DNA of 64,000 nucleotides from Acidimicrobiaceae bacterium (GTDB lineage Bacteria; Actinomycetota; Acidimicrobiia; Acidimicrobiales; RAAP-2): the NCBI GenBank assembly GCA_003170315.1, contig PNAH01000025.1:34063-98062 (forward strand), in the 5' to 3' direction. Of the stretch, positions 1 through 64,000 are shown in pieces. The first letter of the stretch is position 1. Each line of letters starts with the position of its first letter. The position numbers were made by a program, and so were the translations under genes. The notes beneath the pieces were generated by a model. That model did not search any database and was not told the origin of the DNA. It saw only the letters and a program-made list of their open reading frames with translations.

Positions 1-294
1 GACGAGGCCGTCGCCAATGAGGCGCATCGCGCGAGCGGCTACGTCGGCGCGCGAGTTCCACTCGGGAGAGCCGGGCGAAGCGTCGGGGCGACAACGCTTA
101 CAAGCGCGAAAGCCAGCCAATTGGGCGGCCGCGGCAGAGGGATAAAAGCGCACGTTCTTGCGCATGGGAGTCAGCGCCGGACAACTGGGTCGACAGTAGA
201 TGTGCGTCGAGGTCACCGCGGTGAAGAACCAACCGTCGAAACGCGGATCACGCGACTGCACCGCGAGATAACAGCGCTCAAAGTCTTCGACCAT
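1..294 (-). CDS. Ada-type zinc domain of an AlkA-family DNA-3-methyladenine glycosylase (3' end outside window)
   Basis: Only the first 98 codons are present; the gene reads leftwards out of the window. The ATG at 294 is the only start because an in-frame stop lies four codons upstream. The protein begins [13 protein letters not shown] and carries the four-cysteine Ada methylphosphotriester/zinc module: C34 and C38 (YCRPSCPA) and C65 and C68 ([12 protein letters not shown]). In Ada proteins one of these cysteines takes the methyl group from phosphotriesters. In actinobacteria this module is commonly fused to an AlkA base-excision glycosylase, and the [15 protein letters not shown] segment fits the start of that domain. 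The glycosylase part cannot be seen, so a plain Ada regulator remains possible. It would act in alkylation repair in the cytoplasm. Confidence 0.85.
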
Positions 295-389
295 GCGAAG
301 AACCTACCGGTGCAGCGCATCTCCAACTAGCGGAAAAACGACATCGCCGTCAGGCTCTTCGGACCGTCGATTGCGGCGTCGTGTTTCCG

Positions 390-848
390 CTACAGGGACG
401 CTTCGGCGGGCGCGTCGAAGGGAGTCTGGAACGTGAAGGCGTACTCACTGGGACCGACGCGCTCCAAACCCTGCAGCCGAGCGACGGCTTCGGACGGCTC
501 GGGGATCGACCCGGCACGAATCCACCACATCGCAGATTGGACGCCGTCGAACCGGTCCGCCCACTGTCGCCGTTGGCGCAGCACATCTTTGTGACCACTT
601 CGATAGACGAAGTCCGCGAGAGCTTCCATCGACTCCCAGACGCTCAAGTTGAGCAGGATCTGGTCATCATCGAATACCCGAATGCTCGTCGCGTCGCCCT
701 CGTCGGTCTTCAATCGCCACACGAATCCCGGGGCCGCATCGGCCAGGTTGTTGACGGGGACCAGCGCCGCGACGAACCCGGCGACGACCGGGGAGTCGAG
801 GGGAGCTTTTAGCTTCACGATGTTGCACTGCGCGAGGTGAAAGGTCAT
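390..848 (-). CDS. DUF3291 domain-containing protein
   Basis: A 152-residue protein beginning MTFHLAQCNIVKLKAPLD. It matches the DUF3291 pattern throughout: the FHLAQxNI opening, a segment on avoiding overlap of positions (VAALVPVNNLADAAPGFVWRL), then ILLNLSVWESMEAL and MWWIRAGSIPEP. DUF3291 proteins are small cytoplasmic dimeric alpha/beta-barrel-like proteins without an assigned reaction. It stands alone, in the same direction as the repair gene to its left, with about 95 bases between them. Assignment to the family is firm from the motifs; function is unknown. Confidence 0.85.
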   Translation of the reverse strand: MTFHLAQCNIVKLKAPLDSPVVAGFVAALVPVNNLADAAPGFVWRLKTDEGDATSIRVFDDDQILLNLSVWESMEALADFVYRSGHKDVLRQRRQWADRFDGVQSAMWWIRAGSIPEPSEAVARLQGLERVGPSEYAFTFQTPFDAPAEASL

Positions 849-965
849 GGTTGGAGGCTAACGGCGGCTCCGTCAGGTGCCCGGAGCGCGGGTGACCCGG
901 GGTAAGTAGATTCTGACGTATTCACGCTTGGCGAAACGCTGAGCCCAACGGTGAGAGGTTGACGA

Positions 966-1280
966 ATGGCGAAGGCATACGAGATTTCAGTCTGGGAGCC
1001 GCTCCCGGGGAAGTTCGAAGAGTTCGAGGAAACGATCAAGAGTCTGGCCAAAGCCTTCGTCGAGTCGGGCGTCTCGAAAGTCGACCTGCTCGCCGGCGTC
1101 GCCGGCAAGGACGTCGGCCGAGTCGTGGTGATTCAGCACTTCAAGGGACTGGCGGACAACGGCGCATTGAACGAGACAATTATGGACAGCGTTCCGGTTA
1201 AAGCCTGGCGCGAAGCGCACTCGGGTGACTTTCCGGCGAAACTGATTTCGCACGACCTGTACTCAGAGATCGAAGGTTGA
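966..1280 (+). CDS. Small hypothetical protein, possible dimeric alpha/beta-barrel fold
   Basis: A 104-residue protein starting MAKAYEISVWEPLPGKFEEF, with GAGAGG eight bases upstream of the ATG. The alternation of strand (AYEISVWEP), helix (KFEEFEETIKSLAKAFVE), strand (VDLLAGVAG, RVVVIQHF) and a C-terminal helix and strand resembles the ferredoxin-like dimeric barrel of ABM or NIPSNAP proteins. No catalytic motif is recognised. It is followed after 34 bases by the MmcQ/YjbR gene in the same direction, so the two may be co-transcribed. The fold assignment is inference. Confidence 0.6.
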   Translation: MAKAYEISVWEPLPGKFEEFEETIKSLAKAFVESGVSKVDLLAGVAGKDVGRVVVIQHFKGLADNGALNETIMDSVPVKAWREAHSGDFPAKLISHDLYSEIEG

Positions 1281-1314
1281 TCTCGACAATTCGGTATCGG
1301 GGTCGATTCACGAA

Positions 1315-1674
1315 ATGAGCCTGGAGGAGATCTCGGAATTCGCCTCGGAACTGTCGGGAGTCGTCGAAGAGCAGCCGTTTGGACCGGATGTCGACGTATT
1401 GAAAGTAGGGGGCAAGATTTTCGCCATTCTCTCGCCCGAGAGTTCGCACGAGGCGATCTCTCTGAAGTGTGATCCCGACCTGGCGATCGAACTCCGGCTT
1501 CGCTACGCCGCGGTGACACCCGGCTACCACCTCAATAAGCGGCTCTGGAATACCGTTCACCTGGACGGGACTATTCCGGACGACGAGATCCTTCGCATGG
1601 TCACTCACTCGTACGAGCAAGTTGTCGCGGGACTACCCAAGTCGGTGCGTCAGAGTCTCACCTCGTCGGACTGA
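1315..1674 (+). CDS. MmcQ/YjbR family protein
   Basis: A 119-residue protein. The order of elements fits the MmcQ/YjbR family (CyaY-like fold): an N-terminal helix with a conserved pocket (VVEEQPFGPDVDVLKVGGKIFAIL), a strand with LKCDP, and the hallmark PGYHLNKRLWNTVHLDGTIP followed by a helix (DEILRMVTHSYEQVVAGLP). These proteins are often described as DNA-binding-like, but their job is not established. It lies 34 bases downstream of the previous small gene, on the same strand, and ends 26 bases before the convergent BtuF-like gene. Confidence 0.85.
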   Translation: MSLEEISEFASELSGVVEEQPFGPDVDVLKVGGKIFAILSPESSHEAISLKCDPDLAIELRLRYAAVTPGYHLNKRLWNTVHLDGTIPDDEILRMVTHSYEQVVAGLPKSVRQSLTSSD

Positions 1675-1700
1675 CGCGTTTCGTCGAATCGACGTCTCCC

Positions 1701-2582
1701 TCAGCGAATTCGAAACACTATGTCGATGGGCAGTACGCCAACGCCGTGCAGCATCGACGCCAGCGCTTCGACGCCGTCGACGAGTCGCGGTCCCGGTCGA
1801 ACCATTACCGCGTCGGCGTCAATCGCCCAGACCTCGGCATCATCAGGAAGCAGATCGAGGACTAGGCGAGCTTGTTCGCTGGCCCGCTGGAGACCAAAGC
1901 CGCAGGGCGCGACCACCACCACATCGGGCCGAGCGCTCGTGATCGCTTCCCAGGTCGTGGAGACTGATCGCTCACCGGCGCGAGCGAGTACGGGTTCTCC
2001 CCCCGCGGCCGTCACGAGGTCCGGTACCCAGTGGCCAGCGCCGAAGGGCGGATCGATCCATTCCAAAACGAAGACTCGGCGCCGGGGTCGCGCACGCACG
2101 GCGGCTTGAACATCGGCCAGGCGACCCCGCAGTGCGGCGACGAAATCGATGCCCCGTTGCGAAACGTCCGCCGCGGTCGCGATGGTCGCAATCGATTCGA
2201 GAACTTGCGGAAGCGTTTGCGGGTCAATTTGGAGCACGTCGGCGTGGCAGTTGAGGCGCTGCGTCGCCGCTTCGACGTCGCCGCTCGCTACCGCGCAGAC
2301 ACGGCATAGGTCCTGGCTCAGGATGAGATCGGGATCACATCGTTGCAACGCCTCGTCGTCAAGTGCGTAGAGGTCGAGCCCCGCGTCAAGTCTCTGACGA
2401 ACGAATGCATCGATTTCGCCCGGCGTCATGTCGGTGTCGGCAAATGTTCGGACCACAATCTCTCGGCCTTCTTGGACTCGGTTGGGCCAATTGCACTCGG
2501 CGGTGACACCCACCAGATCGTCTAAGAGACCCAAGTCGCACACGATCTCAGTGGTGGAAGGAAGCAGTGAAACGATGCGCAC
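1701..2582 (-). CDS. BtuF-like helical-backbone metal/cobalamin receptor without signal peptide
   Basis: A 293-residue protein starting directly with MRIVSLLPSTTEIVCDLG, the first strand of the BtuF/ABC-type cobalamin-binding fold. Further family landmarks are the VGVTAECNWP loop, the PDLILSQDLCRVCAVASGDV segment typical of the actinobacterial branch, and a second lobe starting FVLEWIDPPFGAGHWVPDLV. No signal peptide or lipobox precedes the domain and no permease or ATPase is adjacent, so it is probably cytoplasmic and not a conventional transporter subunit. The ligand could be cobalamin or another metal chelate. It is convergent with the MmcQ/YjbR gene. Confidence 0.8.
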   Translation of the reverse strand: MRIVSLLPSTTEIVCDLGLLDDLVGVTAECNWPNRVQEGREIVVRTFADTDMTPGEIDAFVRQRLDAGLDLYALDDEALQRCDPDLILSQDLCRVCAVASGDVEAATQRLNCHADVLQIDPQTLPQVLESIATIATAADVSQRGIDFVAALRGRLADVQAAVRARPRRRVFVLEWIDPPFGAGHWVPDLVTAAGGEPVLARAGERSVSTTWEAITSARPDVVVVAPCGFGLQRASEQARLVLDLLPDDAEVWAIDADAVMVRPGPRLVDGVEALASMLHGVGVLPIDIVFRIR

Positions 2583-2764
2583 GTCGACATCCTACGAATG
2601 CTCTCCCCGGCGTCCTAGCGCGTGGGAGTTGGTCGGGGCACGCGACACCGGTCTGTTGTCGCCGTCCGCGGTCCTCAGTGATCGCGACCGCGCGATGCGT
2701 CAATCGCATGACCTCACCACGTCAACGCCGAACGACACCTCAAGTGATGATGCCAAACCATCTT

Positions 2765-3289
2765 TCAGTCGAGGTTGACGAGCCAAATACCGCGGATGGA
2801 GCTGTGGGCGCGCGGCGAGTACATGGCGACGTACTGACCGGGTTGGTCGAAGTAGTCGAAGCAGATATTGCCCCTTGCGACGCCTCCGGGAGCGATGAAG
2901 CCATCCTCGAGGGCGTGTTTCGCGGTGAAGTTCAGTACCGTCAGTTTGCTCTTCGGGGGGCGCAACGTCATGTTGAAATCATTGAAGAAGTACGTCGACT
3001 TGTTCTGGTTGCGAATCGTCACCGCAGCGCAAAGGTTGGTGAACCCGAACTTGTCGGCGGTAAGCGACCATTTCGCACTGACGACCGTGTCGTCGACGAA
3101 GACGGTGCTGTTGCTCAGCGCCACGCAGTCCGTCGCCTTCGATCCGGGGTAGGCGGTGGTAGCGGTCGCGCAACCCAGGGCGTGGCTGGCGTGACTCGAC
3201 ATCGCGGCATTGGCTATCGGAGAGGCCAGTGCACCCGCGACTGAGGTGGCCGCCAAGAGAAATGACGCGAGGGCGGCGCGCTTCACCAT
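2765..3289 (-). CDS. Secreted hypothetical protein
   Basis: With the ATG at 3289 the product is 174 residues and begins MVKRAALASFLLAATSVAG, a clear signal peptide ending near SPIANA. A longer in-frame start at 3349 would put 20 polar residues ahead of the signal and is less likely. The mature part has four cysteines (LGCATATT, TDCVAL, FTNLCAAV, GNICFDYF), which could form two disulfides, and a beta-rich pattern (VSAKWSLTADKFGF, AAVTIRNQNKSTYFFNDFNM) resembling DUF4352-type immunoglobulin-like extracellular proteins. No function can be given. It stands alone. Confidence 0.65.
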   Translation of the reverse strand: MVKRAALASFLLAATSVAGALASPIANAAMSSHASHALGCATATTAYPGSKATDCVALSNSTVFVDDTVVSAKWSLTADKFGFTNLCAAVTIRNQNKSTYFFNDFNMTLRPPKSKLTVLNFTAKHALEDGFIAPGGVARGNICFDYFDQPGQYVAMYSPRAHSSIRGIWLVNLD

Positions 3290-3474
3290 CTCTACGGGTG
3301 ACGAACCCTCGAGCATGCAGACAAGGTCGTTGTATCCATCGGCGCACACTCAGCATCCAACGGCGACTCCAGTACTTCAGTCATTGGGGCACTATATATC
3401 CGCGCCTCACCTTTGAAAAGACGCCCGGACACTTTTTGACGAGGGGGCTTGCGCCCCGGCGACGGCTCCGATAT

Positions 3475-3496
3475 TGTACAACCATATGGTTGTACA
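3475..3496. promoter_or_regulatory. Perfect 22-bp palindromic operator over the start codon of an arsR-family gene
   Basis: The half-site TGTACAACCAT is followed immediately by its exact reverse complement ATGGTTGTACA, giving a perfect dyad centred between 3485 and 3486. The second half begins with the ATG (3486) of the downstream ArsR-type gene. There is no Shine-Dalgarno sequence before that ATG, so the message may be leaderless. A bound dimer would block both promoter and start site; autoregulation is inference. Confidence 0.75.
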
Positions 3497-3830
3497 TAAA
3501 CTTTCAGATCGTGAAGTGGACCACGTGTTTCGGGCCCTCGCCGACACAACGCGACGAGACATATTCCAGCGCGTCATCGGCGGCGGCCTTTCGGTCTCTA
3601 CCCTCGCCGACGACTACGAGATGAGCTTTGCCGCGGTGCAGAAGCACGTCAGCGTGCTCGAGCGCGCGGCGCTGGTTACGAAGGAACGTCACGGTCGAGA
3701 ACAGATCGTTCACGGGAATCTCTCGACTCTCCGTCGAGCGGCGGCCTTGCTCGACGCCTTCGAAGAGATCTGGATCGGTAGGGCCACAAAGATCGCTGAG
3801 ATTCTCGGCGAGAAGGGAAGTGCAACATGA
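3486..3830 (+). CDS. ArsR-family transcriptional regulator (paired with SRPBCC protein)
   Basis: A 114-residue winged-helix protein (MVVHKLSDREVDHVFRALAD). The pattern FRALADTTRRDIFQRV, STLADDYEMSFAAVQKHVSVLERAALV and the wing KERHGREQ is the metal-independent ArsR subgroup (no metal-binding CxC) that is typically co-transcribed with AHSA1/SRPBCC proteins. The ATG at 3486 is preferred over an upstream TTG; it lies inside the palindromic operator and lacks a ribosome site. Its stop overlaps the next gene by 4 bp (ATGA), so the two form an operon. The ligand is unknown. Confidence 0.88.
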   Translation: MVVHKLSDREVDHVFRALADTTRRDIFQRVIGGGLSVSTLADDYEMSFAAVQKHVSVLERAALVTKERHGREQIVHGNLSTLRRAAALLDAFEEIWIGRATKIAEILGEKGSAT

Positions 3831-4321
3831 CAGTCATTTCAACAACGACGGACCCGGTCGCGTTAAGCCTCACGGTGGTCGCGGAATTCGCCGCGAGCCC
3901 GGAGCGTGTGTGGGCGGTCTGGGAGAATCCCCGTCAATTGGAACGCTGGTGGGGGCCGCCCACGTATCCGGCAACGTTCACGCGTCACGATTTCGCGGTC
4001 GGCGGCGAATCGCGGTACTACATGACCGGACCCCAAGGTGACACACCCCATGGGTGGTGGCGCATGGACATGATCGACGAGCCGCGTCGCCTCGAGTTTG
4101 CGAACGGTCTCGCCGGCGACGACGGCGAGCCCGTACCCGGCGTCGAACCGATGGCTGCACACGTCACGTTCGAGCCGATCGAGAGCGGCACGCGCATGAC
4201 CACGGAGAGCAAATTCGTTGACGAGGCACAGATGGAGAAGATGTTGGCCATGGGAATGTCCGAAGGAATGACCCAGGCGGTTTCCCAGATTCAAGGGCTA
4301 CTCACGTCCGAGGCCGCCTGA
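3827..4321 (+). CDS. SRPBCC (AHSA1-like) domain protein
   Basis: A 164-residue protein of the START/Bet v1-like SRPBCC fold. Landmarks are the opening strand LSLTVVAEFAASPERVWAVW, the ERWWGPPTYPATFTRHDFAVGG segment typical of AHSA1/YndB-like members, a strand pair around HGWWRMDMID, and the long C-terminal helix MGMSEGMTQAVSQIQGLL lining the hydrophobic pocket. It starts 4 bp inside the end of the ArsR-type gene. Such ArsR-SRPBCC pairs are common in actinobacteria; the SRPBCC partner is thought to bind a small hydrophobic ligand, but this is not shown here. Confidence 0.88.
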   Translation: MTVISTTTDPVALSLTVVAEFAASPERVWAVWENPRQLERWWGPPTYPATFTRHDFAVGGESRYYMTGPQGDTPHGWWRMDMIDEPRRLEFANGLAGDDGEPVPGVEPMAAHVTFEPIESGTRMTTESKFVDEAQMEKMLAMGMSEGMTQAVSQIQGLLTSEAA

Positions 4322-4410
4322 AGCTTCAGGCAAGGAATCACGATCTGGCACCCACGTGGTGATTGGTTCCCGACCAGTCAATCGTGGTGTCCGCCAGATA
4401 CGGTGTGATT

Positions 4411-5058
4411 ATGAGACGGTCCCTTGGCTCGTGGATCGCGGCTATTGGATTGATCACCTTTTTACCGTTGACGGTGACGGGAACATCGGGCGTCGCTTCG
4501 GCGTCGGCACGGACGTCGTGCCACGTTCCGCGAATGACGGGTTTGACAGTTAGAGCGGCTCGCAGTAGAGCGAGGGTGGCCGGATGCCAATTGCGACTCA
4601 CGGGGGCTCGGGTCCAGATGCCCTCAATTCAGACAATCCATACGCAAAGCGAACGACCGGGTCAGGTTGCCCGAGTCGTCACGGTCTCGGTCAACCCCCT
4701 CTGTTCGGGCTCCGTGAATCCCGGACCACCTCCCGGCGAACCGATCTTGAAGCCGGGACCGACCGAAATAATCACCGGCCTCTTCATCGAAGGCGGAGCG
4801 TACATTGAGCGTTCGGCGCCGAACTGCAAAACCCTGGTGGGCAAGTCCAGCGCCGGGACCATCACGATCGCCAACTCGGTCGAGACCGTCATCGCCAACA
4901 CGGAGCTCACGGCGGGGCAGTTGTCATCCGTCACCGTGCCGGCCGGCACCTACACAATTTCTGGCGTATTCGCTGGCGGCAACAAAGTCGGTCCAACCAC
5001 GGTTACCGTTCCGTCCGGAGAGATCGTTCGACAGGACTTGGTCCTCGACGTTCCCTGA
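4411..5058 (+). CDS. Secreted protein with PASTA-like repeat
   Basis: From the ATG at 4411 the product is 215 residues and opens with MRRSLGSWIAAIGLITFLPL, a signal peptide that likely ends after GVASA. The mature N-terminus (CHVPRMTGLTVRAARSRARVAGC followed by IHTQSERPGQ and VVTVSVN) has the spacing of a PASTA domain: VP-x-nnG-x-T-x-x-A and a QsP/QsERPGQ turn. A proline-rich linker (NPGPPPGEPILKPGP) leads to a beta-rich C-terminal half with repeated T/V segments (TVIANTELTAGQLSSV, YTISGVFAGG). It is probably cell-wall associated or extracellular. A longer in-frame start at 4363 would mask the signal peptide. Confidence 0.65.
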   Translation: MRRSLGSWIAAIGLITFLPLTVTGTSGVASASARTSCHVPRMTGLTVRAARSRARVAGCQLRLTGARVQMPSIQTIHTQSERPGQVARVVTVSVNPLCSGSVNPGPPPGEPILKPGPTEIITGLFIEGGAYIERSAPNCKTLVGKSSAGTITIANSVETVIANTELTAGQLSSVTVPAGTYTISGVFAGGNKVGPTTVTVPSGEIVRQDLVLDVP

Positions 5059-5264
5059 TCATTTCGACCTGGGAATCGATGAAAGTAGTCGAGTCACACG
5101 CCCCCGCGTCAACGTCGAGTGCGGATATGCGGACGGCAATCGGGTAGGTCACAATCGAAATGTGCCTCGGGGTAAACCCCTATGGCTCGATTCTCTGGTG
5201 CGAATTATCGTGCCTTCCATGAACCGGATGCTCGTCACGGATCGTTCGTCGAAAGAATGTGACA

Positions 5265-5759
5265 ATGGCCGTTCGATCTAGTGCGGGATCGCGCAAAGAC
5301 GCGATCTCGCGCAATCGCTGGATTGTCCACGTCGCCTTGATCGTTGGATTTCTGGCCGCCGTGGTTTCCGCCATCGAGCTTTCTAAGAAATACCTGGGCC
5401 ACTCTGGGGTCACTGATCACTCAATCATCGGCCTCGTCGTGTTTGCCCTCCTGGTCGTGCACCTCATCCAGCGGCGACACACGGTCGGGCGACTCATCGC
5501 GAGGTTCGCCGGTCATCGGGGCTCACCCGCGACGCGAAAACGCTTGGCCGTGTCTGACATGATTTTGTGGCTTCTCGCATTGAACGCCACGATTTCTGGC
5601 TTCGTTGACTTCGTTACTGGTCATACCATCTATCTGTCCATCCCCGGACCGGCCTTTGTTCAGAAGTGGCACGAAATGTCGGCGCTCGTGCTGATCGTGT
5701 ACGTCATCGTTCACGTGATTCGGCGCAGAGCTCGTCTCCGGACTTCGCGGATCAGGTGA
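5265..5759 (+). CDS. Four-helix membrane protein, DUF4405/cytochrome b561-like
   Basis: About 164 residues with hydrophobic segments near residues 20-40 (WIVHVALIVGFLAAVVSAIEL), 53-70 (SIIGLVVFALLVVHLIQ), 98-117 (MILWLLALNATISGFVDF) and 138-155 (HEMSALVLIVYVIVHVI). Histidines recur inside or at the ends of the helices (VHVA, DHS, VVHL, WHEM, VIVHVI), which is the pattern of DUF4405 and b561-type di-haem membrane proteins. Haem binding is inference. The ATG at 5265 is chosen over the GTG two codons earlier. About 200 bases without a gene precede it. Confidence 0.6.
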   Translation: MAVRSSAGSRKDAISRNRWIVHVALIVGFLAAVVSAIELSKKYLGHSGVTDHSIIGLVVFALLVVHLIQRRHTVGRLIARFAGHRGSPATRKRLAVSDMILWLLALNATISGFVDFVTGHTIYLSIPGPAFVQKWHEMSALVLIVYVIVHVIRRRARLRTSRIR

Positions 5760-5825
5760 GGTTCGAAAATGGATCAAATGCTGCCAATGACTCTTGAAGA
5801 CGGTGTGTTTAATTCGACGTTGAAT

Positions 5826-6998
5826 TCATGAAGGTAGCAGTTCATCGATGAGCCCTAGCACGCGACTTTCAATCTCGTCGCGAATCGATCGAACGTCACC
5901 GATACTCTTGCCGGCCGGGTCAGTCAAGTCCCAGTCGACGTAAGTCTTTCCCGGATATACGGGACAGGCGTCACCGCAGCCCATGGTGACGATGACGTCG
6001 GCGCTCTGCCCCATTTGGTTGGTGAGCGCCTGCGGTGATTCATTAGAGATGTCAATACCCGATTCCTTCATCGCTTCCACCACGGCAAAGTTGAGTGTTT
6101 CTCCCGGCGCGGAACCGGCGGAGTGCACCACGACGCGGTCTCCACCGATCTGACGAGCGAAGGCGGCCGCCATCTGCGACCTCCCGGCGTTGTGTACGCA
6201 GAGAAAGAGGATCTCCGGTTTTGTTGGGCTCACCTCAGGCTCCTTTGTCGATACTCCTGAATGCTCTGCTTCGCCGACGATCTGTTCGTGCGCCACTGTC
6301 ACGGCCGCGGCATTCGTTTTGTCGAATCCAGGGTAGAGCGCTTTAGTCAGAAGGTAGGCCACGAAACCGCCCACCGCCTCCGCGGCGACGAACGCAGGAA
6401 CGGACGACGGAGCGATACCCGCGAAACTGTTGGAGAACATCCGACCGACGGCGATCGCGGGGTTGGCAAAGCTCGTCGAACTGGTGAAAAAGTACGCCGC
6501 GCCGATGTACGCGCCAACGGCCGCGGGAGCCTTATCGCCTCGACCGGTCCGGGCCAGCGCGAAGATGAGCACGAGTAGTCCCACGGTCGCTACGACTTCG
6601 GACAGCGCGTGGGCCGGTGTCGCCCTCGCGTGTGTGGAGATCGAGACCGCGGTCCGCGAAAACATGAGGTTCGCCACGACCGCTCCCGAGACGCACCCGG
6701 CAACTTGGACCAACAAATACGAGCAGGCATCGTTCCATGAGAGACCACCGAATGCGGCATCGACAAAGGAGACGATCGGGTTGAAGTGTCCCCCCGACAC
6801 CGAACCGAACATGAGGATGATGACGAAGAGTCCGGCGGCCGTGGCCGCGGCGTTCTCGAATAGTTCAAGACCGACGGCGTTGGGAGAAAGCCTCTGCGCG
6901 GCGATACCGGATCCAATCACGACGGCGGCGAGGAACAAGCTCCCCAGGTACTCCGCCAACAGGCGGCGCCAGAGATTCGGGAAGTCTGTTTTCGACAC
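5826..6998 (-). CDS. Aquaglyceroporin-arsenate reductase (MIP-ArsC) fusion
   Basis: A 390-residue fusion. Residues 1-230 are an aquaporin/MIP channel with six membrane segments and two half-helix motifs, GGHFNPI (an NPI variant) and FANPAIAVGR. After a charged linker, residues 260-390 are a low-molecular-weight-phosphatase ArsC: ILFLCVHNAGRSQMAAAF contains the CX5R loop, with DVIVTMGCGDACP and DWDLTDPAG providing the relay cysteines and aspartate. The logic known for such fusions is reduction of arsenate in the cytoplasm and downhill exit of arsenite through the channel. The GTG at 6998 is chosen because AAGGGAAG lies about ten bases upstream; a longer start at 7076 would overlap the preceding gene by 60 bases. 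Operon with the ArsI/CadI-like gene. Confidence 0.9.
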   Translation of the reverse strand: MSKTDFPNLWRRLLAEYLGSLFLAAVVIGSGIAAQRLSPNAVGLELFENAAATAAGLFVIILMFGSVSGGHFNPIVSFVDAAFGGLSWNDACSYLLVQVAGCVSGAVVANLMFSRTAVSISTHARATPAHALSEVVATVGLLVLIFALARTGRGDKAPAAVGAYIGAAYFFTSSTSFANPAIAVGRMFSNSFAGIAPSSVPAFVAAEAVGGFVAYLLTKALYPGFDKTNAAAVTVAHEQIVGEAEHSGVSTKEPEVSPTKPEILFLCVHNAGRSQMAAAFARQIGGDRVVVHSAGSAPGETLNFAVVEAMKESGIDISNESPQALTNQMGQSADVIVTMGCGDACPVYPGKTYVDWDLTDPAGKSIGDVRSIRDEIESRVLGLIDELLPS

Positions 6999-7015
6999 GA
7001 TTCGTAGGTCTTCCC

Positions 7016-7471
7016 TTAACAACAGTTCACTGACTCGGTAGAGTTCGAATTCGCTCCGGAGTTGCGAGGCGTGCAACAGGCGTGGTCGCCGGCCAATGTG
7101 GAGTCGCCGGCGTCTGAGAGAACCGTGTACACCTCCCAGCGGGAGCGGTCCGGTCCTTCAACCCACACTTTGTCTTGGACCGCGAAACAGCACGTGGTCT
7201 CTTCTTCGACGTCGGTAGCGAATCCCATCTCGAATAGGTATGAAATGGAATCCTGAACTTCTGCTTGCGAGAACACCTCAACGCCCAAGTGATTGATCGC
7301 GCCGGGCTCACCGCCGTTTTCAATCAATACGAGTTTGAGCGGCGGTTCGTCGATGGCGAAGTTGGCGTAGCCCGGTCGTATTTTGGACGGTTCACTTTTG
7401 AAGAACCGGGAGTAGAAATCGACCGCTTCCTCGAGGTTCGAGACATTCAGCGCTAATTGGATCCGACTCAT
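7016..7471 (-). CDS. ArsI/CadI-family VOC protein (arsenic/cadmium-inducible, putative C-As lyase)
   Basis: A 151-residue VOC-fold protein starting MSRIQLALNVSNLEEAVDFY; AGGGAG precedes the ATG at 7471. Putative iron ligands are in INHLGVEV (His) and WEVYTVL (Glu), and the vicinal cysteine pair in ETTCCFAVQDKVWVEGPD matches the arsenic-binding pair of ArsI lyases. The tail has two more CC pairs (HACCTPR and the final VNCC), which may bind metal. ArsI uses Fe(II) to cleave the carbon-arsenic bond of trivalent organoarsenicals; CadI homologues lack a proven reaction. It is the first gene of the arsenic operon, 17 bases ahead of the MIP-ArsC fusion and divergent from arsR. Confidence 0.85.
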   Translation of the reverse strand: MSRIQLALNVSNLEEAVDFYSRFFKSEPSKIRPGYANFAIDEPPLKLVLIENGGEPGAINHLGVEVFSQAEVQDSISYLFEMGFATDVEEETTCCFAVQDKVWVEGPDRSRWEVYTVLSDAGDSTLAGDHACCTPRNSGANSNSTESVNCC

Positions 7472-7486
7472 CACACGCTCCCTTAA

Positions 7487-7526
7487 ATTGACAGGCGTCA
7501 ATCTGAAGAGTATCAATTACATTGAT
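7487..7526. promoter_or_regulatory. Two ArsR-type inverted repeats in the divergent ars promoter region
   Basis: ATTGAC-aggc-GTCAAT (7487-7502) and ATCAAT-tac-ATTGAT (7512-7526) are both exact inverted repeats of six-base arms lying between the divergent arsI/cadI-like gene and arsR. A third overlapping half-site pair, ATTGA...TCAAT, ends at 7536. ArsR dimers typically bind ATCAA/TTGAT-type dyads, so these are good candidate operators for both directions. Confidence 0.75.
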
Positions 7527-7552
7527 GATTGTCAATGGATAGAGTGTGAGTA

Positions 7553-7897
7553 ATGGCCCAGAGAATGTCAATCAAGATCAGCGACTCGGTCGTCGATTGT
7601 TGCGGCCCACTAAGTGAGAGCGCGCTCTCCGAGGTTGAGGCGGACGACATGGCCCAGATATTCGCCGCTCTCAGCGATCCAGTGCGACTTCGAATGCTCT
7701 CGCTGATTGCCGCGGAGGCCGAAGTCTGTAGCTGTGCCTTAGAAGAGCCGCTGGCCAAGAGTCAACCGACGGTTTCGCATCACACGCGAATACTTTGCGA
7801 GGCCGGACTCATCGTTGGCGAAAAGCGTGGCCGCTGGATGTGGTGGCGCGTCGTTCCCGAGCGGTTGAAGGTGGTTTCGCGAATCCTTTCGAACTGA
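7553..7897 (+). CDS. arsR: ArsR-family metalloid-responsive repressor
   Basis: A 114-residue winged-helix repressor. The core IFAALSDPVRLRMLSLIAAE, then EVCSCALEEPLAKSQPTVSHHTRILCEAGLI, is canonical ArsR. The CxC in VCSCAL sits where As(III)/Sb(III) is bound in ArsR (ELCVCDL in the classic protein). A further vicinal pair occurs in the N-terminal VVDCCGPLS, and C-terminal residues end in a short wing. It diverges from the arsI/cadI-MIP-ArsC operon with two dyads between them, so it probably represses both directions until arsenite binds. The start could be the ATG at 7553 or the one four codons later. Confidence 0.93.
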   Translation: MAQRMSIKISDSVVDCCGPLSESALSEVEADDMAQIFAALSDPVRLRMLSLIAAEAEVCSCALEEPLAKSQPTVSHHTRILCEAGLIVGEKRGRWMWWRVVPERLKVVSRILSN

Positions 7898-7948
7898 TCT
7901 GGCTGCAACGTTCAATGGGGGTAACCGAAGCCCTTCCACTTTCCAATG

Positions 7949-8629
7949 TCAAGATCGAGCGAGATCGTTTTTCGTGCGTTCGCGCCCCTGCACCAACAGA
8001 TAGCCGCCGAGGAGTATCAACCAGACCGTCTGGGGATACGCGACCAGCCGTTCGATGCCGCCCTCGCCGAGTCCGAGGTAGTGCGAGCTGGCGTAGAACA
8101 CTAGAGCCGCCAGTGCGACCGTGCCCAAGCTCAGCGTGACGAGGCGAAGCGCCCGAGGAAGCGTCAACGAGAGGCCGAGCACGATGACGCCCACGTTGCC
8201 GAAGGTGAAAGGCAACGTCGCGCCCAACCCGTGCAGGGCCGAGACGGTGTTCTCGGGAATGATCCCCACCACGACCACGCCCACTCCGGCGATCGCCATG
8301 AATAAGAAGCCGAGATTTCGGGCGCGCGTCGGTGGGAGCGCGTGACCAATCAAGACCGATCCAGCGATCATGGTCACACCCAGAACAATGAACGAGACGT
8401 TCATCAGGGTGTGGAGGGGCGAACACACGTATCGACCATTGAAACGACCGCACGCCGTATTACCCAAGTCGCTGATGGTGTTGTGGTGAAGGCTGAAGGC
8501 GGGTGACCAACGAAGGGACACCACGAATTGCACCACGAAGTATTGAAGATTCGAAAGGTACAAGTAGGGACCGAATCTCGATTCGCCGCCACCGGACTTA
8601 CGCAATCGTGCGAGTGCGCCTCGGCTCAT
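7949..8629 (-). CDS. DUF998 integral membrane protein
   Basis: About 226 residues. The N-terminal loop NTISDLGNTACG followed by VCSPLHTLMNVSFIVLG is the signature of DUF998 membrane proteins. Six hydrophobic segments are visible (for example QYFVVQFVVSL, LMNVSFIVLGVTMIAGSVLI, FLFMAIAGVGVVVVGII, TFGNVGVIVLGLSL, LVTLSLGTVALAALVFY, TVWLILLGGYLLV) with a periplasmic PENTVSALHGLGA turn between the third and fourth. The reaction or ligand of DUF998 is unknown. It is convergent with arsR and separated from it by about 50 bases, so it is not obviously part of the arsenic locus. Confidence 0.85.
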   Translation of the reverse strand: MSRGALARLRKSGGGESRFGPYLYLSNLQYFVVQFVVSLRWSPAFSLHHNTISDLGNTACGRFNGRYVCSPLHTLMNVSFIVLGVTMIAGSVLIGHALPPTRARNLGFLFMAIAGVGVVVVGIIPENTVSALHGLGATLPFTFGNVGVIVLGLSLTLPRALRLVTLSLGTVALAALVFYASSHYLGLGEGGIERLVAYPQTVWLILLGGYLLVQGRERTKNDLARS

Positions 8630-8707
8630 CACTTGACGTTAGCGAGCAAATGGACATTGCTCCATTTCAACTATCCCTGGCAACCACTGATAAACGAAGT
8701 GAGGCGA

Positions 8708-9601
8708 TTACTTCGCTTCGGTACTCGCAAAGCGATAGACGGCGGAGAGATCGAGGTCGCCGGCACCGTTGTCGACGGCGCGTTGCCACGATGAGATCAG
8801 ACTCGCCGTCAACGCGAGTTCGTGGTCGACACTCTTGGCCGCGTCGAGCGCCAGCTCGGCATCTTTGACGGCGTGCTTCAGGGCGAAGTTCGTGGTGAAG
8901 TCTCCCTCGAGCATGCTGCGCGCCTTGGAAACCGCGTAAGGCGATCCGATGGGCGCGTCAGCGAGAATATCGACGATAATCCGTGGGTCGAGACCGAGGG
9001 CCTCGGTTATCGTGAGCGTCTCAACAACCATCTCGACGAGGTCGACCAACCAGTTGTTGAGTATGAGTTTCGCCCGACTGCCCGCACCCGCGGCGCCCAG
9101 CCAGAACGTTTGTCGCCCCATCGCGTCAAGGGCCCTTGTGGCCACGGGCTGTGCCGCCAAAGGTCCGCTGGCCAGAATGAGCAGCTCGCCGGTGGTGGCC
9201 GGCGCGACGCTTCCCGACACCGGTGCGTCGACGAACAGCACGCCCGCTTGCATGGCCCGAACGCCTAGGCGCGCGGTCCACTCGATGCCAATGGTGCCCA
9301 TCTGAAGCCAAAGGGCGCCTCGGGCCATCGTGGTAAACGCCCCGTCCTCGCCATCGATTACGGTCTCAATCGTGGGACCGTCGGGCAACATCGTGATCAC
9401 GACGTCGGCGCCGCTCGCCGCTTCGGCCGGCGTCGTAGCTTCGATTCCACCCAGCTGGACCAAACCCTCTAGGCGCTCAATCGATCGGTTCCATACCCGG
9501 ACGTTGAATCCGGCCGCGATCAGACGCGAGGCCATCGGCGTTCCCATTTGACCCGTTCCGAGAAACGCGATCGTCAAGTTGTTGGTTCTCTCTTTTTCCA
9601 T
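8708..9601 (-). CDS. NAD(P)-dependent beta-hydroxyacid dehydrogenase (3-hydroxyisobutyrate dehydrogenase family)
   Basis: A 297-residue protein. AAGGAGG lies six bases before the ATG. The N-terminal Rossmann motif is IAFLGTGQMGTPMASRL; the substrate loop DAPVSGSVAPATTGEL and the catalytic-lysine motif GAGSRAKLILNNWLVD are those of 6-phosphogluconate/3-hydroxyisobutyrate dehydrogenase-like enzymes; the second all-helical domain follows to the end. The substrate could be 3-hydroxyisobutyrate, tartronate semialdehyde or a related short acid and cannot be chosen from sequence. It diverges from the tetR remnant, which may once have controlled it. Confidence 0.88.
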   Translation of the reverse strand: MEKERTNNLTIAFLGTGQMGTPMASRLIAAGFNVRVWNRSIERLEGLVQLGGIEATTPAEAASGADVVITMLPDGPTIETVIDGEDGAFTTMARGALWLQMGTIGIEWTARLGVRAMQAGVLFVDAPVSGSVAPATTGELLILASGPLAAQPVATRALDAMGRQTFWLGAAGAGSRAKLILNNWLVDLVEMVVETLTITEALGLDPRIIVDILADAPIGSPYAVSKARSMLEGDFTTNFALKHAVKDAELALDAAKSVDHELALTASLISSWQRAVDNGAGDLDLSAVYRFASTEAK

Positions 9602-9793
9602 TTCTTGCCTCCTTGGGCTTCATTACATCGACCGGCGTCGCGGTCAATTCCAGGACAGTGGATTCGAGGTGCCATCGGGCACCGGCCGTGCAGAGATTCG
9701 AGGACGTCGCTGCGTTCCCGGACACGGAAACCTCAAGTTGTTGTCGTATCCGAAGCTCATGATCAAACCTCTACCTCTCCGGTGCATTAACAA

Positions 9794-9826
9794 TACGGTA
9801 CGTCTCGTATTATATATCGTACGGTA
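9794..9826. promoter_or_regulatory. Imperfect inverted repeat abutting the broken tetR start
   Basis: Arms TACGGTACG (9794-9802) and CGTACGGTA (9818-9826) pair at eight of nine positions around a TA-rich centre (TATTATATAT) that could hold a -10 element. The second arm ends at the ATG of the tetR remnant. It looks like the autoregulatory operator/promoter left behind when the regulator was broken, and may still serve the divergent dehydrogenase gene. Confidence 0.5.
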
Positions 9827-10000
9827 ATGGTTGTGTCAACTGAAATTTCTTCAACCGGTCCGCCGCGGGGCCGTCCGCGTAGTGATCAGGTCGAACAAGC
9901 AATCCTGCGTGCGGCGTCCGACCCACTTTTCGAACGCGGTCTCGGCGCTATGACGATTGAGAACATGGCCGCTCGTGCCGGAGTGGGAGGATCGAACTAG
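9827..10000 (+). pseudogene. Truncated TetR-family regulator (N-terminal DNA-binding part only)
   Basis: The frame gives 57 residues: after MVVSTEISSTGPPRGRPRSD comes the start of a TetR helix-turn-helix (QVEQAILRAASDPLFERGLG, then AMTIENMAARAGVG), and it stops at TAG exactly where the recognition helix (normally GVGKxTIYRRW) should begin. Thus the recognition helix and the whole ligand domain are missing, and the next 113 bases hold no recognisable continuation. It is a decayed regulator gene whose promoter-operator region is still recognisable. Confidence 0.75.
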
Positions 10001-10113
10001 GCCTCAACGCTCGGTCGATCTTGCGGGCATCGGCCATCACGACGAATCGTAAGCCACGAATATTCCGATCACGTTTTCCCGGTCGTCGACATCGTTGGTG
10101 ATACGTTCAGCGA

Positions 10114-10749
10114 ATGACAAACCTCCTCGACAAAGTACTTGAATCTTCGATAAGGGACCGCAAGTTGCTAAGCCATCCGTTCTATCAGCGATGGGAAGGG
10201 GGCGCTCTCTCGTTGGATGAGTTGCGACTCTACGCCGAGCAGTATCGGTACTTCGAGGAGATGCTCCCGCAATTCCTCGACAAGTTGGCGCAGGAGTTAC
10301 CCGATGGCTTCGCGCGCGAGTCCGTTCTCAAGAATCTCGCTGACGAAGAGGCGGCGCCGAGCCACTTGGAGCTCTTCGAACAGTTTGCGGATTTCTACCA
10401 GGCGTCGGTCGCGCCGATCTCATCAGCGATGCAAGATTTGGTTGACGCCTACGCCAACGTGCTAGTTCAGGGTCCGTCCGCCGCGCTCGCCGGTCTCTGG
10501 GCGTACGAAAGTCAGGGGGCGGCGATTGCTGATTCCAAGGCTGAAGGTCTCGCAACTCACTATGGCGCAAGCCGCGAGTCTCTAGCCTTTTGGTTGGCGC
10601 ACGGAACGATCGAAGAAGATCACGCGAAATGGACTCTCGAAGCGCTGGAACTGCTAGAGCCCGACGAGGAACTTGTACGCGAAGCGACTCGTCTGATCGG
10701 CGAAGCCTGGTGGGAGTTTTTGAATGAACGCGAGTTGGTGGCGTCGTAG
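10114..10749 (+). CDS. Haem-oxygenase-like diiron (TENA/PqqC-fold, CADD-like) protein
   Basis: A 211-residue all-helical protein. The candidate metal ligands are placed as in CADD-type haem-oxygenase-like diiron enzymes: E78/E79 and H84 (ADEEAAPSHLELFEQF), E132 (AYESQGAAIADSKAEGL), and H163, E167 and H170 (LAHGTIEEDHAKW). This superfamily (iron-containing redox enzymes, PqqC/TENA fold) activates oxygen at a diiron or similar centre; some members break down amino acids or fatty acids, and CADD makes p-aminobenzoate. The substrate here is unknown. It stands alone between the tetR remnant and a convergent mycothiol-type gene. Confidence 0.75.
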   Translation: MTNLLDKVLESSIRDRKLLSHPFYQRWEGGALSLDELRLYAEQYRYFEEMLPQFLDKLAQELPDGFARESVLKNLADEEAAPSHLELFEQFADFYQASVAPISSAMQDLVDAYANVLVQGPSAALAGLWAYESQGAAIADSKAEGLATHYGASRESLAFWLAHGTIEEDHAKWTLEALELLEPDEELVREATRLIGEAWWEFLNERELVAS

Positions 10750-10928
10750 TTCGAGATGTGTGGTGACTCCCATGTCGGTGATTCGGCGCGCGAATGTGAG
10801 TCAACTGACTTTTTCATGCGCGTAGGGAAATACTTCGTCGGGGATACTTTCTTCGATTAGAGGTTGTTGACCCCGTCGTCCCACAAAGTGTGGTGAAGGT
10901 CATCGATGAAAAGGTTGCAGCGTGACAA

Positions 10929-11549
10929 CTACATTCGCGACCGAAACGCTGGCAGTCCGTCGCCCGAAAGGTCTTTGAGCACCGCCCGGCGACCGACCAT
11001 CGCCAGAATGAGCGACGCCAAAGGGCCTTCGACAGTGGGACCGTCTCCCGTCGACCAGTCGAAGTCCGTCGCCGTCATGCGTAGTTCGGCAATGCGGGTT
11101 TTGGTCTTTATCGGAAAACCGACACCCTTCATTGTGTTGGCGACCGTTAGCAACGTGACTTCGGGTACGCTCCGGCGCAAACCCGTTGGAAGCCGGATGT
11201 CCGCGCTATGACACACGAGGTCAACGAGCAGGATCTCGGGCTTCGCACCACGCATTATTTGACGCATCCCGATCGTCATTCTGAACTGTTCAAGGAGCGA
11301 ATCGGGGGGCGACGCGCCGATCGCCAAGCCCTCGCGTGCGACGTAGCGATTGAAGTTCATGCCGCTCTTCATCAATCCCATAAATACGGGACCGGCCTTC
11401 ATATCGGCGCCAAAGATCAGATGGCCGACGACGTGTCGGACTTTCCACGCTGCGCACAGCGATTGGGTCTCCCACTGAGTGCCGTCGAGCGTCGCTAGAT
11501 CATCGGCCAGGACCGATCGCTCCTCGTCCAATGCCTGCCACGTGTCCAC
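10929..11549 (-). CDS. Maleylpyruvate isomerase/DinB-fold (mycothiol-dependent type) protein
   Basis: The GTG at 11549 is preferred: GGGAGG lies five bases upstream, and longer in-frame starts would run into the lon coding region. The 206-residue product opens VDTWQALDEERSVLADDLATL, then LCAAWKVRHVVGHLIFGADM, the MDMPI N-terminal helix-bundle motif in which the histidines form a metal site, and later VCHSADIRLPTGL. This family includes mycothiol-dependent maleylpyruvate isomerase and many uncharacterised actinobacterial paralogues. Cytoplasmic; the substrate is unknown. It lies about 100 bases downstream of lon on the same strand. Confidence 0.75.
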   Translation of the reverse strand: MDTWQALDEERSVLADDLATLDGTQWETQSLCAAWKVRHVVGHLIFGADMKAGPVFMGLMKSGMNFNRYVAREGLAIGASPPDSLLEQFRMTIGMRQIMRGAKPEILLVDLVCHSADIRLPTGLRRSVPEVTLLTVANTMKGVGFPIKTKTRIAELRMTATDFDWSTGDGPTVEGPLASLILAMVGRRAVLKDLSGDGLPAFRSRM

Positions 11550-11646
11550 GGGTTCCTCCCAATCAGTGATGGAGACTAATCCAATCACTACCTGAAGCAT
11601 GTGGCCGCTCAACGGCAGGTGGGGCGATTTGCAGCTCGCGATCCAC

Positions 11647-14001
11647 TTAGGCAGCGGCGATGTATTCGCCCTTCGCGCTGGCGCGAGGGTCGTTCCCAAG
11701 TGCCGGGCGTAGCACGTCAGCAATCGTGCCCGCGAGGTGGAACGTCATGGCGTTGCGAACCTCTTCGGGGACGTCTTCGAGGTCGGGCCCATTTCGCTCC
11801 GGCAGGACGACTTCGGTCAATCCCGCACGGTGCGCCGCCAGGACTTTTTGCTTGACTCCGCCAATGGGCAGCACGCGGCCCTGGAGGGTAACCTCCCCGG
11901 TCATGCCGACGACCGGTCGCACGGGTTCGCCTCGCAACAGACTGACGAGGGCCGTCGTCATGGTGACACCGGCGGAGGGGCCATCCTTGGGAACGGCGCC
12001 CGCGGGCACGTGGACGTGGAATCGCTTTCCGGAGAAGGCCATCGGATCGATTTTCAACTCCTCGGCGTGGCTACGCACGTACGACATGGCGATCTCCGCC
12101 GACTCCTTCATGACGTCACCCAATTGACCAGTGAGGGTCAGACCTTCCGGACCTTCGGACACGCTGGCTTCGACGAAGAGTACGTCGCCGCCGGCGCCAG
12201 TCACGGCCAGTCCGGTTGCTACCCCGGGCACGCTGGTGCGATCGGCCGACTCGAAATAGAAGTGGGGCCGGCCGAGCCACTCGCGCACCTCGGTCGCGTT
12301 GACGTGAATCGGTGCGGCCCGCTCGCCGGCGGCCAGTTTCGTTGCCGCCTTTCGAAGTAGTCGTCCGATCTCTCGCTCTAGGTTGCGCACGCCTGCTTCA
12401 CGGGTGTAGTCGGCCACGATGGTTTGCAACGTCTCGTCGTCGAACGTGACTTCATCGTCACGCAGCGCCGCTCGGGCCAATTGCCGTCCGAGGAGGTGGT
12501 GACGGGCGATCGAAACCTTCTCGGATTCGGTATAGCCGTCGAGTCGAATCACTTCCATGCGATCGAGCAGCGGTCCGGGAATGGTGTCGATCACGTTGGC
12601 CGTCGCCACGAACATCACTCGAGAGAGGTCGAGGTCGACTTCTAGGTAGTGGTCGCGAAACGTGTGATTCTGCGCCGGGTCGAGGACTTCAAGCAATGCC
12701 GACGAAGGGTCGCCACGATAATCGGATCCGATCTTGTCGACTTCGTCGAGCACGATCACCGGATTCATGGTGCCGGCCTCTCGCAAGGCTCGCACGAGTC
12801 GACCGGGCAGGGCTCCGACATACGTGCGTCGGTGTCCTCGAATCTCCGCCTCGTCGCGAACGCCACCAAGCGCGACCCGGACGTACTTGCGTTCGAGCGC
12901 GTTCGCGATCGACTGACCGAGCGAAGTCTTGCCCACGCCCGGGGGGCCGACGAGCGCGAGAATGGCGCCCGAGCCCCGACCGTCGACGGGCGTCAAGCCC
13001 CGCTCGGCCTGGAGTTTCCTTACCGCGAGGTGCTCGAGGATTCGATCCTTCACGTCCTCGAGCCCATCGTGATCGGCGTTCAAGATTCGTTGCGCTTCGA
13101 GGACGTCCAAGCGATCATCGGACTCGATGCCCCACGGGATCTCCAAGATGGTGTCGAGCCACGTGCGAATCCAACCGGTCTCGGGACTCTGGTCATTGGT
13201 GCGTTCCAGTTTGTCAATCTCTCGAAGGATGGCCGTGCGGACGTGTTCGGGAAGGTCTCGATCGGCGATCTTGGCTCGGTAGTCGTCGGGGTCGACCTCG
13301 TCCTCGCCGAGTTGGCCCAACTCCTTTTTGATGGCGTCGAGTTGTCGGCGCAGAAGGAACTCACGTTGAGTCTTTTCCATTCCCTCTTCGACGTCGTTCT
13401 TGATGCGGTCGCGCAGTGTCAGGTCGGCCAACGTGTCGCGGGCCCAGCCGAGCACCAGTCGAAGTCGGGCTTCGACGTCGACGGTCTCGAGGACTTCCAC
13501 CTTTTGGGCGAGCGTGAGGTCGGGGGAGTAACCGGCGACGTCGGCCAGACGTCCGGGTTCGGTGATCTCGCGCAGTTGCGCGGCAATTTGACGTGCGCCG
13601 CGACTGAGCAAAATGTTCTCCAAGACAGCTCGGTACTCACGGGCTAACTCGACGACGTTCGGGGTCGACTCGCCGTCGTCTTGGGGTTCGGCTTCCACCC
13701 ACAGGGCGTCGCCAGTCCCGGGAACGCCGGTGCCGATCATGGCGCGCTGATCGCCGCGGATGACGATCGCTTCCAGGCCACCGGGCAACGAACCCTCTTC
13801 CATCACTTCGGCGATGACGCCGATATTCGCGTAGCGACCCTCGATGTGCGGGACCAACAAAAGTCGACCACCGGCGGAACGGGCGGCCTCAACCGCGACG
13901 CGCGCCTCGTTCGATTCGAGGGCCATGGAGAAGACCATGCCGGGCAGGATGACGCCGGACTTCAGAGGAAGTAGCGGCAAGGTGACCTTCGTATCCGTCA
14001 T
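11647..14001 (-). CDS. lon: ATP-dependent Lon protease
   Basis: 784 residues from the ATG at 14001, which has AAAGGGA upstream; a longer in-frame ATG at 14124 would add 41 non-conserved residues. The order is an N-terminal substrate domain (LPLLPLKSGVILPGMVFSMAL), a helical middle (QREFLLRRQLDAIKKELGQL), an AAA+ domain with Walker A GPPGVGKTS and Walker B VIVLDEVDKI, the sensor segment PLLDRMEVIRLDGYT, and the protease domain with the catalytic Ser in KDGPSAGVTM and Lys in GGVKQKVLAAHRAG, close to the positions of the E. coli dyad. The length is typical for bacterial Lon. It degrades misfolded and regulatory proteins in the cytoplasm. No clear heat-shock operator was recognised upstream. Confidence 0.97.
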   Translation of the reverse strand: MTDTKVTLPLLPLKSGVILPGMVFSMALESNEARVAVEAARSAGGRLLLVPHIEGRYANIGVIAEVMEEGSLPGGLEAIVIRGDQRAMIGTGVPGTGDALWVEAEPQDDGESTPNVVELAREYRAVLENILLSRGARQIAAQLREITEPGRLADVAGYSPDLTLAQKVEVLETVDVEARLRLVLGWARDTLADLTLRDRIKNDVEEGMEKTQREFLLRRQLDAIKKELGQLGEDEVDPDDYRAKIADRDLPEHVRTAILREIDKLERTNDQSPETGWIRTWLDTILEIPWGIESDDRLDVLEAQRILNADHDGLEDVKDRILEHLAVRKLQAERGLTPVDGRGSGAILALVGPPGVGKTSLGQSIANALERKYVRVALGGVRDEAEIRGHRRTYVGALPGRLVRALREAGTMNPVIVLDEVDKIGSDYRGDPSSALLEVLDPAQNHTFRDHYLEVDLDLSRVMFVATANVIDTIPGPLLDRMEVIRLDGYTESEKVSIARHHLLGRQLARAALRDDEVTFDDETLQTIVADYTREAGVRNLEREIGRLLRKAATKLAAGERAAPIHVNATEVREWLGRPHFYFESADRTSVPGVATGLAVTGAGGDVLFVEASVSEGPEGLTLTGQLGDVMKESAEIAMSYVRSHAEELKIDPMAFSGKRFHVHVPAGAVPKDGPSAGVTMTTALVSLLRGEPVRPVVGMTGEVTLQGRVLPIGGVKQKVLAAHRAGLTEVVLPERNGPDLEDVPEEVRNAMTFHLAGTIADVLRPALGNDPRASAKGEYIAAA

Positions 14002-14355
14002 TGCAATTCCCTTTCCAGTGTTCGATTTCACCTGTTGGACTGCGCTGGCCACAAGGCGGAATCCTTCCTTCCCGGATTCGGGGAGGATCCGGAAAGGAAG
14101 CCGAACCGAAGTTCGGGACGTCAAGCATATCGGTCCGTTCGGGATTTCTGGCAGTCTCGGAAGGCGAGTGCCAATCGACCCCGGTAACCGCGGAAAACGC
14201 GTTCGTTTGGGCCGAATTCGTGTGGCGAGTACCCGTGTCGCCGATCAATCAAAAGCCAGATGGCGAGTCAAGCGACCGGTGCGAGCCGTGAAGAGGCGTC
14301 TTATACTCGCCCTCAATTCATAGTGCGTCGAAGAGATGTTTTCGGAGGAACTCAG

Positions 14356-14811
14356 ATGGCATTGGAGACTGGAGTCGTGGCACCGGAGTTTGGACTGCTC
14401 GCGACACCCGATCAAAAGGTGGCGCTGTCAGAGTTCGACGGTCCGGTCGTCCTCATCTTTTACCCGGCCGATTGGAGTCCGGTGTGTAGTGACGAGCTGT
14501 CGGTCTTCAGCGCCGCGAGCCGGTTGTTTCACGCCCGCGGCGCGCAACTGCTCGGTATCTCGGTCGACGGACCGTGGTGCCACGAGGTCTTCAAAGAACA
14601 GCGCAAGGTGGCCTTTCCGCTTCTGGCGGACTGCAACCCCAAGGGCGAGGTCGCGAAGGCCTACGGGGTGTATCGAGAAGACGACGGCACTTCGGAGCGC
14701 GCTTTATTCGTAATCGACCGCGACGGCAAGGTCGCGTGGAGTGAGGTGTCGCCCGTCGGTGTCAATCCCGGCGCCGACGGCGCCCTTCGAGCGGTAGAGG
14801 CGTTGTCATGA
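14356..14811 (+). CDS. Peroxiredoxin/alkyl hydroperoxide reductase-like redoxin
   Basis: A 151-residue thioredoxin-fold protein; GGAGGAACTCAG directly precedes the ATG at 14356. The conserved segment is VVLIFYPADWSPVCSDELSVF, where the cysteine is the expected peroxidatic residue of the TxxC/PxxC motif, followed by LGISVDGPWCHEVFKEQ with a second cysteine that could resolve the sulfenate. It resembles the AhpE/BCP group. It would reduce peroxides in the cytoplasm. The stop overlaps the start of the DsbA-like gene by 4 bp, so the two thiol proteins are translationally coupled and may share electrons; that partnership is inference. Confidence 0.85.
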   Translation: MALETGVVAPEFGLLATPDQKVALSEFDGPVVLIFYPADWSPVCSDELSVFSAASRLFHARGAQLLGISVDGPWCHEVFKEQRKVAFPLLADCNPKGEVAKAYGVYREDDGTSERALFVIDRDGKVAWSEVSPVGVNPGADGALRAVEALS

Positions 14812-15347
14812 GTGAGCGAGCCCTCCTTTCGGTTCCCGTAGGACCGGAGGATCATTCGCGCGGCCCTCTGGACGCGAAACTGACCGTCGTTGAGTACGGC
14901 GATTATCAGTGCCCCTACTGCGGCCAGGCGTATCCGATCGTGGAGAAGTTGATGACTACGTTCGCCGACTCCATGCGCCTCTTGTTTCGCAACTTGCCGC
15001 TCGCCGACGTGCACCCTCACGCCGAAGCCGCGGCGGAGGTGGCCGAGGCGGTCGGACTGCAAGGCAAGTTCTGGGAGATTCACGACACCCTGTTCGAGAA
15101 CCAGCGTGACCTCAGTGCCGCCGCTCTCTTACGATACGTCGCTGACGTCGGCGCCGATGTCAAGGAAGCGACGAAGGAGATCGCCGACGGAGGACCGCGT
15201 CAACGGGTCGAGGCGGATTTCGAAAGTGCCATTCGTAGCGGCGCGAACGGAACGCCGACTTTTTTCGTGAACGGCGTCCGGTACGACGGCTCGTGGCAGT
15301 ATGAACCGTTCGCTGAGTACTTGACGCAACTACCCGATGGTTCGTAA
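14808..15347 (+). CDS. DsbA-family thiol oxidoreductase, no signal peptide
   Basis: A 179-residue protein. The thioredoxin fold opens with LTVVEYGDYQCPYCGQAYP (CPYC active site), continues with the helical insertion (LRLLFRNLPLADVHPHAEAAAEVAEA) and ends with the cis-proline strand NGTPTFFVNGVRYDG. This is the DsbA/Na+-H+-antiporter-associated cytoplasmic type; no export signal is visible, so it likely acts in the cytoplasm, perhaps as a reductant for the upstream peroxiredoxin with which it overlaps by 4 bp. About 270 bases without a gene follow it, in which nothing was recognised. Confidence 0.87.
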   Translation: MSERALLSVPVGPEDHSRGPLDAKLTVVEYGDYQCPYCGQAYPIVEKLMTTFADSMRLLFRNLPLADVHPHAEAAAEVAEAVGLQGKFWEIHDTLFENQRDLSAAALLRYVADVGADVKEATKEIADGGPRQRVEADFESAIRSGANGTPTFFVNGVRYDGSWQYEPFAEYLTQLPDGS

Positions 15348-15620
15348 TTGACGCACTGGAGTTCGGCAGTACCAACTCAAAGCGTCTACTTCGCAGCACA
15401 CACCAACCGGAAGCAGTCCGTCTAGGCACATTTCCAACCACGGTTATCGCTCCGACGGTCCACTTGATGGCAGCAAGCATGGTCTTCGTTGCCGATTGGC
15501 CCGTCGGACAATTAAAGATAGAATTGGCTATTCGCGAACTTGGCGACGCGGTGCAAAGACGGACCTGCAACTCGATGTCCATCATTGGTGAAGCCTGAAA
15601 ACAGTTGGAGGTGTCGCCGA

Positions 15621-15743
15621 ATGAAGTTCCGCCGTCGAAGGTTATTCCGCCGTCGGATGAGGCTCAACCTTCGCACTCTGATTGGATTAGCCGTCCTATG
15701 CCTGATCGTGGTGCTTATTCTTAAGGAACTCAACGTCATTTAG
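15621..15743 (+). CDS. 40-residue arginine-rich single-pass membrane protein
   Basis: The protein MKFRRRRLFRRRMRLNLRTL is followed by a hydrophobic stretch (IGLAVLCLIVVLILKELNVI) and stops. GGAGG lies nine bases before the ATG. The strongly basic N-terminus would stay inside the membrane by the positive-inside rule, with a very short C-terminal tail. It is too short for family recognition; both ribosome site and composition support a real gene. It is isolated from its neighbours by more than 80 bases on each side. Confidence 0.55.
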   Translation: MKFRRRRLFRRRMRLNLRTLIGLAVLCLIVVLILKELNVI

Positions 15744-15824
15744 CGGTCGGGCGTCAACCGGACACGTAAACCGACATCAGCCCTGTACTCATTCGCACTG
15801 AATTATTCTGCGCCGCTTGAAACT

Positions 15825-17555
15825 TCAAAGGCGCTGGTGAGCTGCGAAGCGTCGCGCTCGCAACCAAGCTCCATTGTTGACGTCGACCACGCGCTCGTGC
15901 GTCAACGGCGAGCTCGACGCCAGCACTTCTTCGTCATCGCCGACGCAGAAGGGTTCGCCTGAGAAATTCACGACGCAGCGAAAGTCGGGACCACGTCGTA
16001 AAACGAGGACGCCCGTTGGGCTGGGTTCCCAAGTGATGGCCCACTCGTCATTATTGAAAATGGTCGAGCGCCACGCCAGAACTGACCTAAAGAAGTGCAA
16101 CGTTGACGATGCGTCGTTGAGCTGCGTAGCCACACTCACGTCGGCCCAACTTTGCGGTTGAGGCAACCAGGTTTCATGCCGCGCACTGAAGCCGAGGGTA
16201 GGTCCTTCCTTCTCCCACGGCAGTGGCACGCGACAACCGTCTCGTCCGAGTTCTTGCTTGCCGGTGCGGAAGTAAATAGGATCTTGCAGCCTGTCCTCGT
16301 GAATGTCCATGACTTCCCAAAGACCTAGTTCTTCACCTTGATATATGCAAGCTGAACCCGGGAGGGCCAATGCCAGCAAGTACGCGGCCCGAGCACGCCC
16401 GTGTCCGGTCGGCGTGACGTCGCCCAGCACGCCCTCGGCGGGACCATCTTGTGAGTAGCGCGACACCGTGCGCTTCTCGTCGTGACTCGACAGCGTCCAC
16501 GTCATCCACGAATGACCCTCGAAGCACGCGCCGTGCAGCGTGTTGATCATTTGACGAAACGCGTCGGCGTTCCAGACAATCTTGGACAGGTCGAATGACA
16601 ATGTTGACTGCAGTTCGTCGCGGCGCAGATAACGGGCTAGTCGATCAACGTCACGCACCACAACTTCGCCAACCAGGAACTTCTCGGTCGGGTACTCCCG
16701 AGCAACGCGGCGCCACCGTCGCAGGACGTCGTGCACGCCCTCGGCGTCGTAGAACGGAACCGGACCCCAAATGTCGGGTCGGTACAAGTGGTCGGGCGCA
16801 AAACCCATGTCGCGGTAATCATCGTCCTTGCCTATTGCCGACACGGCGTCGAGTCGGCAACCGTCAACGCCTCGATTAAACCAGTACCGCAGAATTTCGT
16901 CGAATTGGACCAGCACTTCCTCGTTCTTCCAGTTCAGATCCGGCTGGCTGGAGTCGAAGAGATGGAAAAACCACTGACCGGGCGTATCGTCATGATTCAG
17001 GGTCCGGGTCCACGCGGGTCCGCCGAAGATGCTCTTCCAATCGTTAGGCGGTTCGTCTCCACCCTCACCTTGACCATCTTTGAAGTAAAACCATTCACGT
17101 TCCCTTGAACCTTCGGGCGAGCTCAGTGCCGATTGGAACCAGGGGTGCTGGCTTGAACAGTGATTCGCGACGAAATCAAGAACGACCCGAAGTCCTAGTT
17201 GGTGACTGGCGTCAATCAGGTCTTGGACGTCTTCGAGCGAACCAAAGAGAGGATCGGTGTCGACGTAGTCTCTGACGTCGTAGCCCCCGTCGAGCATGGG
17301 CGATGCGTACCAAGGAGAAATCCACACGGCATCGACGCCGAGTTCTTTGATGTAAGGCAAACGACTGATCAATCCAGCGATGTCGCCCACGCCGTCATCA
17401 TTGGCGTCGGCGAAACTTCTCAAATAGACCTGGTACAGAACTGCTTTGTGCCACCACTTCAGCGACGACTGGATGTCGATGTCGGGCCATGCGACGTGAC
17501 CCGGTAAGTGAATCGAATCGAGGATTCGCTTTTGCGCTTCTTCTTCGACAATCAT
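15825..17555 (-). CDS. GH13 alpha-glucosidase/oligo-1,6-glucosidase
   Basis: 576 residues from the ATG at 17555, which has AAAGGAAG upstream. The GH13 landmarks are in order: LYQVYLRSFADANDDGVGDI, GVDAVWISPWYASPMLDGGYDV, DFVANHCSSQHPWF (region I), GCRLDAVSAI with the nucleophile Asp (region II), FLVGEVVV with the acid/base Glu (region III) and LSSHDEKR (region IV). The region-I/II pattern and the DVRDY loop fit exo-acting alpha-glucosidases of the GH13_23/30 type rather than amylases. No signal peptide, so it hydrolyses imported oligosaccharides in the cytoplasm. It diverges from the lacI-ABC operon, which would supply its substrate. Confidence 0.93.
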   Translation of the reverse strand: MIVEEEAQKRILDSIHLPGHVAWPDIDIQSSLKWWHKAVLYQVYLRSFADANDDGVGDIAGLISRLPYIKELGVDAVWISPWYASPMLDGGYDVRDYVDTDPLFGSLEDVQDLIDASHQLGLRVVLDFVANHCSSQHPWFQSALSSPEGSREREWFYFKDGQGEGGDEPPNDWKSIFGGPAWTRTLNHDDTPGQWFFHLFDSSQPDLNWKNEEVLVQFDEILRYWFNRGVDGCRLDAVSAIGKDDDYRDMGFAPDHLYRPDIWGPVPFYDAEGVHDVLRRWRRVAREYPTEKFLVGEVVVRDVDRLARYLRRDELQSTLSFDLSKIVWNADAFRQMINTLHGACFEGHSWMTWTLSSHDEKRTVSRYSQDGPAEGVLGDVTPTGHGRARAAYLLALALPGSACIYQGEELGLWEVMDIHEDRLQDPIYFRTGKQELGRDGCRVPLPWEKEGPTLGFSARHETWLPQPQSWADVSVATQLNDASSTLHFFRSVLAWRSTIFNNDEWAITWEPSPTGVLVLRRGPDFRCVVNFSGEPFCVGDDEEVLASSSPLTHERVVDVNNGAWLRARRFAAHQRL

Positions 17556-17753
17556 AAATCTTCCTTTTAATCTGAATTGTTGCGACACGTTGACGGCCAC
17601 AATATTGAACGAACTACTCCCAACGAAGCGTCGATGCCTCGCTCAATTCTTAAAGCTTCGAACTCGCTACACCTCGTGTTGAACGAGCCCCGACTTTGGT
17701 GACCACCGTCGCCAGAACATTGCATCCACGTTCAAAGTTCCGTCGTATTCGAC

Positions 17754-17782
17754 TTGACACTGATATTAGTGCTCTGTATCAT
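17754..17782 (+). promoter_or_regulatory. Sigma-70 promoter with embedded dyad ahead of the lacI-ABC operon
   Basis: A consensus -35 TTGACA (17754-17759) and a -10 TATCAT (17777-17782) are separated by exactly 17 bases. The dyad CACTGAT/ATTAGTG (17758-17771, six of seven positions paired) overlaps the -35 and spacer, an ideal place for repression by the LacI-family protein encoded about 60 bases downstream. The regulatory link is inference. Confidence 0.75.
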
Positions 17783-17841
17783 GCCATGGAACCGGTTCCG
17801 AATTGGGAGTGTCGTACCGGATTTCTTGGGGGGAAGCCGCT

Positions 17842-18942
17842 GTGAGGAAGCGTACGATCAGCATCGCCACCGTGGCCGCAGAAGCCGGGGTGGGCGTCGG
17901 CACTGTTTCGCGCGTACTCAATGGGAGCGATCAGGTCAGCGAGGCGACCCTCAAACGCGTCCTCGGCACGATAGAACGTTTAGATTATCGACCCCTTCGC
18001 AGTGCCTCGTCGCTCTCGAAGGGACGCACCGATGCCGTCGGCATTCTCGTGTCGGTGATCACCCGACCGTCAGTCATGGCGCGTCTGGTTGGCGTAATCG
18101 ATGTCCTGAGCGACGCGGGCCTCGACGCGGTCGTCTTCAACGTCGAGAATCGGGCGCAACTCGAACGACACCTTTCCTCGATCATCGATCAGCGTCGCGT
18201 TGACGGCATTATTGCGATCTCACTCCGCATTCCCAAAGAGCGCATCACGCGCATCCGCAAACTTGCCATACCCCTCGTGCTCGTCGACAACAGTCTTCCT
18301 AATCTTCCCTGCGTCTACATCGACGACGTTGCGGGCGGCAAAATGGCGACGGAGCACCTCCTTTCACTGGGTCATCGGCGAATTGGATTCATTGGCGACA
18401 ACGCGAGATCTGACTTGGGTATGTCCGCGTCAGAAAACCGCTACGCCGGCTATCTGATGGCCTTGGAAGCGGCCGGAATCGGACCTGACTTTGACCTGGT
18501 GGCGCGCGGTCCCCACTCTTCGGAAGCCGCTGCGGTTCTCGCCAGTGCACTGTTCGAACTAGGTAAGCGTCGCCCAACGGCGATCTTTGCGAGTTCCGAC
18601 ACCTTGGCCGTGGGTGTGATCAAAGAGGCACAGCAACACCGACTGAAGATCCCTGATGACTTGGCCGTCATTGGTTATGACAATCTTGAAGTTTCTTCCA
18701 TTCTCGACATCTCTACCGTGAACCAGCCGCTGCTGGAGTCGGGAACCAAGGGAGCGTCAATGATGGTCTCGCTGCTCAATGGCGAGATCGCAAAGCCTCA
18801 TCGAGAGGAACTTGTTCTCGATGTTGTCCCCCGAGGAAGTTCCTTGGGGATCCAAAGGAACAGTCCCACCAAGCTCTACGGCGTCGTGGAGGGCCCGCAA
18901 GGCCTCCAGATTCTTCAGGGGGGAGAGGAGCTGGTGTCTTGA
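17842..18942 (+). CDS. LacI-family repressor of the alpha-glucoside locus
   Basis: 366 residues from the GTG at 17842, preceded by GGGGGGAAG; a longer in-frame start at 17803 adds residues outside the domain. The HTH is SIATVAAEAGVGVGTVSRVLNG with hinge LDYRPLRSASSLSKGR, then a periplasmic-binding-like sensor domain (GILVSVITRPSVMARLV, VDGIIAISLRIPKE, LGHRRIGFIGDN, PTAIFASSDTLAVGVIKEA). It would bind the dyad at its own promoter and be released by an imported alpha-glucoside. First gene of the operon with the binding protein, permeases and ATPase; the next gene begins about 30 bases later. Confidence 0.93.
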   Translation: MRKRTISIATVAAEAGVGVGTVSRVLNGSDQVSEATLKRVLGTIERLDYRPLRSASSLSKGRTDAVGILVSVITRPSVMARLVGVIDVLSDAGLDAVVFNVENRAQLERHLSSIIDQRRVDGIIAISLRIPKERITRIRKLAIPLVLVDNSLPNLPCVYIDDVAGGKMATEHLLSLGHRRIGFIGDNARSDLGMSASENRYAGYLMALEAAGIGPDFDLVARGPHSSEAAAVLASALFELGKRRPTAIFASSDTLAVGVIKEAQQHRLKIPDDLAVIGYDNLEVSSILDISTVNQPLLESGTKGASMMVSLLNGEIAKPHREELVLDVVPRGSSLGIQRNSPTKLYGVVEGPQGLQILQGGEELVS

Positions 18943-18971
18943 AAGAGATAATCAAAACGAAAAGGGGAGTT

Positions 18972-20342
18972 ATGAGTATGAACTTATTTGGGAGGGCGAA
19001 GGCGTCTCGCAAGGCCCTGATAGCCGCCGTAGCTTTAACGACCGTAGCCAGTATGTCCATCATTTTGTCGAATGGACCCGCGTTGGCGGCATCGAAGAAG
19101 ATAGGCGGCTCAGTGTCGATATGGGCCGAGTGGACGAGCACCGAGCAGCAAGATTTCAAGGCGGTATTGCAGCCCTTCGAGGACTCGACCGGCATCACGG
19201 TTCATTACACCGGTAAGGGCAGCAATATGGATACGGCGCTTGACGCGGCAGTCGCCGGCGGTTCTCCGCCCGCGGTCGCCCTGGTCCCGGATCCCGGCAC
19301 CCTCGACACGCTCGCAGCCAAGCACGCCATAAAGCCGCTGGCTTCAATTATTGGTTCCGAGTCGAAGAACTACGGGACCGCCTGGAGCGCCTTGGCCACC
19401 TACAAGAAGAAGTTGTACGGAATCTGGTTTAAGGCCGCTAACAAGAACACCGTCTATTACAACCCGGCCGTGTTCAAGGCTGCGGGCATCTCGTCGGCGC
19501 CGACCTCGTGGTCGCAGTTGCTGACGGACGAGACGACGATTGCCAACGGCGGTACCTACGCTCCGGTCTCGCTGTGCACGGACATCGGATGGCCCGTCGC
19601 CGACCTCTTCCAGAATCTTTTCTTGAAGCTGAACGGCGCAACTGCCTACGATCAACTGGCGACGCACAAGATGAAGTGGTCAAGTTCCGCCGTGACCAAT
19701 ACGTTCGCCGAAATGGCTCAGTTGACCGGTGCCAGCGGTGCAAACCTGCTCGGTGGCATGAAGGGCGCTCTGGCCGACGGCTCGTGGCCGAACTGCACCA
19801 CCAGCGTGTTCCCAGCATCGGGCTCGCCGACAGCCGCGATGGTGTTCGAGGCTGACTTCCTCACGAGTAACGTTCCGTCGAACTACACGCCAGGTAACGG
19901 CAGTTCGTGCACGTTGAGCGCGAAGGCCTCACCGTGTTACGACACGTTCAACTTCCCGGCGCCTACCGGTAGTGCCTACGCGGCCGACATCCAGGGCTCG
20001 GGTGACGTGGCGATGTTGCTGACGTCGACTCGTCAGTCCAAAGCGCTGATCAAGTACTTAGCGTCGCCGAGTGCGGCGTCCATTTGGGCCAACCTGGGTG
20101 GTTTCGTCACGCCCAACAAGAAGGTGGCCCTTGGTTCATACCCGGACAGCGTATCCAAGGCCGACGCGAGGGCCCTGACCTCCGCCAAGGCCTTCGTGTT
20201 CAGCCTCGATGACTTGCAGGTTGGTTGGGAGCCGGCATTGTGGGCTGACATGCTCAACGTCTTGCAAAACCCGTCGGCGTCCAACGTCACCACGGTGGAG
20301 GCACTGATGGACACGCAGGCGACGGCAGCGCTCGGCCACTAG
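18972..20342 (+). CDS. Sugar ABC transporter substrate-binding protein
   Basis: 456 residues from the ATG at 18972, which has AAGGGGAG upstream. An N-terminal signal (ALIAAVALTTVASMSIIL then GPALAAS) precedes the mature start KKIGGSVSIWAEWTSTEQQDF, the classic family-1 (MalE/AglE-like) beginning: strand, then VLQPFEDSTGITVHYTGKG. The C-terminal lobe contains QGSGDVAMLL and TSAKAFVFSLDDLQVGW. No lipobox cysteine is evident. It would capture an alpha-glucoside outside the membrane and deliver it to the two permeases. A strong hairpin follows its stop codon. Confidence 0.93.
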   Translation: MSMNLFGRAKASRKALIAAVALTTVASMSIILSNGPALAASKKIGGSVSIWAEWTSTEQQDFKAVLQPFEDSTGITVHYTGKGSNMDTALDAAVAGGSPPAVALVPDPGTLDTLAAKHAIKPLASIIGSESKNYGTAWSALATYKKKLYGIWFKAANKNTVYYNPAVFKAAGISSAPTSWSQLLTDETTIANGGTYAPVSLCTDIGWPVADLFQNLFLKLNGATAYDQLATHKMKWSSSAVTNTFAEMAQLTGASGANLLGGMKGALADGSWPNCTTSVFPASGSPTAAMVFEADFLTSNVPSNYTPGNGSSCTLSAKASPCYDTFNFPAPTGSAYAADIQGSGDVAMLLTSTRQSKALIKYLASPSAASIWANLGGFVTPNKKVALGSYPDSVSKADARALTSAKAFVFSLDDLQVGWEPALWADMLNVLQNPSASNVTTVEALMDTQATAALGH

Positions 20343-20406
20343 GCCACCAAGAGTTGCCGCGAGAAGGATCATCGTGAACGTAAGAGAATCGCACGTCGCC
20401 GAGAGC

Positions 20407-20440
20407 CGCTCCACCCCTGACTTCTTTCAGGGGTGGAGCG
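20407..20440 (+). terminator. Intercistronic hairpin after the binding-protein gene
   Basis: CGCTCCACCCCTGA (20407-20420) and TCAGGGGTGGAGCG (20427-20440) form a perfect 14-bp stem with a six-base loop and no T-run. As in malE-malF, such a structure between binding protein and permease genes commonly protects the upstream message and lowers downstream expression; it is unlikely to be a full terminator. Confidence 0.8.
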
Positions 20441-20465
20441 GACCTCGGCGCGATGGGCTGACCTT

Positions 20466-21893
20466 GTGACGTCGGTAACCGCCGAGGGCCTGAAAGTCGG
20501 CGCACCGAGAGCCTCGCGCCAGCACGGTTGGTGGCGTCGGAACTGGGTCTCCATAGCGTTTATCGCGCCGGGAATCATTTGGCTCTTGGCGATCGTGGTC
20601 TACCCGACCATCGCGACGGTCAGATTCAGTTTCTACAACGAGTCGGCGACGAAGTTCGTCGGGCTTCACAACTTCGCATCGGTCTTTTCAACTGACACGA
20701 TTCTGACCGCGTTCAAGAACAACGTCGTCTGGGTGCTGATCTTCCCATTCTTCGTCACCTTCATTGGCCTGATGGTCGCGGTGCTCACCGAGCGCATTCG
20801 CTGGGCCACGGCCTTCAAGGCCATCATCGTGATGCCGATCGTCTTCAGCACTACCGCCTCGGCGCTGGTCTGGCGCACCATTTTCGACCTTGATCCTCAC
20901 GTTGGCGTCGTCAACGCTATCGAGCAGACGGTGAGCGACTGGTTCTCAACGCCGGGGGCGTATCCACTCAATTCGGCAATCGGCCAAACGGCTGTGTCCC
21001 TCGCCTCATTCAATACGACGGGGGCCCCGGGAGGCGCACTGGCCAGCAAGTCCGCGGTTCAACCGGGCGGCACAGTGATGATGGGCCTGACCAGAATTAG
21101 TTCCGCCACGCTGCAAACACTGGGAGCCAAGACGCCGGTGGCGCCGCAGACGATCGCGGGCGGGATCGCCGGAGTGGTGTGGAACGACTTCTCGCCGTCG
21201 CAGACGTCCAATACGACGACCATCGTGTCGGACGAGCACGGGCTGCCGAATCTGCGACTTTCCCTCGTCAATTCGACTGGATCCAGCGTCGCCTCAACCG
21301 TGACGAACTCCAGCGGCGACTTCAGTTTCTCGCACGTCGCGCCGGGTAGTTATCACGTGGAGGTACCGGCCTCAAACTTCCAGACCTCGTTCGTGGGCAC
21401 CTTCTGGCTCGGATCGCAATCGATTACGCCGGCCAGCGGCCTCAACCAGACCGCCCAATCCTTGCTCAGCGTCCCCTTGATCGACCTGGCGATGATCATC
21501 TCCTACATCTGGATCTGGGCCGGCTTCGCCATGGTGTTGATCGGCGCCGGACTCGCGGCGCTCAACCGTGAAGTCCTGGAGGCCGCGGAGATCGATGGCG
21601 CCACCGAGTGGCAGACCTTGCGACGGGTGACAATTCCGATGCTCGCGCCGGTGTTGACGGTGGTATTCGTCACCATGGTCATCAACGTATTGAAAGTCTT
21701 TGACATCATCTTGAACATGGCTCCGGGGTCCTCCCAAGGGCCGGCCACCACGCTGGCCCTTTCGATCTACAACGATGGCTTCACCGGGGGCATCCACTCG
21801 GGTGTCGCGAGCGCCATCGCCGTGATCCTGTTCCTCCTGGTCGTCCCCGTCATGTTTTGGAATCTTAGGAAGCTCAAGGGGGGAAGCGCGTGA
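20466..21893 (+). CDS. MalF-type sugar ABC permease with an inserted extracellular Ig-like (SdrD/CNA-B-like) domain
   Basis: About 475 residues, much longer than the usual 290-310. Three membrane helices (WVSIAFIAPGIIWLLAIVVY, VWVLIFPFFVTFIGLMVAVL, AFKAIIVMPIVFSTTASALV) come first, then an insert of roughly 180 residues, then the rest of a normal permease with the EAA loop EAAEIDGATEWQTLRRVTIP. The insert includes a prealbumin-like module: IAGVVWNDFSPS, DEHGLPNLRLSLVNSTG, SSGDFSFSHVAPGSYHVEV. E. coli MalF has its P2 domain, which touches MalE, at the same place. The start is uncertain: GTG at 20466 is chosen because an in-frame GTG at 20433 lies inside the hairpin arm; neither has a good ribosome site. 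Confidence 0.88.
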   Translation: MTSVTAEGLKVGAPRASRQHGWWRRNWVSIAFIAPGIIWLLAIVVYPTIATVRFSFYNESATKFVGLHNFASVFSTDTILTAFKNNVVWVLIFPFFVTFIGLMVAVLTERIRWATAFKAIIVMPIVFSTTASALVWRTIFDLDPHVGVVNAIEQTVSDWFSTPGAYPLNSAIGQTAVSLASFNTTGAPGGALASKSAVQPGGTVMMGLTRISSATLQTLGAKTPVAPQTIAGGIAGVVWNDFSPSQTSNTTTIVSDEHGLPNLRLSLVNSTGSSVASTVTNSSGDFSFSHVAPGSYHVEVPASNFQTSFVGTFWLGSQSITPASGLNQTAQSLLSVPLIDLAMIISYIWIWAGFAMVLIGAGLAALNREVLEAAEIDGATEWQTLRRVTIPMLAPVLTVVFVTMVINVLKVFDIILNMAPGSSQGPATTLALSIYNDGFTGGIHSGVASAIAVILFLLVVPVMFWNLRKLKGGSA

Positions 21894-22801
21894 CCATCGA
21901 CGCCCCAGTGAAAGAGAACAGAGTTGGAGGCCTGGCGAAGCGGCTCCATCTCTCGAAGGCCGTGGTGAATGTCATTCTCGCACTGGTGGCCATCTTCTGG
22001 TTGGTTCCCACGATCTCGCTCCTCGTTATCTCGCTGCGTCCGGAGTCGCTCTTCGGGGTCTCGGGCTGGTGGAAGGTCTTCACCGATCCTTCGCAACTCA
22101 CTTTTGGCAACTACTCCACGATCTTTTCCCAGGGGTTCGCCACGGGTGGCGTACTGGACTCCCTCCTCACCTCGCTCGAGATCACGATTCCCGCGACGCT
22201 GCTGGTCACTATGATTTCGTGCCTGGCGGCCTACAGCCTCGTGTTCGGTTCGTGGCGTGGTCGAGACATGATCTTCTTCGGAATCGTGGGACTGATGGTC
22301 GTGCCGCTCCAAGTGGCGCTGATTCCCGTCGTTCAGTTATACCGGGAGATGGGCAACCTCTTCGGGCTCAATCCCTATGGGACGATTCCCGGTGTCATCA
22401 TCTTCCACGTCGCCTTCGGTCTGCCCTTCGGCATCTTTCTCATGCGCAATTTCCTGACCGGCATCCCGAGGGACCTCCTCGAAGCGGGGCGCATCGAAGG
22501 CGCGGGCGAGTGGAAGATCTTCTATCGCATCGTGTTGCCCCTCGCCCTCCCCGCGATCGCGTCGCTGGCGATATTCCAATTCATCTGGGTGTGGAACGAC
22601 CTGTTGGTCGCGCTGGTGTTCCTCGGCGGCAACGTGCACTCGCCCCTCACGATCTTTCTCTACGATCAGACCCGATCGTTGGCGGCGAACTACTGGATCG
22701 TGTCCACCGGTGCCGTGGTGTCCATCTTCGTGCCGCTGATCGTCTTCTTCTCCTTCCAGCGTTACTTCGTCCGTGGTGTCCTAGCGGGTGCCGTCAAATG
22801 A
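21890..22801 (+). CDS. MalG-type sugar ABC transporter permease
   Basis: A 303-residue permease beginning at a GTG that overlaps the stop of the first permease by 4 bp (GTGA). Six membrane segments are visible, starting with VVNVILALVAIFWLVPTISLLV and ending with YWIVSTGAVVSIFVPLIVFF. The coupling EAA motif is EAGRIEGAGEWKIFYRIVLP, typical for the second permease of CUT1 sugar transporters, and the protein ends in FQRYFVRGVLAGAVK as is usual in the MalG/UgpE group. Pairs with the MalF-type subunit to form the channel. Confidence 0.94.
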   Translation: MTIDAPVKENRVGGLAKRLHLSKAVVNVILALVAIFWLVPTISLLVISLRPESLFGVSGWWKVFTDPSQLTFGNYSTIFSQGFATGGVLDSLLTSLEITIPATLLVTMISCLAAYSLVFGSWRGRDMIFFGIVGLMVVPLQVALIPVVQLYREMGNLFGLNPYGTIPGVIIFHVAFGLPFGIFLMRNFLTGIPRDLLEAGRIEGAGEWKIFYRIVLPLALPAIASLAIFQFIWVWNDLLVALVFLGGNVHSPLTIFLYDQTRSLAANYWIVSTGAVVSIFVPLIVFFSFQRYFVRGVLAGAVK

Positions 22802-22811
22802 GTGAGGCCTA

Positions 22812-23915
22812 ATGTCCAGTGTCACCCTGAGGGAACTGACCAAGCAGTACGCCGGTAACGCCGCGCTCTCGCTCGACGCGGTGAACCTCGACGTAGCCCA
22901 CGGCGAGTTCGTCTGCCTCGTGGGTCCGTCGGGCTGTGGCAAGACCACCGCGCTTCGGATGATTGCGGGACTCGAGTCGGTGACCAGTGGCGATATCGAG
23001 ATTGGTGATCGAGTGGTCAACGATCTGTCGCCTCGCGATCGCGACATCGCTCTCGTGTTCCAGAGTTACGCGCTCTACCCGCACATGACCGTCTTCGACA
23101 ACATGAGTTTTGGTCTCAAGCTCCGCAAAGTCCCCAAAGATGAGATCAAGGCGGCCGTCACGGACGCGGCGCGCATACTCGACCTCGAGCTGTATCTCGA
23201 TCGCAAGCCAGCCCAGCTATCGGGCGGCCAGCGCCAGCGCGTCGCCTTGGGTCGCGCGATCGTGCGCAACCCCGCCGCCTTCTTGATGGACGAGCCCCTT
23301 TCGAATCTCGACGCCAAGCTCCGAGTACAAACACGCGCCGAGATCGCTCGGTTGCACCACCGCCTGGGCGCGACGATGATCTACGTGACTCACGACCAGG
23401 TCGAGGCCATGACGATGGCCGATCGAATCGCCGTCATCAACTTGGGCAAGCTCGAGCAGGTGGGTTCACCACGAGAACTCTACGACCGGCCGGCGAACCA
23501 GTTCGTCGCGGGCTTCATCGGTTCGCCATCGATGAACTTCGTGCCGATGCACGTGGAGTCGATTGACGGAGGAATTCGCGTGGTGAGTGCCGGGGGCGAC
23601 ATGGACGTCATTCTCGACGACGTCGAATCGGCCATCATCCGTAGCGCTGGCGTGAGCGACGTCGTCCTTGGCGTCCGCCCGGAGCATATCGATAGCCAGC
23701 CGCGAAGTGGCCGCGGTTTGCAGTTGCGAGCCTCCGTCGAGGTCATCGAGTTTCTTGGTAACGACGAACACGTCCACCTCTCGTCCGGAAGCCATGAGCT
23801 CGTCGCTATCGTCGACGCTCGCACGCCCTTGACTATTGGGGACTCTGTGACACTGAGCGCTTCAATCGAGGCGATTCACCTCTTTCACCCTGAGACGGGC
23901 GTAACGCTGAAGTAG
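22812..23915 (+). CDS. CUT1-type sugar ABC transporter ATP-binding protein (MsmK/UgpC-like)
   Basis: A 367-residue ATPase. Walker A is GPSGCGKTT, the Q-loop is VFQSYALYPHMTV, the signature is LSGGQRQRV, Walker B is AFLMDEPLSNLDAK and the H-loop is YVTHDQVEAMTMADR. After residue 240 comes a regulatory OB-fold/TOBE region (VVLGVRPEHIDSQ, VEVIEFLGNDEHVHL), as in MalK-type ATPases. It starts 10 bases after the second permease stop. A full transporter with its own ATPase lies in one operon, whereas many actinobacteria supply a shared MsiK elsewhere. Confidence 0.95.
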   Translation: MSSVTLRELTKQYAGNAALSLDAVNLDVAHGEFVCLVGPSGCGKTTALRMIAGLESVTSGDIEIGDRVVNDLSPRDRDIALVFQSYALYPHMTVFDNMSFGLKLRKVPKDEIKAAVTDAARILDLELYLDRKPAQLSGGQRQRVALGRAIVRNPAAFLMDEPLSNLDAKLRVQTRAEIARLHHRLGATMIYVTHDQVEAMTMADRIAVINLGKLEQVGSPRELYDRPANQFVAGFIGSPSMNFVPMHVESIDGGIRVVSAGGDMDVILDDVESAIIRSAGVSDVVLGVRPEHIDSQPRSGRGLQLRASVEVIEFLGNDEHVHLSSGSHELVAIVDARTPLTIGDSVTLSASIEAIHLFHPETGVTLK

Positions 23916-23923
23916 TCGGGTTA

Positions 23924-23950
23924 CTCGTGGCCCCTCGTGGTCGCTCGTGG
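23924..23950. repeat. Three tandem CTCGTGG units at 10-bp period
   Basis: CTCGTGG occurs at 23924, 23934 and 23944, exactly ten bases apart, immediately after the ABC ATPase stop codon. The meaning is unknown; it could be a protein-binding array or simple slippage. Confidence 0.8.
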
Positions 23951-23961
23951 TCACATGAAAG

Positions 23962-23978
23962 CCCTTATAAATTAAGGG
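23962..23978. terminator. Weak hairpin downstream of the sugar operon
   Basis: CCCTTA-taaat-TAAGGG forms a six-base stem 47 bases after the ATPase stop, with no T-run. It could end transcription only weakly. The same stretch resembles the left flank of the tRNA-Glu fragment at 46361 (shared TTATAAAT, AATTTCC and GCACCCC in the same order), so it may instead be an old mobile-element end. Confidence 0.35.
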
Positions 23979-23996
23979 TGTGGGCGAATTTCCTTC

Positions 23997-24082
23997 GCAC
24001 CCCACGGTGGTTGTAGTTCAAACTCCTGTCATCGAGTGGTTGCGTTGGCTCGATGCCGTGGCAGAGTTCGTCAAAGAGCGGG
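23997..24082. repeat. Diverged 86-bp direct repeat, copy A
   Basis: This stretch (starting GCACCCCACGGTGG and ending AAAGAGCGGG) recurs at 25791-25876 with about 87 percent identity by eye. One frame in both copies stays open (VVVQTPVIEWLRWLDAVAEF in A), and the differences between the copies are mostly conservative in that frame, suggesting the unit came from the 3' end of a coding gene. The two copies bracket the 24.1-25.8 kb segment. Confidence 0.8.
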
Positions 24083-24258
24083 ATTAGCACTAAAGGTCAC
24101 TGGGAATCTTTGTCTTAGAACCATAGAAGGACAGCTCCTTGAGGTCCCAATGGCCGAACCGCGACATCGTCGTGAAGGGACCGTTGGCGCGTCGCCATTT
24201 TGCGATGTAGACCTGTAGGGAGTTTTGCCATGTTGGTGGAGGAGAAGGGGGATGCCCG

Positions 24259-24651
24259 ATGGGTGCTCATGACAACGGAGAACTGATTCGCAGCGGATAC
24301 GAGGCGTTTTCTAAAGGGGATATGGAGACGATTGCCAAGATTTTTGGACCGGACATCCGCTGGAGCACCAGTGGCCGCAACCTGATTTCTGGGACCTGTA
24401 ACGGACAAGAAGAGACGTTTGCATTCTTCGGTAGGCTCATGGAGCTTACGGACGGTACCTTCACTGTCGCTATTCACGATCTGCTCGCCACCGACGACCA
24501 TGTGGTTGTGCTCGCTAAGGAGTCCGCGAGCCGTAACGGTAAGAGTCTGGAGGCTGATGACGTCCACGTTTGGCACCTCGCTAACGGAAAAGCGGTGGAG
24601 TTCTGGGGGATATCTAAAGATCAGCACGAGGTCGACGAGTTCTGGGCGTAA
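24259..24651 (+). CDS. SnoaL-like (NTF2-fold) protein
   Basis: 130 residues with the SnoaL/NTF2 layout: an N-terminal helix (LIRSGYEAFSKGDMETIAKIF), a strand with PDIRWSTSG, the ETFAFFGRLMELTDG helix, then the curved sheet (FTVAIHDLLATDDHVVVLAKE, DDVHVWHLANGKAVEFWG). GGAGAAGGGG precedes the ATG. Members include polyketide cyclases, steroid isomerases and proteins of unknown job; catalytic residues cannot be assigned here. The gene sits between the two 86-bp direct repeats and is probably a transferred or shuffled cassette. Confidence 0.8.
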   Translation: MGAHDNGELIRSGYEAFSKGDMETIAKIFGPDIRWSTSGRNLISGTCNGQEETFAFFGRLMELTDGTFTVAIHDLLATDDHVVVLAKESASRNGKSLEADDVHVWHLANGKAVEFWGISKDQHEVDEFWA

Positions 24652-25092
24652 CGAGAGTCGTCCCGCGCCCGTTCGCTCCGTCACCAACTAGTGGTTCAGG
24701 GCGATATGGCGGCAGGAACCGCGTAGATCTCGACCCAGTTGAGGGACCCCGCATGTTGGCGAGCGAAGTTTCGCGAGGGTCGGGACTTAGGCGTCGCGGC
24801 AACGCTGACTCAGTATCGACAACGGCGGTGCGATTGTGCACCTAATGGGAGTCGACATGGGTCGGTGGCGGGCGGTTCTCGATTGGCGAAGTCTTTGAGA
24901 GTGCCGGAGGTCCAGCATAATTCGTCGCACCCAAAACAGTTTGAGTTGGAACCAAGTTCTTAATTGGGTTTTGGGATTGGATCAACTCAGAGGCTGGCTT
25001 GAGAGGCCCAATTGAAGTGGCTCCTGTCAAGAACCCTTTCCCGGACGGAAGACTTAGTAGGTTGCTCCTAAAGCCGAGAGGTGAGGTGAGAA
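24652..25092. other. Gene-free stretch
   Basis: No convincing coding frame, RNA gene or hairpin was recognised in this 441-base stretch between the SnoaL-like gene and the membrane-protein gene. Only GAGGTGAG immediately before the following GTG start looks functional. Confidence 0.5.
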
Positions 25093-25740
25093 GTGATTTC
25101 AACGTCATCAGTGGGAGCGATTGCGGGCACCTACGTCTCAGTGCTCGTGCTGTTGAGCGTGCTGTCGAGTGTTGGCAGCATCGTTACGTACATCATCATC
25201 GTGGTGGCAAATCGGGCCGAGCCCGATCCAACGGGTAATCGCACCAGCGCCATCTACCACGTGGGAACCGCGTTCATTGCTCTGTGGCTGGAGATCGCCG
25301 GGGCCATCACGATTTTCGTTACGTTGTTCGCCCTCATCGGAGCAGGTAACAAAACCTACTTTTCGACCGAAGTTCACCCGCTCGGGGATTCGACAATCAG
25401 GGGAATCACGATCGGACTTCTCCTATCGATTGTGGGTGGCTACACGGCGCTCACGCATCGTGCGAAGGCCATCAACCTTGCCAGCAGTGATGTGCTAGAG
25501 ACGAGTCCATCTAAGCGCGTTGTTCGCAGCTACGCAGCGGTTGTCAGCTTCATCTGTGTGATCGTCGTCGTCATAACTTTGCTCGCGTTTGCGTGGTCCG
25601 TGTTAGGCCTCATTGCTCCTGGCGTCTATCGGACCGGAGCTCGTACCGACGATCTTCGTATGCTGTTGGACGAGTCGGCTGTGTTGGCGGTTTTCGGGTG
25701 GGTCTTCTCGACTCACCGGCACCTAGTGGGAGTCCACTAG
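25093..25740 (+). CDS. Four-helix hypothetical membrane protein
   Basis: 215 residues from a GTG with GAGGTGAG just upstream. Hydrophobic segments lie near residues 10-38 (YVSVLVLLSVLSSVGSIVTY), 62-85 (IALWLEIAGAITIFVTLFAL), 104-118 (ITIGLLLSIVGGYTAL) and 146-172 (SYAAVVSFICVIVVVITLLA), with one more short apolar stretch near the C-terminus. No family motif is recognised. It lies between the direct repeats and stops 50 bases before copy B. Confidence 0.6.
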   Translation: MISTSSVGAIAGTYVSVLVLLSVLSSVGSIVTYIIIVVANRAEPDPTGNRTSAIYHVGTAFIALWLEIAGAITIFVTLFALIGAGNKTYFSTEVHPLGDSTIRGITIGLLLSIVGGYTALTHRAKAINLASSDVLETSPSKRVVRSYAAVVSFICVIVVVITLLAFAWSVLGLIAPGVYRTGARTDDLRMLLDESAVLAVFGWVFSTHRHLVGVH

Positions 25741-25790
25741 GCCCTAGACAGACATGAGGGTGGTCGCACAAAAGCGGGTAAGGCTAGTTG

Positions 25791-25876
25791 GCACCCCACA
25801 GCGGTTGTAGTTCAAACTTCCGTCATCGCGTGGGTGCGTTGGCTCGATGCCCTGGCAGATTTCATCAAAGAGCGGG
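25791..25876. repeat. Diverged 86-bp direct repeat, copy B
   Basis: Second copy of the repeat at 23997-24082, in the same orientation (GCACCCCACAGCGG to AAAGAGCGGG). The open frame reads VVVQTSVIAWVRWLDALADF and runs on for about 17 more codons before a stop. The spacing of the two copies is about 1.79 kb. Confidence 0.8.
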
Positions 25877-26083
25877 CAGTGAACAACACTGAGATTCCTC
25901 GTCGTTGTTCGTCGACCTAGCGCCCTAAATTGTCCAGCCATACCGCCTGCCCATCAGTTCGTATTAGTGTGCGCATACCTCAGCTACTGCGCTCGTGCCA
26001 AATCAAGAGGTACCGATTCCGCGAAGATTATTGGCGTCAGTAGAATTTCGGGCGTTCAGGGGCGGAGCAAGAGGGGGTCTGCA

Positions 26084-27253
26084 GTGAGGGCATCTCGAAC
26101 TGATGATGGGGATGCTGCCGTACCAACCGTAATCTTCTTGGATGAGATGAAATGGGAGGCGTTCTTTCAGATCGCCGCCAAGATTCGAAAGAGCGGCGTG
26201 CGATGCGTTCGCGTCACGTCGATACCGCTAAGAACTTCACGAATTGCTTCACGACTTGTCTTCGCCAGGTGCGTATACCTACCTGCCTCGAAACAAGAAG
26301 AGGTACTTCGATCGGTTTTGCGCAGTGAGAACGTAGCTGACCTCCAATTCTCAGAAAACTTCGCCGATCTTGTGCAGCGGTGTGCCACGGAATTGCCAGC
26401 ATTACTCGTTGACCAAATTATGAGTCGCGTCAAACTGATGGACAAGATTTCAGCCGGTGAGTTGATGACACGAGCGGGAGTCCAGACACCCGCTCGAATT
26501 GCGTTGTCAAGCCCAGATCTTGATAGCTTCATCCAGGCCCATGGCCTGCCACTGGTACTGAAGAACCGGATCGGGTACGGCGGAAGTGGCGTCACGATCA
26601 TCAGCGATCGCGACACTCTGATCGATCAGATTCGACTAATAGGTGACACGGGCAACGAGTATTTCATCGAGGCGTACGTGAAGGGGAGCAGGTTGAATTA
26701 TGGCGCGGCGGTTGTCAACGGAACCGTGGCGCAAGAAACCTGCTACGCGACCACTAAATCGGCAAATCCACTCGGACCTTCGTCGCAAATTGTAACGGTC
26801 AGAAATACCGAAGTTCTATCTCTCGGTCGGCGCATAGTTCTCGCCTCCAAGTGCAACGGGTTAATGAACATCAACTTCATGCAAGATGAGCAGGGTACGT
26901 GCTGGCCAGTCGACTTCAACCTACGAACCTTCGGAAAGGTTGCGAGTTTTCAGAAGGCTGGTCTCGATTTTCGAGAGGGCTATCTTCGTAGCCTTGGGAT
27001 GGGGGCACGCGTCACTGCATCACAGGCTCAGGTCGGCGTTACGTTGGACTCCTATCCGGAAGCTCAGCGAACGCTTATTAGTGAGGGCCACCTACTCGAG
27101 GGACTGGCGAGCCTAATTACTAAGGCGCCCGAGAATGTGCGCTTCCTGGGTTGGCGATACACAACACTTGAGGCTCTCGCACTCATTACCCTGGTGCGCG
27201 AGATCCGAGGTCAGCGTGTTGCGGACAACCTTCGTGACAGTCGACGCCATTAA
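26084..27253 (+). CDS. ATP-grasp domain protein
   Basis: 389 residues from the GTG at 26084, preceded by AGAGGGGG; a longer in-frame start at 25967 adds a basic, non-conserved stretch. The N-terminal Rossmann-like part is VPTVIFLDEMKWEAFFQIAA; the ATP-grasp core shows LPLVLKNRIGYGGSGVTIIS (phosphate loop), EYFIEAYVKGSRLNYGAAVV and, for metal and ATP binding, GLMNINFMQDEQGTCWPVDFNLRTFG. This is the layout of carbamoyl-phosphate synthase-like ATP-grasp ligases. No partner gene is adjacent, so the acid and amine substrates are unknown. It ends about 115 bases before the first tRNA-Glu fragment. Confidence 0.78.
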   Translation: MRASRTDDGDAAVPTVIFLDEMKWEAFFQIAAKIRKSGVRCVRVTSIPLRTSRIASRLVFARCVYLPASKQEEVLRSVLRSENVADLQFSENFADLVQRCATELPALLVDQIMSRVKLMDKISAGELMTRAGVQTPARIALSSPDLDSFIQAHGLPLVLKNRIGYGGSGVTIISDRDTLIDQIRLIGDTGNEYFIEAYVKGSRLNYGAAVVNGTVAQETCYATTKSANPLGPSSQIVTVRNTEVLSLGRRIVLASKCNGLMNINFMQDEQGTCWPVDFNLRTFGKVASFQKAGLDFREGYLRSLGMGARVTASQAQVGVTLDSYPEAQRTLISEGHLLEGLASLITKAPENVRFLGWRYTTLEALALITLVREIRGQRVADNLRDSRRH

Positions 27254-27367
27254 CGGCGACGCCGAAATGCTCGAAGGGCGCGAAAAGTTATGGCAGGAGT
27301 TATGGCGGTGTTGGTAGAACCGAAAGTCCGAGTAACTGAAAGTGCACCCAACAAGCAATAACGTGTC

Positions 27368-27415
27368 GCACCCCCAACGGGATTCGAACCCATGCCGCCA
27401 CCTTGAAAGGGGTGG
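27368..27415 (-). repeat. tRNA-Glu 3'-half fragment, putative att site 1 (most diverged)
   Basis: Copy of the 3' half of tRNA-Glu, from the discriminator to the anticodon stem (GCACCCCCAACGGGATTCGA and on to GGGGTGG). It differs from the intact gene at 51345 by one substitution in the T-arm (CCATGCC for CCGTGCC) and one extra G. The 5' half of a tRNA is missing, so it is not a functional gene. Its left flank (ATAACGTGTC) resembles that of att site 2. Confidence 0.85.
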
Positions 27416-27495
27416 CAAAGAAACCGACCAAAAGTGTTAGTAGTTCCTGATGAGATGCAAGTTATCCGCTCTACATTCACTGCGAATTCTATCTT

Positions 27496-27512
27496 GGGCA
27501 TCGAACGGGCCT
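27496..27512. repeat. GGGCAT/GGGCCT pair at 11-bp period (left end of cassette)
   Basis: GGGCAT-cgaac-GGGCCT, followed by TTAAC, lies about 80 bases right of att fragment 1, the same relative place as the arrays beside fragments 2 and 3. Candidate integrase arm site. Confidence 0.6.
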
Positions 27513-27720
27513 TAACACATTCGCTTGGCAACTTAAACACGTGCCTTCAAGGCGCCGGGTTTAACGAACCCCACGAAGACAGTCCGCTACGCACAGAGGG
27601 CATTTCGGAGATTGTGATGGTCCAGTCACGGAATCCAGTTGGAGAGTACCTCACCCGTCTCGACGACATAGGTGGCCACCTCTCGCAACTGCTTTCAGGT
27701 CACGGCAAACTTGGCCCGTG

Positions 27721-28089
27721 TCAGTCGAGGATCTCTGTTGCCAAGCAGAACGGGTGACCCGCCGGGTCGAGAAGGATTCGCCACAGCTCCGGATTTGTCT
27801 GCTCTGTCGCGACTCGAGCACCCAAACGCACCGCGTCCGTTTGTGCTGCGTCAAGGTCGTCGACTTTCAAGTGCAGATGCATCTGTTTCGGCACGGCCGG
27901 GTCCGGCCATGTGGGCGGCTTGTAGTCCTGCACTTTGACAGCGACCAACATGCCTCCGTCCGCCTTGACAGCGCAGAACTCGTCGTTGCGATGTGTGACT
28001 TCGCCGCCGAGCAGCGCCGCCCAGAAGTTAGCGAGGACCGAAGGGTCAGAGCAGTCCAGCGCCGTTAAACCCAATCGCGCCGTCGCCAT
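27721..28089 (-). CDS. VOC-family (glyoxalase-like) protein
   Basis: 122 residues beginning MATARLGLTALDCSDPSVLANFW. Typical of the small actinobacterial glyoxalase-like group: FWAALLGGEVTHRND, then MHLHLKVDDLDAAQTDAVRLGARV and LDPAGHPFCLATE. Single betaalphabetabetabeta repeats suggest a homodimer with metal ligands from HLHLKVD and the final FCLATE. Reaction unknown. It is the only gene of the first small cassette between att fragment 1 and the decayed junction near 28585. Confidence 0.85.
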   Translation of the reverse strand: MATARLGLTALDCSDPSVLANFWAALLGGEVTHRNDEFCAVKADGGMLVAVKVQDYKPPTWPDPAVPKQMHLHLKVDDLDAAQTDAVRLGARVATEQTNPELWRILLDPAGHPFCLATEILD

Positions 28090-28360
28090 TCCTCAAAGCC
28101 TACGGCCATGAAGAATGATCGAGTCGGTCGCATTACGTGCTCAGAGACATTGAGTTGGAGGCGTGCGGCGATGGGGTCCAGGGCGTAGTACAGCGTCTCG
28201 GCGGCAACGATTCCCAGACAGGCATAGGGACGCGATGGACTGAGCGCTAGTGAAGAGAACTGACCTGCGTCTTCAGTTATCTGTTCCCCGACGTTTTGCG
28301 AGATTTCGGAGTCGGGATGGGCGGGCCAGCAATCTCACCAAACAGATCTGTCGCAACATA

Positions 28361-28592
28361 GTGAACACCACCTGACGGTGGTGCCGAGTCTTACGGTCAC
28401 TTCGTGGCCACGTCTGGAGTCCGCGAGCGTCCGGCGCCACCAAATATCCGCTTCGACGTGGATTTGGGCATTAAATGGGCATTAACGGCAACATGTCCGC
28501 GAGGAAAACGGCACTTCTTGATGCGCACGAGTCAAGGGGAAATTGTCCGTGATCAGGAATTACGAAGCACACCTTCTGTACGTCTGATGTCG
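28361..28592. repeat. Decayed cassette right end (hairpin, GGGCAT pair, att remnant)
   Basis: This stretch parallels 51136-51352 next to the intact tRNA. Both have GTGAACACCACCTGA with a GGTGGTG hairpin arm, then a GGGCAT pair or triplet (here 28466-28482, GGGCAT-taaat-GGGCAT), then CAGGAATTAyGAAGCAC. In the intact case the last element runs into the tRNA 3' end (CCCCAACGG); here it decays into CACCTTCTG. It is a relic junction from an earlier integration. Confidence 0.7.
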
Positions 28593-29276
28593 CTATCTCG
28601 ACTGAACGATTCCTTCGATTCCGTCAAGAATGAGATCAAGCCCAAACTCAAAGTCACCTATTTCTTCGGAGTCTGACTCCTTCAAATGCTCGAGCAGGTG
28701 TTCGCCTAAGAACGGGTAGCTCGCGTAATCGAACTGACGAATGAACGTACCGAGAAGTTCGCCGGATGAGTCGTCCGGGATCGTGTGACCGAGTTCCCAA
28801 AGAGTGAAACCGAGAATATGACTGTCGATCGCGTGATATCCGCGCGAGGCCGCGGAGGGCGAAAATCCAGCAGCGCGAAGTCGAGCCAGAATCGACTCGA
28901 TATAAAGCATCCGTGACGGAATGGCCCTGAGATTCGGCGATAGAACAAGTCCGCACGTCCACGGGTGCCGTAACAGGGCTTCGTGTGCCGAAATTGCGCT
29001 CGCGCGCAATGACGCCTTCCAGTTTTCCGAACATGGAGATAGATCGATCTCGCCCAAAACGAGGTCCACGATACCGTCCAGGATGTCCGCCTTCTCGTGA
29101 ACATGGCGATAGAGCGCCATCGCCTCGACATCAAGGTCGTGGCCAAGCTTCCGCATCGTTAAGGACCCGAGACCCTCCTTGTCCATGATTTCTACCGCGA
29201 CATGCAAGATTCGATCCCGACTAAGCGGAAGCCGCACCGGCTGGCTTGTCGAAGTATTCTGATTCACGCTTGACAT
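28593..29276 (-). CDS. TetR/AcrR-family regulator
   Basis: 227 residues from the ATG at 29276. The HTH is RILHVAVEIMDKEGLGSLTMRKLGHDLDVEAMALYRHV, with recognition helix EAMALYRHV typical of the TetR_C/TetR-like subgroup; the ligand domain has ILDGIVDLVLGEI and a C-terminal helical bundle (YHAIDSHILGFTLWELGHTI). It diverges from the quinone-oxidoreductase-like gene, with an extended dyad between them that overlaps its own start codon, so it likely represses both genes. Inducer unknown. Confidence 0.9.
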   Translation of the reverse strand: MSSVNQNTSTSQPVRLPLSRDRILHVAVEIMDKEGLGSLTMRKLGHDLDVEAMALYRHVHEKADILDGIVDLVLGEIDLSPCSENWKASLRASAISAHEALLRHPWTCGLVLSPNLRAIPSRMLYIESILARLRAAGFSPSAASRGYHAIDSHILGFTLWELGHTIPDDSSGELLGTFIRQFDYASYPFLGEHLLEHLKESDSEEIGDFEFGLDLILDGIEGIVQSR

Positions 29277-29324
29277 GTTTACATTGTACACATATACTGA
29301 CGTGAATAGTTTACAATGTAAACA
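29276..29324. promoter_or_regulatory. TetR operator: 15-base inverted repeat between divergent genes
   Basis: TGTTTACATTGTACA (29276-29290) and TTTACAATGTAAACA (29310-29324) pair at 14 of 15 positions around a 19-base spacer. Each arm is also close to a dyad itself (TTTACAATGTAAA), so two repressor dimers may bind. The left arm begins at the ATG of the tetR gene. Confidence 0.8.
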
Positions 29325-29342
29325 TCTGAAGGGACCAAATCC

Positions 29343-30308
29343 ATGAAAGCCATCATTCGCACTCGCTATGGACCGCCGGAATCCCTGCGATTAGTCGAGA
29401 CCGAGGCGCCCTCGGTGGGCGACGATGAGATCTTGATCAAAGTCGTCGCAAGTTCTGTCAACCCTTATGACTGGCACGCCACTCGGGGTCAGCCCTACCT
29501 CATCCGCCTCGAGGATGGACTCCGAACTCCGAAGAACCCGGCGGTGGGAATCGACGTAGCGGGGATAGTGGCGGAAGTAGGCAAGGACGTGCGCGCGTTC
29601 AAACTCGGGGATGAGGTCTTCGGGAGGGGCATTGGGGCTTTGTCCGAGTTCGCTCTGTCGGATGAGAAGCATCTTGCTCGTAAGCCGAGTGAGTTGACGT
29701 TCCAATCGGCGGCATCGATTCCCTGCGCCGGAGTTGCCGCGCTGCGGGGACTCCGCGATAAGGGCCAGGTCCACGAAGGACATTCCGTTCTCATCAATGG
29801 TGCATCCGGTGGAGTAGGAACATTCGCCGTTCAGATCGCAAAGGCGTTCGGGGCGAGCGTGACAGGCGTGTGCAGCACTAAGAATCTGGAGTTCGTCCGT
29901 TCGATTGGAGCCGTCGATGTCGTGGACTACACGGTTACCGACTTCACTCGACTCGGAACTACATATGACGTAGTCCTCGACCTCGTCTGTAATCGATCAC
30001 TCCGAAATCTTCGGCGTGCTCTGAAGCCAGAAGGAGTACTGGTTATTGCGGGAGTCGGGACGGGAAAGTGGTTCGGTCCCGTGTTACGCATGTTGAGAGC
30101 AAAGGTCACGTCGCCCTTCGTGCGCCAACAGTTACGACCGCTCGTGGCACATGTCTCGACTACGGATTTGAATGATTTATGTTCCCTGTATCAACGGGGC
30201 CAACTCGTTCCGGTCATTGATAGGACCTTCTCCCTCAATAATGCACCTGACGCAATTAAGTATGTGGGGGCCGGACACACGCGGGGGAAAGTCGTAGTCG
30301 TCAACTGA
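29343..30308 (+). CDS. NADP-dependent quinone oxidoreductase-like (zinc-free MDR) protein
   Basis: 321 residues. The MDR catalytic domain opens MKAIIRTRYGPPESLRLVE, continues with VVASSVNPYDWHATRG and GIDVAGIVAEVG, and the nucleotide-binding domain has HSVLINGASGGVGTFAVQIAKAFGA. The cysteine and histidine ligands for catalytic zinc are absent, so it belongs to the quinone-reductase/enone-reductase group. It would reduce an electrophilic quinone or enone in the cytoplasm. It is divergent from the tetR gene, whose operator covers its promoter, and ends 30 bases before a GGGCAT-like array. Confidence 0.9.
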   Translation: MKAIIRTRYGPPESLRLVETEAPSVGDDEILIKVVASSVNPYDWHATRGQPYLIRLEDGLRTPKNPAVGIDVAGIVAEVGKDVRAFKLGDEVFGRGIGALSEFALSDEKHLARKPSELTFQSAASIPCAGVAALRGLRDKGQVHEGHSVLINGASGGVGTFAVQIAKAFGASVTGVCSTKNLEFVRSIGAVDVVDYTVTDFTRLGTTYDVVLDLVCNRSLRNLRRALKPEGVLVIAGVGTGKWFGPVLRMLRAKVTSPFVRQQLRPLVAHVSTTDLNDLCSLYQRGQLVPVIDRTFSLNNAPDAIKYVGAGHTRGKVVVVN

Positions 30309-30337
30309 GGCGTTCAACGACACAACACCTCTCTATT

Positions 30338-30354
30338 GGGCACACTTCGGGCAT
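30338..30354. repeat. GGGCAC/GGGCAT pair at 11-bp period (right end of cassette)
   Basis: GGGCAC-acttc-GGGCAT lies about 85 bases left of att fragment 2, matching the position of the triplet array left of the intact tRNA-Glu. Candidate integrase arm site. Confidence 0.6.
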
Positions 30355-30438
30355 TATTGGCGCTGGCGTTGCATCGATTTCGCACTCTTGAGGCGATCAG
30401 AAGAGCGGTAGAAATACATCTTTATTGGGAATAACGTC

Positions 30439-30485
30439 GCACCCCCAACGGGATTCGAACCCGTGCCGCCACCTTGAAAGGTTGG
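30439..30485 (-). repeat. tRNA-Glu 3'-half fragment, putative att site 2
   Basis: 43 bases from GCACCCCC through GAAAGG are identical to the 3' half of the intact tRNA-Glu, and the match extends to 30485 with one mismatch in the anticodon stem (GGTTGG for GGGTGG). Right flank shares GAAAGTrCTGATCAAC with the flank of fragment 3 at a similar distance. No tRNA 5' half is present. Confidence 0.9.
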
Positions 30486-30565
30486 ACGATGTTGACCGAG
30501 GGCGGTCGCGAAAGTACTGATCAACGATTCTTTCCACGTGACGAATCTGCGCAATTTTTCGTTTT

Positions 30566-30582
30566 GGGCATCCTACGGGCAT
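30566..30582. repeat. GGGCAT pair at 11-bp period (left end of cassette)
   Basis: GGGCAT-cctac-GGGCAT, followed by TAACGC, about 80 bases right of att fragment 2. Candidate integrase arm site, same arrangement as at 46489. Confidence 0.7.
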
Positions 30583-30668
30583 TAACGCATTTCACCAAGT
30601 CTCTCAATCTGAACGAGAGACAAGTGTGTCCGTTCGCAGCGACGAACGGTAGCGACGATCAGTGGGAA

Positions 30669-31379
30669 CTATCGAAGAATAAGGCCGCCATCCAGACAGA
30701 GGACTTGTCCGGTCATGGCGGCCCCTTCGTCTGAGGCTAAGTAGGCAACAGCGGCGGCAGTGTCGTCAGGAGTGAGGCGTCGGTTGAGGGCCTGCAGACC
30801 TACGACCGTGTCAAAGTCGGCCTCAGTATTCGCAGTCCGAGAGCCTGGTGTATCAGTGAGGCCCGGCGCCACTGCGGACACGGAGATCCCACTATCACCA
30901 AGTGACACAGCGAGGGTGCGCATGACGCCGATCAAAGCGCCCTTGCTTGCCACGTACGGAAGCATCGCTGGTCCAGGCGGGGACCAGATCGTGTCCGAAA
31001 CCACGAAGATGATTCTGCCGAATCCTCGTTCGGCCATTCCCGGCGCGAATGCCTGCGCAAGCCAGAGCACTGACTCGACATTGACCGCTTGGACATGACG
31101 CCAGAGCGTTGAATCAATATGGATGAGATCGGCCAAGTCGAACGCTGCCGCACTGTGCACCAACACATCGCACCGCCCGAATTTAGCCATCACTTGCGCA
31201 GCTGCCTCCCGAGTGGATTCTTCAGACGACAGATCACATTCGATGCCTCCACTGCGGTCGATCACATCGGTTCGATGGCCGGTTGATCGCAGGCGGCTCA
31301 CAATCGCGCCGCCGATGCCGCCACTTCCGCCGGTCACGACTGCCACGCGGGCGTCCGAGCTCTCGTGAGCCGAGTTCAT
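30669..31379 (-). CDS. Short-chain dehydrogenase/reductase
   Basis: A 236-residue SDR. The cofactor motif is VAVVTGGSGGIGGAIVSRL, the NADP/NAD discriminating segment TDVIDRSGG, the catalytic Ser in FVVSDTIWS and the Tyr-Lys pair in YVASKGALIG; the C-terminal end AAMTGQVLCLDGGLILR is classic. Substrate unknown. It is the last gene of the minus-strand operon SDR-AKR-SDR; its ATG overlaps the stop of the aldo/keto reductase gene by 4 bp (ATGA). Confidence 0.93.
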   Translation of the reverse strand: MNSAHESSDARVAVVTGGSGGIGGAIVSRLRSTGHRTDVIDRSGGIECDLSSEESTREAAAQVMAKFGRCDVLVHSAAAFDLADLIHIDSTLWRHVQAVNVESVLWLAQAFAPGMAERGFGRIIFVVSDTIWSPPGPAMLPYVASKGALIGVMRTLAVSLGDSGISVSAVAPGLTDTPGSRTANTEADFDTVVGLQALNRRLTPDDTAAAVAYLASDEGAAMTGQVLCLDGGLILR

Positions 31380-32329
31380 GAACTTGGCCCGATGGGGAAG
31401 TGACGATCTATCTCCGCACGGGTCGCCTCGTCGAGTCGGATTGAACCCGATCCGATATTTTCAAAGAGGTGTTGTCGGGTGCGAGTGCCGGGTATTAGCA
31501 AGATGTTGGGCGCGAGGTCGAGAAGCCACGCGAGCGCGATTTGCGCGGGAGTGGCAGCCAATCGCGTGGCGATGTCGATGAGTGCTGGGCTCGTAAGAAT
31601 TTCGTTTTGAACGCCACGGGGCCAGCCCAAGGGGCAGAACGGTACGAACGCGATTCCCCACGATTCGCAATCGTGCAAGATGTCCAGCGAACGTTGATCG
31701 GCAAGGTTGAACAGATTCTGGACACACGCGATCTGCGTTTGAGCGAGAGCGCGGTGCAGGTGTTCTCGAGCAATGTTGCTTAGTCCGATTCCGCCGATCA
31801 ATCCTTCGTCATGGGCCTGGACGAGTGAAGCGAGTTGCGCGTCAAAGCGGTCTCCCGGTTTCGAACCGTCCATAATGCGTAAGTTCACTGCGGCCAGTTG
31901 ATTCACGCCGAGCGACTCCAGGTTTTCCTCAATGCCCGCGCGCAACTGATCTGGATCGTCGTAGGCCAGGACTGCACCCACTTCGTCCCGACGCGCCGCC
32001 ACTTTGCTGACGATTGCTAGGTCGTTCGGATATGGAAAGAGCGCCTCGCGGATGACCTCGTTGACGGTGTCGGGTCCGTAGAACTGCGCCGTGTCGATGT
32101 GGTTGATGCCGCTTTTGATTGCGGCGCGCAGCACCTGCAGCGCTTCGTCGCGGTCGCGAGGTGGCCCGAAGACGTTGTCGCCGGCGAGTTGCATTGCGCC
32201 GTATCCGATTCGATTGACCCGAAAGTGTCCGATTGCGAAGGTGCCGGACGACTCGACCGTTGGCGACGCGTTCACTCGATCCGCACTTTCGCTGCCACGG
32301 CGCGTAACGTCGTTATTCTCCGAGGTCAC
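31376..32329 (-). CDS. Aldo/keto reductase
   Basis: 317 residues from the GTG at 32329, which lies two bases after the stop of the upstream SDR gene. A longer open frame to 32686 would overlap that gene by more than 350 bases and is rejected. The TIM-barrel motifs are RIGYGAMQLAGDNVFG, INHIDTAQFYGPDTV (catalytic Asp and Tyr), AIVSKVAARR (catalytic Lys) and LAAVNLRIMDG, where the usual catalytic His appears replaced. IGGIGLSNIAREHLHRAL and LLIPGTRTRQHLFENI follow. It resembles actinobacterial oxidoreductases of the MocA/YdbC type. Middle gene of the MarR-controlled operon. Confidence 0.92.
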   Translation of the reverse strand: MTSENNDVTRRGSESADRVNASPTVESSGTFAIGHFRVNRIGYGAMQLAGDNVFGPPRDRDEALQVLRAAIKSGINHIDTAQFYGPDTVNEVIREALFPYPNDLAIVSKVAARRDEVGAVLAYDDPDQLRAGIEENLESLGVNQLAAVNLRIMDGSKPGDRFDAQLASLVQAHDEGLIGGIGLSNIAREHLHRALAQTQIACVQNLFNLADQRSLDILHDCESWGIAFVPFCPLGWPRGVQNEILTSPALIDIATRLAATPAQIALAWLLDLAPNILLIPGTRTRQHLFENIGSGSIRLDEATRAEIDRHFPIGPSS

Positions 32330-32331
32330 GA

Positions 32332-33027
32332 TCAGGCTCCATACGCGGGGAGAATTGCGCCGCTCACCGGCGCCGCCGCGTCGCTCGCCAAGAAAGCCAC
32401 GACTTCGGCGATCGCTTCGGGAGCGACGGCGTGTAACAATGCCTCTTTCGGGAGCAGCGCTTGATTTCTTGCGGTCGCGATCAGTTGAGGTGCGACGGCG
32501 TTCACGCGAATGCCAAGGGGACGCAACTCGAGGTCGAGGACGCGCGTCAAGTGGACCAAGCCGGCCTTGCTGACTGCATACGCGGCCAGGCCAGCCGTCG
32601 GTTCGAGACCGGGGCGCGACGCGATGTGCACGATGGCCCCGGAACCCTTTGTCTGCATGTAGGGCGCCACCGCCTGACTCAGCCACAACGCAGGTGCGAG
32701 GTTGACATCGATCATGAGGCGAAATTGATCGGGCGTCGTCGTCATCGCGTCGGCGATCTCGAATGCTCCGAGGGTGTTGACCAAGACGTCGGGAACACCG
32801 ACGTTCTGGACGATGTGTTCGATCATGGGCGCTACGGCAACTGGGTCCGTGGCGTCCGCCAACTCGCGGACGATGCCCTTGGGGAGTAATTCCAATCCGG
32901 AAGTACTGCGATCGACCGCGACGACAGTCATCCCTTGACTGGCAAGTTTGACGGCCGTTGCTCGACCGAGCTCTCCGCCCCCGACCACGACGGCGACGCG
33001 GTCCACTGGAGGAAGGCTATTTGGCAT
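32332..33027 (-). CDS. Short-chain dehydrogenase/reductase (first gene of operon)
   Basis: A 231-residue SDR with a slightly unusual cofactor loop (VAVVVGGGELGRATAVKL, GGGxLG instead of GxxxGxG), DRSTSGL after strand 2, NTLGAFEIAD, the Ser in IVHIASRPGLE and the Tyr-Lys pair in YAVSKAGLVHL. C-terminus SGAILPAYGA. It is divergent from the MarR gene, with a TTGCTT/AAGCAA dyad between them. The three enzymes probably act on one carbonyl/alcohol substrate or a set of related ones. Confidence 0.92.
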   Translation of the reverse strand: MPNSLPPVDRVAVVVGGGELGRATAVKLASQGMTVVAVDRSTSGLELLPKGIVRELADATDPVAVAPMIEHIVQNVGVPDVLVNTLGAFEIADAMTTTPDQFRLMIDVNLAPALWLSQAVAPYMQTKGSGAIVHIASRPGLEPTAGLAAYAVSKAGLVHLTRVLDLELRPLGIRVNAVAPQLIATARNQALLPKEALLHAVAPEAIAEVVAFLASDAAAPVSGAILPAYGA

Positions 33028-33108
33028 ATTCCGTACCTGACTTTCTATGTCTGTTGAGAAAATGGTTTTGAAATGCCGCCGTCACGGTGGCCTCCCGGTG
33101 CAACCACG

Positions 33109-33124
33109 TTGCTTGGCGAAGCAA
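33109..33124. promoter_or_regulatory. Putative MarR operator
   Basis: TTGCTT-ggcg-AAGCAA is an exact six-base-arm dyad lying between the divergent SDR operon and the marR gene, directly upstream of a TAAAAT -10-like element (33127-33132). Confidence 0.65.
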
Positions 33125-33139
33125 GTTAAAATAGTGGGA

Positions 33140-33646
33140 GTGCCCGCCATCGAACCGCTCACTCCAGACGAAGATGCGCTCTGGCGTGCTCAGATGCGAA
33201 TACTCAAAATACTGCCACGACTCCTCGACAGTGACCTCGTCCGAGGCGTGGGACTGACGGCGAGCGAGTACACAACGATCATGCATCTCTCGGAAGCCCC
33301 GAATCGTCAGTTGAGAATGGCGGACCTCGCCAGCGCGACTGACCTGTCGGCGAGCCGGACCACTCGCTTGGTGGCCGAGCTCGAATCGCGTGGACTCGTG
33401 ACGAAGACCACCAGTTCTTCCGACGCACGAGGCAACGTCGCGAAACTCACTCCTCGGGGGATGGCCAAGATGAGGTCCGCGTGGCCCGTGCACCTCGCGA
33501 GCGTTCGGTGCCACTTCTTCGATCACATCGATACGAGTGACGTCGTGAGCGCCGCGAAGGCTCTTTCTGATGTGGCGGCTCGCCTTGAAGAAGCGTCCAT
33601 CGAATCGCGAGTGCGACGTTTGGTCCTTCATCTCCCAACGGTGTGA
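33140..33646 (+). CDS. MarR-family regulator
   Basis: About 168 residues if the GTG at 33140 is used; TAAAAT ends eight bases before it and there is no ribosome site, which fits a leaderless message. In-frame starts at 33134 and 33047 are alternatives. The winged helix is LTASEYTTIMHLSEAPNRQL, MADLASATDLSASRTTRLVAELESRGLV, then the wing SSSDARGNVAKLTPRG. The dimerisation helices are at both ends. It is divergent from the SDR-AKR-SDR operon and probably represses it. Confidence 0.88.
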   Translation: MPAIEPLTPDEDALWRAQMRILKILPRLLDSDLVRGVGLTASEYTTIMHLSEAPNRQLRMADLASATDLSASRTTRLVAELESRGLVTKTTSSSDARGNVAKLTPRGMAKMRSAWPVHLASVRCHFFDHIDTSDVVSAAKALSDVAARLEEASIESRVRRLVLHLPTV

Positions 33647-33743
33647 AACCATCGGTAGTACTCGGAGCGACAATCGTCGCTCGTGCTCGAATTCGTGCGA
33701 CTTCGGTTGCGTCTCTTCAGCAGTGGCCACAGCCCAACAATAA

Positions 33744-33763
33744 TTGCTTGCCCACGCAAGCAA
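33744..33763. promoter_or_regulatory. Second TTGCTTG/CAAGCAA dyad
   Basis: TTGCTTG-cccacg-CAAGCAA is an exact seven-base-arm dyad about 100 bases after marR. Its half-sites equal those of the dyad at 33109-33124 but the spacing is four bases larger. No intact gene starts just downstream on the plus strand; it may belong to a gene lost from the island. Confidence 0.5.
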
Positions 33764-33902
33764 AGTCAGGTATGGTCCTAAGTGTTGGCGCGACCGTGGG
33801 GGTGTCTCACCTTCAGAAAGGAGCGGCGTGGGTCCAGTGTGCGCGTTGCTCGAACCGTTGCCGACGGTGACGTCCATGGTGGTTCTCTGGGGGAGCGATT
33901 GT

Positions 33903-34526
33903 TCAGATGCCCGCGTGGAGGCGCGAGGTCAGGACAAGATCGACAACTTGGGGAACCGTGTCGACACGTGCCCAGTCGCGCTGGAGCTCGCACGCCAACG
34001 TCACCCAACTAATTGGCTGTGCCCCCGCTTGGACAATTCGTTCGAGGCCGGCGCGGTGTGCCTCGAGAGATGTTCCTCCCACGGCGTCGACGACGGGGAA
34101 GACCTCGTAACCCTCTCGCATGGCGTCAAGCGATGGATAGGCGAGGCAGACCTCGGTCCACAAGGCGGTCATGATCAACTTGTTGCGCCCGGTCGCCTCT
34201 ATCGCCTCGCGAAACTCGACGTCCTCCCACGCGTTGATTTGTGTTCGATCGAGCTCAACGGAGTCCGAAAGGACGTCTCTAAGTTCCGGGAGAGTCGGCG
34301 GCTGTCCGTTCGCGACAACGTTTACGGTCGACAGCACGATGGGGAGTCCGTACGTCTTGGCAAGACGTGCAACCGTGACGATGTTGCGGGTCAACAGCTT
34401 CGTGTCCATCGAGGTGACTGTCGCCAATTGAGCCGGCTGGTAGTCGATGATGACTAAGGCACTGTTGGCCGGAGTCAAAAGTGCGTCGGTAAGCGGGTCT
34501 CGAATCGGTTCGCTCGTCATTGACAT
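33903..34526 (-). CDS. Isochorismatase-family (YcaC-like) hydrolase
   Basis: 207 residues. The isochorismatase fold shows the catalytic Asp in ALVIIDYQPAQL, the conserved loop TQINAWEDVEF and the nucleophile Cys in ALWTEVCLAYPSLDAMREGY, followed by AVGGTSLEAHRAGLERIVQAGAQPIS. These are the marks of the YcaC-like branch, whose substrate is unknown. It is transcribed leftwards, divergent from the LAL regulator, and carries the shared 20-bp box in its promoter region. Confidence 0.88.
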   Translation of the reverse strand: MSMTSEPIRDPLTDALLTPANSALVIIDYQPAQLATVTSMDTKLLTRNIVTVARLAKTYGLPIVLSTVNVVANGQPPTLPELRDVLSDSVELDRTQINAWEDVEFREAIEATGRNKLIMTALWTEVCLAYPSLDAMREGYEVFPVVDAVGGTSLEAHRAGLERIVQAGAQPISWVTLACELQRDWARVDTVPQVVDLVLTSRLHAGI

Positions 34527-34577
34527 CTCTCTTTCTGGTCAAATGTCCTTCCATTGTGCGAGGGAACGGACGTGGCA

Positions 34578-34597
34578 GGCATCTAGGAAACCCATAG
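34578..34597 (-). promoter_or_regulatory. Shared 20-bp regulatory box, copy 1
   Basis: Read on the minus strand it is CTATGGGTTTCCTAGATGCC, 19 of 20 identical to copy 2 at 37525. A CACAAT -10-like hexamer follows 29 bases after CCTAG begins, exactly as GACAAT does in copy 2, so it probably marks the promoter of the isochorismatase-like gene. Confidence 0.75.
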
Positions 34598-34678
34598 TTC
34601 CGATCACGTGTGACTCGGTTCGAACCGCGGACGTAGGGTCGTCATCGCCGTTGACCATCTGCAGTGGAGGGCGCTGAG

Positions 34679-37435
34679 ATGCTGATCGGTCGACGTAACG
34701 AAAGCGACGCACTGGAGCGGGTGCTTACTCAAGCGCAACGAGGCCAAGGCGAGGCGGTAATCGTTCTCGGCGAGGCGGGTATTGGTAAGACAGCACTGAT
34801 TGATCGCGTCGTCGCGTCCGATGGGGACTTTCAACTCCTTCGTAGTACCGGCAACGAAGTGGAGATGGAGTTGCCCTTCGCCTCGTTGCAGCGACTCTGC
34901 AGTTCCGTACTCGACAGGCTGCCAGGTCTTCCCGAACCACAGAGTCGCGCGTTGACGATCGCCTTCGGCCTCGCTCCTGGTGAGCCACCAGACCGACTGA
35001 TCGTGGGCGTCGCTTTGGAGAATTTGCTCAGCCAGTTGGCGGCAGAGCGGCCAGTCGTCTGCGTCCTCGACGACGCCCAATGGATCGACCAAGCATCGGC
35101 CCAGGCAATAACGTTTGCCGCTCGCCGCGCGTCCGGCATGTCAGTGTCCTTCCTCTTTGGAGCGCGGTTTCTTACGAAGGAGTTGCACGGAATGCCCACA
35201 ATGCTCCTGGAAGGACTGCGCGATGATGCAGCGCGCGAACTGGTTAACTTGGCGCTCATGCATCGGATGGATGAACAGGTCCTCGAGCGTTTGGTTGTTG
35301 AGGCTCACGGCAACCCGCTTGCACTGCTTGAACTGCCGCGCAGTCTCTCGCCCGCTCAGATCGGCGGCGGATTTGGCTTGCCGATGTCGGTCCCCCTCCG
35401 TGGACGAATCGAGGAGAGCTTTCGGCGTCGCCTTCGTCGACTCCCGCCGCTATCGCGACAACTATTGCTGGTCGCGGCAGCCGAACCCACGGGCGAATCA
35501 ACGCTTATTTGGCGAGCAGCTGAACTCTTGGGGATACCAGACTCGGCCGCGGATCCGCCAAAAGCTGAACGGTTGCTTGATCTCAGTGCGGGGATCGTGT
35601 TTCGTCATCCGCTGGTCCGATCAGCGGTCTACAGCGCGGCGTCTTCACTGGATCGGCGACAGGTGCATCGCGCGCTGGCCGACGCCACCGATCCCATTGT
35701 CGATCCTGATCGACGGGCATGGCACCGAGCTCAGTCGACGAGCCGCCCCGATGAGGACATCGCTCAAGAGTTGGAGGTCTCCGCAGAACGGGCCCAATCC
35801 CGTGGCGGCTTCGCTGCGGCCGCGGCGTTCATGGAACGCTCCACCGAATTGACCCCGAATATGGAGCTCAAAGCGGAACGAGCATTGCGAGCCGCCGATG
35901 CCAAGCGCGTCGCCGGTGACTTAGATGCCGCCCTCGGGCTCGCGAACATTGCTCAGCGCGGACCGCTGGACTCATACCAGCGCGCGCGACTCGACGTTCT
36001 ACGAGCGCAGATCTTATTTGGTTCGCACCGCGGCAACGAGGCGCCGCCGCTCTTGTTGCAAGCGGCGTATCGCCTCGAGCCGCTTGACCCAAAGGGCGCA
36101 CGAGAGACATACCTGACCGCGCTGACCGCTGCACTCTTTGCGGGTCGATTCTCCAGCGGGGCGAGCGCCCATGACGTTGCGCGCGCTGCCCACACTTCTC
36201 CGAGACCCGCAGGTCCAGCGAGGGCTTCCGATCTTCTGCTCGACGGATTGGCGCTTCTCATTATCGAGGGGCCCGTCACTGGCACGCCAGCCATGCGACG
36301 GGCACTGGAAGCGTTTCGAAGCGACGAGGTGAGCAACGAAGAGCAACTGCGCTGGTCGTGGTTGGCCGGGCGGGCTGCGGGGCACATCTGGGATTACGAA
36401 AACTGGGATTTTCTCACCGCCCGTCAGGTTGAATTGGCCCGGGATGTGGGAGCGCTCAGCGTGTTGCCTTTGACGCTGAGTACCCGAGCGGGCTTGAAAC
36501 TCTTCGCCGGGGAGATCGACGCAGCGAAGTCGCTCATGGAGCAGGTTCAATCATTCGCTGACGTAATAGACACGCAAACGGTGCCGTACGCAGGATTGAC
36601 GGTAGCCGCCTTTCGCGGCGATGAGCCCAAGGTCCAGTCTCTCCTTAGCGAAACTCACCAGGACTTGATCGAGCGAGGTGAGGGCGTGGGAGTGTCGCTT
36701 TCGCAATGGGCGACCGCGGTGCTCTACAACGGTCTCGGCCAGTACGACCGAGCATTCGTGTCTGCAGCACAAGCGGTCGAAAAGCCGAATGAGTTCTGGT
36801 TCCTTCCGTGGGCGACCGTGGAACTCATTGAAGCAGCGAGCCGCACCGGCAACGGCATCCAAGCGGCATCCGCGCTGACTCGTTTGGCCGAGGGAACAAC
36901 GGCGAGCGGCACCGACTGGGCAGGTTCGATCGAGGCACGGTGTCGTGCGCTCCTCACCGACGGGCACGCTGCTGAGACGCTCTATCGGGAGGCGATCGAT
37001 CGAGTGACGGACACGCCAATTCGCTGGGACCTCGCCCGAGCCCGGCTCGTCTACGGTGAATGGCTCCGACGCAATCGTCGCACCAAGGAAGCGCGAGAGC
37101 AGTTGCGTGAGGCCGAAGAGTTGTTCAGCGATTTCGGCGCTCGAGGCTTCGCCGACCGGGCTCGAGTTGAACGGCTTGCCACAGGAGAGCATGCTCGGAA
37201 GCGCTCACCGGCGACGAGATTCGATCTCACTCCCCAGGAGTCGCAGATTTCTCGAATGGTGGCTCAGGGTTCGACGAACAGAGAGATAGCGTCGAAACTT
37301 TTCATCAGTGCCAGCACTGTCGAGTATCACCTTCACAAAGTCTTCCGCAAGCTCGGTGTGCGTTCGCGGTCACAGTTGGCTCAACGCGTCCTCCAATCGG
37401 CCGCACTCTTCACACCGCCCGAGGGTGAGTTCTGA
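34679..37435 (+). CDS. LAL-type LuxR-family transcriptional regulator (AAA/NACHT-like ATPase plus LuxR HTH)
   Basis: 918 residues from the ATG at 34679, with GGAGG nine bases upstream. The N-terminal ATPase has Walker A GEAGIGKTALIDR and Walker B VVCVLDDAQWID; a long alpha-helical, TPR-like middle follows; the C-terminal HTH is DLTPQESQISRMVAQGSTNREIASKLF, then STVEYHLHKVFRKLGV. This size and order define large ATP-binding LuxR regulators (MalT relatives), which activate transcription on binding ligand and ATP. It sits between the isochorismatase-like gene and the catabolic cluster; it is the natural candidate to read the 20-bp box found in the three neighbouring promoters. Confidence 0.93.
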   Translation: MLIGRRNESDALERVLTQAQRGQGEAVIVLGEAGIGKTALIDRVVASDGDFQLLRSTGNEVEMELPFASLQRLCSSVLDRLPGLPEPQSRALTIAFGLAPGEPPDRLIVGVALENLLSQLAAERPVVCVLDDAQWIDQASAQAITFAARRASGMSVSFLFGARFLTKELHGMPTMLLEGLRDDAARELVNLALMHRMDEQVLERLVVEAHGNPLALLELPRSLSPAQIGGGFGLPMSVPLRGRIEESFRRRLRRLPPLSRQLLLVAAAEPTGESTLIWRAAELLGIPDSAADPPKAERLLDLSAGIVFRHPLVRSAVYSAASSLDRRQVHRALADATDPIVDPDRRAWHRAQSTSRPDEDIAQELEVSAERAQSRGGFAAAAAFMERSTELTPNMELKAERALRAADAKRVAGDLDAALGLANIAQRGPLDSYQRARLDVLRAQILFGSHRGNEAPPLLLQAAYRLEPLDPKGARETYLTALTAALFAGRFSSGASAHDVARAAHTSPRPAGPARASDLLLDGLALLIIEGPVTGTPAMRRALEAFRSDEVSNEEQLRWSWLAGRAAGHIWDYENWDFLTARQVELARDVGALSVLPLTLSTRAGLKLFAGEIDAAKSLMEQVQSFADVIDTQTVPYAGLTVAAFRGDEPKVQSLLSETHQDLIERGEGVGVSLSQWATAVLYNGLGQYDRAFVSAAQAVEKPNEFWFLPWATVELIEAASRTGNGIQAASALTRLAEGTTASGTDWAGSIEARCRALLTDGHAAETLYREAIDRVTDTPIRWDLARARLVYGEWLRRNRRTKEAREQLREAEELFSDFGARGFADRARVERLATGEHARKRSPATRFDLTPQESQISRMVAQGSTNREIASKLFISASTVEYHLHKVFRKLGVRSRSQLAQRVLQSAALFTPPEGEF

Positions 37436-37524
37436 CCGTATCGCGCTGGGGTCAATTCACATCGGGTGAGTCGTCGTTTGTTACTACACAGCCTCAATGT
37501 CGACCAGCAAACCGTCGGGTCAGA

Positions 37525-37544
37525 CTACGGGTTTCCTAGATGCC
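37525..37544 (+). promoter_or_regulatory. Shared 20-bp regulatory box, copy 2
   Basis: CTACGGGTTTCCTAGATGCC, 92 bases before the SnoaL-like ATG. GACAAT follows at the same spacing as the -10-like hexamers of copies 1 and 3. Confidence 0.75.
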
Positions 37545-37636
37545 AGTGAAGTCAACGTTGACCGACAATGACACCGCGCGGCTCGGTGTGGTTGGGCGTC
37601 GACGTTCGCGCGAATTCGAAGGAGAGGAGGCCGTAG

Positions 37637-38083
37637 ATGGCGCCACGTAACGAGGAGATCGTCCGACGGGCCTACCAGACCGCGGAAGAGAAGGACATCG
37701 CCGGCTTCGTTGGTTGTTTCACCGACGACGGAACGTTCACTGACGAGTCCATCGAGGTCACGTACGTCGGTACCAACGAGTTGGGCAAGACGGTCGAAAT
37801 CTACGGCGCAGCGTTTCCTGACATGCACCGTGAGCTCTTCCAGATGTACTCGTCTGGGGACATCGTCGTGGTGCAACTCGCCCTCCAGGGCACTCACCTC
37901 GGGCCACTCGAACTGCCCAAGGGAGTAGTTCCACCGACGGGCAAGCGAATGAATGCGCCCTGCTGCGACGTTTTCGAGTTGACGAACGGAAAGATCAAGC
38001 GCTTCGACTGCTATCCATCCGGGACGGTGGTACTCACCCAACTTGGCGTACTCGCAAACCTGGACGCAGTTCTCCAGCACTGA
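37637..38083 (+). CDS. SnoaL-like/ester cyclase-type (NTF2-fold) protein
   Basis: 148 residues: helix NEEIVRRAYQTAEEKDIAGFVGCF, TDDGTFTDESI, TVEIYGAAFPDMHRELFQMY, then strands IVVVQLALQGTHLG, the PPTGKRMNAPCCDVFELTNGKI motif and FDCYPSGTVVLTQLG. The PxTGKxxxxxxxDVFxxxxGKI pattern is characteristic of SnoaL-like polyketide cyclase relatives. GGAGAGGAGG precedes the ATG. First gene of a tight plus-strand cluster; the next gene starts two bases after its stop. Confidence 0.88.
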   Translation: MAPRNEEIVRRAYQTAEEKDIAGFVGCFTDDGTFTDESIEVTYVGTNELGKTVEIYGAAFPDMHRELFQMYSSGDIVVVQLALQGTHLGPLELPKGVVPPTGKRMNAPCCDVFELTNGKIKRFDCYPSGTVVLTQLGVLANLDAVLQH

Positions 38084-38084
38084 G

Positions 38085-39272
38085 ATGACGAACGGACCGA
38101 TCACAATCGGCTACAGCCTTCCTCTGACCGGACCGCTGGGCGCGAATGGTCAAACGGCTCGGCTCACGCACCAGATCTGGCAGGAGGACGTCAACGCGCG
38201 CGGCGGACTGTTGGGCCGTGAAGTCGCACTGGTGTGCATCGATGACGAGTCGAACGCAGCATCCGTGGCGGGAATCTACGAGACATTGCTCTTCGAACAT
38301 CGTGTCGACCTGCTGCTCGGTGGCTACGGCAACAATTCGATTAGTCCCGCCATGCCATTCGTAGTCAAGAATGCGAAATTCTTCGTTGGTCTTATGGGAC
38401 TGGGAGTGAACAACGATCTGCACTACGACCGTTACTTCGCGATGATTCCTACCGGATCTGATCCGAACGTCGCGCTGACCGAGGGCTTCTTTTACACGGC
38501 CGCTCGACAGTCGCCCCGGCCAAAGACGGTCGCGATTCTCGCTGCGGATGCCGACTTCACTAAGAACCCGATTACCGGAGCGCGAATCAACGCAGCGCAA
38601 TTCGATTTTGAGGTTGTGTCCGAGACCAAGTACAGCTTGGCGACCACCGACTTCGTCCCCATCCTGCAAGCGCTGGAACCACTGAACCCCGACGTGCTCT
38701 TCCTGTGCTCGTACTTGAACGACTCCGTGGGTCTCGTGCGCGCGATCCGCAATTCCGGCATTGCGCCGAAGGTAATCGGTGGCGCCATGATCGGCCCTCA
38801 GAGCACGTCGGTTCAAAAGCAACTAGGACCGCTCTTGAACGGCGTGGTCAATTACGAGTACTGGCTACCCACGGGGAAGATGGCGTTCCCCGGCGTCGAA
38901 GAACTCATCGCGAAGTATCAAGCACGAGCCTCGGGAACGACGGCTGACGAGCTCGGGTACTACGTCGTCCCGATGGCGTACGCCCAGTTGCAAGTGGTCG
39001 AGCAAGCCGTCAGGGAAACCGGGGGGCTCGTCGACGCCGACCTCGCCGAATACACGCACGCCGCGAGATTCCAAACGGTCGTGGGCGACGTGCGGTTCGC
39101 GGAATCAGGCGAATGGGCTCAGCCTCGCGTCCTTACGGTGCAGTTCCAGAACATCACGTCGAACGACGTCGCAGAGTTCACGAATCCCGACGCTCAAGCG
39201 GTGCTCTACCCCGCGGAGTACGTGAGCGGCACGATGACCTATCCGTACATTGCGCCTAGGGACAACGCATGA
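38085..39272 (+). CDS. Type I periplasmic-binding-fold protein (amide/branched-chain amino acid type) without signal peptide
   Basis: 395 residues starting MTNGPITIGYSLPLTGPLGA, i.e. directly with the first strand of the LivJ/UrtA/AmiC fold; no signal sequence or lipobox is present. Further marks are WQEDVNARGGLLGREVALVC, DDESNAASVAGIYETLLFEH, VDLLLGGYGNNSISPAMPFV and DELGYYVVPMAYAQLQVVEQA. No permease or ATPase genes are nearby. A cytoplasmic ligand-sensing role like AmiC, perhaps working with the LAL regulator, is inference. The ATG lies two bases after the SnoaL-like stop, and its own stop overlaps the next gene by 4 bp. Confidence 0.85.
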   Translation: MTNGPITIGYSLPLTGPLGANGQTARLTHQIWQEDVNARGGLLGREVALVCIDDESNAASVAGIYETLLFEHRVDLLLGGYGNNSISPAMPFVVKNAKFFVGLMGLGVNNDLHYDRYFAMIPTGSDPNVALTEGFFYTAARQSPRPKTVAILAADADFTKNPITGARINAAQFDFEVVSETKYSLATTDFVPILQALEPLNPDVLFLCSYLNDSVGLVRAIRNSGIAPKVIGGAMIGPQSTSVQKQLGPLLNGVVNYEYWLPTGKMAFPGVEELIAKYQARASGTTADELGYYVVPMAYAQLQVVEQAVRETGGLVDADLAEYTHAARFQTVVGDVRFAESGEWAQPRVLTVQFQNITSNDVAEFTNPDAQAVLYPAEYVSGTMTYPYIAPRDNA

Positions 39273-39616
39273 GCGTGTTGAACATCGCCGTCGTCGTGGC
39301 GAGTACCAATCATGATGCTGCGGTCGCGCGGTACAAGGAGCTGCTCGGGGCTGACGTCATCACGCAATTCGAGCTACCCGGCGGATCCTTCACGGTGAGC
39401 GTGCTGCCGGGGATATCCATCTTGAGCGGCAACGAACAGGTCCTGGCCCCCGTTCGAGAGTTGCGGGCCTCGTTGATGGTTGATTCACTGGCGCTCACAC
39501 GCGAACGATTGGAGCACACGGGATGGATTGTCGATGGCACTCTTGGGGCGCCAGGGAGTTTCATTGCGCGTGATCCTGACGGGAACGTCGTGGAGTTCGT
39601 GGAACGCTCGCCGTAG
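39269..39616 (+). CDS. VOC-family (glyoxalase-like) protein
   Basis: 115 residues, overlapping the previous gene by 4 bp (ATGA). VLNIAVVVASTNHDAAVARYKELLGADV and the C-terminal IARDPDGNVVEFVERS are typical of the VOC superfamily, where the last Glu usually binds metal. Members include dioxygenases, isomerases and antibiotic-binding proteins; no choice can be made. Part of the SnoaL/binding-protein sub-operon. Confidence 0.85.
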   Translation: MSVLNIAVVVASTNHDAAVARYKELLGADVITQFELPGGSFTVSVLPGISILSGNEQVLAPVRELRASLMVDSLALTRERLEHTGWIVDGTLGAPGSFIARDPDGNVVEFVERSP

Positions 39617-39652
39617 AGGTGTCCCTTTTCGCAGTGGCCGTGCGCGACACGA

Positions 39653-39672
39653 CTAAGGCTTTCCTAGATGAG
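39653..39672 (+). promoter_or_regulatory. Shared 20-bp regulatory box, copy 3
   Basis: CTAAGGCTTTCCTAGATGAG, 16 of 20 identical to copy 2 and 71 bases before the metallo-hydrolase ATG. TACGGT lies at the same distance from CCTAG as the -10-like hexamers of copies 1 and 2. Confidence 0.7.
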
Positions 39673-39743
39673 ACGCCTCGTACCAGCACTCTACGGTCGA
39701 CACGAGCCAAAGAAATACACGTTGAGCAAGCAAGGAGAGAACA

Positions 39744-40721
39744 ATGACGGTTGATACCGGCGCCGCAGGTGCCTTCGTAACGCGAGATTTTGCGCCGGTG
39801 CCCGAATCATCGCTCGGGCCCGTCGTCAACGATCAGGGTTATTACGTTGGTCGCATAGAGCGCAATCTCTATTGGGTGACCGATGGCGTCTACCAGTGCG
39901 GGTTCTTGACCACGCCAGACGGCGTCATCCTGTTGGACGCTCCGGCGACACTCGGTCACAACATCCAGCGCGCGATCGACGAAATCGCTTCCGCAAATGG
40001 CGTCAGCAACAAAGTGACCTATCTCATTCACTCTCACCACCACGCTGACCACGGAAGCGCGTCCTCATTGTTTGGCACGGACATTGTTCGCATTGGCCAC
40101 GAGGAAACGCGCAAGCTCATGCTCCGCGATAACGACCCGAACCGACCGGCGCCCGAAGAAACCTTCCAGGATGAACGCACCCTCGAGATTGGTGGTGAGC
40201 GCATCGAACTCGGCTGGCACGGCTCCAACCATTCGCCCGACAACAGTTACATCTACCTGCCGAATCACGACACGCTGATGCTCGTCGACATCATCAACGT
40301 TGGCTGGGTCCCGATCTACAGCCTCAATCTCGCTGTCGACGTTCCCGGGTACATCGCCGCCCCCGAAATCGCACTCGGTTACGAGTGGTCGCACCTCATC
40401 AGCGGTCACATGGGAAGGCTCGGCTCGCGCGACGACGTCGTCCTTCACCAGCAGTTCATCGGAGAGATCGTCGACAACTTGAGGGAGGTCTTCACCACGT
40501 TCGATCCCACGCAGTACTACCAGAAGTACTGGCCCAACATGTGGGCGTCGGTCTCTGAGCACCTGGACGAAGTGGCCCGCCGTGCCTGTGCGCCGCTCGC
40601 CGCAAAGTACGCCGGCCGAATCGCGGGCGCCGATATTGACTCATTCGTCGTGAGCACGGCGATTTGGATCCTCGAGTCGCTGCGACTGGACCTCGGTCTT
40701 GGAATTCAGGTTCACCCCTAA
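39744..40721 (+). CDS. MBL-fold metallo-hydrolase
   Basis: 325 residues. The metal-binding motif is YLIHSHHHADHGSASSL (HxHxDH), with further ligands in WHGSNHSPDNSYIYL, MLVDIINVGW and LISGHMGRLG. The N-terminal VTDGVYQCGFLTTPDGVILLDAP is the usual opening of the fold, and the C-terminal 100 residues are an extra helical part (IVDNLREVFTTFDPTQYYQKY). No signal peptide. It may hydrolyse an ester, lactone or sulfate ester. GGAGAGAACA precedes the ATG; it starts the second sub-operon of the cluster under box copy 3. Confidence 0.92.
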   Translation: MTVDTGAAGAFVTRDFAPVPESSLGPVVNDQGYYVGRIERNLYWVTDGVYQCGFLTTPDGVILLDAPATLGHNIQRAIDEIASANGVSNKVTYLIHSHHHADHGSASSLFGTDIVRIGHEETRKLMLRDNDPNRPAPEETFQDERTLEIGGERIELGWHGSNHSPDNSYIYLPNHDTLMLVDIINVGWVPIYSLNLAVDVPGYIAAPEIALGYEWSHLISGHMGRLGSRDDVVLHQQFIGEIVDNLREVFTTFDPTQYYQKYWPNMWASVSEHLDEVARRACAPLAAKYAGRIAGADIDSFVVSTAIWILESLRLDLGLGIQVHP

Positions 40722-40739
40722 ACAAATAAAGGAGTTCAT

Positions 40740-41309
40740 ATGACTCGCATCGGCATCATTCTTGGAAGCACCCGACCCGGGCGGCGCGGCGAAGTGGTCG
40801 CGGAGTGGGTGAACGAGATCGCCCAGAAACGAACGGACGCTGAATTCGACCTCATTGATCTGGCGGACTACCCGCTACCGCACCTCGACGAGCCGATGCC
40901 ACCGGCCATGGGCCAGTATCAGAATCAGCACACCAAGGACTGGGCGGCGACCATCGCCCAATTTGATGGCTATGTCTTCGTGACGCCGGAATATAACCAC
41001 TCGACGTCCGGCGTACTGAAGAACGCAATCGACTATCTCTACGCCGAATGGAACAACAAAGCTATGGGTGTGGTGTCCTACGGCGTCATCGGTGGGGCGA
41101 GAGCTGCGGAGCACCTTCGACTGATCGCCGGCGAGCTGAAGATGGCGGCTGTGCGCACCAATGTGACCTTGTCATTGATCACCGACTTTAAGAACTTCAC
41201 GGACCTCGTACCTGGTGAGTATCAGGCTCCCGCGCTTGACACATTGCTCGGTGAGGTGATCGCCTGGAGCGAGGCACTCGCGCCGTTGCGCAACGTGGAA
41301 ATCGCGTAG
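40740..41309 (+). CDS. NAD(P)H-dependent FMN reductase
   Basis: 189 residues of the flavodoxin-like fold. The flavin-phosphate loop is IILGSTRPGRRG, and FVTPEYNHSTSGVLKNAIDYLY is the hallmark second flavin motif, followed by GVVSYGVIGGARAAEHLR. It would supply reduced FMN or reduce quinones/azo compounds in the cytoplasm. AAAGGAG lies before the ATG. It lies 18 bases after the metallo-hydrolase stop and 21 before the esterase. Confidence 0.93.
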   Translation: MTRIGIILGSTRPGRRGEVVAEWVNEIAQKRTDAEFDLIDLADYPLPHLDEPMPPAMGQYQNQHTKDWAATIAQFDGYVFVTPEYNHSTSGVLKNAIDYLYAEWNNKAMGVVSYGVIGGARAAEHLRLIAGELKMAAVRTNVTLSLITDFKNFTDLVPGEYQAPALDTLLGEVIAWSEALAPLRNVEIA

Positions 41310-41330
41310 AGGGATAAAAGGAGCGAACGA

Positions 41331-42230
41331 ATGAGTGAGCAACAAAAAGCCGATCTCGACGTCACACTTCGTCAACGACCATTTGATCTCAGCGGTGACC
41401 TCGCAGCCTTACGGGCCGGCTTCGATGAAGTAATGAGGCATATTCCCGTTGCGGACGATGTCCGAAAGACTCGTATTGACCTAGGAGGAGTTGGGGCGGT
41501 CGAAGTCTCAATCGGCGGTATGGACTCTTCGAACGTGATCCTCTACTTTCATGGTGGCGTGTACGTGATCGGATCTGCCGACGCGACGATTCCGTTGGCC
41601 AGCGACCTCGCTCGGCGATCAAATGCCAAGGTCGTGAGCGTTGACTACCGACTTGCGCCAGAAAATCCCTATCCAGCTGCCGTCGAAGACGCCCGGACGG
41701 CCTACGAAGGACTGCTATCCCAAGGGATTGAGCCCAGCAATATCGCTGTGGCTGGCGAGTCGGCAGGTGCGGGCCTTGCAATCGCGCTCATGCTCGCTCT
41801 ACGAAGCGCAGGAATGCCGATGCCTTCATCAGGGTTCTTGATGTCGCCGTACGCTGATCTGACACTTTCTGGCGACTCCATTGTCGACAAGCGCGACGTC
41901 GACCCGCTTTTCACAAAAGAAGTCCTTCTCATGCGAGTGAGTGACTACGTCGCCGGGGGAGATCCTTCGAACCCATTCATCAGCCCGATATTCGGTGACT
42001 TGAGTGGACTGCCACCCTTGTTGATTCAAGTCGGCTCGCACGAGCTGCTTCTAAGTGACGCAGTTCGACTTGCGGAACGGGCGGCCGAAGATGACGTGGC
42101 CGTCGTCCTCGAAGTTACGCCCGGAGTGCCGCACGTGTTCCAGGGGTATGCGGCCATTCTGGACGAGGGTGACGCAGCGCTCAATCGAGCTGCGGAGTTT
42201 CTTATGGTCCATTTTTCTAAGAGTCGGTGA
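41331..42230 (+). CDS. Alpha/beta hydrolase of the hormone-sensitive-lipase (HSL) family
   Basis: 299 residues. The HSL oxyanion motif is YFHGGVYVIGSA (H74-G75-G76), followed by VVSVDYRLAPENPYPAAVED; the nucleophile is S144 in VAGESAGAGLA, and the catalytic His is in PGVPHVFQGY near residue 268. Likely a short-chain ester or lactone hydrolase in the cytoplasm. Its stop lies 11 bases before the start chosen for the exporter gene, so it belongs to the same operon. Confidence 0.92.
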   Translation: MSEQQKADLDVTLRQRPFDLSGDLAALRAGFDEVMRHIPVADDVRKTRIDLGGVGAVEVSIGGMDSSNVILYFHGGVYVIGSADATIPLASDLARRSNAKVVSVDYRLAPENPYPAAVEDARTAYEGLLSQGIEPSNIAVAGESAGAGLAIALMLALRSAGMPMPSSGFLMSPYADLTLSGDSIVDKRDVDPLFTKEVLLMRVSDYVAGGDPSNPFISPIFGDLSGLPPLLIQVGSHELLLSDAVRLAERAAEDDVAVVLEVTPGVPHVFQGYAAILDEGDAALNRAAEFLMVHFSKSR

Positions 42231-42241
42231 GGAGGTACGAG

Positions 42242-43735
42242 ATGACAGACGGTCCAATCGATTCAATGCCAGATATTTCAGTTGGGGCCGGTCCCGACCC
42301 GAAACGATGGTCCATCCTCCTCGTCGTCGTCATTGCTCAATTGATGGTGGTGCTAGACGCTTCGATCGTGACCATAGCGCTGCCATCGGCGCAGCGATCG
42401 CTGCACTTTTCGGTCGCGAACCGACAGTGGGTCATCACGGCATACTCGTTGGCCTTCGGAGGCCTGTTACTTCTTGGCGGTCGAATTGCCGACTTCGCGG
42501 GCCGGCGAAGGATTTTCATCGTTGGATTGATCGGCTTCGCGGCCGCGTCAGCGCTGGGCGGCCTAGCTGTGGACCAGGCCATGCTCTTTGGGTCTCGAGC
42601 CCTGCAGGGCGCTTTCGCAGCGTTGATGGCTCCCGGGGCGTTGTCCATATTGACGAATACTTTCCAGGACAACCCAGGAGAACGCGCCAAGGCCTTCGGA
42701 GCCTACGGAGCCGTGGGGGGCGCCGGAGCGGCAATCGGGGTGCTCGCAGGAGGGCTCCTCACCGAGTACGCATCGTGGCGGTGGTGCTTTCTGATCAACG
42801 TACCCATTGCCTTGCTCACGGCGGTGGCCGCATCACGCGTTGTCCGAGAAACTCGGTCCATCGGAAAGACCGGATACGACATCCCTGGCGCAGTGCTTTC
42901 AACGGCGGGAATCGTCAGTCTCGTTTACGGCTTCACGAAGGCCGTCGCGGACGGCTGGTCGTCGGCAACGACGCTGAGTCTCGTCATTGGGGGTGTGATC
43001 CTATTAGTTGCCTTTGTGGTGGTGGAGGCCCGCTCGGCTTATCCACTCTTGCCGTTGCGCGTCGTCCTGGAACGGAATCGTGGGGGTGCCTACTTAGCGA
43101 CGTTGCTCATCGTCGTGGGAATGTTCGCCATGTTTCTGTTCGTGAGCTACTACATGCAGCTAATCCTTCATTACTCGGCTGCCAAAGCGGGCGTGGCCTT
43201 TCTTCCATTCGCGCTCGGAGTGATCGTCGCCGCCGGGTTGGCGACCCCACTCGTGCCAAAAGTTGGCCCCCGCATTGTCATATCTTCCGGCCTACTTATT
43301 GCCGGCGGGGGCATGTTGTGGTTGACCCAGATCGGCGTGCACACCTCGTATTGGACTCACCTGCTGCCTCAACTGATAGTCATGAGCCTCGGCATGGGTC
43401 TGGCTTTCCCCGCACTGAGCAGTACCGCACTGACCAAAGTGAGACCGGAAGATTCCGGTGTGGCGAGTTCGCTGCTCAATGCTTCGCAACAAGTTGGTGC
43501 GTCCCTCGGAGCGGCGCTGCTCAACACCATCGCCGCCACAGCGACAGCCAGTTATATCGTCGCTCACGGAACGAGTCTCACGGAAGAGGCAATAGTGCAC
43601 GGGTTTACAGTGGCCTTTGCCGTTGGGGCCGCAATTCTGGCGGCGGGCGCGATCGTCAGTGCACTGCTCGTCCAGGGCCCGACGAAGGCATTTCTGAACC
43701 CGGTGGCCGCGAGTGCTAGTGAACTCCAACCATGA
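42242..43735 (+). CDS. DHA2-type MFS drug/metabolite exporter
   Basis: 497 residues from the ATG at 42242 (GAGGAGG upstream); a GTG at 42227 is possible. About 14 membrane segments are visible. The motif-C/motif-1 region of drug:H+ antiporters is seen in MVVLDASIVTIALPSAQ, WVITAYSLAFGGLLLLGGRIADFAGRRRIF and ALQGAFAALMAPGALSILTNTF; the central GAIGVL-like GAGAAIGVLAGGLLTE follows. It would export a toxic substrate or product of the cluster. The stop overlaps the next gene by 4 bp. Confidence 0.94.
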   Translation: MTDGPIDSMPDISVGAGPDPKRWSILLVVVIAQLMVVLDASIVTIALPSAQRSLHFSVANRQWVITAYSLAFGGLLLLGGRIADFAGRRRIFIVGLIGFAAASALGGLAVDQAMLFGSRALQGAFAALMAPGALSILTNTFQDNPGERAKAFGAYGAVGGAGAAIGVLAGGLLTEYASWRWCFLINVPIALLTAVAASRVVRETRSIGKTGYDIPGAVLSTAGIVSLVYGFTKAVADGWSSATTLSLVIGGVILLVAFVVVEARSAYPLLPLRVVLERNRGGAYLATLLIVVGMFAMFLFVSYYMQLILHYSAAKAGVAFLPFALGVIVAAGLATPLVPKVGPRIVISSGLLIAGGGMLWLTQIGVHTSYWTHLLPQLIVMSLGMGLAFPALSSTALTKVRPEDSGVASSLLNASQQVGASLGAALLNTIAATATASYIVAHGTSLTEEAIVHGFTVAFAVGAAILAAGAIVSALLVQGPTKAFLNPVAASASELQP

Positions 43736-44160
43736 GTTCGCCGATAGACGAACTTCACGAATGGAATCGCAAGATGGTTGAAGAGTTTCGCGCCAACGGA
43801 GGCAAGCCCGGCGGGCCCTTTGCGGGATCGCCCTTGCTGTTGCTCCACACGATTGGTGCCCGTACCGGTGAAGAACGTATCAATCCCTTGATGTATCAAG
43901 ACCTCATGAACGGCAAGGTCGCGGTGTTCGCTACTGCGAATGGTGCGCCAACTCACCCTGACTGGTACTACAACCTCGTCGTAGACCCGAACGTCAGCGC
44001 GGAGATTGGGATTGAGTCACGCCGGTTTCGTGCATCCACCGCACTCGGCGAAGAACGAGAAGAGGTCTGGTCTCTACAGAAGCTACGCTTCCCAAGTTTC
44101 GCCGATTTCGAGGAATTGACGGTCCGACAGATCCCAGTTGTCATCCTCGATCCAAGGTGA
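43732..44160 (+). CDS. Deazaflavin (F420)-dependent nitroreductase-family protein
   Basis: 142 residues of the DDN/FDOR split-barrel fold: NRKMVEEFRANGGKPGG, PLLLLHTIGARTGEERINPLMY, VAVFATANGAPTHPDWYYNLV and DPNVSAEIG are the standard landmarks. These actinobacterial enzymes use reduced F420 to reduce quinones, nitro groups or enones. It overlaps the exporter by 4 bp and closes the cluster. The use of F420 is from family knowledge. Confidence 0.93.
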   Translation: MSSPIDELHEWNRKMVEEFRANGGKPGGPFAGSPLLLLHTIGARTGEERINPLMYQDLMNGKVAVFATANGAPTHPDWYYNLVVDPNVSAEIGIESRRFRASTALGEEREEVWSLQKLRFPSFADFEELTVRQIPVVILDPR

Positions 44161-44296
44161 TTCGGCGACAAGAGGTTGCGTTGATGTCATCCCACGACGA
44201 ACCAACATTCGAAGAGAAGGGAGAGAACTCACCGCTTCCACCCTCGCCTGAGTGCTCCACCTCAACAAATTGGGTCGCAACTCAGAATCATCCTCC

Positions 44297-44890
44297 TCAG
44301 GCCAGCGGACCCTGCTGTCTGATCGTCTCCACCGACTCCATTGCTTTGCGGAGTTTAAGTAGCCACTCGTCGGCGTTTGTCGCAACCAATTTGACGCACC
44401 AAGCCAACGCATCGGAACGACTGCGAGCTACGCCGCTATCGACCAGCGTGTCGAGAACCGTTCGCTCGGATTGGCGAAGTCGGGTCATTACCGGTATCGA
44501 CAGGTTGGTGAAGATTTCTTTGGTGCCGCCGATCTCGGCCCCCCAGCTAATGATCTTGCCGAAGTGATGCTGACCTTCTCGGGCTATCGTCATTCGCTCC
44601 TCTCGAGTCTCTTCACGGAACCTCTCAATTCGACCGGCTTCAGCGGCCGCTTTGGCTACGGGGTCGACCTCGTCGCCCAAGTCGGGCGCGGCTAGGCGTC
44701 CAATGATCAGTATTTCGTCGTGATCGATGGTCAGCGTCGGCGCCTGCTCGAACCAACTTTCGGGCAGGCGACCGATTATCCAGCCCGAAATCTTCTCGGA
44801 CGAGATTATCTCCGTCCCGCCTGCTGCTCGAGAGGGTCGTTCTCCTCGGGCACTTCTCTTCGATCGACTCGCAGATTCACGTGACTCCAT
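44297..44890 (-). CDS. Actinobacterial conserved hypothetical protein
   Basis: 197 residues, start at 44890 with AGGAG upstream. A basic, serine/arginine-rich N-terminus (about 25 residues) leads to IIGRLPESWFEQAPTLTIDHDEILIIGRL, then REETREERMTIAREGQHHFGKIISWGAEIG, and a helical C-terminal part MTRLRQSERTVLDTLVDSGVARSRSDALAWCVKLV that resembles ribbon-helix-helix/DNA-binding small domains. I recall similar proteins as widespread and uncharacterised in actinobacteria. It stands alone, convergent with the F420 gene. Function unknown. Confidence 0.75.
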   Translation of the reverse strand: MESRESASRSKRSARGERPSRAAGGTEIISSEKISGWIIGRLPESWFEQAPTLTIDHDEILIIGRLAAPDLGDEVDPVAKAAAEAGRIERFREETREERMTIAREGQHHFGKIISWGAEIGGTKEIFTNLSIPVMTRLRQSERTVLDTLVDSGVARSRSDALAWCVKLVATNADEWLLKLRKAMESVETIRQQGPLA

Positions 44891-45079
44891 TAGTGTCTCC
44901 TATTAATAATTACTTAATTACAGTATATCAACTTACGAAGGTGGTGACGACGTCAGCGGCGGAATTACTAGCACGACTTTTGGTAACTTGATGCATCCGG
45001 TGAGCTACTGAGGAAGTGATGTCGATCGATCTGGTCCAGGCTCCATGCAGGACGTCGGTCCTCATCTGACAAACGACCA

Positions 45080-46153
45080 GTGCCTGTAAGAAGAGATCCT
45101 CAGAAAGGTAAAAGTCGAACCCGACAATTGTTCCGGATCGGCTTAGAAGTCCTGATCCTCGGAGCGTTGACAGTTTCTGTTTGGCTCGGGCGTGCGACCG
45201 TCATCCAATCAATCGGGATTGTTGAGCGGGCAGAGTGGATTTGGCTGCTTGCTGCGTGTGCCTTTGAACTCCTGTCGATGATGGCTTTCGCCCGTACTCA
45301 ACGAATAGTTCTACGAGCGGCGGGCGTTCGCGCGTCGATTCCGTCGGTGGCTGCAACAGCCCTGGTCGGCAATGCGATCTCGGTTTCGATACCCCTTATC
45401 GGTCCGGGAGCTGGGAGTGTTTTTACCTTCGGTCGATTTCGCCAAGTGGCCCATGATCCGGCGCCTGCCACCTGGACGCTGCTGATTTCTGGATTGATCT
45501 CCAATTCGGTTTGGATTCTTCTGATCGCGATTGGAGCGACTGTCTCTGGCAATGCACTGGCCGCCTTCGGCGGAGTGTTTGGCGGCGCTGCGGTAGTTCT
45601 CACGACAGTTGTTGGAGTATTGGCTCTGCATCGACCGCGTGCGAGAAAACTGATCATTCGAGGTGGAGCTCGAGTACTCCGTTCTGTTCAACGAGTGTGG
45701 GGCCGTCCCGCCGGAGACCCTGAGGACGTGACGCGGGCGACCCTCGACGAACTGTCCGCTTTTCGAATGCGACTTCGTGATTGGGTGCAAGCGTTCGGCC
45801 TCTCTGCCATTAATTGGCTCGCGAGCGTGGGTTGTTTCGTGGTTTCGGTTCTGGCCGTCAGATCCAGCGTGCCGTGGACAAGTGTCATCCTTGTCTATTG
45901 CGCTGGCGCCGCCGCGAGCAGTTTCAATATTACGCCAGGGGGTTTGGGAGTAACCGAGGGTGTGCTCACAGCAGGACTCGTCGCCTCGGGAATGAAACCG
46001 GGGGCGGCGCTCGGGTCCGCGTTGATCTTTCGGTTGGTCAGCTTTTGGCTCGTCACGCTGGTGGGCTGGATCATCTATTTCGGTCTTCGTCGAGGTACAG
46101 CGCTGCGTGGGCGAAATAACGAATCTGACGAACACGAAAAAGATGAGGGATGA
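45080..46153 (+). CDS. YbhN/UPF0104-type membrane protein (lysylphosphatidylglycerol synthase TM-like)
   Basis: 357 residues from a GTG; eight hydrophobic segments are visible, from LFRIGLEVLILGALTVSVWL to FWLVTLVGWIIYFGL. The family landmarks are the GNAISVSIPLIGPGAGSVFTFGRF segment near residues 97-120 and TPGGLGVTEGVLTAGL near residue 290. Members are flippase-like domains related to MprF and are often called YbhN. Function is unproven. No strong ribosome site is seen. It ends about 200 bases before att fragment 3. Confidence 0.87.
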   Translation: MPVRRDPQKGKSRTRQLFRIGLEVLILGALTVSVWLGRATVIQSIGIVERAEWIWLLAACAFELLSMMAFARTQRIVLRAAGVRASIPSVAATALVGNAISVSIPLIGPGAGSVFTFGRFRQVAHDPAPATWTLLISGLISNSVWILLIAIGATVSGNALAAFGGVFGGAAVVLTTVVGVLALHRPRARKLIIRGGARVLRSVQRVWGRPAGDPEDVTRATLDELSAFRMRLRDWVQAFGLSAINWLASVGCFVVSVLAVRSSVPWTSVILVYCAGAAASSFNITPGGLGVTEGVLTAGLVASGMKPGAALGSALIFRLVSFWLVTLVGWIIYFGLRRGTALRGRNNESDEHEKDEG

Positions 46154-46360
46154 TAGGCACCAGTGAAATTCCTTTCACAGAAGCACCACCTGGCAATATT
46201 CAGTTCATCTTTGACATCGTTCAAACAAAACTTGACAAATGAAGTCATGCAAACCCGGTGAAAGCTTTGGATTCGGCAAGCAGAATTGGTCGAGCCTCTT
46301 GGCGTCACCAGCTTCCTAAGCTAAGGCCTTATAAATAGAGGGTTTTAGGCCAATTTCCAG

Positions 46361-46408
46361 AGCACCCCCAACGGGATTCGAACCCGTGCCGCCACCTTGA
46401 AAGGGTGG
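46361..46408 (-). repeat. tRNA-Glu 3'-half fragment, putative att site 3
   Basis: 48 bases (AGCACCCCCAACGG to GGGTGG) are identical to 51343-51390 of the intact tRNA-Glu, from just past its 3' end to the far side of the anticodon stem. The identity stops sharply there (ACCAAG here, TGTCC in the gene). It marks the left border of the cassette carrying the toxin-like genes. Confidence 0.93.
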
Positions 46409-46488
46409 ACCAAGTGATATTTGGAATCCTGTGAAAGTGCTGATCAACTTGATGTTCTAATGACTCGTGTCGTCGTAGATTTCGCTTT

Positions 46489-46505
46489 GGGCATTCTACG
46501 GGCAT
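46489..46505. repeat. GGGCAT pair at 11-bp period (left end of cassette)
   Basis: GGGCAT-tctac-GGGCAT followed by TAAC, about 80 bases right of att fragment 3. Same arrangement as at 30566. Confidence 0.7.
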
Positions 46506-46567
46506 TAACACTATCCACTGCGTCCGCGACTTCTCCCGGAACCAAATTGGCGAGCGAAATGTGGTGC

Positions 46568-47476
46568 TCATTGACCTTCGGTATGTTGCTCCAAGTTAAT
46601 GTCAATACGGTTGCTATCGCGATAGTCCGCAGCGCAGACCTCTCGGTCAGTTCCACAGGATCGAACTGAGCATGGAACGCCTATGTCGTTGCCGACGGAT
46701 TCGACAACGTCGCCGATGAGCGCCCGAATGGTTTCGGCATCGATACCGGTGTGCGGCGTAATCAATACCAACTCCAACTTGGTCGGATTGGAGATGCTGT
46801 CAGTGATGACACGAAACTGGACGCCACGCAATGACTCTTCGGCGTCGATGACGGCACGCTCCAACGCCGGAATCATCTCGTCGTCCACTACCGTCGGAAG
46901 CGCCGGACGGTCTGCGCGATGCCCCAGTTCTTGGCCAAACTCGATCTGATCTTCACGGCTAGCGAATGCCGAAATGACATCACGCCCAACTAGGACGCCT
47001 TTGTCGAGCGGGATTTGGATACGAAGGTCAACTAACCATGCCCAATCGTCGGGATCAGATTTCCTTTCTTGCTCAGCAGTTTGGGCATTGGTCAAGTAGT
47101 TCTTCAGATTCGGAGCGGTTACGGCGTAGTAGTACAAGAATTGTGTGCGGCTCCTAATGCGCTGGATCTCGCCTGCCTTGAAGTGCTTCGAGCCGTTGAA
47201 CACGGGCGACGCGTGAATGAAGGGGATGTTCAACTTCTGAACGTCGCATGTTTGGTCGCGGATAATGAAAAACGGAGGCTCAGGTTCTGAGCCGACGCCA
47301 CCAACCTCAAGTGACCTCGGAGGATTGGGAAACACATGGTCCGTGGCCCAGCTCGATGCAACTACACCGGCTCGCGCAACATAAGCGGTCAAAGGGTTGA
47401 GTAGCAGGTGGCCCTGTTCAAAACGACCGCAAGCGGCAACCAAATCGGAATCGAATGGCAGAACGCTGCGCAGCAC
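46568..47476 (-). CDS. Hypothetical protein with QTCD motif, third gene of TIGR04255/HTH operon
   Basis: 302 residues. No established family is recognised. The most distinctive stretch is FFIIRDQTCDVQ (residues 69-80), similar to the SQTCD motif seen in some uncharacterised bacterial proteins, and a basic-aromatic stretch RSRTQFLYYYAV. A central region is rich in acidic residues (EQERKSDPDDWAW). There are no membrane segments or signal peptide. It begins two bases after the stop of the HTH gene, so it is the last gene of a tightly packed operon. It could be the toxin/effector component, but this is inference from position only. Confidence 0.7.
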   Translation of the reverse strand: MLRSVLPFDSDLVAACGRFEQGHLLLNPLTAYVARAGVVASSWATDHVFPNPPRSLEVGGVGSEPEPPFFIIRDQTCDVQKLNIPFIHASPVFNGSKHFKAGEIQRIRSRTQFLYYYAVTAPNLKNYLTNAQTAEQERKSDPDDWAWLVDLRIQIPLDKGVLVGRDVISAFASREDQIEFGQELGHRADRPALPTVVDDEMIPALERAVIDAEESLRGVQFRVITDSISNPTKLELVLITPHTGIDAETIRALIGDVVESVGNDIGVPCSVRSCGTDREVCAADYRDSNRIDINLEQHTEGQ

Positions 47477-47478
47477 GA

Positions 47479-48207
47479 CTACCGACCCTCGTCCAGCGTC
47501 TCCGGCTCGTCGTCATTCTCGAAGCGGACAGAACGCTCCCCCCGACGAGGACCGGAGAGCAGTTGATCTAGCTCGTGAGCGACGGAACCGATGTCGCCCG
47601 AGAGGATCAGTTCAGCGCGCGACGGCGTTTTCTCGGCAAACCATTCTTGAGCCCCTCGCAATCCGAAGACCTTGACAGCAACGCCCGTCACGCCAAAAAT
47701 GCGATCCAGGCCACGGCGCGATGGGGGCCTTGGCACCGTCGTTCCTTTTGCCCAAGCAAAAAGACTGGCCCTGCTTACTCCAGCAGCGTCGCCGATTTCT
47801 TCTGCTGTAGCACCTAGCACAATGCGCGCCTCATATAAACGTCGCGCGATGACTCCGGTCTCGTGAAGAGTTTCTGTGGCTGCCGGGAGAGCCGACGGTC
47901 GAAGAAAATGATCGCGGGTCAAGGTAAAGACAAAGACTGGTTGTTGCAGCGTTAGACCGGTTGCAATCAAGTACTCAGATTGAGGTGGTCGAACTACTTC
48001 AGCAGCCGTCGCCTTCAGTCCAAGAGCCCAATGAATGAGGGACCCACTCTCCGGCCACTCGAACTCACTCGTTTCAATGCGGCGCAAGTCAACGTAAGTT
48101 GGAACAGGAAAGCCGATCTTCTGCTCGTAACTGTCCTCTTCGTCGACAGACGTGGTTTGGTCCGGACTCACAAGAGTTGCAACACTGCTTAGAGAACGCA
48201 TTGTCAC
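47479..48207 (-). CDS. HTH protein with Xre/ParS (MbcA)-like antitoxin architecture
   Basis: 242 residues. The N-terminal 115 residues are unfamiliar, with an aromatic-acidic pattern (SEFEWPESGSLIHWALGL). Residues 120-165 form an HTH (ARRLYEARIVLGATAEEIGD, then AGVSRASLFAWAKGTTVPRP). Residues 165-217 (RGAQEWFAEKTPSRAELILSG, then SVAHELDQLL) have the pattern of the toxin-binding C-terminal part of Xre/ParS/MbcA antitoxins, where a WL...G-xP-L-x-L segment precedes the terminal helix. It overlaps the TIGR04255 gene by 4 bp upstream and is 2 bp from the QTCD gene downstream. It could repress the operon via the direct repeats ahead of the first gene. Confidence 0.78.
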   Translation of the reverse strand: MTMRSLSSVATLVSPDQTTSVDEEDSYEQKIGFPVPTYVDLRRIETSEFEWPESGSLIHWALGLKATAAEVVRPPQSEYLIATGLTLQQPVFVFTLTRDHFLRPSALPAATETLHETGVIARRLYEARIVLGATAEEIGDAAGVSRASLFAWAKGTTVPRPPSRRGLDRIFGVTGVAVKVFGLRGAQEWFAEKTPSRAELILSGDIGSVAHELDQLLSGPRRGERSVRFENDDEPETLDEGR

Positions 48208-48959
48208 TTGCCTACGCGCAACTTTTCGAAGTACTCCGAGGTGAGGCAGCCGATGAAGACTTGATCCGCCTTGGCATGGAATGATTCATAAACCTTGCGC
48301 ACACTCGAACCGTCGTAAGCGCCCTTCACCTCTCGGAAAAGGTCGGTGTCGATGATGTAGTGACTGTTCAAGGGCGGTGCGGTTGAATATCCGTGCCGGA
48401 GAAGACAAGTCGCATCACCATCGAAGGAAAAGATGACTCGTTGCTCGATTGTCGTAATCTCAGACCCAATATCGGGATGCAGAATCGGTCCCAAAAGTTC
48501 ATCTCGAACAAAACCATTCCACGATGCTTCGACACCCTCTATTGAATCGAGCTCGTCGATATATCGCAAACCAACACGTTGTTCCGTGGCAGGTTGAACG
48601 AGTTCCTCGACTGCGCCCAAAAGTCTCTCAAGTTGAGCGCGGAAATTGCTCCAGTCGAGGTAGCGAGTGACCTCTAGAGCGACTGAACTCTCTAGAACCA
48701 CGATTTTCGCATCATCGGAACTCAGCGACCAACCGCCTTCTGCGGAATCCGCGACGGTTACCATCCCCGCAGGACTGGCCGTGATCTGACGAACATTCGC
48801 TTGTTCAATGACGGAGAACTCGTCTCCAACCTGTTTGGCGAGACGCGTGACGAACCCCGCTTCGGCCACCTCTGCATGACGTTCGAAGCGAACCTGGGCC
48901 ACCACGAGTTTCACCGGAGCGTTTGCCAGGATGCCCTTCATTTTTTTGGTCGTCGCCAT
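48204..48959 (-). CDS. TIGR04255 family protein
   Basis: 251 residues. The order of motifs is that of the sporadically distributed TIGR04255 family: NAPVKLVVAQVRFERHAEV near the N-terminus, then GGWSLSSDDAKIVVLESSVALEVTRY (residues about 75-100), WSNFRAQLERLLGAVEEL and RVGLRYIDELDS, ending with the HYIIDTDLF and VKGAYDGSSVRKVYESFHAKADQVFIGCLT segments. Its function is not established. AGGAG lies six bases before the ATG at 48959. It leads an operon with the HTH and QTCD-motif genes, on the mobile cassette nearest the intact tRNA-Glu. Confidence 0.87.
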   Translation of the reverse strand: MATTKKMKGILANAPVKLVVAQVRFERHAEVAEAGFVTRLAKQVGDEFSVIEQANVRQITASPAGMVTVADSAEGGWSLSSDDAKIVVLESSVALEVTRYLDWSNFRAQLERLLGAVEELVQPATEQRVGLRYIDELDSIEGVEASWNGFVRDELLGPILHPDIGSEITTIEQRVIFSFDGDATCLLRHGYSTAPPLNSHYIIDTDLFREVKGAYDGSSVRKVYESFHAKADQVFIGCLTSEYFEKLRVGK

Positions 48960-48972
48960 CTAATCTCCTAAA

Positions 48973-48991
48973 CTGGACTCGTTCTGGACTC
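48973..48991. promoter_or_regulatory. Direct repeat operator candidate for the TIGR04255 operon
   Basis: CTGGACTC occurs at 48973 and again at 48984, 11 bases apart, just upstream of the TIGR04255 ATG. On the coding strand these are GAGTCCAG repeats between a TACGAT-like -10 and the ribosome site, a usual location for an autoregulatory HTH operator. Confidence 0.55.
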
Positions 48992-49123
48992 TATCGTATC
49001 CGCCTGACAGTTACACCCCGGGAGGGACTCTCCGGACAGTTGGGAGGGAAAGAGCGTACGAACTAATGGGAAGTGCCGATCCCTCCTGCGTGACCGCGAA
49101 AGACCACGAATATCCGGCGCTAC

Positions 49124-49150
49124 ATGCCCATATACGCCCGTGGTATGCCC
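49124..49150. repeat. Inverted-orientation GGGCAT triplet
   Basis: ATGCCC-atat-ACGCCC-gtggt-ATGCCC, i.e. three GGGCAT-like units on the minus strand with 10- and 11-base periods. It lies inside the cassette, about 105 bases before the PIN-domain gene, and may be an old cassette end. Confidence 0.55.
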
Positions 49151-49254
49151 AAACTTAATCTTCAGAGCCGACTGAGTCTTCGTGCCAAAGGTCTAATTCA
49201 GGGAGACACGTCTACCATTTGATTCACTCGAGAACGTGTGGGACGGTCATCAAA

Positions 49255-50736
49255 ATGAAGATTCTCGTCGACACAAATGTCTTCATTGCGGCGGAGGACA
49301 TTTCGCGAGACAGCGTTCACGTCAATGCCGAACTCGCAACGGAGTTTGTATCGCTTTGCAGACGGGTTGGTGTCGAACTGTTTGTTCATCCAGCGACGCG
49401 CGACGACATCCGACGCACCGACGACCAAGACCTGAGACGTGCGTCGGAGATGAAACTTCGACAGTGGGGAATGCTCCGAGAATCGCCGACGCCTTTCGAT
49501 CTAGCCGCGCGAGCCGGATACACTCGACCGCTTTCAGAAAATGACCAATCTGATCTGCAACTTCTTACAGCTCTTGAGTCGCGCTCAGTCGATTTGTTGG
49601 TAACGGAGGATCGGGGGCTACTGCGTCGAGCCGCTCGTGCTGGCCTCGAAACGAGGGCAATCCGCCTGTTGGGGTCCATCGACTATTTGAAGCAACTGTT
49701 CGGCGAACTTGTTACGCCCCCGGCAGTCGAATCGGTTCTGGCCTACGAGATTTCACCGGATGAAGGAATTCTGTCATCCGTTCGGGATGAATACACGACA
49801 GCTGGCGATTCATTTGACGCGTGGTTCGACAAGGTTCGCGGTGAGCACCGTGAGTGTCGAGTGATTCGAACACCGTCCGGTCCGATTCAAGGACTTGCCA
49901 TCTACAAAACGGAAGTCGATCATCCCTTTGGTATCCAAGGTAAGACTCTCAAAATATGCACTTTCAAAATTGCGCCCGATGCTGTAGGTGCGAAGCGCGG
50001 TGAACTTCTGTTGAAGGCGACGCTGCAATATGCAAACGCAACAGAAATGGACGCAATCTACGTAACGCTCTTCGAGCGTCACACGGGGCTCGCCAACCTT
50101 CTTGAGCGATTCGGATTCGCCCAACTCGAGGAACGTTCTTCGCGAGGAGAGATCGTCTACGTCAAATCCATGCGACCGGACGAATTTGAGGAAGAACTGA
50201 GCCCTCTCGACTTTCATATTAAATTCGGTCCGCCTGCACTAAAAGTCCGCCGAGCATTCGTCGTTCCCATACAACCGGAGTATCACGACATTCTCTTTCC
50301 GGAGGCCGCCATCAGGCCCTCGATGTTCGGGCCCGAGCCATCAGGGAACGCAATCCTGAAAGCGTATTTGTGTCGGTCACCAACCACTCTGCTCCGAGCT
50401 GGCGACGCGCTTCTTTTCTATCGTTCACATGATTTGAGTGCGGTGACTGCGATTGGTGTTGTCGAGTCGGCAGAACGCATTTTCGAACCTACCGCCGTAC
50501 GCGAGCGAGTCGGATTTCGAACGGTATATCCCGATAGTGAGATACGGGCAATGTTCTCTCGTGGGCCTTTTGTACTGACCATCCTCTTTCGCCAGGACAG
50601 ATTGGTTAATCCTGTATGGGGGATCAATGAACTGAAACATCGTGGTGTAGTGCGATCGGCACCTCAGTCGATTGTGCAGGTTACTGACAATGGAGCGATG
50701 GAATGGGTAAGGGATCAACTCGAAGGACAGCCCTGA
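49255..50736 (+). CDS. Three-domain PIN - GNAT acetyltransferase - PUA/EVE-like protein (putative toxin)
   Basis: 493 residues from the ATG at 49255. Residues 1-145 are a PIN ribonuclease-like domain: MKILVDTNVF with D6, and SVDLLVTEDRGLLRRAARAG with E118 and D119 as the metal-site acids. Residues 155-310 are a GNAT-type acetyltransferase (ELLLKATLQYANATEMDAIYV, NLLERFGFAQLEER). Residues 325-493 look like a PUA/EVE-like module (RAGDALLFYRSHDLSAVTAI, GVVESAERIF, GVVRSAPQSIVQV). This would join RNA cutting, acyl transfer and modified-base recognition in one chain. Operon with the ASCH gene. Catalysis is inferred from motifs. Confidence 0.8.
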   Translation: MKILVDTNVFIAAEDISRDSVHVNAELATEFVSLCRRVGVELFVHPATRDDIRRTDDQDLRRASEMKLRQWGMLRESPTPFDLAARAGYTRPLSENDQSDLQLLTALESRSVDLLVTEDRGLLRRAARAGLETRAIRLLGSIDYLKQLFGELVTPPAVESVLAYEISPDEGILSSVRDEYTTAGDSFDAWFDKVRGEHRECRVIRTPSGPIQGLAIYKTEVDHPFGIQGKTLKICTFKIAPDAVGAKRGELLLKATLQYANATEMDAIYVTLFERHTGLANLLERFGFAQLEERSSRGEIVYVKSMRPDEFEEELSPLDFHIKFGPPALKVRRAFVVPIQPEYHDILFPEAAIRPSMFGPEPSGNAILKAYLCRSPTTLLRAGDALLFYRSHDLSAVTAIGVVESAERIFEPTAVRERVGFRTVYPDSEIRAMFSRGPFVLTILFRQDRLVNPVWGINELKHRGVVRSAPQSIVQVTDNGAMEWVRDQLEGQP

Positions 50737-51107
50737 TGTCTATTAGACCCGAGTACGTGGAAGCGATTATTTCGGGCGCGAAAACCGTTGAGTTCAGGAA
50801 GCAGCGACTTGCCCCAGACGTTGAGACTGTGGTCATTTACGCGACATCGCCAATTAAGGCGGTCGTGGGAGAATTTGAAATTACGTCGCAGGTTTCTAAG
50901 TCACCAGCGGGTCTGTGGCAGGAGTTCAAACTGGTCTCCGGCATCGACCGGCGACGTTTTTTCGAATATTTTCGTGGACGATCCAGCGGTGTCGGAATCG
51001 TGATTGGAAATGTGACTGCCTACGCTCCCCAGAAGCGACTGGAGGACATAGCTCCAGGATCACGTCCGCCGCAAAGTTTTCGATATCTTGAGGATTCGGC
51101 GGCGTAG
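50703..51107 (+). CDS. ASCH-domain (PUA-like) protein
   Basis: 134 residues. The ASCH pattern RTALMSIRPEYVEAIISGAKTVEFRKQ is complete: the SIRPEY-x5-I-x-G-x-KTVEFR motif is the RNA/nucleotide-binding entrance, followed by VETVVIYATSPIKAVVGEFEI and GIVIGNVTAYAPQKRLED. Two starts are possible: ATG 50703 (GGAG seven bases before, 34-base overlap with the PIN gene) or ATG 50736 (1-base TGATG overlap). The first keeps the whole ALMSIRPEY strand and is preferred. It could neutralise or assist the three-domain protein. Confidence 0.88.
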   Translation: MGKGSTRRTALMSIRPEYVEAIISGAKTVEFRKQRLAPDVETVVIYATSPIKAVVGEFEITSQVSKSPAGLWQEFKLVSGIDRRRFFEYFRGRSSGVGIVIGNVTAYAPQKRLEDIAPGSRPPQSFRYLEDSAA

Positions 51108-51140
51108 AAGGTCGGTCACTTCTTGTGGCGACAAAGTGAA

Positions 51141-51161
51141 CACCACCTGAGATCGGTGGTG
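51141..51161. terminator. Hairpin near the right end of the mobile cassette
   Basis: CACCACC (51141-51147) and GGTGGTG (51155-51161) pair around a seven-base loop, 33 bases after the ASCH stop. The same GTGAACACCACCTGA element occurs at 28361, so it belongs to the conserved right end of these cassettes and may also end transcription of the ASCH gene. Confidence 0.6.
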
Positions 51162-51232
51162 GCAGAGTTGAGGCCTAAACCATTGACCCGTAAGGATTCT
51201 CCGGCCGCTTGAATCAATTTCGAGTCAGTTTT

Positions 51233-51260
51233 GGGCATTGAATGGGCATCAGTTGGGCAT
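51233..51260. repeat. Triple GGGCAT array at 11-bp period beside the intact tRNA-Glu
   Basis: GGGCAT-tgaat-GGGCAT-cagtt-GGGCAT, followed by TAAC, lies 85 bases from the 3' end of the tRNA. Three hexamers with one helical turn between them are the form expected of integrase arm-type binding sites. Confidence 0.75.
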
Positions 51261-51344
51261 TAACTGCTCCATTTCGGAGAAAATATCGCAATTTCGTGGC
51301 GTCTGCCCAATTGCAGAAATGAGCCATCACCAGGAATTATGAAG

Positions 51345-51417
51345 CACCCCCAACGGGATTCGAACCCGTGCCGCCACCTTGAAAGGGTGGTGTCCTAGGC
51401 CGCTAGACGATGGGGGC
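51345..51417 (-). tRNA. tRNA-Glu (anticodon TTC)
   Basis: 73 bases fold as a complete cloverleaf. The acceptor 5' strand GCCCCCA pairs with TGGGGGT (closing G-T), discriminator G; the anticodon stem is CCACC/GGTGG around CTTTCAA, giving anticodon TTC (Glu); the T-arm is CGGGTTCGAATCCCG. CCA is not encoded. The 3' half of this gene is the anchor for the fragments at 27368, 30439 and 46361. Confidence 0.97.
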
Positions 51418-51451
51418 CTGCACTGCGTGTCACCTGGTACTTCGTTGGTGG

Positions 51452-51525
51452 TCGGGCTGCCGGGATTTGAACCCGGGACCTCTGCGTCCCGAACGCAGCG
51501 CGCTACCAAGCTGCGCTACAGCCCG
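51452..51525 (-). tRNA. tRNA-Pro (anticodon CGG)
   Basis: 74 bases: acceptor CGGGCTG/CAGCCCG with discriminator A, D-arm containing AGCTTGGTAGCGC, anticodon stem CTGCG/CGCAG around TTCGGGA (anticodon CGG, Pro) and T-arm CCGGGTTCAAATCCCGG. CCA is not encoded. It lies 34 bases upstream of tRNA-Glu on the same strand and may share its transcript. Confidence 0.97.
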
Positions 51526-51583
51526 CAGCGAGTTGCCTCGCAGCCAGATAATGCTAGTCGGTGGCTGGTGAATCGAACAACGC

Positions 51584-52417
51584 TCACATGATCGAGGGCA
51601 TCTCCGGCGCGACCGGTTTGTGATACTCAATCACGATCTCACTTATTCGACGTCGTTCCACCGATTGCACTCGAAACGTCCAGTCCTCGTAGGTGTAGGT
51701 CGTGCCGGCCTGCGGTATTTCCCCGGCCAGATCGAGGATGAATCCGGCGATAGTGACGTACTCGCCTTCGGGAATCGAGATGCCGAGCGCCTCTTCCACC
51801 TCATCGACGTGGGTCTGCCCGTCGACCAGCCAGCGGTCTTGGCGGATGCGCACGATCGTGGGCTCCTCGTCCTCGTCGAACTCGTCGTTCAGATCGCCCA
51901 CCAACTGTTCGAGGATGTCGCGGATCGACACGACGCCCGCGACACCACCGTGTTCGTCCAGCACCAGCGCGAAGGTCCGCCGCTTCTCTCGCATCTCACT
52001 GAGACTCTCCAACAGGTCCATGGTTTCGGGCAACATGAAAGGGCGTCGGATCTTGCGCGCGATTTCACTCGCTGACGGCAAGGAGACCCCGATGGCTCGT
52101 TTGGCGGTGGTGCTGCGAAACAGGTCGTTGACGAAGAGGACGCCTTCGACCTCGTCGAGGTCGCCATTGACCACCGGGAAACAGGAGTGTCCGGTGTCGC
52201 GGATCGCCTCGGCGATGAGTTCCGGCGTCACCGGCGTAGTGAGGAAGTCGACGTCGGTGCGTGGCGTCATAACGTCGCGAAGTTCGAGCTCGCTCAGTTG
52301 ATCGACCCGCTCGTGGATGGCGATGGCTTCGGGCGACTTCGGGCGAGACTCTTCTCGTCCGACGATGCGCTTACGAAGCCGAGACAGTCCCGACGAGGGG
52401 GGCTGTGGGGCGCTCAT
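51584..52417 (-). CDS. CorC/HlyC-type CBS-domain protein
   Basis: 277 residues: a basic N-terminus, then a CBS pair starting ELRDVMTPRTDVDFLTTPVTPE and continuing VVNGDLDEVEGVLFVNDLFR and FALVLDEHGGVAGVVSIRDILEQLVGDL, and the C-terminal CorC_HlyC FAD-like domain (VDGQTHVDEVEEALGISIPEGEYVTIAGFILDLAGEIP). There is no DUF21 membrane part, so it is the CorC type, linked in other bacteria to Mg/Co homeostasis. Its ATG overlaps the stop of the receiver-domain gene by 4 bp. Confidence 0.92.
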   Translation of the reverse strand: MSAPQPPSSGLSRLRKRIVGREESRPKSPEAIAIHERVDQLSELELRDVMTPRTDVDFLTTPVTPELIAEAIRDTGHSCFPVVNGDLDEVEGVLFVNDLFRSTTAKRAIGVSLPSASEIARKIRRPFMLPETMDLLESLSEMREKRRTFALVLDEHGGVAGVVSIRDILEQLVGDLNDEFDEDEEPTIVRIRQDRWLVDGQTHVDEVEEALGISIPEGEYVTIAGFILDLAGEIPQAGTTYTYEDWTFRVQSVERRRISEIVIEYHKPVAPEMPSIM

Positions 52418-52845
52418 TGAACGTCGGCACTCCCGACGCGAACGGTCGCGGGGCGCAGTGATTCGTCCTCGTACTCTTCGCCGCGCAAGAGCGCGCGCAC
52501 CGCGCTCCGCAGCCGCTGGGGATCGAGCGGCTTTACGAGGAATCCCTCGGCGCCACTGCGACGAGCGAGGAAGACATCCGGGCGGCGATCGAGCAGCATC
52601 AGTACCGCGACCGGTTCGGCTGCGCCGTAGGACTCCTCGTGTCGCAGGTCCATGCAGATGGCCATGCCGCCCATGGTGCCGATCTGCAGGTCCACCACCA
52701 CGAGGTCGACCCCGCCCTGCTCGACGCGGGCAATGACTTCGGGGCCACTGGCGACCTCTTCAATAAAGAGATCCGGTCCTTCGAGCGTGGCGCGCAAATC
52801 CTTGCGCAGAGAGGCGAGGTCGCTCGCCAGAAGAACAATGGCCAT
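52414..52845 (-). CDS. Stand-alone receiver-domain (response regulator) protein
   Basis: 143 residues from the ATG at 52845. A CheY-like fold: MAIVLLASDLASLRKDLRATL, the phospho-acceptor region VDLVVVDLQIG with the Asp, VAVLMLLDRRPDVFLARR and the conserved Lys in GFLVKPLDPQRLRSAVRALL. The acidic pair at the start of strand 1 is reduced to one Asp, so phosphorylation may be weak. No output domain. Translationally coupled to the CorC-like gene downstream; the meaning of that pairing is unknown. Confidence 0.8.
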   Translation of the reverse strand: MAIVLLASDLASLRKDLRATLEGPDLFIEEVASGPEVIARVEQGGVDLVVVDLQIGTMGGMAICMDLRHEESYGAAEPVAVLMLLDRRPDVFLARRSGAEGFLVKPLDPQRLRSAVRALLRGEEYEDESLRPATVRVGSADVQ

Positions 52846-52973
52846 GGCGTCAGCGTAGCGGAGCAAGAAAATGGCTCCAGGTTGGTGCGAACGTCGGAGC
52901 GAAAATTACTCTTGCCCGTTCGCCGGTGAGTGGTTATCCTGCGGTTCTAGGTCAAACCGAGGGGGAGTGACTT

Positions 52974-53222
52974 ATGGCGATTACGCCTTTGGATTGGACT
53001 GACGCCGCCGCATGTCGAAACTGTGAAGGCGCGCTGTTTTATCCGGCCGATAGCGCGGAGCGCAAAGAAGATCGGTTGGAACGAGAGTTGGTGGCCAAGC
53101 GCATCTGCGCGAGTTGCGGTGTGCGGGAGGAATGCCTGGAAGCGGCGCTCGCCCGACACGAGTCCTACGGGATCTGGGGCGGACTTAATGAGATTGAACG
53201 GAGAGGATTACTCCGTACGTGA
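52974..53222 (+). CDS. WhiB-family iron-sulfur transcription factor
   Basis: 82 residues, with GAGGGGGAG just before the ATG at 52974. The WhiB cysteines are in AACRNCEGALFYP, then ICASCGVREECLEAALAR, which supplies the CxxCxxxxxC part of the 4Fe-4S ligand set, followed by the GIWGGL turn and a short basic tail. An extra cysteine (RNC) near the N-terminus departs from the usual pattern. WhiB proteins act with the primary sigma factor. Which subtype (WhiB1, 2 or other) cannot be decided. Its end overlaps the convergent VKOR gene by 15 bases. Confidence 0.93.
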   Translation: MAITPLDWTDAAACRNCEGALFYPADSAERKEDRLERELVAKRICASCGVREECLEAALARHESYGIWGGLNEIERRGLLRT

Positions 53223-53678
53223 CGTCACCCACCCGAGTTGGGCCGGGCTCACACGGGTGAGCACGATGAGGAGCGCGAACGTCACGATGTGAACCCCGGT
53301 GCAGTACAAGCACAGGTTGTCGATGATGATGAGTTCGGCGTAGAGGAGCCAGAGCACGAAGCACATCGAGATGATGGCGATTACGAAGCGCGCGACGTGA
53401 ATCCAATAGCTCTTCGCCCGCCATCCCCACGGCGAATTGAGCACCGTCATCACCAGGAACGTGCCTAGACCGAGGAACGCCACCGGGATGCCGAGCAATC
53501 GAGACTGCGCCGAAGTCGTGACGGCCCCGCAGTTGATGAATCCCTTGTCGGTGCAGAAGAGGGCCTGTGGTTCGAAGTGGGTGATCGTGAGATACGTCGC
53601 CAGGGCCAGGCCGATCAGACTTAAGGCGAACGTCGTAGGGACCGCCCAAGCGGGAACCCGTCCTAGCGTCCGACTCAC
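53208..53678 (-). CDS. Vitamin K epoxide reductase (VKOR) family protein
   Basis: 156 residues with four membrane helices. The redox cysteines are the loop pair in [14 protein letters not shown] and the active-site CxxC in [13 protein letters not shown]. Bacterial VKOR takes over the role of DsbB: it reoxidises a periplasmic thioredoxin-like oxidant, passing electrons to quinone. The ATG overlaps the stop of the DUF929 gene by 4 bp, and DUF929 carries a CPYC motif, so the two plausibly work as oxidant and re-oxidase. Confidence 0.92.
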
Positions 53679-54652
53679 TTAATCTTCATGGCCGTTTTCG
53701 CGGCCATCACGCCGGAACTCGTGCACACGTTGGACGGCAGGTTGTTCGTCAACGAACAGATCGCGGCGCTCTGATAGTTCGCCGACGCGATAATCGCGTC
53801 CGTGACGGGACTCGTCGGATCACTGAGTCCCGTCGCGATGTTGGCGCGCGACAAATTCGTCAAGGCGTCCGGGGAGAAACTCGCCCCGGAGACGAGGAAC
53901 TTGTTGTCCATGGTGATGAAGGGAATCGGATTGCCCTGTGATTTGGTGAGACCGGGAATGTACTTCGGCGTGTCGTACTTCTGCACCAGCGCCCTCTGCG
54001 CTTTGGTCGGAGTTTGGAGGAGCTGGTAGTTCGAGCCCGCGGCGTTCAAGTAGTTGGTGTACTCCTCGACGCTCTTGAAAGCGATGTACTTCGAGGTGTA
54101 GGAGGACTTCACGAACGTAAACGTCGGTGTGTTGGGATACGTGTCGTGGGCGTAACTGGCCATGTTGCCCAGACCCTTCCATGTGCCGAATCGACTGAGG
54201 GCGATGATCGTGGACCAGCGCTGCGCGGCGCAGTACGGGCAGTATTCCGCGCCGAGGTAAAAGACCTCGGGGACCGTCGTGCCCGAATTCGTTTGCGCCG
54301 TGAGGATTGGCTGGCCCTTCACCGAGATCGGTGGGCTTACCTGCACCACTTGGGAGGTCACACCGACCGTGTTGAAGACTGACATAGGTACGCCGGTGAT
54401 CTGGGCCATGGTTGTCGCATCGACCGGCGAGAACGTTCCGTTTCCCTTCGTCGATGGAGAACCGCTCAAGACCTTGACGAGCACGAGTGTCGCCACGATG
54501 ACCACCACGAGTCCGATCACCAGCCACGTGAAGAGTCCGGCCGGCCGACCACTCGAGGACTTCACCGGCGCCTTCGCGGGCGCTCGCTTGGCCGCCTGCG
54601 TCGCCGGGCGGTTGGAGGCGATGTTCTTCTTCGATGCGGGGGACTTGGCCAC
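53675..54652 (-). CDS. DUF929 thioredoxin-like membrane-anchored protein
   Basis: 325 residues. A basic cytoplasmic N-terminus rich in K, A and P ([15 protein letters not shown]), one membrane helix ([21 protein letters not shown]), then an extracytoplasmic thioredoxin-like domain with [26 protein letters not shown]929 family signature follows ([23 protein letters not shown]). C-terminal cysteines in [19 protein letters not shown] could make a structural disulfide. With the overlapping VKOR gene it forms a likely oxidative protein-folding system. Confidence 0.9.
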
Positions 54653-54738
54653 GTTGCTCCTTGGTGCGCTTAGGACAACAAACTTAGTGGACAGGGCATT
54701 GAGGCCAACTGCAGGCTCGGTGCTGAGTAGTTTTCACT

Positions 54739-55533
54739 ATGGCCGAAATTTTGAGTCCCCGTCCGGCCGCGACCGTGATCACCGTACGTGACCGTTCCAA
54801 TGGTTACGAAATTCTTATGCTCCGTCGCAACCTCAACAGCGATTTCGTCGGCGGCGCGTACGTCTTTCCGGGCGGTCGCGTCGACGAAGCAGACGCCGGC
54901 CCGGCGGCTCAGCGTCGCACGCTAGGACTCACCGACGCCGAGGCGTCGCGACGTCTCTCTCTGGAAGGTGGTGGCCTGGCGTACTACGTCGCGTGTTTGC
55001 GAGAGCTCTTCGAAGAGGCCGGACTGTTAATCGCGTGTGACGAAGATGGCGAACCGGTTCGGCTCCGTGATGATGAGTCGGTTCTTCGTTTCGCCGCCAG
55101 TCGCCGCGAGGTGAACGCCGGCACGCTCAACTTCATTTCGATGATGGAGCGAGAGCGACTCCTGCTGGACCTGCGCGGACTGGAGTACGTGGCCCACTGG
55201 GTGACGCCCGTAGGACCGCCCCGGCGCTACGACACCCGCTTCTTCGTGGCGCTCGCTCCGAGCCGCCAAGTGGCCACGCACGACGCCGGTGAAACCGTCG
55301 CCGATCAGTGGATACGGCCCGTCGACGCCCTGGAGGCGTACGCTCGTGGCGAACTCGAGATGATCTTCCCGACGATCCGCAACCTTGAGGCGATCGCGCA
55401 CCTTGACTCGTCGCTCGAGGTCCTCGAATACGCGCGATCACTTAAGAACGTCGCGCGCGTGGAACCGAGGATCGTGACACGAGGTGGCGAGGTGGCGATT
55501 CTGCTACCGGGTGACGACGGTTACGACGACTGA
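54739..55533 (+). CDS. NUDIX hydrolase (NUDT19-like)
   Basis: 264 residues. The Nudix box is split by an insertion: GGAYVFPGGRVDEAD, then about 35 residues, then YYVACLRELFEEAGLLIAC with the RExxEExG core. The insertion and the domain after it (VTPVGPPRRYDTRFFVAL) are typical of NUDT19/NUDT7-like enzymes that cut CoA or related diphosphates. Actual substrate unknown. It overlaps the convergent Mrp gene by 13 bases at the stop codons. Confidence 0.92.
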   Translation: MAEILSPRPAATVITVRDRSNGYEILMLRRNLNSDFVGGAYVFPGGRVDEADAGPAAQRRTLGLTDAEASRRLSLEGGGLAYYVACLRELFEEAGLLIACDEDGEPVRLRDDESVLRFAASRREVNAGTLNFISMMERERLLLDLRGLEYVAHWVTPVGPPRRYDTRFFVALAPSRQVATHDAGETVADQWIRPVDALEAYARGELEMIFPTIRNLEAIAHLDSSLEVLEYARSLKNVARVEPRIVTRGGEVAILLPGDDGYDD

Positions 55534-56666
55534 GAGTCGCTCGCGACGGCCTTCGTGATGGCGTCGAGCATGCGGGCCGAACAGCCGATGGCGCCGAAGG
55601 GCGGGGCGACGTCGTTCAGGATTCTTTGCGCCAGTCGATGCAAAACGCCGCCGTCGGACTCGGCCAATACGGCTGGCTCTCCGTGATCACCACCTTCGGC
55701 GATGGCCGCGTTGAGTTCGATCTCGGCCAGGAGTGGCACGTTCAGTTCTTCGCTGAGTGAGCGACCGCCGCCCTCGCCGAAGAAATTGTGTCGTTCCCCA
55801 CAACGGCACGTGAAGCCACTCATGTTCTCGATGACGCCCAGGACACGGATGTTCGATTTGCGCGCGAAGTCCGCGGCGCGCGCGGCGACGCGTTGTGCGG
55901 CGATCGTCGGGGTGGTCACCACCAATTGGCCCATTTGGGGCAGCAGCCGAGCGAGCGTCATCGCGATGTCGCCGGTTCCTGGTGGGGTGTCGATTAAGAG
56001 GTAGTCGATGCCCGACCAGTCGGCGTCTTCGATGAACTGCGCGACGGCCTTTTGCACCATGAGTCCGCGCCACAAGAGGGCTTGATCTTCGTCGGCGAGC
56101 AGACCCATCGACAACAACTTGATGGATCCGGCGCCCACGCGTCGCTCGAGTGGCTGCATCTTGCCGCCGGTCGCTTCCACGTCGCCGTGAATACCCAACA
56201 GTCGACTCAACGAGAATCCCCAGATGTCGGCGTCCAACACGCCCACGCATCGACCGGTCTGGGCAATGGCGACCGCGAGGTTGGCCGTGATCGACGACTT
56301 GCCGACTCCGCCCTTGCCCGAGGCAATCATCAGGACCGGCGTGTGGGTGGGAATGGAGGTGGACGGCGCGCTTCGTTGGGCGATGGTCCTCGCTCGCCGC
56401 ATTAGCGCGGCTTTGGCCGGGGCGTCCAGCACGCCCATGACGAGATCGACCGTGTCAATGTCGTCGAGCGAGAGGACGGCCTCTTTGACGTCGCGTTCGA
56501 TCTGCGCGCGCAAGGGACAGCCCACCGTGGTGAGCGAGACGTGCACCACCGCGCGACGTTCAGAAACGGCGATCTCGCCGACCATGCCCAGTTCGACGAT
56601 GGAGGCCCCGAGTTCGGGATCGAGCACCTGACTGAGGCGTTCACGCAGTCGATCGGAGGTTTGCAC
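55521..56666 (-). CDS. mrp: Mrp/NBP35-family P-loop ATPase (Fe-S cluster carrier)
   Basis: 381 residues. An N-terminal DUF59/MIP18-like domain (LSQVLDPELGASIVELGMVGEI, TTVGCPLRAQIERDV), then a ParA-like ATPase with the deviant Walker A GKGGVGKSS, DADIWGFSLSRLLGI, DYLLIDTPPGTGDIAMTLAR and the family-specific VIENMSGFTCRCG, where the CxC may bind a bridging Fe-S cluster. ApbC/Mrp proteins deliver 4Fe-4S clusters to apoproteins. It is divergent from the A-type carrier gene (56753), so two Fe-S trafficking genes sit back to back. Confidence 0.95.
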   Translation of the reverse strand: MQTSDRLRERLSQVLDPELGASIVELGMVGEIAVSERRAVVHVSLTTVGCPLRAQIERDVKEAVLSLDDIDTVDLVMGVLDAPAKAALMRRARTIAQRSAPSTSIPTHTPVLMIASGKGGVGKSSITANLAVAIAQTGRCVGVLDADIWGFSLSRLLGIHGDVEATGGKMQPLERRVGAGSIKLLSMGLLADEDQALLWRGLMVQKAVAQFIEDADWSGIDYLLIDTPPGTGDIAMTLARLLPQMGQLVVTTPTIAAQRVAARAADFARKSNIRVLGVIENMSGFTCRCGERHNFFGEGGGRSLSEELNVPLLAEIELNAAIAEGGDHGEPAVLAESDGGVLHRLAQRILNDVAPPFGAIGCSARMLDAITKAVASDSQSS

Positions 56667-56752
56667 GTAGCGACGCTACCGGCGAATGAAGTGAGGTGTT
56701 CAAGGAGGAAATCCCTCACTATCATGGAACGAAGAACTCTCGAAGGAGCGCC

Positions 56753-57127
56753 ATGTCCAACATGACCACCACCAGCGTGAACTTAACCAAGAAGGATCCC
56801 AACCCGATCAACTTGACCGATGGCGCCGCCGTGAAAGTGGCCGAACTGATCGCTGCCGAAGGCGTCGACGAAGTGTTGGCGTTGCGCGTATCGGTGAAGC
56901 CGGGCGGCTGCTCGGGCTTCAACTACGACATGTACTTCGACTCGGAGTTCGCCGAGGACGACATCGTTCGCGATTTCGCCGGCGTCAAGGTTGTGGTCGA
57001 CGCCTCAAGCGCGGAGCTGCTCAACGGCTCCACGCTGGAGTACTCCGACTCGCTACAGGGCGCCGGATTCCACATAACGAATCCCAACGCGACGCGCACC
57101 TGCGGCTGCGGCAACTCCTTCAGTTAA
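56753..57127 (+). CDS. A-type Fe-S carrier (IscA/ErpA/HesB family)
   Basis: 124 residues from the ATG at 56753, which has AAGGAG just upstream. The three conserved cysteines are in VKPGGCSGFNYDMYF and TCGCGNSF. The extra 20 N-terminal residues (MSNMTTTSVNLTKKDPNPIN) precede LTDGAAVKVAELIAAEGVDE. It would receive and pass Fe-S clusters. The following ridA-like gene starts ten bases after the stop. A role with the divergent Mrp is inference. Confidence 0.95.
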   Translation: MSNMTTTSVNLTKKDPNPINLTDGAAVKVAELIAAEGVDEVLALRVSVKPGGCSGFNYDMYFDSEFAEDDIVRDFAGVKVVVDASSAELLNGSTLEYSDSLQGAGFHITNPNATRTCGCGNSFS

Positions 57128-57136
57128 GAGACAGTC

Positions 57137-57502
57137 ATGCCCGAAGCGTTCGGTCCTTACTCTCATTGGCGTCGTGCCGGGGACCTGGTCGTGATATCGG
57201 GTCAACTGGGCGTCGTGCCCGGTCACGACAAGCCGACCATGATCGACGGTGGCGCGCCCGAGCAGCTGCGCCAGGCGCTGGTCAACGCCCGCGCCGTGCT
57301 GGCCGAAGCCGGCGCCACGTTTGATCAAGTCGTGAAGGCGATGTTGTTCATCACTGATATGAGTGTGTTCGTCGCGTGCAACGAAGTGTGGATCGAAGCG
57401 TTCGAACCACCGCGCCCTGCCCGGTCGGCCGTCGCCGTCGCCCAGCTCCCCCTCGGCGCCCTCGCCGAAGTCGAGCTCTGGGCTTACGCGCCCCTCGACT
57501 AG
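57137..57502 (+). CDS. RidA-family (enamine/imine deaminase) protein
   Basis: 121 residues of the RidA fold: AFGPYSHWRRAGDLVVISGQLGVVPG, PEQLRQALVNARAVLAEAGATFDQVVKAMLFITDM, and the Arg motif PPRPARSAVAVAQLPLGALAEVELWA, in which the Arg binds the substrate carboxylate. RidA hydrolyses reactive 2-aminoacrylate-type intermediates from PLP enzymes, which fits next to Fe-S and nitrogen genes. It lies 10 bases after the Fe-S carrier stop and overlaps the convergent GlnR-like gene by 4 bp. Confidence 0.9.
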   Translation: MPEAFGPYSHWRRAGDLVVISGQLGVVPGHDKPTMIDGGAPEQLRQALVNARAVLAEAGATFDQVVKAMLFITDMSVFVACNEVWIEAFEPPRPARSAVAVAQLPLGALAEVELWAYAPLD

Positions 57503-58197
57503 ACCGAGTATTCGTTCGGCGACGTGCCGAACTTGTAGCCGACCGAGCGCACCGTCTGGATCAGGTGGGCGTACTCCTCACCCAACTTCGCGCGTAGTCG
57601 CCGCACGTGCACGTCCACCGTTCGAGCCCCGCCGTAGTACTCGTAGCCCCACACGCGGCTGAGCAGGGTCTCGCGGGTGAAGACCCGATTCGGGTTGGTG
57701 GCGAGGAAGCGCAGTAACTCGTACTCCATGTAGGTGAGGTCCATGACCCGTCCGACGATCGAGGCCTGGTAGGTCTCCAAGTTCATCGACAGGCCGCCGT
57801 GCTCGATGCGCGGAGCCACGCTCTCGTTGCCGGCGCGGCGCAGGCGATGGCGCAATCGGGTCGCCAACTCGCTCACGTCGAAGGGCCCGACCACGAAGTC
57901 GTCGAACAGGTCCTCGCGAAAGGTGAGCTCGTCGAGTTGGTAGTGGTCGAGGAGCAAGATGATCGGGCCGACGCCGCGACTGCGCGCCCGAAGCTGTCGA
58001 CAGAGGTTCATGGCCTCGGTGAAGGGGAACGCCGCCGCATTGATCACGGCGCCGGCGAAGCCGTCGGTCGGTTCGAGGGCGGTGACCTCATTCAGCCGGC
58101 CGGTCACGGCCACCGCGGGCGTCACCCCCGTGACGTCAAAGGCTTTTCGTACCGGCCCTTCGCACGAGGGCACGCAGAGTACGACGTCGAAGTTCAC
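57499..58197 (-). CDS. GlnR-like orphan OmpR-type regulator with degenerate receiver domain
   Basis: 232 residues from the GTG at 58197, which overlaps the glnA stop (GTGA). The receiver domain lacks the phosphorylation pocket: N53 (AVINAAAF) is in place of the Asp and G104 (VVGPFDVSEL) in place of the Lys. The C-terminal winged helix is standard OmpR/PhoB: LTYMEYELLRFLATNPNRVF, LLSRVWGYEYYGGARTVDVH, LRAKLGEEYAHLIQTVRSVGYKF. These features, plus the glnA linkage, match actinobacterial GlnR, the global nitrogen regulator that works without phosphorylation. It is co-transcribed with glnA. Confidence 0.85.
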   Translation of the reverse strand: MNFDVVLCVPSCEGPVRKAFDVTGVTPAVAVTGRLNEVTALEPTDGFAGAVINAAAFPFTEAMNLCRQLRARSRGVGPIILLLDHYQLDELTFREDLFDDFVVGPFDVSELATRLRHRLRRAGNESVAPRIEHGGLSMNLETYQASIVGRVMDLTYMEYELLRFLATNPNRVFTRETLLSRVWGYEYYGGARTVDVHVRRLRAKLGEEYAHLIQTVRSVGYKFGTSPNEYSV

Positions 58198-59492
58198 AGC
58201 AACGGGAGGTAACGCTCGAGTTCGAAGGGGGTCACTTGCCCGCGGTAGGCGTCCCATTCGGAACGCTTGTTGCGCAAGAACCACTCCACCTGGTGTTCAC
58301 CCAGCGTCTCGTGCAACAACTTTGAGCACTCCATGAGATCCAACGCCTCGGCGAGCGACTGGGGCAATGGTGCCATGCGTTCGCCCTCGGTGGGCAACTC
58401 GTAGTCGCCTTGTACTCCGCGAAGACCGGCCGCGAGAATGACCGCGAAGGCGAGATACGGATTGGCGGCCGGGTCCGGCGAGCGGTACTCAATACGCGTG
58501 GAGTCGACACGCCCGGGCTTGACCGACGGGATACGCACGAGGGCTGCGGCGTCGAAGCGCGCCCACTTGGCTTCTACCGGCGCTTCGGCGCCGGGCACCA
58601 GTCGCTTGTAGGAGTTCACCCACTGGTTTGTCACCGCGGTGATCTCGGGCGCGTGACGGACCAGCCCGGCGATGAACTTGGTGGCCACCTCACTGAGGCC
58701 GTAGGGACCGTCACCGATGAAGGCGTTCTGGTCATCGCGCCAGAGCGACAGGTGCGTGTGCATGCCCGATCCTTGGACGTTGGCCAACGGCTTGGGCATG
58801 AAGCTCGCCGAGACGTCGGCCTGGCGGGCCAGTTCCTTCACGACGTGTCGCACCGACATCACGGTGTCACCCATGGTGAGGGCGTCGGTGTAGCGCAGGT
58901 CGATCTCGTGTTGTCCGGGGGCGTCTTCGTGTTGGGCGTGCTCGACGCCGATGCCCATTTCCTCGAGGGTCAAGACGGTACGACGACGCAGTTGGCTCGC
59001 GGTGTCATCGGGCAGCAGGTCGAAGTAGCTGCCCCGGTCGATCGGCACCGGCGTCGTCGTCGTGTTGAGGCCTTCGAAGTAGAAGTACTCGATCTCGGGC
59101 GCGACGAAGAAGGTGTAGCCCTGGGCGCGGGCTTCACCCAGTACTCGTCGCAGCTGCTGGCGGGGACAGCCGTCGAAGGGCGTGCCGTCGATATTGACGA
59201 TGTCGCAAAAGACGCGCGCCACGCCGGCCCCCTCTTCGTACCAGGGCAGAAGCTGGAAGGTCGTGAGGTCCGGACGAGCCAGGACGTCCGACTCCTGGGT
59301 CCGCGAGAAGCCGTCGATGGAACTGCCGTCGAAGGTCATGCCCTGATCGAGGGCGTCCTCTAGTTCGGCCGGCGTGACGTGGAACGCCTTGTGACGGCCG
59401 AGCACGTCGGTGAACCACAGCTGGACGAAGCGGATGCCGCGCTCTTCGACGGTTCGCAGTACGTACTGAGCCTTGCTGTGCATAGGGACCAT
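58194..59492 (-). CDS. glnA: Glutamine synthetase type I (GSI-alpha-like)
   Basis: 432 residues from the ATG at 59492, which has GGGAAGG seven bases before it. Catalytic-domain motifs are FTDVLGRHKAFHV, MTFDGSSIDGFSRTQESD, EIEYFYFEG, GVEHAQHEDAPGQHEID, GSGMHTHLSLW and NSYKRLVPGAEAPV; the C-terminus ends at YLPLL. It is shorter than GSI-beta enzymes (about 470) and the adenylylation-loop Tyr segment is not seen, so regulation is probably transcriptional. It makes glutamine from glutamate, ammonium and ATP. It lies 84 bases after glnII and overlaps the GlnR-like gene by 4 bp. Confidence 0.93.
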   Translation of the reverse strand: MVPMHSKAQYVLRTVEERGIRFVQLWFTDVLGRHKAFHVTPAELEDALDQGMTFDGSSIDGFSRTQESDVLARPDLTTFQLLPWYEEGAGVARVFCDIVNIDGTPFDGCPRQQLRRVLGEARAQGYTFFVAPEIEYFYFEGLNTTTTPVPIDRGSYFDLLPDDTASQLRRRTVLTLEEMGIGVEHAQHEDAPGQHEIDLRYTDALTMGDTVMSVRHVVKELARQADVSASFMPKPLANVQGSGMHTHLSLWRDDQNAFIGDGPYGLSEVATKFIAGLVRHAPEITAVTNQWVNSYKRLVPGAEAPVEAKWARFDAAALVRIPSVKPGRVDSTRIEYRSPDPAANPYLAFAVILAAGLRGVQGDYELPTEGERMAPLPQSLAEALDLMECSKLLHETLGEHQVEWFLRNKRSEWDAYRGQVTPFELERYLPLL

Positions 59493-59532
59493 TCTCGCAC
59501 CTTCCCGCAAGTCCCACTTCTGGTCCGCAAAC

Positions 59533-59568
59533 TACGAAACCCGCCGCACGTCGGCGGCGGGTTTCGTA
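59533..59568 (-). terminator. Strong hairpin between glnII and glnA
   Basis: TACGAAACCCGCCGC (59533-59547) and GCGGCGGGTTTCGTA (59554-59568) form a perfect 15-bp stem with a six-base loop; GTTT follows in the direction of transcription. It lies just after the glnII stop and can end most transcription before glnA. Confidence 0.85.
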
Positions 59569-59576
59569 CGCGGTTC

Positions 59577-60677
59577 TTAGCGTCGACTGGCTGCTTTCTT
59601 CGCCGGAGCCTTCTTCGCGACCACCTTCTTCGCCGGAGTCTTCTTGGCCGCCACCTTCTTCGCCGGCGCCTTGGCGCTCGCCGCGCCGCAGGCCGTTTCG
59701 GTGATCAAACGAGCCACGACGTACGGGTCGACGTTGGAGTTCGGGCGTCGGTCCTCGATGTAACCCTTCTTTTCGCGAGCGACTTGCCCGGGGATGCGCA
59801 CCGACGCACCGCGGTCCGACACGCCGTAGGAGAACTTCGACCAGTGTTCGGTCTCGTGTACGCCGGTGAGCCGTTCTTCGATGCCGTCGCCATAATTCGA
59901 GATGTGCTCCTTGATGCGGGTGCCCAGTGATTCGGCCGCCGCCACCACGGCGGCGTAGCCGCCGGTCGCGCGCATTTGCTTCGTGGAGAAGTTGGTGTGC
60001 GCACCGGCGCCGTTCCAGTCGCCCTTGATGGGTTTCGCGTCGAAGCTGACGTCGACGCCGTACTCCTCCGCGATGCGCTCGAGCAACCATCTCGCGAGCC
60101 AGAGTTGGTCGCCGATCTCGACCGGCCCGAGCACGCCGACCTGAAACTCCCACTGGCCCATCATCACTTCGGCGTTCGTGCCCTCGATACCGATGCCGGC
60201 GCGAATGCAGGCCAGCGTGTGGGCCTCGACGATGTCACGTCCGGGCATCTTCGCGCCGCCGACACCGCAGTAGTACGGGCCCTGCGGCGCGGGGAAGCCG
60301 TCCTCGGGCCACCCGTACGGACGACCCTCCTGGAAGAAGGTGTACTCCTGCTCGATACCGAACTTCGGCTCGAAGCTCGCGTACCGCTTGGCGACCGTGG
60401 CCGTCGCGGCGCGCTCGTTGGTGACGTGGGGCGTAAAGTCGGCGTTCAGCACTTCGCACATAACCAGTACATCATTGGAACCACGTAGTGGGTCGGGAAC
60501 CGTGAAGACCGGCCTGAGTACGCAGTCCGAAAAGTGACCGGTCGCCTGGTTCGTGCTCGAACCGTCGAAGCCCCATACGGGTGGCTTCTGTCCAACGGTG
60601 ACGATCTTGGTCTTGCTGCGCAACTTGCGGGTGGGCTCGCTTCCGTCAATCCAGATGTATTCGGCCTGATACTTCAA
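59577..60677 (-). CDS. glnII: Glutamine synthetase type II with histone H1-like lysine/alanine/proline tail
   Basis: 366 residues. The eukaryote-like GSII fold is plain: MKYQAEYIWIDG, PVWGFDGSSTNQATG, LVMCEVLNADFTPH, FGIEQEYTFF, QWEFQVGVLGP, WNGAGAHTNFSTKQMR and YIEDRRPNSNVDPYVV. The last 32 residues are an extra tail built of repeated K-K-x-P-A units (AKAPAKKVAAKKTPAKKVVA then KKAPAKKAASRR), absent from ordinary GSII. Such tails are seen in nucleic-acid-binding actinobacterial proteins; on GSII the purpose is unknown. It is transcribed toward glnA, from which it is separated by a strong hairpin. Confidence 0.93.
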   Translation of the reverse strand: MKYQAEYIWIDGSEPTRKLRSKTKIVTVGQKPPVWGFDGSSTNQATGHFSDCVLRPVFTVPDPLRGSNDVLVMCEVLNADFTPHVTNERAATATVAKRYASFEPKFGIEQEYTFFQEGRPYGWPEDGFPAPQGPYYCGVGGAKMPGRDIVEAHTLACIRAGIGIEGTNAEVMMGQWEFQVGVLGPVEIGDQLWLARWLLERIAEEYGVDVSFDAKPIKGDWNGAGAHTNFSTKQMRATGGYAAVVAAAESLGTRIKEHISNYGDGIEERLTGVHETEHWSKFSYGVSDRGASVRIPGQVAREKKGYIEDRRPNSNVDPYVVARLITETACGAASAKAPAKKVAAKKTPAKKVVAKKAPAKKAASRR

Positions 60678-60761
60678 AGTCGCTCCTCACAGATGTCAGT
60701 ACGCACCGCGTGCGTTCCCATCCAGTCTGGTCCAGCGTCGTCGCATCTCAACCCCAGTTTT

Positions 60762-60774
60762 GTTAACCGCGTGT
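60762..60774. promoter_or_regulatory. Candidate GlnR-type site between glnII and nadE
   Basis: On the minus strand the sequence reads TCAC-ACGCGG-TTAAC, which contains the AC-N9-AC pattern reported for mycobacterial GlnR sites. It lies about 85 bases upstream of glnII and 50 upstream of nadE. Short motif, so chance occurrence is possible. Confidence 0.4.
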
Positions 60775-60822
60775 GAACGTTGGCCAGAGTTCCCAGGGCC
60801 GTGCCCCATTAGGCTCTCGTTC

Positions 60823-62598
60823 GTGCCGGTGATCAGACTCGCAATGGCCCAAATGAACGCGGTCGTGGGCGGATTTGCGCAGAACGTCGAAACGCTCGGG
60901 CGTTTTCGCACCCAAGCTGCCTCGGCGGGCGCCGATCTCGTGCTCACTCCTGAACTGTCGTTGATGGGCTATCCGCCGGAGGACCTGCTCTTGAAAGAGG
61001 GCTTCATCGAAGCATCCCGAGTGGCGTTGATTGAAATGGCGCTCTTGGACAACGTGCCCCCGGTCCTGGTCGGCACGGTGGTGAGTGAAGGTCTTGAAGA
61101 TGTTGCCCTGGCGCCCTCGAGCGACGGACGCGACGTCGCGCGACCGGCCTTTGGCGAACTCGGATCGCCCCATATCGCCAACGCCCTGGTCGCCTTAAGC
61201 GATGACGGCGTCGTCGCCATCGCCACGAAGCGACTGCTCCCGAACTACGACGTTTTTGACGAGCAGCGCTACTTTCATCCGGGCGTCGGACCCCACACGA
61301 TCATCAACGTTCGCGGCGTCGCCGTCGGGCTTTTGATCTGCGAGGACGTTTGGATTCGAAACGGTCCGGCCGCCGAGTTGGCCCGTCAGGGCGCGACGAT
61401 GTTGGTCGTCGCGAACGCCTCGCCGTTCGCGCGCGGACGGCGCGAAGAACGTGAGGCGGTTCTGCGCGAGCGCGCTCTCGAGACGAACTGTCCCATCGCG
61501 TACGTCAACCTCGTGGGCGGTCAAGACGAACTCGTGTACGACGGTCAGAGCGTCGTCGTAAATGCGCAAGGTGACGTAATCGCGCGCGCGACAGCCTTCA
61601 GTGAGGAACTGTTGGTCTGTGACATCGACGCGCGCGAATCGACCCAAGGCGTTCCCCTCAACATCGGTTACGCCCGTGACGACGAACGCTTGACCGCGTT
61701 GCACGTGAACCGGATCGCCGAACCGATAAGCGACGTCGAAGAGGTCTACCAAGCTCTGGTGATGGGAACCCGTGACTACCTTCGAAAGAATGGCTTTCGA
61801 ACGGCGGTCATCGCGCTGTCGGGCGGCGTCGACTCCTCGTTAGTGGCCGCCATCGCCGTTGACGCCGTCGGGGCGCGCGCGGTCCGGGGCTTCGCCATGC
61901 CGTCGCGCTACTCGTCGGACCACTCCGTGGCCGACGCCGAAGAGCTGGCGTCACGACTGGATATCGACATCACCACCATTCCGATCGAGGGTGCCCATTC
62001 GGCCCTCGGCACCGCCCTCGGCGACGTCCTCGACGGAGAGCCCCGAGGAATCACCGACGAGAACCTGCAGTCGCGCATTCGCGGCGTCCTGCTGATGGCC
62101 ATCTCGAACGACACCGGGGCGATCGTGTTGACGACGGGAAACAAATCCGAGATCGCGACGGGTTACTCCACGCTCTACGGCGACTCGGTAGGCGGCTTCG
62201 CGGTCATCAAGGACGTGCCCAAGACGCTGGTCTACGAACTCTGTCGCTACCGCAACGACATCGCCGCCAAGGCCGGCGACCCCGAGCCGATTCCGGCGGA
62301 CGTGTTGACCAAGGCTCCGTCGGCCGAACTTCGGCCGGACCAACGAGACGACCAGTCGCTTCCGCCCTACGACGTGCTCGATCCTTTGCTCGAGCTCTAC
62401 GTGGAGGACGACGCCACCGCCGAAACGATGATCGCCAGCGGTCACGATCCCGATCTCGTGCTGCAAATCACCCGACTGGTGGACCGCAGTGAGTACAAGC
62501 GCCGCCAGATGGCCCCGGGGGTACGGATCTCCAAAAAAGCCTTTGGGCGAGACCGACGAATGCCGATCACCAACGCCTTTCGCCAAGAGACCCTGTGA
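60823..62598 (+). CDS. nadE: Glutamine-dependent NAD+ synthetase
   Basis: 591 residues from the GTG at 60823; no ribosome site is seen and TAGGCT (60810-60815) could act as a -10 for a leaderless transcript. The N-terminal nitrilase-like amidase has the Glu in VLTPELSLMGYPPEDLLLK, the Lys in TKRLLPNYDVFDEQRYF and the Cys in VGLLICEDVW. The C-terminal synthetase has the PP-loop IALSGGVDSSLVAAIA, then TTGNKSEIATGYSTLYGD and VLTKAPSAELRPDQRDDQSLPPYDVLD. It makes NAD from deamido-NAD using glutamine nitrogen, linking it to the adjacent glutamine synthetases. Confidence 0.96.
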   Translation: MPVIRLAMAQMNAVVGGFAQNVETLGRFRTQAASAGADLVLTPELSLMGYPPEDLLLKEGFIEASRVALIEMALLDNVPPVLVGTVVSEGLEDVALAPSSDGRDVARPAFGELGSPHIANALVALSDDGVVAIATKRLLPNYDVFDEQRYFHPGVGPHTIINVRGVAVGLLICEDVWIRNGPAAELARQGATMLVVANASPFARGRREEREAVLRERALETNCPIAYVNLVGGQDELVYDGQSVVVNAQGDVIARATAFSEELLVCDIDARESTQGVPLNIGYARDDERLTALHVNRIAEPISDVEEVYQALVMGTRDYLRKNGFRTAVIALSGGVDSSLVAAIAVDAVGARAVRGFAMPSRYSSDHSVADAEELASRLDIDITTIPIEGAHSALGTALGDVLDGEPRGITDENLQSRIRGVLLMAISNDTGAIVLTTGNKSEIATGYSTLYGDSVGGFAVIKDVPKTLVYELCRYRNDIAAKAGDPEPIPADVLTKAPSAELRPDQRDDQSLPPYDVLDPLLELYVEDDATAETMIASGHDPDLVLQITRLVDRSEYKRRQMAPGVRISKKAFGRDRRMPITNAFRQETL

Positions 62599-63110
62599 CG
62601 CCGACGAATCGCGAGATCGGCGAACACCTCCTCGCGTGCTACGACACTATTTATATTGTCCTCGGCGAGAGTGCTCCGGCCCTCACCAACGACGCTTACC
62701 TGGTGCGCACCTACGAGACCGCTCGCGCCTACGGCGACCTGGCGCTGGAGATGCGAGAGCACCTGGGCGATCCGAAAATGGCGCCGCTCCCGGTGCTCGA
62801 CGACGTCCTGCGCCGCGCCGTCGCCAGCGACGCCTCGGGCGCCCTGGTGCTCTACGCCATGGCCATGGTCGTGGGTCCCAGACTCCTGGTGACGTTGTTG
62901 GACGCGCGAACGGCGCTGACGAACGATTCGGAACTGACCGAACTGAGCAATCACGCCTCGATGGTCGGCGTGAGAGAGATCCGAGCGACCGGCGAGGTCG
63001 CGAAGGACCAGGCGCCGATTGAGGATATCGAGTGGCAATCGTTGGCTCGGGCGCTCTCGGAGACGTTGGACGCGGCTGGCAACGCTGAGAGTCTGGGCAT
63101 TTCCCGGTAG
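62595..63110 (+). CDS. Hypothetical protein coupled to nadE
   Basis: 171 residues from a GTG overlapping the nadE stop by 4 bp (GTGA). Mostly helical, with LLACYDTIYIVLGESAPALTN, AYGDLALEMREHLGDPKMAPL and ALVLYAMAMVVGPRLLVTLLDAR; no membrane segment is certain, and no known family is recognised. Its translation is probably coupled to nadE. It is followed after about 60 bases by the sigma-factor gene, with a short ACCGGA-atc-TCCGGT hairpin (63138-63152) between them. Confidence 0.6.
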   Translation: MTPTNREIGEHLLACYDTIYIVLGESAPALTNDAYLVRTYETARAYGDLALEMREHLGDPKMAPLPVLDDVLRRAVASDASGALVLYAMAMVVGPRLLVTLLDARTALTNDSELTELSNHASMVGVREIRATGEVAKDQAPIEDIEWQSLARALSETLDAAGNAESLGISR

Positions 63111-63173
63111 GTTGCCTACGTCCGTATAACTAGTAGTACCGGAATCTCCGGTGTCGGGTATCAAGGGAGAGCC

Positions 63174-64000
<827 letters not shown>

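Follow-up and report, generated by a model that had tools for sequence, protein, structure and literature searches.

The window, that is, the whole stretch of 64,000 nucleotides of DNA that was analysed, carries a compact operon of three genes, called T-H-Q here. T is the TIGR04255 gene, H is the gene with an HTH and an MbcA/Xre-like antitoxin half, and Q is the gene with a QTCD motif. T-H-Q is a real, widespread, and apparently undescribed mobile unit with antitoxin-like regulation. A conflict function is likely. There is about an even chance that it is a mobile, self-regulated, three-component module of the toxin-antitoxin type, which would most likely serve phage defence and/or the maintenance of the element that carries it. 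An earlier sequence-only reading of the window had proposed an undescribed system, and no description of T-H-Q was found in the databases, libraries, and papers searched. TIGR04255 and the neighbouring PDC-M11 genes are also unmentioned in the open literature that was searched, subscription papers and preprints being outside that search. The genes of the operon are as follows.

48204-48959, minus strand: T, 251 aa, ATG start; first gene of the operon, member of TIGR04255
47479-48207, minus strand: H, 242 aa, GTG start; variable N-terminal half and a C-terminal half with an Xre-like HTH and an MbcA/ParS-like part
46568-47476, minus strand: Q, 302 aa, GTG start; QTCD protein, third gene, no family

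The tight packing described in the sequence-only reading was confirmed for all three ORFs, with an overlap of 4 bp between T and H and a gap of 2 bp between H and Q. The first gene is indeed a TIGR04255 member. T matches the NCBIfam model ("sporadTIGR04255") over positions 2-251 of 252 (E 8.9e-35, 120.7 bits against a cut-off of 30). NCBIfam names this family without a function or partner genes, whereas here T heads a recurrent three-gene operon.

Do the three genes belong together in other genomes? In 397 Actinomycetota genomes, four distant relatives of Q were found, which by BLAST are 23-27% identical to the Q of the window. In three of the four, the retrieved sequence contains T, H, and Q in this order; in the fourth, extra flanking sequence completed the set. 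Among 84,980 genomes scanned, 19 Q loci were found, in Actinomycetota, Candidatus Dormiibacterota, Candidatus Eremiobacterota, and a MAG labelled Clostridiales. The order T-H-Q was found in all 18 loci having upstream sequence, and the 19th ends at a contig edge. When both types of Q are counted (the QTCD type in five and the HPC type in five of the 397 genomes), all 10 Q genomes fall among the 31 T genomes (hypergeometric P 1.9e-12). The sequence-only reading had staked the unit on such co-occurrence, and the neighbourhood search with TIGR04255 found H and Q together with it in unrelated genomes. In 22 loci, the pairwise distances of T, H, and Q are correlated (Mantel r 0.79-0.84, 0/5000 permutations), and the T-H overlap is conserved. 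The mean pairwise identity is 0.26 for T, the highest of the three, 0.23 for Q, and 0.18 for H. As far as the dN/dS values of 0.06-0.17 among the mycobacterial copies tell, purifying selection is acting on all three genes. The recurrence of T-H-Q is far above chance, with the gene order, the 4-bp overlap, and an upstream candidate operator repeat (see below) found again in distant genomes.

The same question was asked from the side of T. I inspected 30 TIGR04255 loci of the 397-genome sample. The third gene has QTCD or a similar variant (SHAC, SRTC, SHDC, or HPC) in 16 of them, where SHDC and HPC genes were put in the Q family by position, motif, and weak profile similarity. An HTH gene lies between T and the third gene in 15 of these 16 loci. 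The remaining loci have a HEPN-like third gene (L032 and L051), other small partners, or T alone, and about half of the sampled TIGR04255 genes are solitary or head other operons. TIGR04255 loci often lack Q, while Q loci have T; the dependence is thus one-sided, of Q on T.

T-H-Q is found in diverse mobile settings. Nine of ten TIGR04255-bearing plasmids carry it, in Alpha- and Gammaproteobacteria, Cyanobacteriota, and Actinomycetota, and both conjugative and mobilisable plasmids are among the carriers. All three genes are present on the eight plasmids inspected, with the Q motif (L/V/A)(T/S)Q(T/S)CD. On the ninth, from R. etli IE4771, BLAST found Q at the same distance, and on the tenth, from Rhizobium CB3060, TIGR04255 has other partners. 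A tblastn search of the plasmids gave no match with the mycobacterial Q and six matches with the cyanobacterial Q. Likewise, a scan of viral contigs gave no match with the QTCD alignment A1 and three loci with the cyanobacterial Q, two of which (L114 and L115) bear the full operon. By eye, the large ORFs beside T-H-Q on L114 and L115 look like tail genes. Among INPHARED phages, tblastn gave no match with the mycobacterial T and the cyanobacterial Q, and two Acinetobacter records with the T of L114. In addition, T-H-Q lies in near-identical 12.5-kb stretches of Mycobacteroides franklinii, a Mycobacterium MAG, and Mycolicibacterium vanbaalenii. This mycobacterial element has a tyrosine integrase and begins at a tRNA-Pro gene. 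The near identity of these sequences points to recent transfer, unless assembly contamination explains one of the copies.

In the window, the operon lies in a cassette of 4.98 kb beside a tRNA-Glu gene. This setting had been noticed in the sequence-only reading, and each end of the cassette was found to bear 48 bp of the tRNA-Glu 3′ end, as a perfect direct repeat (100% identity, spacing 4982). The features of the cassette other than T-H-Q are as follows.

46361-46408, plus strand: left boundary, attachment-site duplicate; perfect 48-bp copy of the tRNA-Glu 3′ end
46486-46509, plus strand: candidate recombinase arm site TTTGGGCATTCTACGGGCATTAAC near the left end; repeated motif
49219-50736, plus strand: PDC-M11A (PIN/GNAT fusion), first gene of the divergent pair; PADLOC E 4.4e-159
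50703-51107, plus strand: PDC-M11B (ASCH domain), second gene; PADLOC E 1.3e-45, Pfam ASCH E 1.6e-4
51230-51264, plus strand: candidate recombinase arm sites TTTGGGCATTGAATGGGCATCAGTTGGGCATTAAC near the right end; repeated motif
51343-51390, plus strand: right boundary; the same 48 bp, being the 3′ end of the intact tRNA-Glu gene (51344-51417, minus strand)

T-H-Q and PDC-M11 are the sole recognisable cargo. The back-to-back PIN/GNAT/ASCH neighbour of the sequence-only reading turned out to be PDC-M11A/B, which is a separate candidate defence system according to PADLOC. The arm-site pattern occurs eight times in the window against 0.33 expected. The motif TTTGGGCATNNNANGGGCAT lies near the cassette ends, and its close form is confined to this tRNA-Glu array genome-wide; this location and this restriction to the array fit recombinase arm sites. 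Two further att copies are present at about 27368 and 30438, and thus several tRNA-Glu cassettes are arrayed in tandem here. No integrase was found in the cassette; the PF00589 matches of the genome lie on other contigs (C16, C31, and C35). In a sister species, a cassette of 5.06 kb has its att and arm sites arranged in the same way but carries different cargo. Since the cassette has no integrase and the sister cassette shares its layout, the array is probably mobilised in trans. When the cassette was scanned for promoters and terminators, there was no excess over chance.

The region upstream of T was analysed for regulatory sequences. No palindromic operator is conserved there, which led on to a test for direct repeats. 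In the window, one such repeat was found.

48970-48991, minus strand: candidate operator GAGTCCAGAAC GAGTCCAGTTT; tandem direct repeat with an 11-bp period, whose end lies about 11 bp ahead of the start codon of T

Pairs of direct repeats with 6 or more identical bp and a spacing of 11-12 bp precede T in 22 of 34 loci, as compared with 11 of 105 control genes (P 1.5e-9, where the spacing hypothesis was drawn from the same 34 loci and some of the loci are interrelated). The other 12 T-H-Q loci have no detectable repeat. The spacing of 11-12 bp corresponds to one helical turn, and there is no excess at other spacings. TIGR04255 genes without H-Q have such a repeat in 1 of 13 cases. The repeat sequence varies by locus (TTCAC/GTGAA, GTGCAT, GAGTCC), as does H, and this joint variation fits binding by H. 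The tandem direct repeats are a candidate operator, which would support self-regulation of the operon.

The C-terminal half of H had been said to look like an antitoxin. This is supported by the profile of the H family, which matches M. tuberculosis MbcA (6fkg_C) with an E value of 3.3e-7 and is colinear with it over the HTH and the toxin-binding half (MbcA 17-106). PF20432 (Xre-like-HTH) is matched by 8 of 14 family members (best 6.6e-6), and PF09722 is not among the families matched. The H of the window alone gives weak matches to other HTH families (PF13560, E 2e-4), below the Pfam cut-offs. Thus, H appears to bear an antitoxin half of the MbcA/Xre type. Its N-terminal half is highly variable and unlike known families.

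Q proved as unfamiliar as the sequence-only reading had supposed. It has the QTCD motif and matches no Pfam, NCBIfam, or PADLOC family, with no Pfam match at E values up to 1, and its relatives have no RES match. QTCD (residues 74-77 in the A2 row) is invariant in 15 aligned Q sequences, and the other invariant residues (D-L-R, K, F, and R) all come after it. The AlphaFold model is of moderate quality (pLDDT 74.8, pTM 0.59). The top PDB match of the model in Foldseek is MazF (4mzm_B, prob 0.98, E 0.05, TMt 0.61), and the top eight fold matches include three MazF entries and one CcdB. The structure prediction that had been suggested gave a MazF/CcdB hint, although its E value and pLDDT make it a weak one. 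In HHalign, the QTCD-type Q has no significant similarity to PemK/MazF (P 0.2), and the HPC-type Q has a weak one (P 0.0027). Q does not match PF02452 (PemK/MazF), the catalytic residues of MazF are not visibly retained, and a PDB sequence search with the Q profile gave nothing meaningful. The position of Q at the end of the operon, its link to an antitoxin-type H, and the MazF/CcdB fold hint lead me to read it, with moderate confidence, as the toxin.

T has invariant RxGLRY and DxD columns. Its AlphaFold model is of good quality (pLDDT 83.8), but the fold matches give no clear assignment: the model has a 3Di match to AdoMetDC/prozyme in the PDB with an E value of 3e-5 and a TM of only 0.3, and matches an unnamed viral protein with an E value of 3e-8 and a TM of 0.52-0.63. 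T has no Pfam match, SecB included, and SecB is absent from the top 50 fold matches. A PDB sequence search with the T profile gave nothing meaningful. Since T heads operons with differing third genes and can also stand alone, it is likelier to be a sensor, an adaptor, or a chaperone-like component than a toxin.

How may the three proteins work together? I infer their activities, the trigger, and the identity of the cell-poisoning protein from the features described above. By binding to the paired direct repeats ahead of T, which are spaced by one helical turn, H would repress the operon, and its MbcA/Xre-like C-terminal half would keep the effector Q inactive. Q would be the toxin, with a predicted MazF/CcdB-like barrel that contains the invariant QTCD and, further along, the Asp, Arg, and Lys residues; an alpha/beta domain would come after the barrel. 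T would set the stability or the state of the H-Q complex as a sensor or a chaperone. Upon a trigger, T may free Q and would thereby be a counterpart of the TAC chaperone, for example that of CmdTAC.

The sequence-only reading had called T-H-Q a self-regulated conflict system. The candidate operator and the mobile setting speak for this, but enrichment in defence islands was not found. The flanks of T-H-Q include matches to a Type ISP restriction enzyme, GajA-like, and TIR/ThsB-like proteins, and yet PADLOC families are not enriched in them (44 families against 82 at control loci). This bears on the possibility that T-H-Q is a dedicated anti-phage system and not a strict toxin-antitoxin module, where T senses the invader, Q acts on the nucleic acid of the invader or the host, and H is merely a regulator. 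The occurrence on viral contigs L114 and L115, on the integrase-bearing mycobacterial element, and on plasmids would suit such a system, as would the cassette common to T-H-Q and PDC-M11 and the conserved operator-like repeat. However, defence genes in the flanks are no commoner than in the control, and the C-terminal half of H matches the toxin-binding half of MbcA, beyond the HTH. I consider this alternative unlikely. At the other extreme, T-H-Q may be an addiction module that stabilises plasmids, integrative elements, and the tRNA cassette without any phage defence. Conjugative and mobilisable plasmids do carry it, and integrase-less cassettes would gain from addiction, but several chromosomal loci (part of L011-L022) have no recognisable element in the flanks examined, and PDC-M11, which shares the cassette with T-H-Q, is a candidate for defence. 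Hardly any credence can be given to addiction alone.

The roles of the proteins could also be reversed, with T as the toxin or enzyme and H and Q together as the antitoxin or regulatory part. T is the best conserved of the three and has the invariant polar motifs mentioned above. On the other hand, T is apparently alone, without H and Q, in mycobacterial genomes (L033-L035 and L044), which is unexpected for an unneutralised toxin. Moreover, T is common to operons with different third genes, HEPN-like ones included, which suggests a common sensor or adaptor. This reversal is quite improbable. Little more can be said for a small-molecule sensing or metabolic operon that has its own regulator, is mobile for other reasons, and plays no role in conflict. 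The AdoMetDC/prozyme match of T could hint at ligand binding; no enzyme or transporter domain of Pfam was found. The sporadic distribution, the repeated presence on mobile elements, and the antitoxin-type regulator are at odds with such an operon, and no metabolic gene family is common to many loci. I regard it as very improbable.

The three-component toxin-antitoxin-type module remains the reading that I prefer for T-H-Q, and a broader view of TIGR04255 can be tentatively added to it. Possibly, though this is rather doubtful, TIGR04255 is a general sensor or adaptor that reads the trigger and heads modular, pan-bacterial immune or addiction operons with exchangeable downstream parts, QTCD being a new class of toxin. 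The exchangeable parts would be an HTH-antitoxin with a QTCD effector, an HTH with an HPC-type effector, a HEPN-like third gene, and others. The present analysis places TIGR04255, which is sporadic and had no assigned role, in a context that points towards function, along with two protein families missing from Pfam, NCBIfam, and PADLOC. If T is a trigger sensor with exchangeable effectors, T-H-Q would be a second architecture of tripartite toxin-antitoxin immunity beside the SecB-type TAC.

T-H-Q shares features with several known systems. PDC-M11, which lies back to back with it in the same cassette, has unrelated proteins and is absent from the 25 families listed around other T-H-Q loci. The MazF/PemK and CcdB toxins provide the best PDB fold matches of the Q model. 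MazF/PemK has a similar strand order, and a "V-x-K-x-x-L" segment was aligned with Q by HHalign. In contrast, Q has no significant sequence similarity to these toxins, is much longer, and has other conserved residues (QTCD, DLR, and K). Membership in the MazF/PemK family was rejected because of the lack of a PF02452 match and the HHalign P value of the QTCD-type Q.

The RES-Xre and MbcT-MbcA systems resemble T-H-Q in the C-terminal half of H, whose HTH and toxin-binding region are colinear with MbcA. The promoter repeats of T-H-Q also recall the autoregulation of Xre-RES at an imperfect repeat (PMC12204516). The differences are that Q is not a RES toxin, that H has an extra variable N-terminal half, that the candidate operator is a direct repeat with a period of 11-12 bp, and that a third gene is always present. 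T-H-Q was not assigned to these systems, since Q and its relatives have no RES match in Pfam.

The TAC systems (CmdTAC and the M. tuberculosis TAC) are likewise three-gene operons with a toxin, an antitoxin, and a third component, roles that are predicted for T-H-Q. However, T is not SecB-like by Pfam or by its top fold matches, and Q has no match to an ADP-ribosyltransferase or to HigB/MqsR. A SecB-type TAC was rejected, as T has no SecB match. In CmdTAC, the third component senses a phage protein and releases the toxin (PMC11618068). By analogy, T-H-Q would work most like a tripartite toxin-antitoxin module, and CmdTAC is the closest mechanistic model for a third component that senses phage.

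The 3′ end of the tRNA-Glu gene is duplicated in the window, and the copies form a tandem array:

window 27368-27411, tRNA-Glu 3′-end duplicate
window 30438-30485, tRNA-Glu 3′-end duplicate
window 46361-46408, tRNA-Glu 3′-end duplicate
window 51343-51390, tRNA-Glu 3′-end duplicate

These four duplicates delimit three cassettes, all of which share the arm-like sites TTTGGGCATNNNANGGGCAT (candidate recombinase sites). No integrase was found within the array. The cassettes are candidate integrative elements mobilised in trans. An extra arm-like site (49134-49153, minus strand, 1 mismatch) is intergenic, lying between the two divergent operons of the cassette that carries T-H-Q (the TIGR04255, HTH/antitoxin-like and QTCD genes). 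Similar cassettes are also present in sister species, where the ORF types were assigned by eye and not by profile:

L149 (genome G430, contig C24) 27-5132, 5.06-kb tRNA-Glu cassette, arm sites matching, Fic-like ORF
L150 (genome G421, contig C29) 4750-6889, 2.1-kb tRNA-Glu cassette, HipA-like ORF

T-H-Q is also carried by a tRNA-Pro integrative element with a tyrosine integrase (L023-L027, from about 282); its copies in Mycobacteroides franklinii, Mycolicibacterium vanbaalenii, and a Mycobacterium MAG are 99.9-100% identical across 12.5 kb. In three mycobacterial loci (L021, L023, and L028), the first-ATG start of T (near 4344-4398) was probably placed too early, since the candidate operator repeats sit directly past this ATG and the next candidate start, an ATG in the same frame about 48 bases downstream, is a better fit.

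TIGR04255 also occurs with other partners. In L032 and L051, it leads an operon of another kind, whose further genes encode a protein of 174-186 aa and a HEPN-like one of 126-127 aa (for L051, PF05168 E 0.05), and this may be a second conflict operon. On a Rhizobium sp. CB3060 plasmid (L156, 141-5123), a multiubiquitin/ThiF/DUF6527 gene cluster is followed a short way on by a TIGR04255 gene, beside which two unnamed partner genes replace H and Q. In L031, L057, L058, and L059, TIGR04255 leads operons with an unnamed W- and G-motif-rich protein ('DGGVQ.EW'); two genes further on, L059 also encodes an antitoxin of the Xre/MbcA/ParS type (PF09722 E 6e-10).
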